A DNA stretch of 44,427 bases from Candidatus Nezhaarchaeales archaeon (lineage in GTDB: Archaea > Thermoproteota > Methanomethylicia > Nezhaarchaeales > JAWCJE01), in contig JAWCJE010000002.1 in assembly GCA_038853715.1 (NCBI GenBank), forward strand, positions 74,719-119,145, in the 5' to 3' direction. The notes under the pieces are model-generated. The model did no database searches and had not been told where the DNA came from. It worked only from the letters and a program-made list of their open reading frames with translations. Numbering within the stretch: position 1 is the stretch's first letter; each line of letters begins with the position of its first letter. A program made the position numbers and the translations under genes. Shown here one piece after another: positions 1 to 44,427 of this stretch.

Positions 1-2
1 AT

Positions 3-110
3 GACGTTGAAGTGTGGTCAAGGGTTACTGGCTACTACCAAGCCGTTAGCGGCTGGAACGAGGCTAAGAAGAGGGAGCTACTTGATCGTTATAGGATTAA
101 ACTAACCTAG
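3..110 (+). CDS. nrdD: Anaerobic ribonucleoside-triphosphate reductase, C-terminal end (partial)
   Basis: Only the last 35 codons are inside the window; the gene enters from the left edge. In the third frame the DNA reads DVEVWSRVTGYYQ, then a W-N-E block and a basic tail ending at TAG 108-110. The series VWSRVTGYY followed by WNE..K is the familiar C-terminal tail of class III (glycyl-radical) NrdD, just after the zinc-binding and glycyl-radical region. The enzyme reduces ribonucleoside triphosphates to deoxyribonucleotides under anoxic conditions and needs a radical-SAM activase; a candidate activase is encoded at 33375-34145. The glycyl-radical residue itself lies outside or at the edge of what is visible. 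Confidence 0.8.
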   Translation, partial: DVEVWSRVTGYYQAVSGWNEAKKRELLDRYRIKLT

Positions 111-452
111 TTCACCTAGTACTCATTAACGCTGTTTTCTCAACAATCATTTCTAGTGGAGAATTTGAAGGTTAAGCTTGACACGCATTAATACTTGAGG
201 AGCGTCGAACGTACATCGGTGAAAAGCGATGGAAAAAAAGGCTTAAACGCGTAAGTATTGATCTATGCTGAATTCGACTTTCAGGTGATGACTTAATAGT
301 TAAGTCAATGGTTAGGCATCATCAATCACCTACCCCTCTATAACCTTAACCTAAGCGCGATTAGTGGTTGAGCGAAGCAGATAAAAATTAAGTTTAAGTT
401 AAACCCCTCTAAACAGGGTAATCCCGTGCCTGATTCAAGGAGGATTCGTTAA
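111..452. promoter_or_regulatory. nrdD-thiC intergenic region with nested dyad and thiC translation signals
   Basis: No gene is seen in these 340 bases. A nested inverted repeat lies at 283-331: the outer arms AGGTGAT (283-289) and ATCACCT (325-331) enclose a perfect 7-bp hairpin with a 3-nt loop (290-306). An AT-rich TATA-like run lies near 380-395, and a strong Shine-Dalgarno (AAGGAGG, 437-443) sits about nine bases before the GTG start of thiC at 453. The dyad lies upstream of the likely promoter, so it could be an operator or the end of the nrdD transcript. The conserved TPP-riboswitch blocks were looked for and not found. Confidence 0.4.
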
Positions 453-1754
453 GTGACAACACAGATGGCCTCAGCTAAAAAAGGGCAAATAACCGAGGAA
501 ATGCGTATAGTTGCTAAGGAGGAGGGGGTATCATTACGGAAGATTTGTCAGCGTATAGCGGAAGGCACTGTTATAGTGACCCGTAATGTTCAGCGTGAAA
601 ACGTCCATCCGGTTGGTATCGGTAAAGGGCTACGGATAAAAGTTAACGCAAACATCGGTACAAGCCTCGATTTATGCGACTTAAACTTAGAGGTTGAGAA
701 GGCAAAGATTGCTGTTAAATATGGCGCAGACACGATTATGGATCTAAGTACAGCCGGTGATTTGGACGTAATAAGGAGAACCATAATTAAGTCCGTTAAC
801 GTACCTATTGGGACGGTTCCAATCTACCAAGCAGCCATAGAAGCAGCGGAGAAGAAAGGCGCAATGATAGATATGACGGAGGACGACATATTTAATGTCG
901 TAGAGAAACACGCAAAAGACGGCGTTGACTTCATGACGGTACACTGCGGGGTAACACAGCAAATCGTTAAAAAGCTTGCTAAACGCCCAAGACTAATGGG
1001 GATTGTAAGCCGGGGTGGAACCTTCCTCGCCGCATGGATCCTCCATCATAATAAGGAGAACCCGTTATATGCCAATTACGATTACCTTCTAGAAATAGCT
1101 AAAAAATACGACTTCACCCTAAGCCTAGGAGACGGCTTAAGACCGGGATGTATATTTGACTCTACGGACTGGCCGCAAATCCAAGAATTACTTACAATCG
1201 GTGAACTTGTAGATAAAGCGAGATACGCAAACGTACAGGTTATGGTTGAGGGCCCAGGACACATACCCTTAAACGATATAGCCGCCAACGTTCAACTTGA
1301 AAAATCCATATGTAAAGGCGCCCCCTTCTATGTACTCGGGCCCGTTGTTACTGAAATAGCGCCAGGATACGATCATATCGTTGGAGCGATCGGAGGGGCA
1401 TTAGCCGGTCTTTCAGGAGCCGACTTCCTATGTTACGTAACGCCAGCGGAACATCTAGGCTTACCAAGTCTAGAAGATGTTAAAGAGGGAGTAATAGCCG
1501 CAAAAATAGCTGCACATGCGGCGGACATAGCGAAACTCGGAGCTAAAGCCGCATCGCGCGATTTAGCTATGGCAAAAGCTAGAGCAAACCTAAATTGGAG
1601 GGAACAGTTTAAAAACGCCTTAAACCCTGAAAAAGCTAGAAGAGTCCATGGGCGAGTGAAGAAGAAAGGCCATGAAGCTTGCTCAATGTGCTCCAAATAC
1701 TGCGCTATAAAAATCTTGAAAGAAACATTAAAAGCCGGAGGACAATGCCTATGA
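453..1754 (+). CDS. thiC: Phosphomethylpyrimidine synthase ThiC
   Basis: Radical-SAM enzyme that rearranges 5-aminoimidazole ribotide into 4-amino-5-hydroxymethyl-2-methylpyrimidine phosphate, the pyrimidine half of thiamine. The 433 residues match the short archaeal form without the long N-terminal domain of plant and many bacterial enzymes. Visible family blocks are GADTIMDLST (about 91-100), the segment around FMTVHCG (about 160-166), SRGGTF (about 186-191), GDGLRPGC (about 227-234), EGPGHIPL (about 269-276), and the C-terminal cysteine cluster ACSMCSKYCAIK that binds the 4Fe-4S centre. GTG 453 is chosen because AAGGAGG lies about nine bases upstream; an ATG at 465 is the alternative. No other thiamine gene is in the window. 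Confidence 0.95.
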   Translation: MTTQMASAKKGQITEEMRIVAKEEGVSLRKICQRIAEGTVIVTRNVQRENVHPVGIGKGLRIKVNANIGTSLDLCDLNLEVEKAKIAVKYGADTIMDLSTAGDLDVIRRTIIKSVNVPIGTVPIYQAAIEAAEKKGAMIDMTEDDIFNVVEKHAKDGVDFMTVHCGVTQQIVKKLAKRPRLMGIVSRGGTFLAAWILHHNKENPLYANYDYLLEIAKKYDFTLSLGDGLRPGCIFDSTDWPQIQELLTIGELVDKARYANVQVMVEGPGHIPLNDIAANVQLEKSICKGAPFYVLGPVVTEIAPGYDHIVGAIGGALAGLSGADFLCYVTPAEHLGLPSLEDVKEGVIAAKIAAHAADIAKLGAKAASRDLAMAKARANLNWREQFKNALNPEKARRVHGRVKKKGHEACSMCSKYCAIKILKETLKAGGQCL

Positions 1755-1813
1755 AAGCCGGATTCACAGCAGCAGTTACCGAAGAACAACCATCGAGTTA
1801 AGGATGTATTTAG

Positions 1814-2026
1814 ATGATTGAAGATCATAGGCACTGCGTCGTATGTGGGAAGGTCATACCCGTTATCTATACGAAGCCAGAAGAACCGCCGCTTTGCAGC
1901 CTCGAATGTAGAGCTAAATGGGAGGAGAAGGGACGCGAGTTTGGAAGGCAGCGTGTCTCCTGGTTTACTCTACTATTCTTCCTCGCAATCCTCTGGCTCA
2001 TGATTGTCTTCCTATCGCAGCGGTAA
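1814..2026 (+). CDS. DUF2116-type zinc-ribbon protein with C-terminal membrane helix
   Basis: Small 70-residue protein. The N-terminal half carries CVVCGKVIP (Cys 8 and 11) and CSLECRAKWEEKGRE (two more Cys around 28-32), a C-x2-C...C-x3-C zinc ribbon like that of archaeal DUF2116 proteins. Residues about 48-67 (WFTLLFFLAILWLMIVFL) form one strongly hydrophobic helix ending at the C-terminus, so it should be a tail-anchored membrane protein with the ribbon in the cytoplasm. It follows thiC by about 60 bases on the same strand. Function is unknown; the family assignment rests on pattern only. Confidence 0.7.
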   Translation: MIEDHRHCVVCGKVIPVIYTKPEEPPLCSLECRAKWEEKGREFGRQRVSWFTLLFFLAILWLMIVFLSQR

Positions 2027-2306
2027 GCTTGAACCCCATTTACTAAGGGTCAAAGACAACTAGGAACTATATAACCTACCTCAACATGACCGCGCTACTT
2101 TAAAAGCTGAAGAAATATAAGCTTAATAGAGTCAGTCTTCTTATTATTCAAATAACGCGTAAAAATTCTTTAACAGAATAACAGTTAACTTGAAACATAG
2201 AGTGAAGGCGTTAATATTCGCTTCTCAAAAACCTTGCCTTTGACCATAAGCCATTTTCGCTCCTCGACCTGTATGTTTAAGGGGAAGCTAGGAAAGTAGT
2301 ATAGAA

Positions 2307-2936
2307 TTGGCGTCTTTTGAGGTGTCAACGTTGATTAGCGTAAAAGATAAGCTTTCTAAGCTACAAAGTTACCCTAAAGAACTCGGCTTAGATCTTAGAA
2401 GAGCTGAGCATAGGTTTAGATGGTTCCTCGCCTCCATATTATTCGGGAGGAGAATTTCCGTTGAAATAGCGAAAAGAACATATCGACGGTTTGAGGCTGA
2501 AGGATTACTAAGCCCTGAAGCAATACTTCAAGCCGGCTGGGATAAGCTCGTCGAAGTTTTAGATTCGGGGGGATACGTTAGGTACGATTTCTCAACAGCT
2601 ACAAGGCTGCTGGAGATAATGAAGTACTTAAAGGAGAAATACGGTTCACTCGAAGACCTCCATTCTCAAGCCGAAGACAATAAAGACCTCGAAAAGAGGC
2701 TTCTGGAGTTTAAGGGTATAGGGCCAGTAACCGTCAATATATTCCTTAGGGAGCTTAGAGGCATATGGTGGAAGGCAAACCCACAGCTTTCAAGTATAGC
2801 TAAGACGGCCGCTGAAAAACTCGGATTAAGCGAAACAATAGCCTTAAGCATGGAACCGCTCCTAATAAAGTTAAGCTTAGAATTCTGTAGAAGGAAACGA
2901 TGTTTGAACTGCCCAGTTAGAGAATCATGTAGATAA
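2307..2936 (+). CDS. Endonuclease III-related HhH-GPD protein (COG2231-like)
   Basis: A 209-residue protein with TTG start. The all-helical HhH-GPD fold is suggested by FRWFLASILFGRRIS near 37-51 and the helix-hairpin-helix block LEFKGIGPVTVNIFL at about 132-146. The C-terminus ends CRRKRCLNCPVRESC, a C-x4-C-x2-C-x5-C cluster like the 4Fe-4S loop of EndoIII (usually C-x6-C-x2-C-x5-C). The catalytic lysine that follows the hairpin in EndoIII, and the Asp of its VDTH-type motif, are not evident: the corresponding stretch reads KANPQLSSIA. It may therefore bind DNA or damage without lyase activity, or be a divergent glycosylase. Confidence 0.75.
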   Translation: MASFEVSTLISVKDKLSKLQSYPKELGLDLRRAEHRFRWFLASILFGRRISVEIAKRTYRRFEAEGLLSPEAILQAGWDKLVEVLDSGGYVRYDFSTATRLLEIMKYLKEKYGSLEDLHSQAEDNKDLEKRLLEFKGIGPVTVNIFLRELRGIWWKANPQLSSIAKTAAEKLGLSETIALSMEPLLIKLSLEFCRRKRCLNCPVRESCR

Positions 2937-3195
2937 CCAACCTAAGAAGCTTTAGGAAATTAGAGGCGCTTTATGCTTAATTACGTAAGGCCTCATCGGT
3001 TTGGCATTCGGTCGAATACCATCGTCCACGTAGGCCCTAGAGCTAAGCTACAGGCTTTAAAGGTGAAGGTTAAACTCCTCAACCCACCGCCTCCTTAAAA
3101 ACCCTTTAACTCTAATTTCCTCATTAACCTCGGCGTAGCCGTTAGGGTTTATTAATAGCTCCCGCTCAATCGTAAGTATGGAGATTTCCCCCTTA
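2937..3195. other. Intergenic region with possible minus-strand coding remnant
   Basis: No intact gene is seen. On the minus strand about 45 codons from roughly 3190 to the stop at 3057 translate to a protein-like stretch (ILTIERELLINPNGYAEVNE, then a basic tail) resembling the beginning of a surface or membrane protein. The open frame runs back through the tRNA-Ser gene without a plausible start, so it is at most a gene fragment. Confidence 0.2.
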
Positions 3196-3295
3196 GCCGG
3201 GGTGGCCGAGTGGTTAAGGCGCAGGCCTGGAGCCAGCATGCTTGAAAGCCTGTGGCCCCTTACGGGCCTCGCGGGTTCGAATCCCGCCCCCGGCG
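3196..3295 (+). tRNA. tRNA-Ser(GGA) with a 14-nt intron
   Basis: Acceptor strands GCCGGGG (3196-3202) and CCCCGGC (3288-3294) pair, and the discriminator is G3295, as expected for Ser. The T arm is GCGGG/CCCGC around TTCGAAT (3271-3287), and a long class II variable arm (GGCCCCTTACGGGCC region) follows the anticodon arm. The anticodon stem CAGGC (3222-3226) pairs with GCCTG (3248-3252) only after removal of about 14 bases (3233-3246) at the canonical 37/38 position, leaving loop C-T-G-G-A-G-A with anticodon GGA at 3229-3231. CCA is not encoded. Confidence 0.93.
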
Positions 3296-3357
3296 CTTAG
3301 AACATTGTTAGGAAGGACTCCAAGTCAGTATTTACGTTTTTAAGAAGCTTTAACATT

Positions 3358-3427
3358 GAGCCCGTTGCAGAACTCCATTACCCAAATTGACTAGTCAAGT
3401 ATTTACTAAGAGTTCTGCAATGACTTC
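3358..3427 (+). repeat. 70-bp imperfect palindromic element, copy A
   Basis: Inner terminal inverted repeats TTGCAGAACTC (3365-3375) and GAGTTCTGCAA (3410-3420) are perfect, and the outer seven bases (GAGCCCG and TGACTTC) are roughly complementary. The centre holds the perfect palindrome TTGACTAGTCAA. The same layout recurs at 9034, 26934, 34424 and 35618. This copy lies 62 bases after tRNA-Ser. No coding capacity. It looks like a MITE-type non-autonomous insertion or a structured repeat. Confidence 0.8.
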
Positions 3428-3636
3428 ATCGTTAAACGCGTTTAAAGCTTACGTTCACCGCTTGTTAAGCCCTAAGGTTTTTAAGGCCTATTAAGGGGTC
3501 ACTTTTTACTACTTTTATGGTTAATACGTTAAGCCCGCCTTAACAAGTTTAATCAAAGGATTAGACAAACCTCAAGTACCAGCTTAATATTAAGCTTAAC
3601 CTTAAAACTCATATATTCCCTTTTACCATACGACTT

Positions 3637-4701
3637 TTGGTAAAGCTCTTTAGAATCTCGATGGAACCTATGACCGTTAAGAAGCCCCTATCCTCACTAC
3701 TCATTAAGGCTGGAGAAAATCCGTTAATTACACCTAAAACTGAAAACTTTTGGGAGTACTTTCAGACATTTAATCCCGGGGTCATACTTCTCGATGGTCG
3801 TGTTCACTTCATTTATCGAGCCATCGGGGTAGATGGCGTATCACGCTTCGGATATGCCAGCTCAAGGGATGGTTTTCACATAGATGAAAGGCTTCCCTAC
3901 CCGGTTTACGAGCATAGAATCGTGACCCACCTTACTGATAATAATCCATACGCTTCCCCCTCAGGGGGAGAACTCTATGGCGCTGAGGACCCTAGACTCG
4001 TACGAATAGATGGTGAGCCCTCCCTATACATGACTTATACAGTCTACGACGGCCGTAGTTTAATAAGAATGGCCTTAACCTCCATAAGTATCAACGACTT
4101 CCTGGATAAAAAATGGAATTGGAAACCATCAGTTTTCATCTCACCCGAAGGCGAAACCCATAAGAACTGGGTCATCTTTCCAGAGAAGATTAACGGTAAA
4201 TACGCGATCCTATACGGTATAAGCCCAGAGGTACGTATCAGCCTGCTTGACGACATCAACATCAGCAAACCCATAAACATAATCGGCCGCTATAATGGAA
4301 TACCGATAGGTAAGTGGAAAAATGGTTGGGAGGGCTATATTAGGGGTGTAGGCCCACCACCCATAAAAACGGAGTACGGTTGGCTCGTCTTCTATCATGC
4401 ACACTCCAGAGACGACTTTGCAAGGTATAAGGTAGGGGTTATGCTCTTAGACGTTAAAGATCCATCCAGGATACTATGTAAAGCCAAAGAACCAATACTA
4501 GAACCTACAGCTCAGTATGAAAACAGCGGCTTTAAACCTGGCATTATTTACGTTACGGGAGCCATCGTTAAAGACGGCCTCCTTACGCTTTACTACGGCT
4601 CCGCTGATAGTTACGTTTGCGCCGCGTATACAGATCTAAAAGAATTCTTAGAGACATTAATAGAAGAATCTACAGTTGAATCATCAACTGGTTCGCATTA
4701 A
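3637..4701 (+). CDS. GH130-family glycoside phosphorylase/hydrolase (single domain)
   Basis: 354 residues with the five-bladed beta-propeller pattern of GH130 (beta-mannoside phosphorylases and related enzymes). Visible blocks are ENPLITPK and FWEYFQTFNPGVI (about 27-50), VHFIYRAIG (about 59-67), YGAEDPRLV (about 116-124), where the family's conserved Asp lies in EDPR, PPIKTEYGWLVFYHAHS (about 240-256) and the closing YYGSADSYVCAAYTDL (about 320-335). A TATA-like CATATATT at 3610-3617 sits where a leaderless message would begin near the TTG at 3637; ATG 3661 is the alternative start. It heads a same-strand pair with the tandem GH130 gene 73 bases downstream. Substrate cannot be told from sequence; mannosides are the family norm. 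Confidence 0.85.
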   Translation: MVKLFRISMEPMTVKKPLSSLLIKAGENPLITPKTENFWEYFQTFNPGVILLDGRVHFIYRAIGVDGVSRFGYASSRDGFHIDERLPYPVYEHRIVTHLTDNNPYASPSGGELYGAEDPRLVRIDGEPSLYMTYTVYDGRSLIRMALTSISINDFLDKKWNWKPSVFISPEGETHKNWVIFPEKINGKYAILYGISPEVRISLLDDINISKPINIIGRYNGIPIGKWKNGWEGYIRGVGPPPIKTEYGWLVFYHAHSRDDFARYKVGVMLLDVKDPSRILCKAKEPILEPTAQYENSGFKPGIIYVTGAIVKDGLLTLYYGSADSYVCAAYTDLKEFLETLIEESTVESSTGSH

Positions 4702-4774
4702 TAAGTTTAATTAAACGAAAATACGTTATAGCTTTCTTCGAACAGTTAAAGCTATCGTTATAGGTGAAGGGTGA

Positions 4775-6697
4775 ATGTTGGTTAGAAGGTACGAGGGTAA
4801 CCCCATACTTAAACCGAAAAGTTCTCACTCTTGGGAGGCGCAGGCAACCTTTAACGGTTGTCCTGTCGAGGTCAATGGGAAGATTTGCCTCGTTTACCGA
4901 GCCCTTTCACTTCCACACTATAAAAGTATAACTGGTACGGTGTCCACTGTCTCCAACATAGGTGTTTCAGCTCCAAGTAAGAATGGTACTAGCTTCCACA
5001 ATCGAAGAATATTCATTGTTCCAGAGGAGCCTTGGGAGAGGTTCGGCTGCGAGGATCCAAGGGTTACTAAGTTTGAAGATAAATACTTTATATTTTACAC
5101 CGCCCTCTCAACCTACCCGCCCTCACCCGATGGCATTAGGGTAGGATTAGCTATAAGTGACGACCTTAAAACGGTTAAAGAGAAGCATTTAGTTACACCT
5201 TTTAACGCGAAGGCCATGGCCCTATTCCCTGAAAGGATAAACGGGAAGGTATGGGCGATACTGAGCGTGCATACCGATCTACCTCCTACCTATGTTTGTT
5301 TGGCCCCTTTTGATGACGAGAAGGAGATATGGGAGGAATCCTACTGGAAGAAGTTCTATGAAGACTTCACTAAGTACTCTCTACCGTTAAGGCGTAGCCC
5401 CTTAGACCACTTTGAGGTTGGCGCGCCGCCCTTAAAGACGAAGTATGGTTGGCTCCTCCTCTACTCATACATTAGGAACTACTTTACGCCTCAGCAGCGC
5501 CTCTTCACCGTGGAGGCGGCTCTTCTAGATTTGAATAATCCGCTTAGGATTATTGCCCGGACAAAATGGCCCTTAATGGTCCCTGAAGAGTATTATGAAA
5601 GGATAGGTCTCGTACCTGATGTAATCTTTCCCTCAGGAGCCGTATTAAGGAAGAACACTATCTATCTCTATTATGGTGCGGCTGATACCGTTTGCTGCCT
5701 CGCCTACATAAATTTACCAACCTTAATTAAACGCTTATTAAGAAAGGAGGAGCCGCCGAAGTTTATCCGCGCTCAAGAAAACCCAATAATAACTCCGCGT
5801 GGGGATCATCCATGGGAATCGAAAGCAACCTTTAATCCTGGCGCGATCTACTTGGCGGGCAAGGTCCACTTAGTATACCGCGCCATGTCTCAGGATAATA
5901 CCTCGGTTTTCGGCTACGCAAATAGTAAGGACGGAATACATATTGATTATCGATCCCCGCAGCCAATATACGTTCCAAGGGAACCCTTCGAACAGAAGCT
6001 ACAACCAGGGGGGTATTCAGGCTGCGAAGACCCGCGCCTCACCATTATTGACGATAAAATCTACATGTGCTATACAGCCTTTGACGGTAAAAACCCTCCT
6101 AGAGTAGCCCTTACATGGATAAAGGTGGACGATTTCCTAGAGCAGAAGTGGAATTGGGCGAAGCCAGTTCTAATATCAGCCCCCCACATGGATGATAAGG
6201 ATGCCTGCATATTCCCCGAGAAGATAGAGGGTAAGTACTTCATCATCCATCGGCATGGCGATGATATAGACTCAGCCTTAGTCTCCAGCCTAGACTTTGA
6301 CGGGAGAACATGGCTTGACGAGTATAGGTGGATCCACCCCAGAAAGGGATGGTGGGATTCAAAAAAGCTCGGCATAGCGTGTCCTCCAATAAAGACTACT
6401 GAGGGATGGATCCTCCTCTACCATGGGGTATCCGAGGATAACGTCTATAGGGTTGGCGCAATACTCTTAGACCCTAAAAACCCGCTTGAAGTTATCGCTC
6501 GTACCGATGAACCTCTATTTGAACCTGAGGAAGACTACGAGAAGTTCGGCCAAGTTAATAACGTCGTCTTCCCTTGCGGAGTCGTCCTAATCGGCGATAG
6601 GATCTTCATGTACTACGGAGGAGCCGATCAGGTAGTTGGAGTTGCAACTATCGAAGTTAAAAAACTATTAAAATACCTCAAATCATGTAAGGTGTAA
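4775..6697 (+). CDS. Tandem-domain GH130 protein (two GH130 modules)
   Basis: 640 residues, about twice a normal GH130 protein, made of two complete modules. Module 1 (about 1-320) starts RRYEGNPILKPK, has FGCEDPRVTKF and ends YYGAADTVCCLAYINL. Module 2 (about 328-640) starts RAQENPIITPR, has SGCEDPRLTII and ends YYGGADQVVGVATIEV. Both retain the EDPR block with the family's conserved Asp. Module 1 has FNGC where FNPG is usual. The two modules differ strongly, so the duplication is old. No signal peptide is seen, so it should act in the cytoplasm, as expected for phosphorolysis of imported or recycled mannosides. GGTGAAGGGTGA precedes the ATG. Its closest local relative is the gene at 9776. 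Confidence 0.85.
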   Translation: MLVRRYEGNPILKPKSSHSWEAQATFNGCPVEVNGKICLVYRALSLPHYKSITGTVSTVSNIGVSAPSKNGTSFHNRRIFIVPEEPWERFGCEDPRVTKFEDKYFIFYTALSTYPPSPDGIRVGLAISDDLKTVKEKHLVTPFNAKAMALFPERINGKVWAILSVHTDLPPTYVCLAPFDDEKEIWEESYWKKFYEDFTKYSLPLRRSPLDHFEVGAPPLKTKYGWLLLYSYIRNYFTPQQRLFTVEAALLDLNNPLRIIARTKWPLMVPEEYYERIGLVPDVIFPSGAVLRKNTIYLYYGAADTVCCLAYINLPTLIKRLLRKEEPPKFIRAQENPIITPRGDHPWESKATFNPGAIYLAGKVHLVYRAMSQDNTSVFGYANSKDGIHIDYRSPQPIYVPREPFEQKLQPGGYSGCEDPRLTIIDDKIYMCYTAFDGKNPPRVALTWIKVDDFLEQKWNWAKPVLISAPHMDDKDACIFPEKIEGKYFIIHRHGDDIDSALVSSLDFDGRTWLDEYRWIHPRKGWWDSKKLGIACPPIKTTEGWILLYHGVSEDNVYRVGAILLDPKNPLEVIARTDEPLFEPEEDYEKFGQVNNVVFPCGVVLIGDRIFMYYGGADQVVGVATIEVKKLLKYLKSCKV

Positions 6698-6763
6698 GCA
6701 ACTAGAAACCCTAAAGGCCGTACCGCTTTGAAGTTATTATGCCTCCATCAGCTTAAGACGCTA

Positions 6764-7312
6764 TTAAGCAAGCCTTAACAAGTTTTTAACCATACCTATA
6801 ATGGCTTCCACTAAGAACTCTTTAGACCACTTATCCGTGTTAACTACTAGATCATAGATTGTTAGATCAGCTATATCGTAGCCGTAAATTTTCAGATACC
6901 TCCTCCTATTACTCTCCTCTCGAAGCTTTACCTCTTGAAGGGCCTCTTCAAACGGTTTACCGTCCCTTTTCGAAATCCTCAACGCTCCAACCTCGAGAGG
7001 AACCGTGAAGAATATTTTAAGATCCGCTATATCCCTTAACGTCCATCCAGCCAGATGCCCCTCGACAATAACATTACCCTTCCTAGCCTCCTCTAAAGCC
7101 AGCCTATCGACCGTTAAATCGTATTCCGCATCCCCCTCAGCGATCCTATGGAAACCTAATAGGTCTACTCCTTTCTTCAGCGCAATCTCTCTAAAGAGGG
7201 AGCCTATCGAAACATATCTAATATTTAAAGCCTGCGAAATAGCCTTTGCGTAAGTAGTTTTACCAGCACCAGGCTTCCCACTTACCGCTATTACAAGCCC
7301 CTTAGGAGCCAC
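6764..7312 (-). CDS. cmk: Cytidylate kinase (archaeal type)
   Basis: 182 residues. Transfers phosphate from ATP to CMP or dCMP. The Walker A motif GKPGAGKTT is at residues 12-20; the CMP-binding segment SIGSLFREIA follows at about 35-44, and VEGHLAGW at about 82-89 is typical of the archaeal form. It starts at GTG 7312 inside the end of the eL34 gene (11-base overlap), so the two are translationally coupled. The arrangement DUF106-eL34-cmk is a standard archaeal operon usually found next to secY; here secY is about 5.5 kb away on the other strand. Confidence 0.93.
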   Translation of the reverse strand: MAPKGLVIAVSGKPGAGKTTYAKAISQALNIRYVSIGSLFREIALKKGVDLLGFHRIAEGDAEYDLTVDRLALEEARKGNVIVEGHLAGWTLRDIADLKIFFTVPLEVGALRISKRDGKPFEEALQEVKLREESNRRRYLKIYGYDIADLTIYDLVVNTDKWSKEFLVEAIIGMVKNLLRLA

Positions 7313-7565
7313 TGATAACGGCCTCTTCTATCTTCATTTTAAGGCAAGTTGAGCATAGGACCCCACCGTAAATCCTTGATACACTCTTAAGGCTCTTAGA
7401 GAGGCTCCTAGCTTCAACTCTTGATAAGCTAATACCGCCAAGCGGCTTACCGCATATCGTACACGTAACCTGTCTTCGCTCCTTCTTCCTAAGGTGAAGC
7501 GTCCATCCTCCACCTGGAAGCCGCCTAGCCATCTTCTTAGCTCTTCTAACGCTAAGCCTAGGCAT
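7302..7565 (-). CDS. rpl34e: Large ribosomal subunit protein eL34
   Basis: 87 residues. The N-terminus MPRLSVRRAKK, the GGGWTLHLRKK block and the zinc-type cysteine pairs CTIC (35-38) and CSTC (about 75-78) are those of eL34. It is a basic protein of the large ribosomal subunit, present in many TACK archaea and in eukaryotes. It sits in the DUF106-eL34-cmk operon, 12 bases after the DUF106 gene and overlapping cmk. Confidence 0.93.
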   Translation of the reverse strand: MPRLSVRRAKKMARRLPGGGWTLHLRKKERRQVTCTICGKPLGGISLSRVEARSLSKSLKSVSRIYGGVLCSTCLKMKIEEAVISGS

Positions 7566-7577
7566 TATTCCCCCCTC

Positions 7578-8111
7578 TTAATCTGTAGAGGTGTAGGCTA
7601 AACCCATCACTCTCTGCATTATAGGTGTTACCCAGAAGGCCGTTATAAGGTACCACCAGTAGAAGGGTAAAGGCTGGTTAAGTATGGGGAAAAAAGCTAC
7701 CGGATCTGACCCGAATACCTTAACCAGTAGGAAGAAGAATATAAAGAACGGTATAGTGTATACTAGGCTGGGCTTCATGGTTTCCGCCGTAACCTGCCTT
7801 TGAAGCTGGGTTATGTAAGCCTGCCTCTTCATAACTCTTGCTAAAAGCTTACGATCACCGCTTCTTAAAGCCTTTATCTGCTCTCTCCTCCACTCATTAA
7901 TCTCACGCATTCTACTTTTAACCGATTCTAAGTCTATGAGGAGCCTTTGAACCGCGCCGCTCACCAGTTGAATTAGAATGGTTATCCCTATTATTACTAA
8001 GGAGCTTAAAGGGTAAAGCGTAAGCCAGCCCATCAAGCCCTTCAAGACTTGAGCCGCGCCAGAGAGTAACTCCGATAGGAACTCAAACATTCCAGCTCTC
8101 CGCTCCATCAC
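7578..8111 (-). CDS. DUF106 membrane protein (EMC3/TMCO1/YidC-like insertase)
   Basis: 177 residues with three hydrophobic segments at about 30-55 (LYPLSSLVIIGITILIQLVS), about 112-135 (SLVYTIPFFIFFFLLVKVF) and about 145-170 (PFYWWYLITAFWVTPIM). Between the first and second is a charged, basic cytoplasmic hairpin (about 60-105). This is the layout of the archaeal DUF106 proteins, members of the Oxa1/EMC3 superfamily that insert membrane proteins. The operon position before eL34 and cmk is the usual archaeal one and supports a role linked to SecY-dependent insertion. Confidence 0.9.
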   Translation of the reverse strand: MMERRAGMFEFLSELLSGAAQVLKGLMGWLTLYPLSSLVIIGITILIQLVSGAVQRLLIDLESVKSRMREINEWRREQIKALRSGDRKLLARVMKRQAYITQLQRQVTAETMKPSLVYTIPFFIFFFLLVKVFGSDPVAFFPILNQPLPFYWWYLITAFWVTPIMQRVMGLAYTSTD

Positions 8112-8151
8112 ATAAAAACCCGATTTAATTAAGTTTTCTACACAAAATGGA

Positions 8152-8263
8152 TGCGGCCGCCGGGATTTGAACCCGGGTTTCCTGGAGGCTACCCCCTAAC
8201 AGGCGTGGAAGGCCTACACGCACTCCTAGCTCTGTGTCCTAATCCATGCTAGACGACGGCCGC
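8152..8263 (-). tRNA. tRNA-Gly(TCC) with two non-canonical introns
   Basis: Read on the minus strand: acceptor GCGGCCG pairs with CGGCCGC, discriminator A, D arm GTCT...GGAC, T arm CCGGG/CCCGG around TTCAAAT. An uninterrupted cloverleaf cannot be drawn. Removing about 18 bases at 8215-8232 (between positions 28 and 29) and about 18 at 8182-8199 (near 43/44) gives a perfect anticodon stem CAGGC/GCCTG with loop CTTCCAC, anticodon TCC at 8207-8209, and a mature length of 76. Splice points may shift by one or two bases. A TATA box (TATATAAAG on the plus strand, 8290-8298) lies upstream. CCA is not encoded. Confidence 0.85.
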
Positions 8264-8269
8264 ACGTTT

Positions 8270-8298
8270 CATGTATAACGTTTAACGCCTATATAAAG
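8270..8298 (-). promoter_or_regulatory. tRNA-Gly promoter (TATA box plus shared 12-mer)
   Basis: On the minus strand a TATA box (CTTTATATA, 8290-8298) is followed by ACGTTATACATG (8281-8270), six bases before the tRNA. The same 12-mer follows the TATA box of tRNA-Pro, so it probably spans the transcription start. Confidence 0.55.
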
Positions 8299-8411
8299 CT
8301 TAGACCACCGATTTTAATCAATGGAGAAAACTTTTTGCCGTAACAATACTTCGACGTAATAAACCTTATTAATTTCTTAAGTTAATTTTTAAACTCAAAC
8401 CCGTTTAAAAT

Positions 8412-8486
8412 GCCCCGGTAGTATAGCCAGGTTAAGTATAGCGGCCTCTCGAGCCGCTGGCCCGGGTTCAAATCCCGGCCGGGGCA
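8412..8486 (+). tRNA. tRNA-Glu(CTC)
   Basis: Intron-free, 75 bases. Acceptor GCCCCGG pairs with CCGGGGC, discriminator A8486. Anticodon stem GCGGC/GCCGC encloses loop CTCTCGA, giving anticodon CTC. T arm CCGGG/CCCGG around TTCAAAT. An AT-rich TATA-like run (TTTTTAAAC) lies about 20-27 bases upstream. CCA is not encoded. Confidence 0.95.
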
Positions 8487-8840
8487 TACCTGGTAATGAG
8501 ACTTTATGGTTTTACGTCTACGCTAGCCTTCTAGGTAATGATCAAGACGTAGGTAAGACGCGTTTAAACGTCTCCAACAAACTATGTCTACCGAGGAAGA
8601 AACCAGTATACCAAGTATACGTAAGATCACAAAGTAGACGGCGCCTCCTAAAGCTGATAGGCTCACGCGAGCCCACCTCCCTTGAAACACTTACAATGAT
8701 GGTGCAAATCACTAAAGCCAGATTTTTAATTTTCGGGTTTGCTTGTGTTTTGGCGCTCTGATGATAGGATATATACCATACGTGGCGTTAAGAAGCTTTT
8801 TATAACTGAAAACCCCTTAAATCAAAAAGGGGGGTACTGA
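8487..8840. other. Intergenic region upstream of tRNA-Leu
   Basis: About 350 bases without a recognisable gene on either strand. The only functional signal seen is a TATA-like TTTTTATA at about 8797-8804 that fits a promoter for tRNA-Leu. A CTGATGA and a later CTGA loosely resemble C and D boxes but no internal C'/D' pair was found. Confidence 0.4.
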
Positions 8841-8995
8841 GCGGGGTAGCTGCTATATAGCAGCTACGCAAGTCGCCAAGTCTGGTCAAAGGCGCAGGTG
8901 CGCTTCGTACGCTGCGACGCTTAGGTCCCCCTCAGGGATTAGGTTAAGACACCCTGTCCCGTAGGGGTTCGTGGGTTCAAATCCCACCCCCCGCA
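8841..8995 (+). tRNA. tRNA-Leu(TAG) with three introns, one in the acceptor stem
   Basis: The genomic copy is 155 bases; a class II cloverleaf of 85 bases appears only after removing three introns. Intron 1 (8847-8871, 25 nt) splits acceptor positions 6/7, so GCGGGG + G pairs with CCCCCGC (8988-8994); it contains a perfect hairpin GTAGCTGC/GCAGCTAC. Intron 2 (8899-8918, 20 nt) lies at 30/31 in the anticodon stem. Intron 3 (8926-8950, 25 nt) is at the canonical 37/38. The joined anticodon arm is CAGGG-CTTAGGA-CCCTG, anticodon TAG at 8922-8924. The D arm is GCC...GGC, the variable arm is long (TCCCGTAGGGG), the T arm is GTGGG/CCCAC, and the discriminator is A8995. Confidence 0.88.
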
Positions 8996-9011
8996 CTAAT
9001 TTACTAGTAAA
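8979..9011 (+). repeat. Left copy of tRNA-Leu 3'-end repeat (att-like)
   Basis: The last 17 bases of tRNA-Leu plus about 16 bases downstream recur, slightly diverged, at 9616-9648 in the same orientation. This is the pattern left by site-specific integration into a tRNA 3' end. This copy is the one that completes the functional tRNA. Confidence 0.5.
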
Positions 9012-9033
9012 ATTGTTAAATCCTTGAACATTG

Positions 9034-9102
9034 GAGGCCGTTGCAATACTCATCATTTGAGTTGACTAGTTAAGTGCTTGTTGGGAGTTCTGTAATAGGC
9101 TC
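9034..9102 (+). repeat. 70-bp imperfect palindromic element, copy B
   Basis: GAGGCCG-TTGCAATACTC (from 9034) and GAGTTCTGTAA-TAGGCTC (to 9102) form imperfect terminal inverted repeats around a TTGACTAGTTAA centre. It is the most diverged of the plus-oriented copies. It lies 39 bases after tRNA-Leu, inside the segment bounded by the duplicated tRNA 3' end. Confidence 0.7.
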
Positions 9103-9775
9103 GTTGTTTATCTTTTTATGGTAAGAAATGATAAGCTTTTTGGTATGGTATACGAACAAGGAAGTACCTAGTGACATGTTTTCTAGAGGGCTAGAGAGTC
9201 TAAAGGTGGTGGTCTGGTTAGTGAGCGCTTTATTCGATGTCGCTTTCTTTCTCCACGGCTCAAACTCGTCTAAGTAGGCTTCAATGCCTCACACCTCGTA
9301 TTTATCCAGCTTCACATCGAAGCCCAACCTTAACATTCCTTTATATCATGGCTCCAATGGCTCTGACTTTTATAGCCTATAACTCGCATCACTTCCGCAG
9401 GCGCAGGAGACTCGCGTCTAATCTTACTAAACCACGCCGAATAAACCAAAGCCTACCCCTACTATGGGTGAGAACGTCCTTCTCTATCCCTTCACGGAAG
9501 ATACTAAACATTAAAAATGAACCAACAATTATTTGTGAACCGCTAAAACACACCGTAAGAAACTACTAGAACAAACAAAAGGCTTAACAAGAATTATATC
9601 AGCAAATTGATGCCGAAATCCCACCCCTGCACCGATTTATCAGTAAACTATAAAAAAAGCTTACACGTTATTTATTTCTATTGATGGTTGTGGCAAGCTA
9701 AAGATCTATCAGGCGCTTAGGTGTAGGAAAGGTGAAGAAGGCCGCTAAAACTTTAAAGCGGAGGAGGGTGATGGC
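9103..9775. other. Decayed segment between the tRNA-Leu repeat copies, and GH130 leader
   Basis: No convincing gene. A 110-codon open frame exists at 9237-9569 but matches nothing I recognise. The third frame across about 9235-9600 has a protein-like but stop-ridden reading, suggesting a degraded gene. The 3' copy of the tRNA-Leu end lies at 9616-9648. From about 9740 the strand turns purine-rich and ends in GGAGGAGGGTGATGGC, a Shine-Dalgarno for the gene at 9776. Confidence 0.35.
9616..9648 (+). repeat. Right copy of tRNA-Leu 3'-end repeat (att-like)
   Basis: Begins AAATCCCACCCC, continues GCACC.ATTTA and ends CAGTAAAC, matching about 28 of 34 positions of the tRNA-Leu 3' end and its downstream flank at 8979-9011. 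No other tRNA part is present, so it is not a tRNA gene. It would be the distal attachment-site remnant of an element about 640 bp long, now decayed. Confidence 0.5.
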
Positions 9776-11695
9776 ATGATTAAAAGGTGCGATGAAAACC
9801 CCATTCTCATCCCTGTAAGAGAGAATTCGTGGGAAGCGTTCGCAGTCTTTAACCCATCGGTGGTTAAGAAGGATGGTAAATACTATATGCTTTATCGCGC
9901 TATGTCTTCCTCAGACTTCTTAAGGAGGCAGTACTCATCTTACAGTTGTATAGGTATCGCGGAGAGCAAAGATGGTATTCACTTCTTAGAGAGGAGGAGG
10001 TTCATATACCCGGAACGGGATTGGGAGAGGTTTGGCTGTGAGGATCCAAGAGTTGTATACTTAGATGGAAAATACTACATATTCTACACGGCGATCTCAG
10101 CCCTCCCTCCAACGGCGGCATCAATAAAGGTTGGAGTGGCAATAAGTAGGGACCTAAAAACCTTGGATGGTAAATACCTTGTAACGCCTTTCAACGCGAA
10201 GGCGATGACCCTATTCCCAAGGAGGATAAAGGGGAGGATTCACGCGATCCTAACCGTGAACACAGATACACCGCCAGCGTATATAGCTATTGCGCAGCTT
10301 AGTGACTATCCAGAACTTTGGTATAGCGAGCTTGAAAAGTGGTATGAGAATCTTAAGGACCACGTTTTAACCCCGGATCCGAGGAGGTCCAAGCTAGACC
10401 ATATAGAGGTTGGGGCAACACCGATTGAGGTTGAGGATGGATGGCTACTTATATACTCCTACATTCAAAACTACTTCTCCCCAACGGAGGAAAGGATTTT
10501 CGGTGTTGAAGCCTTACTACTCGATAAGGAGGATCCGAGATTAATTATCGAGAAGACGGATTACCCCTTTATGGTTCCTGAGGAAGTTTATGAAGTTTAT
10601 GGGCACGTACCTAAGGTTGTTTTTCCAACATCAGCCATCCTTGAAGACGGGCAAATACGGCTATATTATGGCGCCGCAGATACCTTATGTTGTTGCTCAA
10701 CTATTAATTACAAGTACCTTAGAAAATACATAATGAAGAGCTTTAGAAGGCCGGTATTTGAAAGGTATCCTAAGAACCCCATAATAAAGCCTGAAAAATG
10801 GCTTGAATGGAGGTATTTAGCAACGTTTAACCCAGCAGCCATAGAGCTTGAAGGTAAAATATACATATTGTTCAGAGCCCTCTCAGCAGATAAAACATCT
10901 ACCATAGGCCTCGCAGTAAGCGAAAACGGTTACGAGGTTACGGAGGTACTCGATGAGCCAATCTACATTCCGAGGGAGCCCTTCGAAATGAAGCTTACAC
11001 CCGGACATTCAGGTTGTGAGGATCCTAGGATCGTTAGGATGGATGATAAGCTCTACATGTTTTACACAGCCTACGACAACGTTAACCCCCCTAGAGTTGC
11101 CGTAACCTCCATACGCGTCGAGGACTTCCTTAATAGGAACTGGAAGTGGTCTCGGCCGAGGATAATCTCCTACCCGGGTATAGACGATAAAAATGCGTGT
11201 ATAATACCGGAGAGGATTAGTGGAAAGCTATTCTACATTCATAGAGCAGGAGGGGTAAACATCGTATATGACTATATAGATTCCATCGAAAGCGTTGATA
11301 CCAGTAGCTTAATATCTAACATTCTACTCTCGCCGCGTCCTGGTATGTGGGATGGGAAGAAGCTAGGGCTCGCCGCGCCGCCAATTAAAACCGATAGAGG
11401 ATGGTTACTATTCTACCACGGTGTATCTCCCTCTAACTTCTATAGCGTAGGAGCTGCTTTACTAGAATTAAATAACCCGGAGAGAATAATAGCTAGAACA
11501 TTATCACCCCTCCTATCCCCGGAGACGAGTTATGAAAGAGAAGGATACGTAAGAAACGTTGTTTTCCCATGTGGCGCTATTTTAAGGGGAAGGAAGATCT
11601 TTCTATACTATGGAGCCGCTGATACCTATGTATGTGTTGCCACCGCGAACCTTGAAGACGTTCTCGATCACCTACTACCTATTGAAGAGTACTAA
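9776..11695 (+). CDS. Tandem-domain GH130 protein, second copy
   Basis: 639 residues, the same two-module GH130 design as the gene at 4775. Module 1 (about 1-320) opens RCDENPILIPV, has FGCEDPRVVYL and closes YYGAADTLCCCSTINY. Module 2 (about 328-639) opens RYPKNPIIKPE, has SGCEDPRIVRM and closes YYGAADTYVCVATANL. Here module 1 keeps the usual FNPS/FNPG-type turn (VFNPSVV). Equivalent modules of the two tandem proteins resemble each other more than the two modules within one protein, so fusion came before the gene duplication. Strong Shine-Dalgarno GGAGGAGGGTG before ATG. No signal peptide. Confidence 0.85.
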   Translation: MIKRCDENPILIPVRENSWEAFAVFNPSVVKKDGKYYMLYRAMSSSDFLRRQYSSYSCIGIAESKDGIHFLERRRFIYPERDWERFGCEDPRVVYLDGKYYIFYTAISALPPTAASIKVGVAISRDLKTLDGKYLVTPFNAKAMTLFPRRIKGRIHAILTVNTDTPPAYIAIAQLSDYPELWYSELEKWYENLKDHVLTPDPRRSKLDHIEVGATPIEVEDGWLLIYSYIQNYFSPTEERIFGVEALLLDKEDPRLIIEKTDYPFMVPEEVYEVYGHVPKVVFPTSAILEDGQIRLYYGAADTLCCCSTINYKYLRKYIMKSFRRPVFERYPKNPIIKPEKWLEWRYLATFNPAAIELEGKIYILFRALSADKTSTIGLAVSENGYEVTEVLDEPIYIPREPFEMKLTPGHSGCEDPRIVRMDDKLYMFYTAYDNVNPPRVAVTSIRVEDFLNRNWKWSRPRIISYPGIDDKNACIIPERISGKLFYIHRAGGVNIVYDYIDSIESVDTSSLISNILLSPRPGMWDGKKLGLAAPPIKTDRGWLLFYHGVSPSNFYSVGAALLELNNPERIIARTLSPLLSPETSYEREGYVRNVVFPCGAILRGRKIFLYYGAADTYVCVATANLEDVLDHLLPIEEY

Positions 11696-11877
11696 TAAGC
11701 TGACGCGTTTGGCCGTCGAGGAAAAACTATAACGTCTTCTAAAGTATCCAGATCACCGCATAAGGCCGAACGAGGAGTTACCCGATGTGAAGGATGTAGG
11801 CGCAGGTATCACGGCGATAAGCCGTTACTCGCGTGGAACGAGTACGAGGAAACGATAGTAAGGATAGGTGAGCTGCC
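11696..11877 (+). pseudogene. Decayed coding remnant, possibly related to the NrdD C-terminus
   Basis: Two reading frames together give a protein-like string: one frame reads KYPDHRIRPNEELPDVKDV, the other continues RYHGDKPLLAWNEYEETIV before a stop. The DNA stretch AAGCCGTTA...TGGAACGAG at about 11820-11845 parallels the NrdD tail at 40-63 in this window. A frameshift separates the halves and no start is seen. Identity as an NrdD remnant is tentative. Confidence 0.3.
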
Positions 11878-12423
11878 GTGACTCAGCCATCGCTTACGGC
11901 CTTCTTCAACCGCGAACGATTAATAGCGGAACAGCTATGCCTACTCTTCGCTGGTAGGCTCCACGAAGCGTTAAAGGAGTTCCTAGAGAAGAACAGGGAA
12001 GCACTAATCCTAAGGTGGTTAAGATGTTCGAGAAGGAGCTACCGAACATCGAGAGCGCGAACAACCCGGTCAAGGTCATGGCGTACGCAATGTGGACGTA
12101 CAACTAGCTGGCTAACCTAGGCGTAATGGCAGGCGTAGGCCAGACGGTCCACACCTCCCTTACGGAGAAGAGAAAGCGATACCAGAACACCTAGATAGGT
12201 AAAGCACTAAGAAGCTTCTAATAGCTATATCGACGGCGTTAAACGCACAATATATTCCTAGGGAGTGGTTTGGATGGGGGAAAGGGTTTAAGGGAAGTAC
12301 GATAAGATATTCGAAGGACTTGAAAGAAGTATTGAGGCCTACTTCCGAGCCCAAAAGCCCCTTAAACCTAATAGAACGGGTTTAAACTACATAACCTTTA
12401 AAGCATCGGTACCGCAGTATTAA
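11878..12423 (+). pseudogene. Broken coiled-coil family gene, copy 1
   Basis: An N-terminal part reads SLTAFFNRERLIAEQLCLLF and on to EFLEKNREAL; after a frameshift near 12005 the reading continues KVVKMFEKELPNIESANNPV and AYAMWTYN, a stop, then LANLGVMAGVGQTVHTSLTE. After more damage the C-terminal block KYDKIFEGLERSIEAYFRAQ-KPL is in frame to TAA 12421-12423. The last block matches the coiled-coil family also found at 18148, 21465 and 44030. At least one frameshift and two stops make it a pseudogene. Function of the parent family is unknown. Confidence 0.55.
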
Positions 12424-12451
12424 TGCGCTACGCACTTAAAGCTTTAACAAG
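12331..12451 (+). repeat. 121-bp near-identical repeat, copy 1
   Basis: From ATTGAGGCC to TTTAACAAG this segment matches 21530-21650 with only three mismatches, all in the first 40 bases; the last 80 or so bases are identical. It includes the end of the coiled-coil remnant and about 30 bases beyond its stop. Direct orientation. Such identity points to recent duplication or gene conversion. Confidence 0.9.
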
Positions 12452-12730
12452 GTGGGTCTTATAGCCTACACCATAGCTTAATTCTTTAAGGTAACCGGTA
12501 GGAAGGTTCAGTTGATCCTTAGGGGGCCCCTCAAGGCCTTTATGGCTTAACTTAGAACTCATCTCTAAATTCTTCTGCACCTTAAATGTATTGTTACATA
12601 TGCTATGAAGTCGTCTCAAAAACCCTTAACAAAGGGTTGATCAGTCAGTAAAAAAAGAGTCTTTAGACGAGTTCTTAGATTAAACCGTAAAGCATTATAC
12701 TCTCCTAACAATACTAGCTGGGGTTAAAGA
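12452..12730. other. Intergenic region with possible minus-strand fragment
   Basis: No gene on the plus strand. On the minus strand, 12428-12619 is open for 63 codons and includes KGLEGPPKDQLNLPTGYLKE, which looks protein-like but is not recognised; it runs into the 121-bp repeat, so it would be truncated. The CBS gene starts at GTG 12731 without an obvious Shine-Dalgarno. Confidence 0.25.
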
Positions 12731-13036
12731 GTGGGGAAGCTTAAAGTTAAAGATTTAATGAGACGCGAAGTAGTAACGATCGACGCTGGGAAAACGGTGG
12801 TTAAAGCCGCTAGGTTCATGGTGGAGAGGAAGCTTGGAAGCCTTATAGTTATTGGGGGAAAACCAATAGGGATTATTACCGAGAGGGATATTGCGAGGAA
12901 GGTCGTAGCCAAGGGATTACCTTTAATAACCAAGGTGGGCGAGGTAGCTTCGAAGCCACTAATAGCCGTAGGGCCTGACGATACATTGCTTGAAGCTATA
13001 AGCGTTATGAAGTATAATGTTATTAGGAGGTACTAG
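12731..13036 (+). CDS. CBS-domain protein, C-terminally truncated
   Basis: 101 residues. The first CBS motif is complete (VKDLMRREVVTIDAGKTVVK ... GKPIGIITERDIARKVV, about 5-57). The second begins KVGEVASKPLIAVGPDDTLL and should continue through a 'VMxxxNIRRLPVV..GKLVGIVT' block, but the frame stops right after VMKYNVIRRY. About 30-35 residues, the last strands and helix of the second CBS motif, are missing. CBS pairs bind adenine nucleotides or SAM and regulate partner proteins. It ends 30 bases before uL15, where uL30 would normally be found. Possibly a pseudogene or a protein that works with a partial second motif. Confidence 0.7.
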   Translation: MGKLKVKDLMRREVVTIDAGKTVVKAARFMVERKLGSLIVIGGKPIGIITERDIARKVVAKGLPLITKVGEVASKPLIAVGPDDTLLEAISVMKYNVIRRY

Positions 13037-13066
13037 TGAAGGTTAAGGATGAAGAGGTAGAGGCTT

Positions 13067-13510
13067 TTGTACATTCCAAGAAGGGCGAAAGCTTCAAGGA
13101 AGCGCAGAGGCAGTAGAACCTGCGGTTGGGGTAGGGTAGGACAGCATAGAAAAAGCGGGAGTAAAGGTGGTCATGGGCGCGCTGGCCTACATAAACATAA
13201 GTGGTCTTGGACCGTTAAATACGGCGAGAACGCCTTCGGAAAGGAAGGGTTTAAACGCCCACTAAAGCTCATTCCTCCCACAATAGAAATAAACGTTGGA
13301 GAGCTAAGCGAACTAGCCGATAAGTTACTTGCTTCGGGGCAGGCTACGTTTGAAGAAGGTATCCAACTTCTAGATGGAAGCGTCTTCGGCTTTAATAAGG
13401 TTTTAGGACGTGGTAGAGTTAAACGGCCGTTAATCGTTAAGGCTGCTGCCTTCTCTGAAGGAGCAAAGAAGAAGATAGAAGCTGCTGGCGGTAAGTGTTT
13501 AAAGGTTTAA
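13067..13510 (+). CDS. rpl15: Large ribosomal subunit protein uL15
   Basis: 147 residues. RKRRGSRTCGWGRVGQHRKS (11-30), GSKGGHGRAGLHKHKW and the C-terminal GRGRVKRPLIVKAAAFSEGA block are diagnostic of archaeal uL15. An in-frame TAG at 13058-13060 and the lack of any ATG or GTG before the conserved region make TTG 13067 the only workable start. It lies 11 bases before the SecY start, the ancestral rpl15-secY order. Confidence 0.95.
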   Translation: MYIPRRAKASRKRRGSRTCGWGRVGQHRKSGSKGGHGRAGLHKHKWSWTVKYGENAFGKEGFKRPLKLIPPTIEINVGELSELADKLLASGQATFEEGIQLLDGSVFGFNKVLGRGRVKRPLIVKAAAFSEGAKKKIEAAGGKCLKV

Positions 13511-13521
13511 GGGGCCTCATT

Positions 13522-14937
13522 ATGGCGAGGCTTATAGACTTCATTGAACCGGTAATGCATTACCTCCCCGAAGCTAAGAAGCCGATCCGCAAGGTAAGCC
13601 TTAAGGAGAAGTTCTTCTGGTCGGGACTAGCTTTAACCGTGTACTTCGTAATGAGCGAGGTAGTACTCTTCGGCGCCGCTACGGAGCGTGGACGTATTGG
13701 AGAGCTAGCCTTCATGAACATAGTGTTCGCATCTAAGAACGGGACCTTGATGCATTTAGGCGTAGGACCAATAGTAACAGCCGGCTTAATAATGCAACTA
13801 CTTGTTGGAGCCAAACTAATAAAGCTAGACTTTACTAATCCCCGCGATAAAGCGCTATTTACTGGGGCCCAAAAGTTTTTAACGCTTGTTGTCGCCGCCA
13901 TCGAAGCAGTAGCCTTTGCTGTTAGCGGTGTTTACGGCCCCATTGGATTACAGCAAGCAGTACTTATAATCCTACAACTTATGACCGCAACGCTAATAGT
14001 CCTACTTCTAGATGAAATGATCCAGAAGGGATGGGGACTCGGTAGTGGCGTAAGCTTATTTATAGCTGGCGGTGTAGCTCAGCAAATATTCTGGTTAAGC
14101 TTCTCTCCAATCCAAGTTGGGGAGGAACCACTAGGAGCTATACCGGCCTTCATAAGCGCTTTAATGCAGGGTAAGGGGATGCTTAACGCGTTCAGCCGCT
14201 CCGAACACGCGCTACCAGATATGGTTGGCTTTATAACCACTGTCGCCGTACTCTTCATGGTTGCCTACTTCGAAGGGATGAGGATCGAAGTCCCCATATC
14301 ATACGCTAAGTATGGCGGTGTAAGAGCTAGGATTCCTCTAAACTTCCTCTACGTTTCAAACATACCAATAATACTTACGTCAGCATTAACCGCTAACCTA
14401 TTCTACTTAACTCAAATACTTTGGAGCAGGTACCCAGATAACTTCCTAGTCAACCTACTAGGTAGTTTTACCGTAACTGAAGCACGATCAAGACTAGTAC
14501 CAACAGGAGGCTTAATCTACTACTTAACGCCACCTAGGGGGATAGTTAGCCTCTACACGCGGCCGCTTCAAGTATTAATTTACAGCTTAATCCTATGCGG
14601 TCTATGCGTATTCTTCGCCATAGCGTGGGTTGAAACCTCCGGGCTTTCAGCTAGAGATCAAGCTGAACGAATAGTTGAATCAGGTCTTCAAGTCCCAGGC
14701 TTTAGAAGCTCCCCTAAGGTTGTAGAGAAAATCCTTGAGAGGTACGTATCGACGCTAACGGTGTTAAGCGGTTTAATGATAGGCCTACTCGCGGTTATAG
14801 CGGATCTACTAAACGCGATAGGTAGCGGGATAGGGATATTGCTCATGGTCGGTATACTCCATAACCTATGGGAGATAATAGCTAGAGAGAGAGCCTTAGA
14901 GATGTACCCGCTACTGGAACGATTATTAAAGAAGTAA
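13522..14937 (+). CDS. secY: Preprotein translocase subunit SecY
   Basis: The channel-forming subunit of the SecYEG/Sec61 translocon. About ten hydrophobic helices; recognisable blocks are the amphipathic N-terminus MARLIDFIEPVMHYLPE, LMHLGVGPIVTAGLIMQLLV (helix 2/plug region), DEMIQKGWGLGSGVSLFI, the cytosolic loop EGMRIEVPISYAKYGGVRAR and the C-terminal GSGIGILLMVGILHNLWE. The frame is open from 13495, but ATG 13522 gives the family N-terminus and avoids overlap with uL15. It is followed two bases later by the DGGGP synthase gene. Confidence 0.96.
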   Translation: MARLIDFIEPVMHYLPEAKKPIRKVSLKEKFFWSGLALTVYFVMSEVVLFGAATERGRIGELAFMNIVFASKNGTLMHLGVGPIVTAGLIMQLLVGAKLIKLDFTNPRDKALFTGAQKFLTLVVAAIEAVAFAVSGVYGPIGLQQAVLIILQLMTATLIVLLLDEMIQKGWGLGSGVSLFIAGGVAQQIFWLSFSPIQVGEEPLGAIPAFISALMQGKGMLNAFSRSEHALPDMVGFITTVAVLFMVAYFEGMRIEVPISYAKYGGVRARIPLNFLYVSNIPIILTSALTANLFYLTQILWSRYPDNFLVNLLGSFTVTEARSRLVPTGGLIYYLTPPRGIVSLYTRPLQVLIYSLILCGLCVFFAIAWVETSGLSARDQAERIVESGLQVPGFRSSPKVVEKILERYVSTLTVLSGLMIGLLAVIADLLNAIGSGIGILLMVGILHNLWEIIARERALEMYPLLERLLKK

Positions 14938-14939
14938 GT

Positions 14940-15803
14940 ATGAACTCGTTTACGCGTGATCAAGGTATGCATCCCTTACTGCACCTTATAAGGCCGGTAA
15001 ACTGTTTAATGGCCAGCATCGCCGTCTTCATAGGATCCTTTATAGCTGGCGGGAGAGCTATCCTCCTGCATCCTTGGCTCTTAATACCCGGTTTTATAGC
15101 TAGCTTTACGTTAGCCGGGGCGGCCATGGCGATAAACGATTACTATGATAGGGAGATCGACGCCATAAATAGACCTGAAAGACCCATACCCAGTGGCGCT
15201 ATTAAGCCTAAGACAGCGCTTACTTATGCTTCTACCCTAATCTTAATCGGTATCCTTCTATCAATCGTTACCCCCCTAAGCTTAATAGTAGCTTTAACGG
15301 CCCTCCTCATCTTCACCGTCTATTCTGCTAAAGGTAAGCGGTACGGGTTAATAGGCAATTTGATGGTTAGTTTCTGCGTAGCTTTAACCTTCATATATGG
15401 AGGGGCCGTAGTGAATAAGGTTCCCTTCACACTTTTAGTTTTCGCCCTCCTAGCCCTCCTTGCTAATACCGGAAGAGAGGTGGTTAAGGGGGTTATTGAC
15501 ATACCCGGAGACCGAAAATGGGGTATTCAAACATTAGCAGTTAAACATGGCGTTAATGTAGCCGTTAAAGTGGCTTCAGCCTTCTACCTAGCGGCCGTAG
15601 CATTAACGCCGTTACCACTACTCTTAGGCTTCGCGAACACTTGGTACATCCTATTGGTAATCATAGCGGACATAGGCTTCCTTCACTTAGTTTTCACACT
15701 ACTTTTAAACCCTTCCCCACGTCAAGCTAAACGGGCTAAAGGATATTCACTCGTATGGATGTTGGTAGGCTTAATTGCCTTCGCCTCCACCCAGTTTCCA
15801 TGA
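14940..15803 (+). CDS. Digeranylgeranylglyceryl phosphate synthase (UbiA family)
   Basis: 287 residues, about eight membrane helices. It adds the second geranylgeranyl chain to GGGP, making the core archaeal ether lipid. The first Asp-rich motif NDYYDREID is at 66-74, followed by NRPERPIPSGAIKP, the hallmark of archaeal DGGGP synthases; the second Asp motif is in VIDIPGDRKWGIQTLAVKHG (about 183-202). Start ATG 14940 is three bases after the SecY stop, so it is probably cotranscribed with secY. ATG 14967 is a possible alternative. Confidence 0.9.
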   Translation: MNSFTRDQGMHPLLHLIRPVNCLMASIAVFIGSFIAGGRAILLHPWLLIPGFIASFTLAGAAMAINDYYDREIDAINRPERPIPSGAIKPKTALTYASTLILIGILLSIVTPLSLIVALTALLIFTVYSAKGKRYGLIGNLMVSFCVALTFIYGGAVVNKVPFTLLVFALLALLANTGREVVKGVIDIPGDRKWGIQTLAVKHGVNVAVKVASAFYLAAVALTPLPLLLGFANTWYILLVIIADIGFLHLVFTLLLNPSPRQAKRAKGYSLVWMLVGLIAFASTQFP

Positions 15804-15902
15804 GCGCCTTAAAACCAATAGGTTTAAGTCTTTAGCTACTGAAAAGCATAAATCATAAAGACCTTAGGAGGTCAATTCGTAAAGGGGTAGACCTTCGTGT
15901 TT

Positions 15903-16481
15903 TTATGAGTGGTAGGCGTAGCGTAGTGCTAAATCCGTAGCCGTTTTAACCACTTGATCGCGGTTTTGGACGGTTACCTCCAGGATGGAGGCGTCGCTCC
16001 GTCCCTTTAACAAGGTTATTAACGGGTCCCTAGCTTTAAAATGCACGGTACCCAGTACGAGTTTTCCGCTATCTACGGCCTTCATCACGGCATCCTTAAA
16101 CTCGCGGCTTAATAGCTCCATAGGCCCTACCTCATCGATTACAATTACGTCGCTCTCATTAATAGCTCTAATAATAGCGTTAACACCAACCCTAGCTAAG
16201 TCCCTTAAATTAACCCTGTACTTGCCAACCTTAGGGCCCTCACACTGTTCTACGTGGGCTAAAACACCCACTTCACCAGTAGTTATATCTATTACCTCGA
16301 AACCTACCCGTATACCCTTACTTCTGATTTCTCTCGATACCATCCCGCTAACCTTTAACGACTTTGCTTTCAAAGCTTGAATACAACTCACTAACGCGGT
16401 AGTCTTCCCTACGCCAGGTCTACCGGTGAAAAATATTAGCCGCTTAAGTGAAGTATTGGCGCGTGAGCTTCCACTTTGCAG
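15903..16481 (-). CDS. THEP1-type nucleoside triphosphatase, non-AUG start likely
   Basis: P-loop NTPase of the NTPase_1 (THEP1) family, which hydrolyses NTPs in vitro. The GTG at 16391 would remove the Walker A motif; the frame upstream encodes RLIFFTGRPGVGKTTALV, so the true start is further out. Between the in-frame TGA and this motif there is no ATG, GTG or TTG; CTG at 16481-16479 follows GGGGTGA by six bases and is the best candidate. Walker B is VIVIDEVGPMELLS, and KLVLGTVHFKARDP is also family-typical. Alternatives are a lost start or a sequencing error. It is divergent from the DGGGP synthase gene. Confidence 0.75.
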   Translation of the reverse strand: MQSGSSRANTSLKRLIFFTGRPGVGKTTALVSCIQALKAKSLKVSGMVSREIRSKGIRVGFEVIDITTGEVGVLAHVEQCEGPKVGKYRVNLRDLARVGVNAIIRAINESDVIVIDEVGPMELLSREFKDAVMKAVDSGKLVLGTVHFKARDPLITLLKGRSDASILEVTVQNRDQVVKTATDLALRYAYHS

Positions 16482-16594
16482 ATAGAATCACCCCGTTAGT
16501 GTTTATACGCGGACTATGAAGAGGTTTAAAAGCCTTAAAGCTGACTATCGCGTTTACGGTTCTCATAAGATTCCGTCTACTATCGCTTAATGTT

Positions 16595-17812
16595 TTACGA
16601 CCTCCGTAGCTCTTTCACTATGCTAATTAAACGGGTTATGGGGGCGTCTGTTTTCACGCCTTTTAAGTTAAAATGTGTACGTGTAGCCTTAAACCCGTTA
16701 CTTCTAAGTTTGCTGATAACGGCTTCCAGGCTAGGTTCAGCCACCTTAGCTAAATGGCAGATACGATCCAACACGTAATAGAGGGGAGGGCCTTCAGCCT
16801 CAGCTTGTAAAAGCTTTAAAAGCCTTAGTTCAAGATTTTTAAGCTTAAAACTTCGTGCCTCAACTTCCCTTAACACGTTGGTGCAGAAGTCCTTATCCTG
16901 TATCCTACCGGCCCATAAGGGTCCGGCCCTTTGAAGCTTATTACCGCAGTTTTTGCAACGATTTGGAACATCAATACCTATACCTCCAGAGATTAGAGAT
17001 CTAAACCCGCATTTAGGGCAATAAACCGCGTAGCCTAAGCTTCTAAAGGAAGCATCAGCCTTCACGGCGCCCACCCGAATCCTTGAGTAGATCCTAACGT
17101 AATGGCGCGTAAAGTGGCAAAGCAGTGGCTCAATACCTAAGTCCTGTTTACCAGCTTCTCGGCAGATTGCGCTTAGTAGTAATCTAACAGCCACTTCATG
17201 GCAAAAATCGCTCCTTAACGACGTCCCTCCATACCTCCTTTCAGCCACCATGGGATGTACCCCGCATAGGGGAGGCATATCGGTTGCCGTGACCGCTATA
17301 AGCCCTCCATCCCTTAACGATCTTAAGGCTGCGCTTATATAGGGGGCTGGGGAGCCAAAGGGATCTATGTCGACCGCGTTAAACCTAGTTTTTCGAGCGA
17401 CGTATACGCTTAAAAGGAGGTTAGCATCAGCTTGTTCAACTATTACCTTATCACTGAGAGCGTTAATAGCTACGTTTACCTTAGCTAGCTTCACGGCCTC
17501 CGGGTTTACGTCACCGATTACTACTTTCTCGACACCCTTAACCTCCTTCGCGTATCTTAAACCTCTTACGCCGGTAGCCGTTAACGGCTCGGCTATTATT
17601 AAGCCTTGATTTAACGTTCTCTGATAAACCTGGAGGCAGCTTACAGCTATATCGCGGCAGAGTTCCATGGCTGGATTATAGAAGGCTATGGAATCAGCCC
17701 TCTGCCTACCTAGAACTTCCCCGTCAGGTACTAGGAGAACGATATCGCCCTCAAAAACCTGTTTTACAGGGTACCCTAGGCTCGGAACTCCGCTTACTAA
17801 CTCACCGCTCAT
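16595..17812 (-). CDS. trm1: tRNA (guanine26-N2)-dimethyltransferase Trm1
   Basis: 405 residues. Makes m2,2G26 in tRNA using S-adenosylmethionine. The N-terminal FEGDIVLLVP and ADSIAFYNPAMELCRDI, the Rossmann segment PLTATGVRGLRYAKEV (about 80-95), AVDIDPFGSPAPYI (about 146-159) with the catalytic DPFGSP, and DMPPLCGVHP are diagnostic. A zinc ribbon CPKCGF...CKNCGNK (about 270-295) and the RAGPLWAG block follow. ATG at 17812. Nearby tRNA genes have compatible bases at position 26 (for example G26 in Leu and Pro). Confidence 0.96.
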   Translation of the reverse strand: MSGELVSGVPSLGYPVKQVFEGDIVLLVPDGEVLGRQRADSIAFYNPAMELCRDIAVSCLQVYQRTLNQGLIIAEPLTATGVRGLRYAKEVKGVEKVVIGDVNPEAVKLAKVNVAINALSDKVIVEQADANLLLSVYVARKTRFNAVDIDPFGSPAPYISAALRSLRDGGLIAVTATDMPPLCGVHPMVAERRYGGTSLRSDFCHEVAVRLLLSAICREAGKQDLGIEPLLCHFTRHYVRIYSRIRVGAVKADASFRSLGYAVYCPKCGFRSLISGGIGIDVPNRCKNCGNKLQRAGPLWAGRIQDKDFCTNVLREVEARSFKLKNLELRLLKLLQAEAEGPPLYYVLDRICHLAKVAEPSLEAVISKLRSNGFKATRTHFNLKGVKTDAPITRLISIVKELRRS

Positions 17813-18147
17813 AACCTATTAGGTTAAGCTTTACTTATCCTTAAAGGCTTCAGTTAAAAACCTTAGCTTCCTTCAAGTTCCGTCTAAGCTCGAAAAACTC
17901 CACTAGAAATATTGGTTGCGTAACCAACGTTTCTACCGAGGTTTAAGTTAATGTTTTAGAAGCTTTTCGTTTACATTTCAACGTTACCTCTATCGTAAGC
18001 GCGTTAAATAGGTGTGCTGTAACACGTTATACGGTCGCGTTTTAATATGCGTCGCGGCTCGTCAAGGTGGGATAAATACAACCAAAGTTCTTCCTAACGA
18101 GGGCGGCTTTAAGGCTTCCCGTTGCTGATGAGCAAAGGCCTTCTTAT
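17813..18147. other. Intergenic region downstream of rlmE, upstream of trm1
   Basis: No gene is recognised. AT-rich promoter-like stretches lie near 17820-17840 for the minus-strand trm1. The rest has stop codons in every frame; the coiled-coil family remnant begins just beyond at about 18148. Confidence 0.35.
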
Positions 18148-18335
18148 GGTGTCGCTACATGTAAAGTGGAGCCTCCTCAAAATATTGAAGTATAAACGTA
18201 TGAACTGGAAGCAGAGGGGATTCGAAGCTAAGGCTTGGAAAATGTTAAAGTAGCTTAAAACGAAGTACGATGAGGAGCTTAACAACTTAACGGAACGGGT
18301 TGAGGCTCATCTCCGAGCCTGAAAGGCTCTTCTAG
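18148..18335 (+). pseudogene. Coiled-coil family remnant, copy 2
   Basis: Plus-strand reading SLHVKWSLLKILKYKRMNWK ... GFEAKAWKMLK, stop, LKTKYDEELNNLTERVEAHL-RA, stop. It aligns with the fuller copy at the right edge of the window (WRTLTEKYKQKRI ... AEAWRELEALKEKYDRAFGE-LERRIEAYLRARKPL). Two in-frame stops and no start. It overlaps, in antisense, the last 19 codons of rlmE. Confidence 0.5.
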
Positions 18336-18923
18336 TTGTCCTTTAAAGCCTAGCGCTACGACGTATATTTCAGCACTACCTTTCCTCGAAGCTTTAGGTT
18401 TTGTAAGCTTTACGCGATTAAAAAACTTCTTAACCTCCTCAACGAACTTAGTAGCTTCGGCTCCTTGGAAGAGCTTAACCACGAACCTACCATCCTTCCT
18501 TAGGGTCCGAATAGCTATGGAGAGGGCGCTTCGCGCTAGTAAGGCTTGCCGTGTTGAGTCTACCTCCCAAACCCCAGTTACCTTGGGTGAAAGGTCAGAT
18601 AAAACAACGTCCGCTTCACGTGGTAGCTGCTTCTTAACGGCTTCAACGGTTGAAGGTAGTGTAACATCTAAGCGTAGCGTTTTAACGTTATCCCAAGGAA
18701 GCGGCTTAATTTTAGCTATATCAACGCCTATAACTAGTCCCGCTTCACCTACAACCTCACGAGCTACCTGCATCCATCCTCCCGGTGCAGCCCCTAGATC
18801 AATAACTATATCGCCCCGCTTCATCAGGTTGAACCTATTGTTTAGCTCCTTCAGCTTATAAGCAGCCCTAGACCTATAACCAGCCTTTTTAGCTAAAATG
18901 TAATAGTGGTCAGCCTTCCTCAT
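18279..18923 (-). CDS. rlmE: 23S rRNA 2'-O-methyltransferase RlmE/FtsJ family
   Basis: 214 residues. SAM-dependent ribose methylation of U2552-type position in 23S rRNA. The SAM motif VIDLGAAPGGWMQVA is at about 40-54; the catalytic tetrad K-D-K-E is supported by K near RSRAAYKLKEL (about 22), D in VVLSDLSPKVTG (about 110), K in GRFVVKLFQG (about 152) and E in KGSAEIYVVALG (about 187). The core ends at LGFKG; the last 19 residues (QLEEPFRLGDEPQPVPLSC) are extra and come from antisense reading of a repeat remnant, so the original C-terminus was probably shorter. Confidence 0.93.
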   Translation of the reverse strand: MRKADHYYILAKKAGYRSRAAYKLKELNNRFNLMKRGDIVIDLGAAPGGWMQVAREVVGEAGLVIGVDIAKIKPLPWDNVKTLRLDVTLPSTVEAVKKQLPREADVVLSDLSPKVTGVWEVDSTRQALLARSALSIAIRTLRKDGRFVVKLFQGAEATKFVEEVKKFFNRVKLTKPKASRKGSAEIYVVALGFKGQLEEPFRLGDEPQPVPLSC

Positions 18924-19089
18924 ACCTCACCGATTTACTTTAAACTGGTTTCTATCTAATAGTCTTTCTCCAATTTACCATAACTCTCAACGCTCTAAGG
19001 CCTTATTCAAGGTAGGCTTTAAACGCATCCGGGTGAACCATGCAAATTTCCTTGACCTCTTTGGCGAGGCCTACCTATTTCCACCTTAA

Positions 19090-19470
19090 TTAACGCATAA
19101 GCTCATCGGGATACTTCATGTTCATAGCTTCTTGCTCTAACCAGTTGGTTAGAAATACGCATTTTCTTGGATCCATGGGCTGATTGATACCGCACCCATT
19201 AACGTGCTGGCAGGATAGGCAAGGACATCCTTTTACTTCGTCTAGATGTACGTTAAACTGTTTAACCATGATCGATAAGCTATAAGTCTTCCTATTGTTA
19301 TAGGTGGTTAAACTCCGCTTAACATAACCCTTCTTCTCAAGGCGTAAGGCGAGCCTCGACCCCTCCCTACTATTTACGTTCAGCGTTTTCCATAAGTCGC
19401 ACTGCAAAACCTCCCCCTTCTCCCTAATTATTTGCAGGGCCTTCTCCTCAAGCTCCGATATAGAGGTCAT
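19090..19470 (-). CDS. TFE-beta / RPC34-like winged-helix protein with Fe-S cysteines
   Basis: 126 residues. An N-terminal winged helix (about 5-67; LWKTLNVNSREGSRLALRLE as recognition region) is followed by a cysteine-rich C-terminus with Cys 82, 84, 87, 93 and 104 (GCPCLSCQHVNGCG ... DPRKC). That pairing is the layout of archaeal TFE-beta, the orthologue of RNA polymerase III subunit RPC39/34, whose C-terminal cysteines bind a 4Fe-4S cluster and which stabilises the open promoter complex with TFE-alpha. Its position 136 bases downstream of TFB on the same strand fits. A MarR-like regulator is the alternative. Confidence 0.72.
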   Translation of the reverse strand: MTSISELEEKALQIIREKGEVLQCDLWKTLNVNSREGSRLALRLEKKGYVKRSLTTYNNRKTYSLSIMVKQFNVHLDEVKGCPCLSCQHVNGCGINQPMDPRKCVFLTNWLEQEAMNMKYPDELMR

Positions 19471-19605
19471 CTCAAGGATCCCCCTTTATGCCACTCTAGC
19501 CAACCTTTAAAATACGTTAAAAATTTTTAAACGTTCAGTTTAAACTGTATATAGATAAAGTAAACTCGTAATTAGCGTTATTTAGCACTTAATCACATAG
19601 GTCTA

Positions 19606-20538
19606 TTAAAGTTCAACGATGAAGTCCAACCTCTCCATGATCTCCTTATACCTATTCCTAATGGTTACCTCGGTAACGTTCGCCGCTATAGCTACGTCCT
19701 TCTGCTTGCACTTCTTACACTTATGCTGAAGTAGAATACTGGCTATGTAGACTGCGGCGGCTACAACACCCATGGGCCCCCTGCCTGACGTTAAGCCCGC
19801 TTCTGAAGCCTTCTCCAAAATTTTTATGGCTTCAGCTTGAACCTCCCCCGGTAGCCCCAGTTTAGATACGATCTTCGGGACGTACTTCACCGGCGTAACG
19901 AATGAAACCTTGGCCGACGTCCTCCTTAGGAGAAACCTATAAGCACGCCCGATTTCTCTCTTCTTTACTCGTGCTACCGCGGCTACCTCGTCCAGGGTCC
20001 TAGGTAGTTTAAATTTCTTACAAGCCGCGTAAAGGGATGCCGTAACCATGCTCTCAATGGATCTACCCCGAACCAACTTTTCAGATACGGCCCTCCTATA
20101 GATTAACGCGGCCTCTTCCAGTACGTTCTTCGGTAGTTCAAGCTGGGAGCCTATCCTATCCAGCTCAGATAATGCGTAAGTTAGATTACGGTCTAACGCG
20201 CTTGAAACCCGCGTCCTTTGCTGCTGCTTTATAAGCCTATAGATCTGTAGACGTTTAGTAGGACTTAACTCCTTACTAGTGCTATCCTTTAACGACAGGT
20301 TTATGATAGTTGAAAGCCCCCGATCATGAATGGTATGAGTTAAAGGAGCTCCAATCCGCGCCCTTCTACTATATTGCTTCAAATCGAAGGCCCGCCATTC
20401 GGGACCGGTATCCACCATCTTTTCCCGTACTACTAATCCACAACCTAAACAGGTTAACTCAGCCCTTTCATGATCCTCAACGAATCGTTCTCCTCCACAC
20501 TCAGGACATTTAAACTTAACATCACTTAGCTCATCCAT
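19606..20538 (-). CDS. tfb: Transcription initiation factor IIB (TFB)
   Basis: 310 residues. Recruits RNA polymerase to TBP-bound promoters and reads the BRE. Zinc ribbon CPECGG...CLGCGL at about 11-36; B-reader/linker around GPEWRAFDLKQYSRRARIGAP (about 48-68) and the GLSTII region; two cyclin repeats at about 115-205 and 210-305, each with the RSIESMVTASLYAACK or GPMGVVAAAVYIAS block. A C-terminal helix-turn-helix (DVAIAANVTEVTIRNRYKEI) contacts the BRE. Start ATG 20538 overlaps the end of gar1 by eight bases, the common archaeal gar1-tfb pairing. Confidence 0.97.
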   Translation of the reverse strand: MDELSDVKFKCPECGGERFVEDHERAELTCLGCGLVVREKMVDTGPEWRAFDLKQYSRRARIGAPLTHTIHDRGLSTIINLSLKDSTSKELSPTKRLQIYRLIKQQQRTRVSSALDRNLTYALSELDRIGSQLELPKNVLEEAALIYRRAVSEKLVRGRSIESMVTASLYAACKKFKLPRTLDEVAAVARVKKREIGRAYRFLLRRTSAKVSFVTPVKYVPKIVSKLGLPGEVQAEAIKILEKASEAGLTSGRGPMGVVAAAVYIASILLQHKCKKCKQKDVAIAANVTEVTIRNRYKEIMERLDFIVEL

Positions 20539-20788
20539 CCCTACCCCTCACCTTAGCCTTTTTTACGTCCACGAAGACCTCGCAATTAACGAGGCTAGCC
20601 CCTTCCACTCCCTTATCAAGGCTTATTGATACATAGGGCTCTTTAACGCTCCCAAAAATGTCAAAAACCGAACCTATCTTAATACCGCTTCTATCATAGA
20701 TTGAAGCCCCTAAAGAAGGTGTGAAGCGGCTCTTAACGATAAGCTTCCGGCGTCCAGTAAAGGCTATAACCCTTCCGAGTCTTCTCAA
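20531..20788 (-). CDS. gar1: H/ACA ribonucleoprotein subunit Gar1
   Basis: 85 residues, the usual length of archaeal Gar1. The small beta-barrel reads RLGRVIAFTGRRKLIVKS, then GASIYDRSGIKIGSVFDIFG and VKEPYVSISL. Gar1 binds Cbf5 in the H/ACA RNP that makes pseudouridine in rRNA. It is translationally coupled to tfb, a widespread archaeal order. Confidence 0.88.
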   Translation of the reverse strand: MRRLGRVIAFTGRRKLIVKSRFTPSLGASIYDRSGIKIGSVFDIFGSVKEPYVSISLDKGVEGASLVNCEVFVDVKKAKVRGRDG

Positions 20789-20989
20789 AAATCATCCCCG
20801 AACCGCAGAAGATCGCTATATATCTAGGCATGATGAATTTAAACGTTTTCGTCCCCTCCCCTTTACAAACCGTCTTCTCCCTTAATTCGCTCTAGAGATT
20901 TTAAGCCGATTTTCCACTTTAAAACCTTCTAGTAAGAAGGTTAAATACGCGTATTCAACGCTAAAACCCTTAATTCACACCGTTAACTA

Positions 20990-21154
20990 TTACTTCCTAA
21001 GTCGGGCAGCTTCGATTAAAGCGTTTTTAACACGTAAATACTTCTCCGCTAACAGTTTAGCTAGACAGCGCCTACAAATTCTCCTCGCTGTAACGTTTCC
21101 GCAATAAATACATCTGAATCCTCTATCCGTAGCCTTCAATGGCGTCGGCCTCAT
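20990..21154 (-). CDS. Small zinc-ribbon protein, 54 residues
   Basis: An open frame starting at ATG 21154 with an in-frame stop just upstream. It encodes a basic protein, MRPTPLKATDRGFRC..., with two CxxC pairs: C-I-Y-C (about 15-18) and C-R-R-C (about 27-30), then a basic, helical C-terminus ending AARLRK. The spacing fits one small zinc finger. It lies about 200 bases upstream of gar1 on the same strand. The composition is that of a ribosome- or nucleic-acid-associated archaeal protein, but I do not recognise the family. Confidence 0.6.
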   Translation of the reverse strand: MRPTPLKATDRGFRCIYCGNVTARRICRRCLAKLLAEKYLRVKNALIEAARLRK

Positions 21155-21464
21155 CTACGGCCTCACCATTAAAGCTTAGCTTTTAAACTTAATGGGACAC
21201 CATTGCCCCATACGTAGTAAGGGCCGTACGTATTGAGGTGGTTGAAAGTGGCCCTAGTACAATGTCCCCCTCCAGAGGCATAAAAGAGCCTTCAACCCAT
21301 GTAAGGCCCCCTCCGGAAAACGCCAATGAAAATTATTCTCTAAAAATATTTACTAGATCCATTTTCCGCTTAAAACTCCAGTTAAAAAACCAGCTTTAAG
21401 GTAATAATTAACACTATTTTCACTAAGGAGTCCGTTAAAAGTAGCATTAAGCAACCTTCATTTC
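21155..21464. other. Intergenic region with a GC-rich, hairpin-rich segment
   Basis: No known gene is recognised. Bases 21194-21325 are richer in G+C than their flanks and contain inverted repeats: GGGACA (21194) with TGTCCC (ends 21268), and ATACGTA (21210-21216) with TACGTAT (21227-21233). This could be an untranslated RNA. The minus strand of the same segment is also open for 45 codons from a TTG at 21326 to TAA at 21189 (ending RTALTTYGAMVSH), so a small protein cannot be excluded. The rest (21330-21464) is AT-rich and featureless. Confidence 0.3.
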
Positions 21465-21622
21465 CACTGGAAGGCTCTTGAAACGTTAAAGGAGAAGTAT
21501 GATGAAAGGTTTAAAGAGCTTGAAAAGCTATTGAGGCTTACTTCCGAGCCCGAAAGCCCCTTAAACCTAGTAGAACGGGTTTAAACTACATAACCTTTAA
21601 AGCATCGGTACCGCAGTATTAA
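21465..21622 (+). pseudogene. Coiled-coil family remnant, copy 3, abutting SRP19
   Basis: Reads HWKALETLKEKYDERFKELEK, then a +1/-1 frame change into IEAYFRARKPLKPSRTGLNY and on to SVPQY before TAA 21620-21622. No start codon; only the C-terminal part of the family is left. The last 90 bases are shared, nearly base for base, with the copy ending at 12423. Confidence 0.55.
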
Positions 21623-21650
21623 TGCGCTACGCACTTAAAGCTTTAACAAG
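21530..21650 (+). repeat. 121-bp near-identical repeat, copy 2
   Basis: Matches 12331-12451 in direct orientation with three mismatches. Here it ends 19 bases before the SRP19 start and therefore supplies that gene's upstream region, including an ATG at 21622 in frame with SRP19. Confidence 0.9.
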
Positions 21651-21669
21651 CTTAAAGGAAGGACTCTTA

Positions 21670-21957
21670 ATGCCTAAAGAGGCTAAAATACGTATTTATA
21701 CCGCTTACTTGGACTCCTCAAAGACTAAGAGGGATGGTAGAAGAGTTCCGCGTCGCTTAGCCGTTGATAACCCCCGGGTTGAAGAATTAATTACGGCAGC
21801 CTCCCTATTAGGGCTTAACCCGGTTAGGGAGAACGTACGATACTCAAAATCTTGGTGGGAGGAGCTCGACGCGGTTAAGGTGGATAAGAAAATGCATAAG
21901 CAGCAACTATTAAAGCTCCTAGCCGAGAAGGTTAAAGAGCTAAGGAGGTCCCCTTAA
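21670..21957 (+). CDS. srp19: Signal recognition particle protein SRP19
   Basis: Assembles with 7S RNA and prepares it for SRP54 binding. IYTAYLDSSKTKRDGRRVPR (about 9-28) with the family's AYLDS..T...GR.VP pattern, followed by LAVDNPRVEELITAASLLGL and a basic C-terminus. The frame is open upstream to 21622, but the extra 16 residues come from the 121-bp repeat; ATG 21670, preceded by GGAAGGACTC, gives the normal 95-residue length. No 7S RNA gene is seen in the window. Confidence 0.92.
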   Translation: MPKEAKIRIYTAYLDSSKTKRDGRRVPRRLAVDNPRVEELITAASLLGLNPVRENVRYSKSWWEELDAVKVDKKMHKQQLLKLLAEKVKELRRSP

Positions 21958-22024
21958 CTAGTATCCCCCTTACATCGCTGGGCGCTCTAACCCATTTAAA
22001 GGCCTTCGAGCTGCATCGATCAGG

Positions 22025-22408
22025 TTAGGAAGAAACCTTAATAGCGTTTATAACACCATCCTGTCCGGGTCTTGAAGTAACCCTCGCAGGTCCAGCCTCC
22101 GTTTCTATTAATGCGCCTTTAGTAATAACGCCCCGCCTCGAATAGTCAACGCTAGCTGGATTCGATTTAACGCTTAATACCTTAACCTTCCTAACCTCCT
22201 TGGTTTCAGGGTCAGCAACGTTAGCGTAAACAGCGCTTTTAAGGCCGAGCTTTATACCGCCACCCCTTACCCTCCTCTTAACTACGACTTGCCGTTCACC
22301 GATTAACGTTTCAATCGGGTGCCTTCCCCTTTCACGCTTACGCTTCTTCCTATAGGGTCTACGCCTACCACCGGTTGGCTTTTTCAAATCTTTAAGACGC
22401 CATACCAA
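22025..22408 (-). CDS. rps8e: Small ribosomal subunit protein eS8
   Basis: 127 residues. LKKPTGGRRRPYRKKRKRER near the N-terminus, ETLIGERQVVVKRRVRGGGI, and VKVLSVKSNPASVDYSRRGV ... KGALIETEAGPARVTSRPGQ are all characteristic. The start is TTG 22408, preceded by GGGGGAGGT. It converges with srp19. Confidence 0.96.
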   Translation of the reverse strand: MVWRLKDLKKPTGGRRRPYRKKRKRERGRHPIETLIGERQVVVKRRVRGGGIKLGLKSAVYANVADPETKEVRKVKVLSVKSNPASVDYSRRGVITKGALIETEAGPARVTSRPGQDGVINAIKVSS

Positions 22409-22520
22409 TCTTACCTCCCCCTCAACGCCTTAAACTATTGAGGGAGAAAGGTTGCTAGGTAAAAATATAAAGCTTACGAGTACTTAAGCGGCTTAAAACC
22501 GTTTAAAGCGCTACGAGGTA

Positions 22521-23630
22521 ATGAATTTGAACTTTAAGCTGAGGCTTGATAACTTTAAATCATACCTAGCTAGCAGAAACGTTGATGTAGCGTTAATAGT
22601 ATCCCATGAGAACATTCAGTACATTACAGGTTTTTATACCACCACCTACCCACCTAAAGATGCCTACCTAGTTATCCCCGTGCATGGTGAACCCCTACTA
22701 ATAGTACCTAGCGTTAATTATCATGAAGCATTACGGGAAGTAAAACTTGGAAGCGTTGAAAAACTACCGCAAGGCTCTACCTTCATAGAGTTTGTAAAGG
22801 GGGTCCTTAAAGGCTTAAGGCTTAAAGGTGCTATGGGCATAGAGGACGAGCTTTTACCCTACGGCTTCGTTAAACGCTTAAGAAGAGCCTTAAAGATTAA
22901 GAGTTTTACAAGTATTTCTGAAGGTTTAAAGCGTATTAGAAGCGTAAAGGATTCTGAGGAACTACAATTAATAAAGAAGGCCGTAGCAACTGCTGAAAAG
23001 GGTTTAGAGAGGGCTTCAGAGGTTATTAAGGCCGGAGTTAAGGAGTTTGAGGTAGCTGCTGAAGCAGAATACGCTATGAGAATGTATGGTGGGCAAGGTA
23101 TAGCCTTCGATACTATAGTAGCCTCAGGCCCTCTTTCAGCTTATCCACATGCCACCACTACAGATAAGGTGATACAGCGCGGCGACTTCGTCATCGTCGA
23201 TATAGGTACACGCATCCTAGGTTACAGATCGGACGTAACGAGAACCTTCATAGCTGGTAGCGTTAGCGCGAAGCAGCGTAGGTTATACGAAGCCGTATTG
23301 GAGGCTCAAAAGAGAGCTTTAAACGTTATTAAGAGCGGTATACGAGCTTCTAAACCCGATAGAGAAGCACGCTACTATATATCGAGGAGGGGGCTAGGCG
23401 AATGGTTTACGCACGGCTTGGGTCATGGCATCGGCCTTAACGTGCATGAACCACCTACGCTATCACCAACAAGTAACGACGTACTTAGGGAGGGTAACGT
23501 GGTCACGGTTGAACCAGGAGTTTACGTGGAGGGTTTTGGCGGTGTAAGAATTGAGGATATGGTATACGTTAAAAGTGAGGGTGTGGAGCTTTTAACGTCG
23601 TTTGGTAGGGATCTACGAGTTCTAACCTAG
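22521..23630 (+). CDS. pepQ: Xaa-Pro dipeptidase / aminopeptidase P family (M24)
   Basis: 369 residues. Metallopeptidase that cleaves before or around proline in peptides. N-terminal creatinase-like domain (about 1-130; IVSHENIQYITGFYT) and C-terminal pita-bread domain. The five metal ligands are visible: Asp in FVIVDIGTR (about 234), Asp in YRSDVTRTF (about 245), His in THGLGHGIGLNVHEPPT (about 306), Glu in VTVEPGVYV (about 335) and Glu in GGVRIEDMV (about 349). ATG 22521 follows CGAGGT closely. It stands alone on its strand between eS8 and MTAP. Confidence 0.92.
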   Translation: MNLNFKLRLDNFKSYLASRNVDVALIVSHENIQYITGFYTTTYPPKDAYLVIPVHGEPLLIVPSVNYHEALREVKLGSVEKLPQGSTFIEFVKGVLKGLRLKGAMGIEDELLPYGFVKRLRRALKIKSFTSISEGLKRIRSVKDSEELQLIKKAVATAEKGLERASEVIKAGVKEFEVAAEAEYAMRMYGGQGIAFDTIVASGPLSAYPHATTTDKVIQRGDFVIVDIGTRILGYRSDVTRTFIAGSVSAKQRRLYEAVLEAQKRALNVIKSGIRASKPDREARYYISRRGLGEWFTHGLGHGIGLNVHEPPTLSPTSNDVLREGNVVTVEPGVYVEGFGGVRIEDMVYVKSEGVELLTSFGRDLRVLT

Positions 23631-23647
23631 CCCGGCTTAAGCAAGTT

Positions 23648-24400
23648 TTACTCGTATTTTGAGCACGAACAGCCCTTCTCCTTAGGTATGAACTTTAAGG
23701 ATTCTAAGATTACACGTTTAGCCTCCATGCTTTTTCCGCGCATAACCTCTAAGACCTCTCTAAAGGTTAACCTATCTTGTAGGCCTGCGGCGTAGTTTGT
23801 ACAGATACAAAGCATTGCGTAGCAAATACCCAACTCCCTAGCTAGTACAGCTTCAGGGATACCGCTCATACCTACAACGTCGCATTTCAATGCGCGCATC
23901 ATCCTTATCTCGGCCGGTGTTTCAAGCCTAGGCCCCTCAGTACACGCGTAAACACCCCTTGGTGAGAACCTAACGTTAAGCGCCTCACAAGCCCTTATTA
24001 AGGCGCTTCTAACCTCGGGGCAGTAGGGCTGCGTCATATCGACGTGGCGAACTGTAGGACCATCGTAGAATGTTTGAGCGCGAGCCTTAGTGAAGTCCAC
24101 GAAGTCGTCAATAACCACTAAATCTCCAGGTTTTAACTCCTCCTTACTTATGATACCTACTGCGCTCACCCCTATAATCCTCTCCACGTTTAATAGTTGA
24201 AGGGCCTTTATGTTAGCTCGGAAATTAACCTTATGAGGGGGTAGAACGTGGCCCTTACCATGGCGTGGGATGAAAAATAGCTCCTCCTTACCGATAGTCG
24301 TCTCGATAAGCTGAACTTCACCGTACGGGGTGTTAACCGTCATCTCTCTACCTTGAAGTAGCGTTTCAAGCCCCGATCCACCTATGATAGCTACCTTCAC
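23648..24400 (-). CDS. mtnP: S-methyl-5'-thioadenosine phosphorylase
   Basis: 250 residues, PNP/MTAP family. It splits methylthioadenosine from polyamine synthesis into adenine and methylthioribose-1-phosphate. GGSGLETLL at the N-terminus (phosphate site), IPRHGKGHVLPPHKVNFRAN (about 43-62), YACTEGPRLETPAEIRMMRA (about 149-168) and VVGMSGIPEAVLARELGICY are the typical MTAP blocks; the last is usually GMTGMPE, so a related nucleoside (inosine-type) substrate cannot be ruled out. The start overlaps the end of the DUF373 gene by four bases. It converges on pepQ. Confidence 0.88.
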   Translation of the reverse strand: MKVAIIGGSGLETLLQGREMTVNTPYGEVQLIETTIGKEELFFIPRHGKGHVLPPHKVNFRANIKALQLLNVERIIGVSAVGIISKEELKPGDLVVIDDFVDFTKARAQTFYDGPTVRHVDMTQPYCPEVRSALIRACEALNVRFSPRGVYACTEGPRLETPAEIRMMRALKCDVVGMSGIPEAVLARELGICYAMLCICTNYAAGLQDRLTFREVLEVMRGKSMEAKRVILESLKFIPKEKGCSCSKYE

Positions 24401-25530
24401 TTTTCACCCCCCAGCTTCTTCGTTACCTTCTCGTATACTATGAACGTTAATACTAAGGAGGCACAGGTAAGGGAGGTTAGAAGCATCCAAGTTAAGAACC
24501 CTAGAGGGCTTAATGAGGGATCGTTTAATAGGGCCGTCACCTCCCGTAGAACAAATATGAACATGAGGCAAAAAACCAGCGTAACTACCTCATGCCATAG
24601 CTTTGGGGCTCCGCTTACGTACTTTTCAACACCTCGACCTACGATCAGGATTATTATGCCGACCATTATTATATCGCTAGCGTAAACCTTGAAGGGTAAG
24701 GCTCCTCCACCCCTTAACGCTAAGAATACCCCAAGAAGCCTCGGTACGTTTGAAAGGCTTAGGAGCTCAGGTTTTAACTCCACTTGTTTAACTACTGAGT
24801 CAGCCCCTAAGTATAGGGCTACGCCGAACGTTAATAACGCTATTAGCGAGCTGAAGAACATTATCGGCGACTTCGACCACGCCCTTACGACTTTCTCGTC
24901 CACGCGGAAGCCCTTAATAAACATAATAAACCCGGCCGCGATCATTAACGCTATTCCAGCGTAGCTCAGTAGGTTAAGTATGGTGAGTACAGCTAAAGCT
25001 ATTATAAAAAGCCCAGGTATACCTAGGAAGAAGGGTGAATACCTAGGATCCTCAACCATTAACCTTAAGTACCTCGTAAATAGGAGATACGTTTCCTCAA
25101 CCCCCCGGGACTGCCTAATAACCACCCTCCTAACAGATGCTATAGGTACCTTAGACTGTATGATTGGTAGTACCTCTTCATCGGATACTCCGTCACTAAC
25201 TAGGATAACGCTATCAGCGGGGAAAACCTTTAACACCTCGTTTAACTCTGAAGCTACCTTAATATCGGCTTCAACACCTCGCCCCCCTGAACCAGTAATA
25301 GTGGCTACTTCACAGGTATAACGTTCATCGGAGAGGAGGCTTCTATATACTTGAAGGGCTGCGAACATGGCGTTCGCGTCAGCATCCTCAGGCTCGCGCA
25401 TTATAAACTCCATGGCCGCTTTTAAATTAGCTTCCCGCCCTAATATAGGGGTCTTAATACCCGTAGTTCTACCTACATCGTTATCCCGATCAACGTATAA
25501 AACCAATATTCGCTTTTTATCGGAAGCCAA
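24397..25530 (-). CDS. DUF373 family membrane protein
   Basis: 377 residues with TTG start. The N-terminal half (1-170) is a soluble alpha/beta domain opening ILVLYVDRDNDVGRTTGIKT, with TGSGGRGVEADIKVASELNE and VILVSDGVSDEEVLPII, the pattern of archaeal DUF373 proteins. The C-terminal half has about six membrane helices (about 172-370). The function is unknown; the family is archaeal. It is followed by the MTAP gene with a four-base overlap. Confidence 0.88.
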   Translation of the reverse strand: MASDKKRILVLYVDRDNDVGRTTGIKTPILGREANLKAAMEFIMREPEDADANAMFAALQVYRSLLSDERYTCEVATITGSGGRGVEADIKVASELNEVLKVFPADSVILVSDGVSDEEVLPIIQSKVPIASVRRVVIRQSRGVEETYLLFTRYLRLMVEDPRYSPFFLGIPGLFIIALAVLTILNLLSYAGIALMIAAGFIMFIKGFRVDEKVVRAWSKSPIMFFSSLIALLTFGVALYLGADSVVKQVELKPELLSLSNVPRLLGVFLALRGGGALPFKVYASDIIMVGIIILIVGRGVEKYVSGAPKLWHEVVTLVFCLMFIFVLREVTALLNDPSLSPLGFLTWMLLTSLTCASLVLTFIVYEKVTKKLGGEK

Positions 25531-25607
25531 TAGGTGGAAGCCTCCGTCTTTAAATTCTAGCTTTTAACCTAGATATAAAGCTAGGAAAAAAGTTTAAATA
25601 GTGCTAG

Positions 25608-26444
25608 TCAACCGTTACCCGCCTCTACTAACGCTTTAAACTCGTCGAAATTTAATCTCTCACCCCTACTTATCTTCTCTTTAGCCTCCTCAGCAATCCT
25701 CCTACGCTGAATTAAAGCCTCCTGGTTCCTCCTCTCCAAGTCTTTAAGCCGCGTTAGAATCATTTCACGCCTTTTAATGGATAACTCCTCAGATACTCTT
25801 CGTACGTCTTCCTTTAAGCTTTTAACCCGAATGTTAATGGGTTTAAGGATATCTCCTACCTTATTCACTTCGCCAGTAAGGTTAGCTATCTCCTGCCTAA
25901 TACTGTTTACTCGCTCAATTAATGAACGTATTGAGTCTTGTAACGTATTCAACTGCCCCCGTAACGCTTCAATCTGTCGCTCCTTAACGCTGATCTGCGC
26001 ATCAATACCGCGTATTTCCTCATAAACGGCTAATCGTGCTTTAACATTCTCTATGGTTAAAACAAGCCGCCTATCATCCTCCCGAGGTAGGGTTGGCGTA
26101 GTTTGATACTTCCACTCTAACTCCTCATATATTTTCCGCAACTCATTTTCGGGTTTACCAGCCCTCCTTAGTAGGATGGATCGTTTACTTCTTAATAGCT
26201 TCAAGTCCTCGATATGCTTCGAAATTTCATCCTTTACCCTTACACGCTCATCCTTCAATTCCGCTATCCGTTTAAATAGATTTAAACGTTCACGTTTCAA
26301 TTCGCGAATTCTAGATGTAAGCTCCTTAAGCTCATTTAGCTTCTTCTGTTTTTCAGCGTATAATTCTGAAAGCTCCTTCTTCTTCTTAAGCAGGAGGTCT
26401 TCCAGCTTCTCAGCTTCTTCAAGCTCTACACTCTTATTCAACAA
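25608..26444 (-). CDS. Archaeal coiled-coil protein (COG1340-like)
   Basis: 278 residues, nearly all heptad-rich coiled coil: residues about 1-110 and about 125-240 are rich in Leu, Glu, Lys and Arg, with a short break near 110-122 (WKYQTTPTLPREDDRRLVL). That break with its TPTLPREDD motif and the final LNFDEFKALVEAG match the uncharacterised archaeal coiled-coil family COG1340. No enzyme motif. It lies 78 bases upstream of the DUF373 gene on the same strand. Confidence 0.8.
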   Translation of the reverse strand: MLNKSVELEEAEKLEDLLLKKKKELSELYAEKQKKLNELKELTSRIRELKRERLNLFKRIAELKDERVRVKDEISKHIEDLKLLRSKRSILLRRAGKPENELRKIYEELEWKYQTTPTLPREDDRRLVLTIENVKARLAVYEEIRGIDAQISVKERQIEALRGQLNTLQDSIRSLIERVNSIRQEIANLTGEVNKVGDILKPINIRVKSLKEDVRRVSEELSIKRREMILTRLKDLERRNQEALIQRRRIAEEAKEKISRGERLNFDEFKALVEAGNG

Positions 26445-26526
26445 TTCTCCCTCTACGCGTTTAAAGCGTTAAAAAGATTAAACAACAAAGCATTAAAGCT
26501 TACTTCTACTGGGGAATAAAAAAGAG
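26445..26526. other. Short AT-rich spacer upstream of the coiled-coil gene
   Basis: Promoter-like AT-rich DNA (GTTTAATCTTTTTAACG on the minus strand) about 20-30 bases from the coiled-coil start. No other feature. Confidence 0.3.
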
Positions 26527-26690
26527 CTATTCGAGTACTACGTAGTAGTATGCGCCCTTTGCTTTAATGTTGAAGCGTCCTTCCCGATTGCACTTAACGC
26601 CTTCCTTATAGCTTCCATAGGGCTTCGTCCTCCCTCTACGAAGCCGTTAGCTTCCACGTTGACGTAAAGCGTTTCCCGTTTTTAATTATA
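26527..26690 (-). pseudogene. Truncated, frameshifted gene fragment
   Basis: Minus-strand reading ETLYVNVEANGFVEGGRSPM-EAIRKALSAIGK, then, after a one-base shift, GRFNIKAKGAYYYVVLE and a stop at about 26527. Both halves look strongly coding and join smoothly, but there is an in-frame stop immediately upstream and no start. Either a decayed gene fragment or the end of an unrecognised small protein with a sequencing frameshift. The family is not recognised. Confidence 0.4.
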
Positions 26691-26933
26691 AAAATGGAAA
26701 TGCGAAATAACTTCTCCACGTTACCATCACGTAAAATACTGTAAACAAGGCAAAAGTTAATTCGGAGCCCTCGTTTAAGAAAAGTTCCTTTTAATTCCCT
26801 AAAAGGGATTCGTTGAAGGAGCCCCTAAACTAGTCCTTAAGTATTAATCCATGTGGAATTCTATTTTCAAGTTCTCCGGTAAAAATAATGACTAAGAAAC
26901 CCATATTTCCAATGTTGTCCTCAGCGGAAATAA
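26691..26933. other. Intergenic AT-rich region
   Basis: No open frame of interest, no RNA signature and no repeat recognised before the palindromic element at 26934. Confidence 0.3.
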
Positions 26934-27003
26934 GAACTCACCTCAAAACTCCATTCTTTAACTTAACTGGTTAACCTCTTGTTAAGAGTTTTGAAATGAC
27001 TTC
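26934..27003 (+). repeat. 70-bp imperfect palindromic element, copy C
   Basis: GAACTCACCTCAAAACTCC at the left and AAGAGTTTTGAAATGACTTC at the right form the terminal arms, with TTAACTGGTTAA in the middle. The arms have drifted at GC of the TTGCA core. It ends 18 bases beyond the stop of the GPN GTPase gene, so it may lie in its 3' untranslated region. Confidence 0.7.
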
Positions 27004-27021
27004 AAGGTTAAGCTTAATGTT

Positions 27022-27798
27022 TTAAAGCTTGTATAACTCAACAGTTTCTTCGCCACCACCTGCCACTACCCTTTGAATTAATCCGTATAACTCTTCAAGT
27101 CCTTCTTCACGTTTTGCTGAAACCGGAATTGGTTCAGGGAAGGCCTCCATCTCAGCAAGCATTCTACATACCCTTTGGCTTACTTCACGGTTTAAACCGT
27201 AAGTCTCCTTTCCCACGGCGTCTATGAAGTCCTCGGGGTTATTCAGCCAGTTAATAACTTGTTGAAGCCTTTCCTTTGATACTAAATCCGATTTAGATAA
27301 AACGTTTACCTGGGGCTTCAGTAGCCTATAATGAACAGACGTCGCTAGTAGAAGAGCTGAAACTAGGTTACTCGGCCTTTCAACGAATATGGAGTCTATC
27401 AGGTAAACCACGCAGCTTCTCTCAGCGCTAAGCGTTGACACTATGTAGGGGCCTACGTTTCTAAACGCGAAGACCTCCATCTGCCCCGAGGTATCGATTA
27501 TAGCGTAATCAGCCTCCAGGTTCACTATCTCCTCCTTTATCTGTTCAATATGGGCCGCGATCATATCGGTGGCTGCTATTAAAGCTCCGTTAGGTCCTAG
27601 ATTATAATCCTTCATAACGTTTTCAACGTTAACATAATCTCTCACGTCGACATCAGGCCCGTAAGGTAGCCAGGAAGCCCCAGGGTCAAGGTTAACGGTT
27701 ATATTGCTAAGCTCATGATCGGAAAGCCAGTTTGAAAACGCGTTAACCAAGGTTGATTTACCGCTTCCAGCGGTCCCTATAAACCAGACGGTGAAAAT
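27022..27798 (-). CDS. GPN-loop GTPase, probable ATT start
   Basis: About 258 residues. Archaeal homologue of eukaryotic GPN1-3 GTPases (RNA polymerase assembly). The Walker A motif FTVWFIGTAGSGKSTLVNAF lies upstream of the first ATG/GTG, so the gene must start earlier. In that frame there is no ATG, GTG or TTG before an in-frame TAA; ATT at 27798-27796, directly after GGGAGGT, is the best candidate and yields the normal N-terminus. The GPN loop is in NLGPNGALI, DTSGQMEVF is the switch II-like motif, and NVLSKSDL the base-recognition NKxD-type motif. It starts 14 bases after the CinA-like gene ends. Confidence 0.88.
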   Translation of the reverse strand: MFTVWFIGTAGSGKSTLVNAFSNWLSDHELSNITVNLDPGASWLPYGPDVDVRDYVNVENVMKDYNLGPNGALIAATDMIAAHIEQIKEEIVNLEADYAIIDTSGQMEVFAFRNVGPYIVSTLSAERSCVVYLIDSIFVERPSNLVSALLLATSVHYRLLKPQVNVLSKSDLVSKERLQQVINWLNNPEDFIDAVGKETYGLNREVSQRVCRMLAEMEAFPEPIPVSAKREEGLEELYGLIQRVVAGGGEETVELYKL

Positions 27799-27811
27799 AT
27801 GACCTCCCTCC

Positions 27812-28615
27812 CTACTTAACGTTTAACCCTTCAAGGATTCCGCCCCTCACTTTAACGGCCTCCTTAAGCCCCTCTAAAGCCTTAAACACCGCTTTACGTA
27901 CTTCCCCCTCAGCGCCAACGGCTGATACGTGTAGTTCTATAGTTGATCCGCCCTCATGACCTTTAGGATGCGACTTTATATAGACGTTTTCACAACCCCT
28001 CATAACCTCTTCTATTAACGGGGCTAGGGATGATTCAAGCATCCCCTTCACGGTAACGGCTGCCTCGTAAAACGTTAAACCCTTAACTAGGCTTTTAAGT
28101 AGTGGAACTACGTGAAGTTCAAACATAGCCTCCATCTCCCGCGGTACACCTGGAAGGCTAACGATCGTTACGTCGTTCACCGTTAAAAGGGATCCAGGCG
28201 CAGTTCCAATAGGGTTTGAAAGAGCCTTAGCACCCCTAGGTAGGTACGCCATCTTAACCCTTGAAGGGGTAAGTTCAAGCCCCATGGCGTCATATTTAGC
28301 TTTAACCATATCATAAGCCTCCCGATTAAGCTCTAAGGAAAGCCCACAGCCTTCAGCAACACCCTTAAGCGTTATATCGTCGAAGGTAGGCCCAAGCCCC
28401 CCACTAGTTATAATGATGTTGGGGCGCCTACCCATTGCCTCCTTAACGATCGAAGCCACTTCGTCCATCTGATCCCCTACAACCGTTATCCTACGTACAC
28501 GTCCGCCAAGACTGGTTACGCGCCTAGCCATCCATGAAGCGTTAGTATTAACCGTTTTACCTATAAGTAGCTCATTACCCGTACAAATAATTTCAACTAC
28601 GGGTTGCTTAACCAT
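27812..28615 (-). CDS. CinA-like molybdopterin-binding domain protein
   Basis: 267 residues. PVVEIICTGNELLIGKTVNT (about 4-23) and IITSGGLGPTFDDITLKGVA (about 63-82) are hallmarks of the MoCF/CinA nucleotide-binding domain, related to nicotinamide-nucleotide pyrophosphatase or FAD pyrophosphatase activity in characterised members. The C-terminal deamidase domain of bacterial CinA is absent, as in many archaeal versions. ATG 28615 gives the family N-terminus; a longer frame to 28657 would overlap the zinc-ribbon gene. Operon order: zinc ribbon, CinA-like, GPN GTPase. Confidence 0.88.
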   Translation of the reverse strand: MVKQPVVEIICTGNELLIGKTVNTNASWMARRVTSLGGRVRRITVVGDQMDEVASIVKEAMGRRPNIIITSGGLGPTFDDITLKGVAEGCGLSLELNREAYDMVKAKYDAMGLELTPSRVKMAYLPRGAKALSNPIGTAPGSLLTVNDVTIVSLPGVPREMEAMFELHVVPLLKSLVKGLTFYEAAVTVKGMLESSLAPLIEEVMRGCENVYIKSHPKGHEGGSTIELHVSAVGAEGEVRKAVFKALEGLKEAVKVRGGILEGLNVK

Positions 28616-28635
28616 TAAGCGAACAAGCCTCCACC

Positions 28636-28833
28636 CTACTTCTTCTTTAACCACCAACGAAGGTATTCTTTACGCATCTGTTCACGCTCATCCTCCTTAA
28701 CGTTTAAACCCTTACTTCTTCGTACTGCCTCATACTCTTCACGGGTCATGGATAACCCGCAAGCCCTACAAATATACATAAACCTCATACGATCAAACTT
28801 AAACTCGCCGCCACACTCGGGACAGGTAGGCAT
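28636..28833 (-). CDS. Small zinc-ribbon protein
   Basis: 65 residues. MPTCPECGGEFKFDRMRFMY-ICRACGLSM gives two CxxC pairs (4-7 and about 22-25) for one zinc ribbon; the rest is a charged helix with DEREQMRKEYLRWWLKKK at the C-terminus. Such small archaeal ribbon proteins are common next to informational genes; the function is unknown. It begins the minus-strand operon with the CinA-like and GPN GTPase genes. Confidence 0.8.
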   Translation of the reverse strand: MPTCPECGGEFKFDRMRFMYICRACGLSMTREEYEAVRRSKGLNVKEDEREQMRKEYLRWWLKKK

Positions 28834-28967
28834 TATTACTCACACTAAGTGTTTTACTCGTAGCTATCCCCCTATAAATGATTGGCGCCCTTAGTAAGCG
28901 TTAGCCTTTAAATCCTGCGGGTTTAGCATTACGGTAGAGAGCTTTAAACATTGTTCGGTAGGAAACC

Positions 28968-30074
28968 ATGAAGCTCGAAGTGTTAAGGCCTGACTCCATC
29001 CTAGTGTGGAGGAACGAGGAAGTACTTCACCGGCTTTCCTGGTATTACCAGGTTATGCGTAACATGAAGCCGGCGAAGTACCTCATATGTAAGAAGTTGG
29101 AGTTTAAAGGGGATCTATCCGGTTTAACCGAGGAGCTCTGGGAACAGCACGATAAGCTTCATGAGCTTCTCTTAGATATTCAGCGTAAAATAGCCGAAGG
29201 CAACTTAAACCTAGAGTCCCTACCAACACCGAAGCAAAGCTTTCTCGACCTAAAGATCGAGCTAGTAAAGAGGATGCTAATGAATTGCTGCTTCTGCGAA
29301 CGCCGTTGCGGCGTAAATAGGTTGAAGGGAGAGAAAGGCTTCTGCCGCTTAAATACCGAGACTAGGGTCGCTACTTGGTTTCACCATTATGGAGAGGAGG
29401 CACCCCTAGTCCCAAGCGGAACTATATTCTTCACGTCGTGCAACTTCAAATGCCAATTCTGCCAGAACTGGGATATATCTACTAACCCTAAGAACGGCGT
29501 CGAAGTATCATCGAGAGAATTAGCGGCTATAGCTAAAATCCTTAGAGATGAGGGCTGTAGAAACATAAACTACGTGGGCGGGGAGCCAACGCCGAACCTC
29601 CATACGATCGTTGAATCGCTTAAACATATGGACGTCAACGTCCCCTTACTATGGAACAGCAATATGTACTGTAGCCTAGAAACCATGAAGATTCTTAAGG
29701 ACCTAATCGATATATGGCTACCCGACTTTAAGTATTTTAACGATAGATGCGCTGAACGCCTTTCAAAGGTACCAAACTACTTCGCCGTAGTATCAAGGAA
29801 TCACGTAATAGCGCATGAATCCGGCAACATGATAATCCGCCATCTAGTACTACCAAACCACTTAGAATGTTGTACTAAGCCGCTACTAAAATGGATCGCT
29901 AAGAACCTACCTAACGCCCTAGTTAACATAATGGAGCAGTACCGCCCCGAGCACGTAGTAGCAAAGCATCCTGAGCTTTACCCTGATATCGCGCGTAGAC
30001 CTACCAAGACCGAAATGAGTGAAGCATACTCATTAGCTAACGAATTAGGAATAGTCTGGGAGGCGGTCTCTTAA
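28968..30074 (+). CDS. Radical-SAM protein, PflX-like (COG1313)
   Basis: 368 residues. The radical-SAM motif CNFKCQFCQNW (C-x3-C-x2-C) is at about 161-171. It is preceded by a second cysteine region, NCCFCERRCGVNRLKGEKGF-C (about 104-124), typical of PflX proteins, and followed by NYVGGEPTPNL (about 201-211), the GGEP SAM-binding motif. Members resemble pyruvate-formate-lyase activating enzymes; the substrate is unknown. The C-terminal part (LPDFKYFND, MEQYRP) fits the family. It starts divergently from the zinc-ribbon operon. Confidence 0.85.
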   Translation: MKLEVLRPDSILVWRNEEVLHRLSWYYQVMRNMKPAKYLICKKLEFKGDLSGLTEELWEQHDKLHELLLDIQRKIAEGNLNLESLPTPKQSFLDLKIELVKRMLMNCCFCERRCGVNRLKGEKGFCRLNTETRVATWFHHYGEEAPLVPSGTIFFTSCNFKCQFCQNWDISTNPKNGVEVSSRELAAIAKILRDEGCRNINYVGGEPTPNLHTIVESLKHMDVNVPLLWNSNMYCSLETMKILKDLIDIWLPDFKYFNDRCAERLSKVPNYFAVVSRNHVIAHESGNMIIRHLVLPNHLECCTKPLLKWIAKNLPNALVNIMEQYRPEHVVAKHPELYPDIARRPTKTEMSEAYSLANELGIVWEAVS

Positions 30075-30159
30075 TAAAGAGACCCGCATAGCGGTAATTA
30101 ACCACCCCCTCCACCTTCACATTTAGTAACTATAACGCCCTATGGTTGTCGAGTAACGT

Positions 30160-31215
30160 ATGCCCAACGACGTTGACCATTTAGAGCGCCTCTTCATAAC
30201 CCTTTCGGGGGAGCATGAACACCTTCCTAGGTCCGAGGTCGTAGCCATACTTGAAGCCGAGAATATCCCATTCAGCGGGGAGCGTAAAATCGGAGCCGTA
30301 TTAAGCCTATCAGCACCATTAGCCGCGGCAAAGGTGTTAGCTCAACGTGCATCATTATCCTCGGAATGCTGTAAAGAATTATTTAATTGTAATGCGCAGC
30401 TAAATGAAATACTTAAACAAGCAAGACAGATCGATTGGAGCCAACTAATACCTAAAGGATCCTTCGCAGTCAGAGTTGAGCGTAAAGGGTTAAGGGTTTC
30501 ATCCTTAAAAACAGTGGAGATAGAGCAAGCCTTAGGTAAGCTAATCCTAGACCAGCTTAAGGGACGTGTTAAAGTAAGGCTTAAAGGCGCTCAAACAGTT
30601 GTTAGAGGCCTCCTACAAGATCATCACTTCTGGTTGGGTATACTACTCTCTAAAGTTGATAAATTGCAGTTCGCTATTAGGAGGCCTCGAGCTAAGCCTT
30701 TCTTCCATCCTAGCGCTTTACCACCCAAGATGGCTAGGTTATTCGTAAACCTAGCTCGAGCCCAAAGAGGTGAAGTATTCTTCGACCCCTTCACCGGTAC
30801 TGGTAGCCTCCTTATCGAGGCGGGGCTTATAGGCTGCCTTCCGATCGGATGTGATGTAGACATTAAAATGGTTAAGGGGGCCCTCCTAAACTTAAGATAC
30901 TACGGCTTACACGGCCTTATACTGCTTGCTGACGCCCGAAAAATCCCAACCGTTAGAGCAGCAGCGATAGCTTACGACCCGCCCTACGGCAGGGTTTCAT
31001 CACTTAAAGGAGCTACCTTAAGCGATATCCTCTCAAGCTCTTTAGGGGAATCCCTACAAATCCTTAAGCCAGCGGGCTACCTATGCTTAGCCAGCCCGAC
31101 ATGGATGAACATACTCGATCTAGCCTCTGAGAAAGGGTTTAAGCCTATCGAGCATCATACCGTAAGGATCCATAGATCATTAACTAGGAGGATAGTTGTA
31201 CTTAAGAAGGGGTGA
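30160..31215 (+). CDS. trmG10: tRNA (guanine10-N2)-methyltransferase (Trm-G10, THUMP)
   Basis: 351 residues. N-terminal THUMP/ferredoxin-like region (about 1-165), then a Rossmann methylase: RPRAKPFFHPSALPPKMARL (about 172-191), FDPFTGTGSLLIEAGLIGC (about 208-226) as SAM site and AYDPPYGR (about 272-279) as catalytic N-DPPY-type motif. It makes m2G/m2,2G at position 10; the tRNAs here have G10. It ends 10 bases before RNase Z, giving a small tRNA-maturation operon. Confidence 0.92.
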   Translation: MPNDVDHLERLFITLSGEHEHLPRSEVVAILEAENIPFSGERKIGAVLSLSAPLAAAKVLAQRASLSSECCKELFNCNAQLNEILKQARQIDWSQLIPKGSFAVRVERKGLRVSSLKTVEIEQALGKLILDQLKGRVKVRLKGAQTVVRGLLQDHHFWLGILLSKVDKLQFAIRRPRAKPFFHPSALPPKMARLFVNLARAQRGEVFFDPFTGTGSLLIEAGLIGCLPIGCDVDIKMVKGALLNLRYYGLHGLILLADARKIPTVRAAAIAYDPPYGRVSSLKGATLSDILSSSLGESLQILKPAGYLCLASPTWMNILDLASEKGFKPIEHHTVRIHRSLTRRIVVLKKG

Positions 31216-31225
31216 GGACCTCCAT

Positions 31226-32143
31226 ATGAGTATCCTAATAGTCACCCTAGGCACATCGGCTAGCATACCGACGAATAGTAGAAGCCTTCCATGCATACTG
31301 GTTAAGAGGAACGGTGAGAAACTACTGTTTGACTGCGGTGAAGGTTGTCAGCGTCAAATGATTAAAGCCAATGTAGGTTTTGGCGGTAGGATGAACATTT
31401 TCATTTCACATATGCACGGCGACCACGTCCTAGGCTTAGCTGGACTACTTCAAACCATGTCGTTAATGAGGCGGGTCAATCCTTTACAAATCTTCGGGCC
31501 GAAGGGTATTTTGGATTTTATAAACGCCATACGTGAAACCGTCAAGTTCACCTTAACCTTCCCCTTACAGGTTAAGGAGGTAAGTGAAGGCTTAGTTTAC
31601 GAGGGTCAAGGCTTCCAGGTTTACTCGACATGGGTTAATCATTCTGTTCCAACCCTTGCATACTCTTTAGTAGAACGTGAAAGACCGGGCGTTTTCCATC
31701 CTGAGAAGGCAAATCAACTCGGAGTACCTAAAGGCCCCCTCTGGAAGAAGCTTCAGGAAGGAGTAGCGGTCACACTTAATGATGGCAGGGTTATAAGGCC
31801 TGAACAAGTTTTAGGTCCTCCACGCCGCGGCTTTAAAGTAACCTATAGTAGTGATACAGCTCCGTGTAGCTCCCTAATCAACCTGGCTCGAGATGCTGAC
31901 GTACTAATCCATGAAGCCACCTTAAGCGATAGCCTCATGGATAAGGCTATAGCTGAAAAACATTCAACCCCGAGCTTAGCAGCTCAAGTAGCCAAAGAAG
32001 CTAACGTTAAACTGTTAATCTTAACCCACATAAGCCCTAGATATAAACGTGCAGACCTCCTAATTAGACGCGCAAGAAACATCTTCCCCAACATCGTAGT
32101 GGCTAAAGACTTCGATAAGTTCACGCTAAGAAGAACGATATGA
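31226..32143 (+). CDS. rnz: Ribonuclease Z (tRNA 3' endonuclease)
   Basis: 305 residues. Removes the 3' trailer of pre-tRNA. The metallo-beta-lactamase motif SHMHGDHVLGLAGLLQTM is at about 61-78; further zinc ligands are the His in WVNHSVPTLAYSL, Asp in YSSDTAPC and His in LILTHISPRY. ATG 31226, following GGGGTGAGG, gives the canonical MSILIVTLGTSASIPT start. It is needed here because at least four of the five tRNA genes lack an encoded CCA. Confidence 0.95.
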   Translation: MSILIVTLGTSASIPTNSRSLPCILVKRNGEKLLFDCGEGCQRQMIKANVGFGGRMNIFISHMHGDHVLGLAGLLQTMSLMRRVNPLQIFGPKGILDFINAIRETVKFTLTFPLQVKEVSEGLVYEGQGFQVYSTWVNHSVPTLAYSLVERERPGVFHPEKANQLGVPKGPLWKKLQEGVAVTLNDGRVIRPEQVLGPPRRGFKVTYSSDTAPCSSLINLARDADVLIHEATLSDSLMDKAIAEKHSTPSLAAQVAKEANVKLLILTHISPRYKRADLLIRRARNIFPNIVVAKDFDKFTLRRTI

Positions 32144-32168
32144 AGCCACCCTTTAATACGGCCACCTC

Positions 32169-32600
32169 TTAATCACGCGGCATAGGCTCCTCATATTTAG
32201 GCCTCCCTCCAGAGGTTGGAGGTGCTAACCAGTTTATTAGGGCCTCATCCTTATTAGTCTCTACGATGACCTCTATAGGCCCTAATGGCGACTCGCCTTT
32301 AGGGAGGCAAAACGTTACGCGGCCAACGTAAGCCGCCTGCTTATGGAGATAAAACCTAACCACGCCGCTACTTGAGTACCTTTTAATCATAGCTCTAGCC
32401 GCGTCAAGTATTTGCTGCCTCCTTAACGCCTCGTGAAGTTTTAGTAAAGCCTCAGGGCTATCAGCCTCACCAACCATGAACTTCCCGTCTCCCTCCTCTT
32501 TGACGTAAAGCCTTTGAGGAGTCACTATGTTCTCGATGGCCTTCCTAACCTTATCCGGGTCCTCGGTCTCGTGAACCTCCGCTTTCACCCTTACCAACAT
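32169..32600 (-). CDS. RNA-binding protein PF01877 (COG1325)
   Basis: 143 residues from ATG 32600; a TTG at 32618 would add six. VKAEVHETEDPDKVRKAIEN is the opening of archaeal PF01877 (DUF54) proteins, and RRQQILDAARAMIKR, FYLHKQAAYVGRVTFC and SPLGPIEVIVET are typical inner blocks. The domain is thought to bind RNA and is often encoded near exosome or ribosome genes. Its neighbour, the small kinase at 32824, is the frequent partner in archaea. Confidence 0.85.
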   Translation of the reverse strand: MLVRVKAEVHETEDPDKVRKAIENIVTPQRLYVKEEGDGKFMVGEADSPEALLKLHEALRRQQILDAARAMIKRYSSSGVVRFYLHKQAAYVGRVTFCLPKGESPLGPIEVIVETNKDEALINWLAPPTSGGRPKYEEPMPRD

Positions 32601-32823
32601 ACGCTTCAACAACCTCAATACTTCTTTTAAGTAGATACCTGTAAAAGAACCCTTTGCTTAATACTTAAGCGTCCTTAAGGATCTACAAGTAATACCAACC
32701 TTTAAAAGCTGGAGGAAAAAGCCTTGGTAACCTAGGTTTACACTTTCCTATTAGAGCTCCAGCGGAAACGCTAATTTTCAACCTAACCGATAAGCCTCCT
32801 CCCGTCGAAGCCTCAACCTTCGG

Positions 32824-33378
32824 CTACTTCAAAGGAGGCTTGAGCAAAGCGGTAAGTAGATCTTCAGCCTTCCTTTTAAACCGCGTTATACTTCCCTCGT
32901 TTACTAGTACGAAGTCGGCTAACGCTATAACGTTACCGATACCAACCCTTAACTCCCGCATATCTCGTAAGTTAAACTCACGCCACGTCTTCGGGTCATC
33001 AGGTCTTCCGCGCTCTTTAAGCCTTTTAAACCTAGATCGCGCTGACGAATGTACAGCTACTACCCATACTGATCCATACCTCTTCCTAAAGGCTCTAAGC
33101 TCCGCTAAGCTCCTTACTCCCTCAATTACGACCGGTCCCTCCGTAGCATCTACCTCATGAAAGCATCGTTCAGCTATTACTGCGGATCCAAAGGTACGCC
33201 TCATCTCCACCATTAGTTTGCCCAAGGTTTCCTGGGTTGGAGTTAATTGCCGTTTTAAAGCCTCATCCCTAACAACGTCGCCCATGACCACTACCCTTAA
33301 TCCTAACCCTCTAGCTACCTCGGAAAATACCGATTTACCGGCCCCCGGCATACCGGTTAAGCATATAATCTTCTTCAA
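32824..33378 (-). CDS. P-loop nucleotide kinase-like protein (UPF0200 family)
   Basis: 184 residues, TTG start overlapping the stop of the NrdG-like gene by four bases. Walker A GMPGAGKSVF at 9-18; GDVVRDEALKRQLTPTQETL is the distinctive UPF0200 block; VIEGVRSLAELRAFRKRYG acts as a lid/Walker B-like region. It resembles dephospho-CoA and adenylate kinases; the physiological substrate is not established. Confidence 0.85.
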   Translation of the reverse strand: MKKIICLTGMPGAGKSVFSEVARGLGLRVVVMGDVVRDEALKRQLTPTQETLGKLMVEMRRTFGSAVIAERCFHEVDATEGPVVIEGVRSLAELRAFRKRYGSVWVVAVHSSARSRFKRLKERGRPDDPKTWREFNLRDMRELRVGIGNVIALADFVLVNEGSITRFKRKAEDLLTALLKPPLK

Positions 33379-34145
33379 GGTTTAGGCAGCTCCTCAATAC
33401 CGTGGCTCCTCGTCTTTAATAGGACCAAGCGGACGCCGTGATTTAATGCTACCTTAGCTAGCCTTAACAGCTTTTCTCTACTGGGCGCCTTCAAGGCCTT
33501 AAACCTAGGATCCAATACTTTATCGCTGGGCTCAAACTGTTGTAGCACGTAGTAATCACAAGTATCACCTATAGCCTTCGCTATTTTAGCTACGCTATCC
33601 TCTTCATCGTTTAAGGTTGGTACAACTGTGGTCCTAGCCTCGAGTGTAATACTTCCTTCACTCCTAGCCTTAACGCATACTTCGAGGGACCTTTTAACGC
33701 TAGCTACAACCCAGTCAGCCCTACTTAACCCGGTTGCTAGACTATACGCTCCTACTTCAAGCGGGGCTTTCACGTCCAGCGCTATATGATCCACTAACTC
33801 ATTATCTATTAGTTCTTTAAGAACTTGAGGGCAGGTGCCATTGGTACTGATGCTAACACCTACACCTAAACTTTTAAACTTGGAGCAAAGGCTTCTTAAA
33901 GCCGCGCTTTGAAGCGTAGGTTCTCCACCGGTTACATGTACGCCTTCTACCAACGGTAAGTTTCGCTTAAACCTATCAACCACCACATCCACATCGACGC
34001 TTTCCCCCGAGTTCATAGGTATTAAAGCTGAGTTCTGACAGAAAGGGCACCTCAAGTTACATCCAGTTAGGAATATTAGGAAGCATGCCTTACGAGGCCA
34101 ATCAACCGTGGTGAGATCAACAACTCCTCCTAGCCACGCCTTCAA
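33375..34145 (-). CDS. nrdG: Anaerobic RNR activating protein (NrdG-like radical SAM)
   Basis: 256 residues, TTG start. Radical-SAM motif CNLRCPFCQN (C-x3-C-x2-C) at about 29-38, preceded by VDLTTVDWPRKACFLIFLTG, the classic N-terminus of NrdG2-type activases, and followed by HVTGGEPTLQ (about 74-83). It would generate the glycyl radical on NrdD, whose C-terminus is at the left edge of the window, 33 kb away. It shares an operon with the kinase-like gene. Activation of another glycyl-radical enzyme is possible. Confidence 0.85.
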   Translation of the reverse strand: MKAWLGGVVDLTTVDWPRKACFLIFLTGCNLRCPFCQNSALIPMNSGESVDVDVVVDRFKRNLPLVEGVHVTGGEPTLQSAALRSLCSKFKSLGVGVSISTNGTCPQVLKELIDNELVDHIALDVKAPLEVGAYSLATGLSRADWVVASVKRSLEVCVKARSEGSITLEARTTVVPTLNDEEDSVAKIAKAIGDTCDYYVLQQFEPSDKVLDPRFKALKAPSREKLLRLAKVALNHGVRLVLLKTRSHGIEELPKP

Positions 34146-34423
34146 GATACCCGAGCCCCAAGAAGTGCTACCATAAAAAGCTTTTAAGGGTATTGTGTAG
34201 TAACGGCAGTTGGAAGTAAACCTTAAACATGATTGTTAAACCTATTACGGTTTGCTTGCGGTGTTTATAACAGTCCATCGGTTTTGTTAATGCTTTCTAC
34301 GTTTGTTAAGGTTTTCTGGCTTTTCCTTTTAAGTTTTTAGTGTTTTAGCTTTAATTCATGTGTAGGGTTTCTAAGATTATTAGAGCTTGCTTGGTTCGAG
34401 TCTTACTAGATATTTTACCCTTA
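34146..34423. other. Intergenic T-rich region
   Basis: No gene, RNA or repeat recognised. T-rich stretches (34255-34350) may end transcripts. The palindromic element begins at 34424. Confidence 0.3.
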
Positions 34424-34493
34424 AAACCTGTTGCAAAAATCTTAACGAATGCTTAACCAGTCAACTTAAGTGATGGAGTTTTGCAACGGCCTC
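34424..34493 (-). repeat. 70-bp imperfect palindromic element, copy D (inverted)
   Basis: Read on the minus strand it gives GAGGCCG-TTGCAAAACTCC..., a TTGACTGGTTAA centre and a right arm with one substitution (GATTTTTGCAA). It is opposite in orientation to the other four copies and forms an inverted pair with copy E at 35618. The first open frame of the transposase remnant begins inside it. Confidence 0.75.
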
Positions 34494-35011
34494 TTAATTA
34501 GACCGTACGGTGAGTATAACTCTTCCACGGGTATGGTTAAAGCGTTAATAGATTACTACTTAGGTTTATCATATAGGGCTGCTTCATCTAGGCATAGATT
34601 CTCCTTTAGAGCTTGTGCCGTTATTGGCACTCTTTATCTAAGGCTTCTTCCAGGATAAAGTTTAAGCTTGTAGCTATAGATGAAACAGGCTTTAGGTTCG
34701 TCGATAGGAGGAGGTTCACATGGTACGTTGTATATTTAAACTCTAAACGAATCGTAGAAGTTTACGTAAGCTTTGATAGTAGAACTTCCATAGACGTATT
34801 GAGGATTGTGGGTAAGCTAGGCTTTAAGGTTGGGTGCGTACACGGCGGAGGACCATGGTACAACTCCTTAGAATGGGTTAAGGTGAAGTACCACCACATA
34901 ACCTTCGGAATTAGGAACCCTGTGGAGCAAGCCTTCAGATCGTTAAAGCATAGGTTAAAGAGGTTCCACAACTTCAAACACGGAAGTACGAAACGAACAA
35001 TACTAAACTGA
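34470..35011 (+). pseudogene. DDE transposase remnant (IS6/ISC-like), frameshifted
   Basis: Two overlapping frames: 34470-34658 (MMEFCNGLL ... ALIDYYLGLSYRAASSRHRF) and 34613-35011. Joined near 34620 they read ...RACAV-RYWHSLSKASSRIKF-KLVAIDETGFRF, the start of the catalytic domain. First Asp in AIDETG; KVGCVHGGGPWYNSLEWVKV stands where a DxGPWY is usual, so the second catalytic Asp seems replaced (His or Gly); Glu is present in NPVEQAFRSLKHR. The C-terminus stops early (TKRTILN). Frameshift, changed active site and truncation mean it is inactive. Confidence 0.75.
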
Positions 35012-35126
35012 ATAAAGCATACACAACAATACTAAACATAGTAAACTCGATAATCAGGAGGTGATGAACTGTTACAAACACCGTTAGCCAGAGTAATGCT
35101 TATTTAGCGTTACCTTTCATCCTTCA

Positions 35127-35468
35127 ATGATTAATATGTATAGGCTAATACTTGAGGTTAAGGAGGTTAAAGGTAAATGCGTAGCGGGCTATAAAGTAGG
35201 CGATAAAATAGTCGTGGAGGAACCGTCAATACTCGTTAAAGAGAGCAATAACATATGCTTATATGCTATAGGCGCGCTGCTACCCTACCTAACCGTGGCT
35301 TATAGGGAAGTCCCGAAGAACGACTGGATTAACCAACTACAACATCTGCAATGCCCAGATCCGATTAACACGGTAACATTTAAGATTAGTCGTAAAAAGC
35401 TTAACTTCGAGAAGGCTGGTTCTGTAAGAAAACCAAAGGCGGATACACATCGGAAAGGTGCCTCTTAA
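35127..35468 (+). CDS. TIGR04076 family protein
   Basis: 113 residues. YRLILEVKEVKGKCVAGYKV-GDKIVVEEP followed by ICLYAIGALLPYLTVAYREV is the pattern of the TIGR04076 family of small anaerobe proteins with unknown function. The usual C-terminal cysteine region is represented by LQCPDPINTVTFKISR, after which there is an extra basic tail. No Shine-Dalgarno is seen; ATG 35136 is an alternative start. It lies between inverted palindromic elements, behind the transposase remnant, and may be passenger DNA. Confidence 0.7.
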   Translation: MINMYRLILEVKEVKGKCVAGYKVGDKIVVEEPSILVKESNNICLYAIGALLPYLTVAYREVPKNDWINQLQHLQCPDPINTVTFKISRKKLNFEKAGSVRKPKADTHRKGAS

Positions 35469-35898
35469 CAGTCAAATAAAATCTATTTTAGTCTAGTTTT
35501 GAGATGAGTTCTTATTTTAATTTAGGTATGGAGCTTGTTGACGAAAGGCTTGTTAGACTTGATGGACTTCCTTTAAGCCTCGATTTTGTTGATTGCTACG
35601 ATTATGAGCTTATGAATGAGTCTATTGCAAAACTCTATTACTTAAGTTGATCGGTCAAGTATTTACTAAGAGTTTTGCAATGAGTTCAATGATAGCAAGG
35701 TCATGTAGGCCCTAAGAAACAGGCTACGTAAGCCCCCCATCGGTTTATTGAACGAGTCTACCGCTTCCTTAAAGACTGGCCTAAGTTGCGCTAAACTGCC
35801 TAACAGTCCTTACCTTGAACATGTACAGTAGCTTAACAGCTACCTAGGCATACCTAAATGCTTTTAACGGCCTCGTTCAAGGTAAAAACGGTGAAAGT
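35469..35898. other. Intergenic region with ORF fragment and palindromic element
   Basis: A short plus-strand frame from ATG 35528 reads MELVDERLVRLDGLPLSLDF and on to LMNES before it runs into palindromic element E and stops there; it looks like a gene start cut by the insertion. After the element (from 35688) no open frame of interest is seen; the last 60 bases contain GGTGAA just ahead of the prs start. Confidence 0.35.
35618..35687 (+). repeat. 70-bp imperfect palindromic element, copy E
   Basis: Inner arms TTGCAAAACTC (35625-35635) and GAGTTTTGCAA (35670-35680) are perfect inverted repeats. Flanks GAGTCTA and TGAGTTC contain TGAGT on both sides (35616-35620 and 35681-35685), which could be a target duplication. 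Shares its right half almost exactly with copy A. Confidence 0.8.
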
Positions 35899-36780
35899 AT
35901 GACAATAGTGGTGGCGGGTCCAGCCTCCTTGAGGCTTAGTGAAGCGGTGTCGAAAGCCTTAAACGTTAAGATGGTGAAGGTTGAACATAAGTCGTTCCCC
36001 GATGGTGAAGCCTACATAAGATTACCCTGTAACGTTAAAGATGAAGACGTGGTCATCATCCAATCGCTATACCCGGATCAGAATAGGAGGATTTTGGAAC
36101 TCCTCTTCATGATTGAAACCGCAAAGGACTTAGGAGCACAACGTGTAATAGCGGTCGTACCATACTTCGCGTACGCAAGGCAGGATAAAAGGTTTAGGGA
36201 CGGCGAAGCTATAAGCTCAAAGGTGATCGCTAAGCTTATTGAGTTAAGCGGCGCTAACGCCTTAGTAACGGTCGACGTCCACTCAGATGAGGCTTTAAAA
36301 CACTTTAAAATTCCGGCTTTAAACGTAAGTGCAGCCAAACCCATAGGTGAATACTTAAGCAGGACGTATGGAGGCACACCATTCATACTCGCACCTGATG
36401 AAGGAAGGATGGGCTTCGCTAAAACCGTAGCCAGCGTAATCAAGACAGATTACGGCTTCTTAAGTAAGAAGCGCGACTTATTAACGGGTGAAGTTCGAAC
36501 AGAGAAGAAAGAGCTACCCGTTAAAGGACGGATCGCCGTAATAGTAGACGACATAATAAGTACTGGCGGAACCATAGCTAATGCCGCTAGAATCCTAATT
36601 GAGGAAGGCGCTAAATGGGTTGTAGCCGCCTGCACCCACCTATTAGCCGTAGGGGACGCCGTAAGAAGGATGAAGGAAGCCGGCGTAAACGAAATTTTAG
36701 GGACCGATAGCGTTGAATCAACGTTAAGTAAGGTTTCAGTAGCCGGGGAAGTAGCGGAAGCCTTAAAAACCTTAAGTTAG
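35899..36780 (+). CDS. prs: Ribose-phosphate pyrophosphokinase
   Basis: 293 residues, the archaeal length. Makes PRPP for purine, pyrimidine, histidine and tryptophan synthesis. FPDGEAYIRLP (about 33-43), PYFAYARQDKRFRDGEAISS (about 90-109), VTVDVHSDEALKHF (about 125-138; metal-binding) and the PRPP loop VIVDDIISTGGTIANAA (about 214-230) are all present. ATG 35899 follows GGTGAA. Its tail overlaps, by nine bases, the convergent thpR gene. Confidence 0.96.
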   Translation: MTIVVAGPASLRLSEAVSKALNVKMVKVEHKSFPDGEAYIRLPCNVKDEDVVIIQSLYPDQNRRILELLFMIETAKDLGAQRVIAVVPYFAYARQDKRFRDGEAISSKVIAKLIELSGANALVTVDVHSDEALKHFKIPALNVSAAKPIGEYLSRTYGGTPFILAPDEGRMGFAKTVASVIKTDYGFLSKKRDLLTGEVRTEKKELPVKGRIAVIVDDIISTGGTIANAARILIEEGAKWVVAACTHLLAVGDAVRRMKEAGVNEILGTDSVESTLSKVSVAGEVAEALKTLS

Positions 36781-37326
36781 GGTTTGAACGTATAGGTCGG
36801 TATATATAGGCCCTTTAACAGTAAGTACGCTCTTCTTAAGCTTTACTTGCTGCACTAGCACCTCGCCCACCTCCTCCGCTTGAAGGCTTAGTATGCTATT
36901 AGCGAGCCTCTCCACCCCCCTCCAGCTTCGAACCCTAGCTAGCGTTATATGGGGTGAGAAGCCCTCCTTCTCAGGTTTAAACCCTATCCGCCGTAGCCCC
37001 CCCTCAAGTTGTAAGTATATGCTTTTAAGCGCCTCAACGCCTTCACTAATACCGACCCATATAACCCTAGGCCTTTGAATCCTTGGGAAGGCGCCTACAC
37101 CGAATAGTTTTACCTTAAAGCTTGAAGCATTTAAACCCCTTAAAACGTTGATGACGTCATCGACCATACCCCTACTAATTTCACCTAAAAACCTTAACGT
37201 TAAATGTATGTTCTCCCGCTCCACAAGCTTAACATCAGCCCCCGTAGCCGCTATCTTCAACTGTATCTCGATTAACTTACTGAGGAGCTGCTGATCTTCA
37301 ATATCGATCGCGATAAAACTCCTCAA
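36772..37326 (-). CDS. thpR: RNA 2',3'-cyclic phosphodiesterase ThpR
   Basis: 184 residues from TTG 37326, which gives the family N-terminus (L)RSFIAIDIED; an ATG at 37374 would add 16 residues. Two H-x-T-x motifs, IHLTLRFLGE (about 45-54) and HITLARVRSW (about 132-141), define the 2H phosphoesterase active site. It opens 2',3'-cyclic phosphates on RNA ends, such as those left by splicing-endonuclease cuts. It is divergent from the CCA-adding enzyme gene, a common archaeal neighbour, and both suit the intron-rich tRNAs here. Confidence 0.92.
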   Translation of the reverse strand: MRSFIAIDIEDQQLLSKLIEIQLKIAATGADVKLVERENIHLTLRFLGEISRGMVDDVINVLRGLNASSFKVKLFGVGAFPRIQRPRVIWVGISEGVEALKSIYLQLEGGLRRIGFKPEKEGFSPHITLARVRSWRGVERLANSILSLQAEEVGEVLVQQVKLKKSVLTVKGPIYTDLYVQTLT

Positions 37327-37417
37327 GTATTCCAATCCCTTCCACCACAATCCAGATAAGTACGCGGTAGACATTAAATGTTTAACGTCTACCTAAACTA
37401 AAGCGGGTAGGTTCAAC

Positions 37418-38827
37418 GTGGACGCGCTTGACAGTATACTTACCGAGGCCTTAAAAACTTTAAGGCCCACTAGCGAGGAGCGTCGAAAGGTTCAAAGTGT
37501 AATCAACCTAGTCGTTGAAAGAGTTTCAAGTAAAATCCGCAACCTAGGGGTTGAGGCGGAGGTTAGCGTCCAAGGGTCCGTAGCTAAGGATACTTGGATC
37601 TCCGGGGACAAGGATATCGATGTATTCATAATGCTACCTAAATGGCTCGGACAGGAGGGGCTTGAGAAAACGGGGATGGAAATCGCCCGTTACGCGGCTG
37701 GAGCTAACTATATCGAGGGTTACGCTGAGCATCCATACGTTCAAGCGTTAATCGAGGATTACCGAGTGGATATTGTCCCCTGCTTTAAAGTTGAAAAGCC
37801 TGAAGGATTGATAAGCGCAGTTGATAGAACGCCCTTCCATACCCTTTTCATCAATGAGCGCCTTAACGATACCCTAAGGGATGAGGTACGCCTCCTTAAA
37901 GGCTTCGCTAAAGGTATAGGGGTTTACGGCGCTGAAATTAAAACCGGGGGCTTATCAGGATACCTCTGCGAACTTCTAACGCTATACTATGGAAGCTTTA
38001 AGTCCACGCTGTTAGCGATAGCTAAATGGAAACCGTTTAAGGTATTCGTGGATATTCAAAGGTACTACGGCGACCTAAAAGAACCGCTTACACAGTTTAA
38101 GCAGTATCCGCTAGTAGTTATTGACCCTGTGGATAAAAGGAGGAATGTAGCAGCGGCCTTAACCCTTCAGCGAATGAGCGAGCTAATAGCGGCGTCGAGA
38201 GCCTTTATTGAGAGGCCGAGTATAACGTTCTTTAAGCCTCCACCTAGAAGGTCCTTAACGGTCAAAGAGCTCGAAGACCTGTTAGCCAATCATGGGGCTA
38301 GCGTAATCGTCATACTCACCGAATGCCCTAAACTACCACCCGACGTATTATGGGGTCAAATTCATAAATCCTTAGAGGGATTAGTAACGCTCCTAAGATC
38401 CTACGACTTCAACTTATTAAGAGCCTCCTCCTGGTCTAATGAAAAACGGTGGATAGCGTTCACGGTTGAACTGGAAAGCCATTTAATACCTAAGGTTAAA
38501 AAGCATCAAGGCCCTCTAGTAACATCCGGATCGGATAGCATTAACCGCTTTCTAAAGAAGCATGTAGGCTCCCCCAGCGTAATCAGCGGCCCCCTCATAG
38601 AGGGTGATCGCTGGGTGGTTTTTAAGGCGAGGCCTTACGTGGATGCCCGTAAGCTAATCATGGATAAGCTGCTTCAAGCTAAACTAGGGGTTTACATAGC
38701 TGAGAAGCTAAGTAAGGGATTCGAAATCTACGTTAACGATGAAATTAAAAGCCTCCACCGTTTAGGTGAAGACTTCACCAAGTACTTAGCAAGCTTTCTC
38801 GATGGGAGGCCAAACTGGTTAAAGTAG
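37418..38827 (+). CDS. cca: CCA-adding tRNA nucleotidyltransferase (class I, archaeal)
   Basis: 469 residues, GTG start. Adds CCA to tRNA 3' ends without a template. EVSVQGSVAKDTWISGDKDI (about 47-66) holds the polymerase-beta GS motif and the first Asp pair DIDVFI; the third Asp is in YRVDIVPCFKV (about 113-123). KTGGLSGYLCELLTLYYGSF (about 176-195) is the archaeal central-domain signature. It is needed because only tRNA-Pro in this window has CCA encoded. Confidence 0.96.
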   Translation: MDALDSILTEALKTLRPTSEERRKVQSVINLVVERVSSKIRNLGVEAEVSVQGSVAKDTWISGDKDIDVFIMLPKWLGQEGLEKTGMEIARYAAGANYIEGYAEHPYVQALIEDYRVDIVPCFKVEKPEGLISAVDRTPFHTLFINERLNDTLRDEVRLLKGFAKGIGVYGAEIKTGGLSGYLCELLTLYYGSFKSTLLAIAKWKPFKVFVDIQRYYGDLKEPLTQFKQYPLVVIDPVDKRRNVAAALTLQRMSELIAASRAFIERPSITFFKPPPRRSLTVKELEDLLANHGASVIVILTECPKLPPDVLWGQIHKSLEGLVTLLRSYDFNLLRASSWSNEKRWIAFTVELESHLIPKVKKHQGPLVTSGSDSINRFLKKHVGSPSVISGPLIEGDRWVVFKARPYVDARKLIMDKLLQAKLGVYIAEKLSKGFEIYVNDEIKSLHRLGEDFTKYLASFLDGRPNWLK

Positions 38828-38841
38828 GCTTGAGGATATAA

Positions 38842-39615
38842 ATGTCCATAAGAGTGGACATAAAGTCTAATGACCCTAGATGGCTTAAAATACTATGTTA
38901 CCCGAAGCCTAAGGAGGAAGAAGCTTCACGTAGAAAGGAGGAATTAGCATCATTAGGGATTAAATTGGTCGAGTTCATAGGTAGGTCATCGATCAACGGT
39001 GTAAACGTACTAGGTAAAGGCTGCGTCAGTGTCGCAGTACTAGCCTACGGAGATCAGGCAAGATATGCCTTAAAGATAAGGAGGGTGGACGCTAACAGGG
39101 AGTCCATGGAGCATGAGGCGGCACTTTTACGTTTCGCGAACAAGCTTGGAGTAGGGCCAAGACTAATCGGGTTCAGTAAAAACTTCCTGGTAATGGAGTA
39201 CGTCGACGGACTACCTATCGATGAATGGCTACTTAAAAAACAGCCGGCGACCATCGAGCTGAAGCGGCTTCTTCTAAACCTTCTAACACAATGCCGTAAG
39301 ATGGATAAAGCAGGCTTAAGCCACGGCGAGCTTTCCACGGCTAAGAGACACGTCATCGTAGCTAAGGATGGCACACCGTACATAATAGACTTCGAGACAT
39401 CAAGCTTAACCCGTAAAGCATCCAACGTAACAGCCATCTGCAGCTACCTACTAACTAGAAGTCAAGCGTCAAGCAAAGTCACATCAACCCTAAACATCCA
39501 AAAAACTGAAGTATTCAACGCGTTAAGAGCCTACAAGCACTCCATAACCGATGAGGCATTCAACCGGTTATTAGGAGCTTTAAACCTAATTAGTGAAGCT
39601 GAAAACTTACTTTAG
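38842..39615 (+). CDS. Archaeal protein kinase-like protein (COG2112)
   Basis: 257 residues. A minimal kinase fold: glycine loop VLGKGCVSVAVLAY (about 55-68), ATP-binding Lys in RYALKIRRV (about 78), helix-C Glu in MEHEAALL, hinge LVMEYVDGLPIDEWL, catalytic loop LSHGELSTAKRH (about 155-166), where HGE-L stands for HRD, and metal site YIIDFET (about 176-182), where DFE replaces DFG. These features match archaeal COG2112 predicted serine/threonine kinases. The gene follows cca by 14 bases, so it is probably cotranscribed. Confidence 0.8.
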   Translation: MSIRVDIKSNDPRWLKILCYPKPKEEEASRRKEELASLGIKLVEFIGRSSINGVNVLGKGCVSVAVLAYGDQARYALKIRRVDANRESMEHEAALLRFANKLGVGPRLIGFSKNFLVMEYVDGLPIDEWLLKKQPATIELKRLLLNLLTQCRKMDKAGLSHGELSTAKRHVIVAKDGTPYIIDFETSSLTRKASNVTAICSYLLTRSQASSKVTSTLNIQKTEVFNALRAYKHSITDEAFNRLLGALNLISEAENLL

Positions 39616-39705
39616 ACGACTTAACCCATTCGACTTGAAGAAAAAATGATGAGAGAAACATTTAGACACTCCTTCAAAGCCTAAGCCTTAAGGCATAGTA
39701 TTTAG

Positions 39706-39832
39706 TGGTGGGGCCGCTGGGATTTGAACCCAGGAGCACCAGCGATCCGGTTACCCCGGCAATGGGTATAATCCCCAGGCTCGCCCCCTAGAAGCGGGAC
39801 TGGCATCCTTGTCCAAGCTAGACGACGGCCCC
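39706..39832 (-). tRNA. tRNA-Pro(GGG) with two introns and encoded CCA
   Basis: On the minus strand, acceptor GGGGCCG pairs with CGGCCCC, discriminator A, and CCA follows (39706-39708). D arm GTCT...GGAT; T arm CTGGG/CCCAG around TTCAAAT. Removing 20 bases at 39780-39799 (position 30/31) and 28 bases at 39745-39772 (37/38) gives the anticodon stem CCAGC/GCTGG with loop C-T-G-G-G-G-C, anticodon GGG at 39774-39776. The intron ends could shift by a base or so. A TATA box (TTATATAAAAGC, plus strand 39855-39866) lies upstream. Confidence 0.85.
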
Positions 39833-40246
39833 CGGCTCCTATACATGTATAACGTTATATAAAAGCTAACATTAAGGCTTAAGGGCCTTCAGGCTTATGA
39901 CCGCCCTGTTTTCGCTCTTTCAATCTACTGAATAACCGCTTAACGTGGCCTTAGCGTCCTCATAAAGCTTAGGGTGGGATCGTAAGGAGAGAAGAACCGC
40001 GTAAGCGCCTTAGCCTTCCCGATGAGCTTCGCGGCTCTAGAAATAAAGGTTAAGCTTAACGCTTTAACCCTATTTTTAACTGGAGTTTAAAGTAAAAACG
40101 AAGTTAATCGGCTTGCATTAAACTATAGTGTAGACCGTTTCAACGTTAAAGCAAAGGTTTCAGGACCTTTAAATCCGAAGGGTTTAACTCTCCCTTAAAC
40201 CGCTTTTACCACTTAGATATTTTGCTTGACCTGTTGGAGTGGTTAT
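39833..40246. other. Intergenic region between tRNA-Pro and the DUF362 gene
   Basis: Contains the tRNA-Pro promoter (39844-39866). The rest, about 380 bases, has stops in all frames, no RNA signature and no repeat that I recognise. Near its end GGAG (40233-40236) serves as a ribosome-binding site for ATG 40247. Confidence 0.35.
39844..39866 (-). promoter_or_regulatory. tRNA-Pro promoter (TATA box plus shared 12-mer)
   Basis: On the minus strand GCTTTTATATAA (39866-39855) is followed at once by ACGTTATACATG (39855-39844), about 11 bases before the tRNA. It shares the 12-mer with tRNA-Gly although the two genes are 31 kb apart. Confidence 0.55.
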
Positions 40247-41179
40247 ATGGATCGCGTATCCGTAGTTAAGGTACAGGGAAGTGTGGAAAAAGCGGTTTTT
40301 AAGGCTGTAGGCCTGCTTGAACCTTTAAACTTGGATCTTAAGCAGGATAGCCTAATACTCTTCAAGCCGAACGTCTGTTTTCACGTTAACTTTAGCGGAG
40401 CTGTGGTTACCGATTTAAGAGTTGTTGAAGCGGCTATTAAGTATTTTAAAGGCTTAAACTGTAGGATGATGATTGCTGAAACCGATAATATGACTGGGAG
40501 CGCTGAAAAGCGTTGCGCTTCCACGGGTTTTATAGATTTAGCTAATAAACTGAACATACCCTTCATTAACCTTTCAAAAGACGAAAAACTGGAAAATTTT
40601 CCCTTAACCGACGACATTAGCATTGGACTTCCTAAGACAGCGCTTGAAGCAGACCTCATCGTTAACCTACCTAAGATGAAGACCTCCGCGTTCTCAGGTC
40701 CACGCTTTAGGAAGGACTTATTGATCACAATAGCCATGAAAAACGTCTTTGGGCTTATCGCTAGCGGTAAGAAGCAGAAATATCATAAAGTATTAGACGA
40801 CGTTATAATCCTCGTAAACCAGTTGCTTAAAAAGCAGCTAGTCATAGTTGACGGAGTGATAGCTATGGAGGGTAACGGCCCGATCCATGGTGACCCGGTA
40901 AACTTAAACTTGATAGTAGCGGGCTTAAACCCGGTTAGCGTAGACGCGGTATGCTGTAGTATAATGGGCCTTAACCCTCAAAGCTGCTCCTACCTGAAGA
41001 AGGCTAGTGAGAAGGGTATGGGTGAAATAGACGTCTCCAAGGTGGAGATAGTAGGTGAACCTCTGAATAATGTTAGAATGAAGTTTAAATGTCCTGAGTT
41101 TGACGTACGCTCCTTACTAAGAATAGTAGGTAAACACTTAAAGTACCAGTTTAAACCTAGTCGAATAAGGAATGTTTGA
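40247..41179 (+). CDS. DUF362 domain protein
   Basis: 310 residues. ILFKPNVCFHVNFSGAVVTD (about 37-56), LIVNLPKMKTSAFSGPRFRK (about 142-161), AMKNVFGLIASGKKQKYHK (about 169-187), VIAMEGNGPIHGDPVNLNLI and GLNPVSVDAVCCSIMGLNP are the DUF362 blocks. Members bind Fe-S or act near it, and several are in redox or thiamine-like contexts, but no ferredoxin domain is fused here. ATG 40247 follows GGAGTGG; the frame is open to 40226. Function unknown. Confidence 0.87.
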   Translation: MDRVSVVKVQGSVEKAVFKAVGLLEPLNLDLKQDSLILFKPNVCFHVNFSGAVVTDLRVVEAAIKYFKGLNCRMMIAETDNMTGSAEKRCASTGFIDLANKLNIPFINLSKDEKLENFPLTDDISIGLPKTALEADLIVNLPKMKTSAFSGPRFRKDLLITIAMKNVFGLIASGKKQKYHKVLDDVIILVNQLLKKQLVIVDGVIAMEGNGPIHGDPVNLNLIVAGLNPVSVDAVCCSIMGLNPQSCSYLKKASEKGMGEIDVSKVEIVGEPLNNVRMKFKCPEFDVRSLLRIVGKHLKYQFKPSRIRNV

Positions 41180-41197
41180 GGGAAAAGCTGGTAGCTA

Positions 41198-42262
41198 TTA
41201 AAACTTCCAGTACGATGATAGTATCCTTTTTAAGCGTTTAATCCGGTAGTCTACATGCCTTCTAACTTTAACGCTCGAAGGGATCAACCTCTCAAAGTAT
41301 AGTGGGGGTAAGCCTGAGAAAGCGGCTATGGCGTTTAACACGCATCCAGGTAGATGCTTTAGGTTGTAGCCTCCTTCAAGTAACGCGATAAGCCTACCTC
41401 CACATACCTCTTCGGCCTCTTCACGTACCCTTTTAGCAATTTTATAGTAGCCGTTAACCGTAAGTCTCAGTCCTCCTAGAGGGTCTGCGTGATGAGCGTC
41501 AAAGCCTGCGGATACTACCATCCAATCCGGTTTAAACAGCGCTACGAGAGGATTAAACACCTCGTCGATAACGTTCAACACCTCTCTATCTCCAGCTGTT
41601 GGTGGTAGCGGCATGTTAACGTTGAACCCCTCACCTTCACCAACTCCCACCTCCTCAATAAACCCCGTGTACGGGTATAGGCCCTCCTGGTGGATTGAGA
41701 AATAAAGAACTTTTGAGCTTCCGTAGAATATTTCCTGCGTTCCATTACCGTGATGCGCATCCCAATCCAATATGAGGATCCTTCTAGCGCCTACCTCTAT
41801 TAGGTAGCTCGATAGGATGGCGGCATTGTTAAAGACGCAAAACCCTCCACCTCTTCCTCTACTAGCGTGATGACCAGGCGGCCTAATAAGACAGAAGGCG
41901 TTCCTAATATCACCTTTACCGATATAGCTAGCGGCGGTTAAAGCCGCACCTATAGCTGCTAAAGCCGCCCTTAAACTGCCCTCACTAATCGGCGTATCCG
42001 GGGCTATGTAGCCTCCACCCTCCCGCTTTGAAATGGAGAGAACAGTATCTACATACTCATCACTATGCACCCTTCGTACGGGGGCTAAGTCGGCGTTTAG
42101 CGGCGTTAAAACCTTTAAACCGGTTTCCAGTAACTCCTTACGACCTAAAAGCTCACCTATTACCCTCGTTAAACGCGCCGCTCGCTCAGGATGCTTTAGG
42201 CCAGTTTCATGTTTAAGGCACTCCTCACTATAGAAAACGCCCGTTAACAACGGTGGCATCAC
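41198..42262 (-). CDS. Histone deacetylase-like amidohydrolase
   Basis: 354 residues with GTG start. Zinc amidohydrolase of the HDAC/AcuC/acetylpolyamine amidohydrolase superfamily. IRPPGHHASRGRGGGFCVFN (about 129-148) carries the two catalytic His; LDWDAHHGNGTQEIFY (about 166-181) and SAGFDAHHADPLGGL (about 253-267) supply the Asp-His-Asp zinc site. C-terminal LLEGGYN is the gly-rich tyrosine-type motif. The substrate could be an acetylated protein such as Alba, or an acetylpolyamine. It converges with the DUF362 gene and is divergent from purB. Confidence 0.9.
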   Translation of the reverse strand: MMPPLLTGVFYSEECLKHETGLKHPERAARLTRVIGELLGRKELLETGLKVLTPLNADLAPVRRVHSDEYVDTVLSISKREGGGYIAPDTPISEGSLRAALAAIGAALTAASYIGKGDIRNAFCLIRPPGHHASRGRGGGFCVFNNAAILSSYLIEVGARRILILDWDAHHGNGTQEIFYGSSKVLYFSIHQEGLYPYTGFIEEVGVGEGEGFNVNMPLPPTAGDREVLNVIDEVFNPLVALFKPDWMVVSAGFDAHHADPLGGLRLTVNGYYKIAKRVREEAEEVCGGRLIALLEGGYNLKHLPGCVLNAIAAFSGLPPLYFERLIPSSVKVRRHVDYRIKRLKRILSSYWKF

Positions 42263-42326
42263 CCATAAAATAAGCTAATGAAAGGTTTAAAGCGTGTTTA
42301 TTAAAGAATCACGTTGGTGGGCGTGT

Positions 42327-43688
42327 TTGCCCATACTTCCTATAGATACCGGGCGTTATGGTTCACCTGAAATGCGCGCAATCTTTGAAGAGGAAGCGAG
42401 ACTTCAAAGGTTTCTCGACGTTGAGGCTGCGTTAGCTAGGGCTCAAGCGGAACTTGGTGTAATACCTATGGAAGCAGCGGAGGTTATAGCTTCTAAGGCT
42501 AATACTAAATACGTTAAGCTTCAGGCCGTTAAGGATGTTGAAGCACGTATAAAGCATGACTTAATGGCCATGGTTGAAGTCTTAGAGGAGGTATGCGGGG
42601 AGTACGGTAGGTACGTCCATTACGGGGCGACAAGCTACGATATAGAGGATACGGCGTTAGCCCTCCAGCTTAAGGAGGCCATCTCCATCATAGAGAGGAG
42701 GCTATACACCTTAGTCGAAGTACTAATCAGCCTTGCCGAGAAAAACATCGATACGATAATGATGGGCCGTACCCATGGTCAACCCGCCCCACCCATAACG
42801 CTAGGCTTTAAGCTAGCGGTTTGGTTAAGGGAATTAGCTCGCCACTATCAGCGGCTTAAACAGGTTAAGGAGCGGGTTCTGATTGGTAAGATGTCGGGGG
42901 CTGTTGGAACCATGGCTAGCTTCGGCCCCAAGGCTCTAAACATACAGAAGAGGGTTATGGAGATATTAGGCTTAAAGCCGGCCGAGATATCGACGCAGAT
43001 CGTTCAGCGGGATAGGTTAGCCGAGCTATTATCTATCTTCGCCCTTATCGCTTCATCACTCGATAAGTTCGCCACCGAGATTAGAAACCTTCAAAGGCCT
43101 GAAATACTCGAGCTAGCGGAAGGCTTTGAAGCGGAACAGGTTGGGAGCTCAACAATGCCCCATAAGCAAAACCCTATCAATTGTGAAAAGGTTTGTAGCT
43201 TAGCTAAGGTTATGAGGTCCTTGGTGCTGGTCGCGCTTGAAAACATACCACTATGGCATGAGCGCGACTTAACCCAAAGCGCGGCTGAACGCTTCATAAT
43301 CCCTGAGGGCTGCATATTGCTGGATGAAATGCTATTAACGATGATTAACGTCTTTAAATCGTTAAGGGTATACCCTGAAAACATGATCCGTAACCTAAAC
43401 TCCTCGAAGGGTAGAATTTTAAGTGAGGCCGTAATGCTTACCCTCGTTAGTAAGGGTATGAGTAGGAAGAAGGCGCATGAACTACTTAGGAGACTTTCAG
43501 CCGTATCCTTCAATCAGAATAAACATTTGAAGGACGTTTTAATGGAGGATCCAGAAGTAAGGCGCTGGTTAACCGTTAACGAAATATCCGATCTACTAAA
43601 CCCGAATAACTACCTTGGGGAGGCGAAAAACTTAGCTTTAAAAGCTATCGAAGAGACGAGAAGGGAGCTTGGCTTAAAAACTTCTTAA
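42327..43688 (+). CDS. purB: Adenylosuccinate lyase
   Basis: 453 residues from TTG 42327, which gives the family start (L)PILPIDTGRYGSPEMRAIF; the frame is open to 42294. Cleaves SAICAR and adenylosuccinate in purine synthesis. HYGATSYDIEDTALALQL (about 91-108), MMGRTHGQPAPPITLGFK (about 148-165) and the signature GSSTMPHKQNPINCEKV (about 271-287) with the catalytic loop are intact. It works downstream of PRPP, made by prs at 35.9 kb. Its 3' end overlaps a minus-strand CARDB frame by 44 bases. Confidence 0.95.
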   Translation: MPILPIDTGRYGSPEMRAIFEEEARLQRFLDVEAALARAQAELGVIPMEAAEVIASKANTKYVKLQAVKDVEARIKHDLMAMVEVLEEVCGEYGRYVHYGATSYDIEDTALALQLKEAISIIERRLYTLVEVLISLAEKNIDTIMMGRTHGQPAPPITLGFKLAVWLRELARHYQRLKQVKERVLIGKMSGAVGTMASFGPKALNIQKRVMEILGLKPAEISTQIVQRDRLAELLSIFALIASSLDKFATEIRNLQRPEILELAEGFEAEQVGSSTMPHKQNPINCEKVCSLAKVMRSLVLVALENIPLWHERDLTQSAAERFIIPEGCILLDEMLLTMINVFKSLRVYPENMIRNLNSSKGRILSEAVMLTLVSKGMSRKKAHELLRRLSAVSFNQNKHLKDVLMEDPEVRRWLTVNEISDLLNPNNYLGEAKNLALKAIEETRRELGLKTS

Positions 43689-44067
43689 CCACCATGAAGG
43701 TTACGGGTTTAGTCTCGCCGGCCTTAACGGTGACGTCCTTCGTAGCTTCAATAACCTCGTTAACCTTTAAGGAGACCGTTTTTACGCCTTCCTGTCCTCC
43801 TACGTTTAAGACCTCAACGGTTACGTTTACGGCTTCACCCACCTTAACCTTTAACGGGTTAACGGCGAGCTTGCTAAGCTTAAACTCGGCCGGTTTAACT
43901 GGTACCTTCACGTTGAGCTTACCTGTTAAGCCGTTAACCTCCACCTCGTATAAGCCCGGCTGCTCCCTTGCTAAGGTGAACTTAACGGTTTCCCTTTCCC
44001 CTCCAGCGAGGCTAACGGTTTTCGAGGCTTCAATTCTCCTCGGCCTCATCGTTAGCATGCCCGTCAT
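43645..44067 (-). pseudogene. CARDB-type adhesion-domain fragment
   Basis: Residues 9-122 read as one CARDB/Ig-like domain and the end of another: ASKTVSLAGGERETVKFTLA, EVEVNGLTGKLNVKVPV, then FKLSKLAVNPLKVKVGEAVN and VTVEVLNVGGQEGVKTVSLK to TVKAGETKPVTFMVV. Such domains are at the C-terminus of archaeal surface or secreted proteins. There is no signal peptide or upstream domain; the frame opens inside the end of the coiled-coil gene, so only the C-terminal part of the original protein remains. Its last residues are read through purB sequence in antisense. Confidence 0.6.
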
Positions 44068-44427
44068 AGCTTACGAGGCCTACAAGTTCATAAACCCGGC
44101 CCTTTACCCACATGAAAGGAGGCCCGTTTAACAGCTTAAAGGCGCTAAAAACATGCTTCGTAAGGAGGGGCTTTCGGGCTCGGAGGTAAGCCTCGATACG
44201 CCTTTCAAGCTCTCCAAACGCTCTGTCGTACTTCTCCTTTAAGGCTTCGAGCTCTCTCCATGCCTCGGCTCTAAGCTTATTTCTTTCTTCTTCGTATTGC
44301 GTATGTGCGATTCGCTTCTGCTTGTATTTCTCGGTTAACGTTCGCCACGATCCGTAGAGGCTCTTCAAAATTCGCTTGCTCTCCCTTAGCATCTCCTTGC
44401 AAACAGCTTCAACCTCACTATAAATCG
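44030..44427 (-). CDS. Coiled-coil family protein, copy 4 (partial, enters from right edge)
   Basis: Open from the right edge to a stop at 44030. It reads YSEVEAVCKEMLRESKRILK, then WRTLTEKYKQKRIAHTQYEE, EAWRELEALKEKYDRAFGEL and ERRIEAYLRARKPLLTKHVF. The middle is a charged coiled coil. It is the least damaged local member of the family seen as remnants at 11878, 18148 and 21465. The last 40 residues (from about KHVFSAFKLLNGPPFMW) differ from the other copies and the end overlaps the CARDB fragment, so the C-terminus may be a recombinant junction. Function unknown. Confidence 0.55.
   Translation of the reverse strand, partial: IYSEVEAVCKEMLRESKRILKSLYGSWRTLTEKYKQKRIAHTQYEEERNKLRAEAWRELEALKEKYDRAFGELERRIEAYLRARKPLLTKHVFSAFKLLNGPPFMWVKGRVYELVGLVSYDGHANDEAEEN

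Follow-up and report, generated by a model that had tools for sequence, protein, structure and literature searches.

Multi-intron tRNA genes are known from the Thermoproteales (Pyrobaculum, Thermofilum), where they were reported by Sugahara et al. (2007, 2008), as cited in PMC4090602. The Thermoproteales carry 0.84 introns per tRNA gene, against an archaeal mean of 0.21 (PMC8450103), and copying of introns between tRNA genes has been proposed for them (PMC4090602). For other archaea, the authors of tRNAscan-SE 2.0 noted that one intron must leave before the next bulge-helix-bulge (BHB) motif can form (PMC8450103).

The locus analysed here lies in a window of 44,427 nucleotides, meaning the whole stretch of DNA that was analysed, from an archaeal genome of 1.55 Mb (30 contigs, 95% complete). 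With a probability of roughly 0.93, it is the one functional gene for tRNA-Leu(UAG) in an archaeon of the Methanomethylicia and would contain three protein-spliced BHB introns. Its features are collected in Table 1, together with two other genes of the same genome that have an intron in the acceptor stem.

Structure of the gene and its splice junctions

The gene was parsed in three ways. By eye, a class II tRNA results once 25, 20 and 25 bases are removed; an exhaustive search for BHB motifs plus a cloverleaf ranks the same intron set first (score 25.7, against 20.25 for the runner-up); and an alignment by homology only, blind to the BHB, against the intronless Leu(TAG) genes of Calditenuaceae and HR02 (L079, L092, L097) gives a single co-optimal intron set. 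The alignment and the search thus reproduce exactly the coordinates, the intron sizes of 25/20/25 and the positions 6/7, 30/31 and 37/38 of an earlier note made from this DNA. The spliced 85-mer is identical to the intronless homologues at 84/85 positions, with one differing position, and folds into a full cloverleaf with 5/5 pairs in the T-stem and, as the note had claimed for a class II cloverleaf with perfect acceptor and anticodon stems, 7/7 and 5/5 pairs in these. The perfect 8-bp hairpin that it had described in the acceptor-stem intron is also present. The precursor folds far better than its shuffles (z = -5.05).

Table 1. Positions of the tRNA-Leu(TAG) gene parts in the window, and two further tRNA genes of the genome with acceptor-stem introns
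Feature	Position	Strand	Remarks
tRNA-Leu(TAG) gene, four exons and three introns	8841-8995	+	155 nt
Putative archaeal TATA box TTTATAA	8799-8805	+	from sequence; mature 5' end 42 nt downstream
Leader G-run GGGGGG, proposed surrogate strand	8829-8834	+	candidate; pairing with the acceptor 3' strand is possible
Leader UGA, outer helix of the 6/7 BHB	8838-8840	+	pairs with U8 C9 G10 (8873-8875)
Exon 1, acceptor 5' strand, positions 1-6, GCGGGG	8841-8846	+	
Intron 1, position 6/7	8847-8871	+	25 nt; perfect inverted repeat TAGCTGCT/AGCAGCTA
Exon 2: G7, 8-9, D arm, G26, positions 27-30	8872-8898	+	homology alignment
Intron 2, position 30/31	8899-8918	+	20 nt; BHB search and homology alignment
Exon 3: positions 31-37	8919-8925	+	anticodon TAG at 8922-8924; homology alignment
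Intron 3, canonical position 37/38	8926-8950	+	25 nt; homology alignment
Exon 4: position 38, anticodon stem 3' strand, variable arm, T arm	8951-8995	+	variable arm of 14 nt
Exon 4 end: acceptor 3' strand CCCCCGC, then discriminator A	8988-8994 (CCCCCGC)	+	
tRNA-Leu(TAA) (L061)	G000:C8:36780 onwards		introns 6/7 (27 nt, BHB 4/3/8) and 37/38; strongest BHB of the set
tRNA(CAT) (L025)	G000:C3, locus position 57 onwards		3/4 acceptor-stem intron (21 nt, BHB 4/3/4) and a long intron near the anticodon

The putative TATA box lies within the range of 30-49 nt reported for Thermofilum tRNA promoters (PMC3218864); a scan for bacterial promoters and terminators gave nothing relevant on the + strand. 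ARAGORN and the Rfam tRNA model both fail to detect the gene. A split or permuted tRNA is ruled out, as the four exons lie in order within 155 nt.

The earlier note had called for a BHB fold at each junction, and a motif in the correct register is found at all three of the homology-defined junctions. At 6/7 the central helix has 3/4 pairs with a G-A mismatch, the outer helix 3 and the inner hairpin 7-8, the scripted value of 8 counting one pair that closes a two-base loop, so that 7 is realistic. At 30/31 the central helix has 4/4 pairs and the outer and inner helices 3 each. The 37/38 junction has 4/4 central pairs and no inner helix (BHL type), and its outer helix is 6 bp without intron 2 and 1 bp with it, which implies an order of removal. 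The motifs are therefore not all of the relaxed kind mentioned in the note: that at 30/31 is a full hBHBh' and that at 6/7 nearly so. With the junctions fixed by homology and central plus flanking pairs scored over 20,000 intron shuffles, the match is equalled by 0.005% (intron 1), 0.03% (intron 2) and 1.3% (intron 3) of the shuffled introns. When BHB registers were compared at the three junctions, none of equal length matched the homology-defined register, and a motif of comparable quality was absent from control loci, scored identically, that have a leader GCGGGG before an intact tRNA. The locus combines a predicted spliced product that is a conserved tRNA, a bulge-helix-bulge at its junctions (with 3/4 central pairs at 6/7) and an endonuclease encoded in the same genome.

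The earlier note had made its reading depend on the absence of another intact tRNA-Leu(TAG) gene. Leu 3' ends found in the genome number five, each with a different anticodon (TAG, CAG, GAG, TAA and CAA), and a second Leu(TAG) gene was not found among them in this 30-contig draft at 95% completeness. In the open reading frames of the window, CTA ranks second in use among the Leu codons (114/449). That state of the draft leaves room for a missing copy, and so for the locus being a decaying pseudogene or an assembly artefact, with tRNA-Leu(UAG) supplied from elsewhere. We consider this very improbable: the stems are all perfect, the body is nearly identical to functional homologues, the five Leu 3' ends do not include another Leu(TAG) and the same architecture occurs again in Leu(TAA). 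Alternatively, the 6/7 insertion could be a permanent hairpin of the acceptor stem that no BHB endonuclease removes, as in the unspliced minimum-energy fold, where exon 1 stacks on the acceptor and the hairpin is bulged out. This is less probable still, given a BHB register that falls exactly at the homology-defined junctions with so few shuffles matching it, a position 7 that adjoins the stem only once the insertion is removed, and a Leu(TAA) copy that keeps the BHB with different bases.

Splicing endonuclease, related tRNA genes and host lineage

Two PF01974 proteins are encoded in the genome, at C7 and C2. The alpha-type paralogue (L057) has the catalytic Tyr, His and Lys aligned, and matches Aeropyrum pernix EndA (3p1z) with E = 1.6e-52, the catalytic His and the Tyr and Lys motifs included; the residue corresponding to its catalytic His is Ala in entry 3ajv. 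The beta-type paralogue (L058) is without the catalytic His and has Glu in its place. The segment FYGKPIGIRKPK of the alpha paralogue aligns to the region that holds a specific loop in crenarchaeal endonucleases. The function of the crenarchaeal loop is treated in PMC12397907. A broad-specificity (alpha-beta)2 enzyme had been predicted in the earlier note; a catalytic alpha and a structural beta paralogue with aligned residues support the (alpha-beta)2 type at the gene level.

Acceptor-stem introns had been described as rare, and the Leu(TAG) case is not the only one in the genome, since Leu(TAA) has an intron at 6/7 and tRNA(CAT) one at 3/4. The acceptor-stem introns of these three genes have TAGC...GCTAC in common (shuffle fractions 0.2-2.5%). 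Leu(TAG) and Leu(CAG) have clearly similar introns at 30/31, a resemblance equalled by 0/3000 shuffles. Such sharing fits copying of introns between genes, as proposed for the Thermoproteales (PMC4090602). Parsed automatically, 39 other tRNA genes of the genome contain 41 introns, four weak parses included and a few genes left unparsed. This density is near or above the 0.84 of the Thermoproteales and far above the archaeal 0.21 (PMC8450103).

Two further interrupted genes lie on the - strand of the window: tRNA-Gly(TCC) at 8152-8263, with introns at 29/30 (18 nt) and in the variable region (19 nt), and tRNA-Pro(GGG) at 39709-39832, interrupted by a 20-nt intron at 30/31 and a 28-nt intron at 37/38. 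Neither gene is detected by ARAGORN or Rfam (default thresholds for tRNA-Gly). Elsewhere in the genome, two introns appear to interrupt tRNA-Ile(GAT) (L005, G000:C3:93625), one within the T loop and one in the variable region. An orphan T arm with the 3' acceptor CCGGAGC (L056, G000:C4:75342) is without a contiguous 5' acceptor strand and may belong to a tRNA that is split, permuted or heavily interrupted. A T-loop pattern search of the genome did not find the Tyr, Cys, Pro(TGG) and Pro(CGG) tRNAs. The window also contains a Trm1-type tRNA N2,N2-dimethylguanosine methyltransferase (16595-17812, - strand) and three GH130 mannoside phosphorylase-like genes around the tRNA cluster.

The host's class comprises 40 genomes, of which 27 have mcrA, including one large Mcr-positive family, a pattern that matches the Methanomethylicia, with Nezhaarchaeales as the most probable order; mcrA was not found in the host genome itself. 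Host 16S identity is 89-91% to order-mates and 84-87% to class-mates, with which it groups. On both grounds membership of the Thermoproteales is rejected. The Leu 3'-end pattern was run against 12 further genomes from the order and class and matched 11 of them; their recovered Leu acceptor stems are intact and most of their Leu(TAG) genes intronless, so that, on this sequence comparison, the introns are a gain in the host's lineage.

How widespread such introns are was surveyed with a pattern for Leu genes starting GCGGGG and having an uninterrupted D arm, which makes all counts lower bounds. In 398 genomes of the phylum the pattern matched no other 6/7 Leu intron, and a relaxed scan of the phylum added none. 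In about 85,000 named species genomes, a clear acceptor-stem Leu intron was matched only in Bathyarchaeota (L101; 7/8, BHB 4/3/8). Named genomes gave 39 stretches that match a 6/7-interrupted Leu pattern; in almost all of these the D arm directly follows an intact acceptor, and the matching GCGGGG belongs to the leader. The Bathyarchaeota gene (positions 4276-4391) is a tRNA-Leu(CAG) with a 31-nt intron, and its leader has GCGGGG, after which comes what looks like a degraded copy of the 5' portion of the gene itself. A Leu(GAG) gene of Methanotrichaceae (L090) has a 29-nt hairpin insertion in the acceptor stem, with a weak BHB (3/1/8) and an ambiguous position. One other pattern match (L115) is not a tRNA, and a search of a plasmid collection returned one irrelevant 41-bp T-arm match. 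A literature search did not find a paper combining Nezhaarchaeota, tRNA and intron.

A possible role for the 5' leader

In the 6/7 motifs of both Leu genes the outer helix differs in a compensatory way: the last three leader bases pair with positions 8-10 as UGA/UCG in Leu(TAG), and the Leu(TAA) helix is CAA/UUG. When the Leu(TAG) precursor is folded with the BHB constrained, the leader GGGGGG pairs with CCCCCC in the acceptor 3' strand. The free-energy gap between the BHB and acceptor-paired folds is about 0 in the folding model with the natural leader and 5-14 kcal/mol with a neutralised G-run; neutralising worsens the BHB fold by about 5-13 kcal/mol in Leu(TAG) and Leu(TAA) and, a weaker effect, by about 4 to 5 kcal/mol in the Bathyarchaeota gene, energy models being crude near 75 C. 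Leaders from intact Leu genes never do as well as the natural leader (0/47), and for Leu(TAA) 9.5% of shuffled leaders equal it. The unconstrained minimum-energy fold of the Leu(TAG) precursor differs from the BHB fold, and the predicted probability of BHB pairing is low. In the tRNA(CAT) gene the leader already contributes to the BHB helix, so this gene does not bear on a surrogate role of the leader.

Maturation might then proceed as follows. The precursor would be transcribed with a short 5' leader, and the two-subunit endonuclease would cut each BHB, the exons being ligated. Intron 2 would leave before intron 3, because the outer helix of intron 3 is the anticodon stem, which is complete only without intron 2. 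The 6/7 cut would be made from a fold in which the leader supplies the outer helix and its G-run keeps hold of the acceptor 3' strand, with exon 1 paired to the intron. As the leader is part of this fold, 6/7 splicing should come before 5' trimming by RNase P, the RNA of which is encoded in the genome. We infer both the splicing order and the use of the leader from sequence.

In its general form, the proposal is that an intron in the acceptor stem depends on a surrogate acceptor strand encoded in the leader, which pairs with the 3' strand and leaves the true 5' strand available to form the BHB with the intron, that the strands swap after splicing and RNase P then removes the leader, and that this is independent in Methanomethylicia and Bathyarchaeota. 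We hold it tentatively, at somewhat worse than even odds; it was conceived after the Leu(TAG) and Leu(TAA) genes had been seen, and the Bathyarchaeota gene was looked at after the idea had formed. About evenly balanced is the chance that, for this step only, the G-run has no splicing role and is a remnant of the 5' end of the gene, duplicated locally in tandem, or simply chance G-richness near the promoter. Intact Leu genes of Caldarchaeales do have GCGGGG copies in their leaders, so a leader of this kind can exist where the acceptor stem has no intron, and exon 1 is flanked by GGGGTA (and GGGGAT) repeats in both the TAG and TAA genes. On the other side, the acceptor-intron genes top the genome's other tRNA genes in leader complementarity (a mis-set iMet start excluded), and in the independent 7/8 case from Bathyarchaeota the surrogate reaches 6 bp, compared with a maximum of 5 among the 47 intact Leu leaders (0/47 reach 6). 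The Caldarchaeales copies (L079, L092, L097, L114, L089, L109, L116, L111) lie 10-33 nt before the intact acceptor and are similar in several species.

A surrogate leader, if real, would explain how the most stable helix of a tRNA can accommodate an intron; it would amount to a strand-exchange step in tRNA maturation and predicts splicing before 5' maturation.

Comparison with known systems

Like the multi-intron tRNAs of the Thermoproteales, those of this host have up to three BHB introns per gene, a mix of canonical and noncanonical positions and a high density (PMC4090602), and one intron would have to be removed before the next BHB can form (PMC8450103). They differ in having a host among the Methanomethylicia, and position 6/7 is absent from those named in the available parts of the reviews, whose lists are open-ended. 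The 3/4 acceptor-stem introns of the Thermoproteales (PMC4090602) similarly interrupt the acceptor 5' strand, where the BHB necessarily borrows the 5' leader; in contrast, the present genome has 6/7 introns in two Leu isoacceptors, plus a 3/4 intron in one tRNA(CAT). Caldiarchaeum subterraneum is also a case of noncanonical and multiple introns outside the Thermoproteales, its tRNA-Leu(UAA) too being multi-intron, whereas an acceptor-stem intron is not mentioned in the available part of its description (PMC3293823). The predicted endonuclease resembles the (alpha-beta)2 enzymes of Crenarchaeota such as Aeropyrum pernix (PDB 3p1z, 3ajv) in having two paralogues, of which alpha aligns over nearly its full length, with the His and flanking motifs; the sequence of the host's beta, however, resembles other archaeal enzymes (5x89, 4fz2, 1a79) more closely than the crenarchaeal ones.

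Published work already covers tRNAs with three introns, introns in the acceptor stem and endonucleases of broad specificity (PMC4090602, PMC4033280, PMC8450103, PMC12397907). The present case adds a host outside the Thermoproteales, a 6/7 intron in each of two isoacceptors, relatives in which the sites are cleanly empty, and a proposed leader function that can be tested. Standard tRNA finders overlook such genes. Dense gain of tRNA introns at multiple positions, the acceptor stem included, thus occurs beyond the Thermoproteales, and the empty sites in near relatives open intron gain to study against known intronless orthologues.
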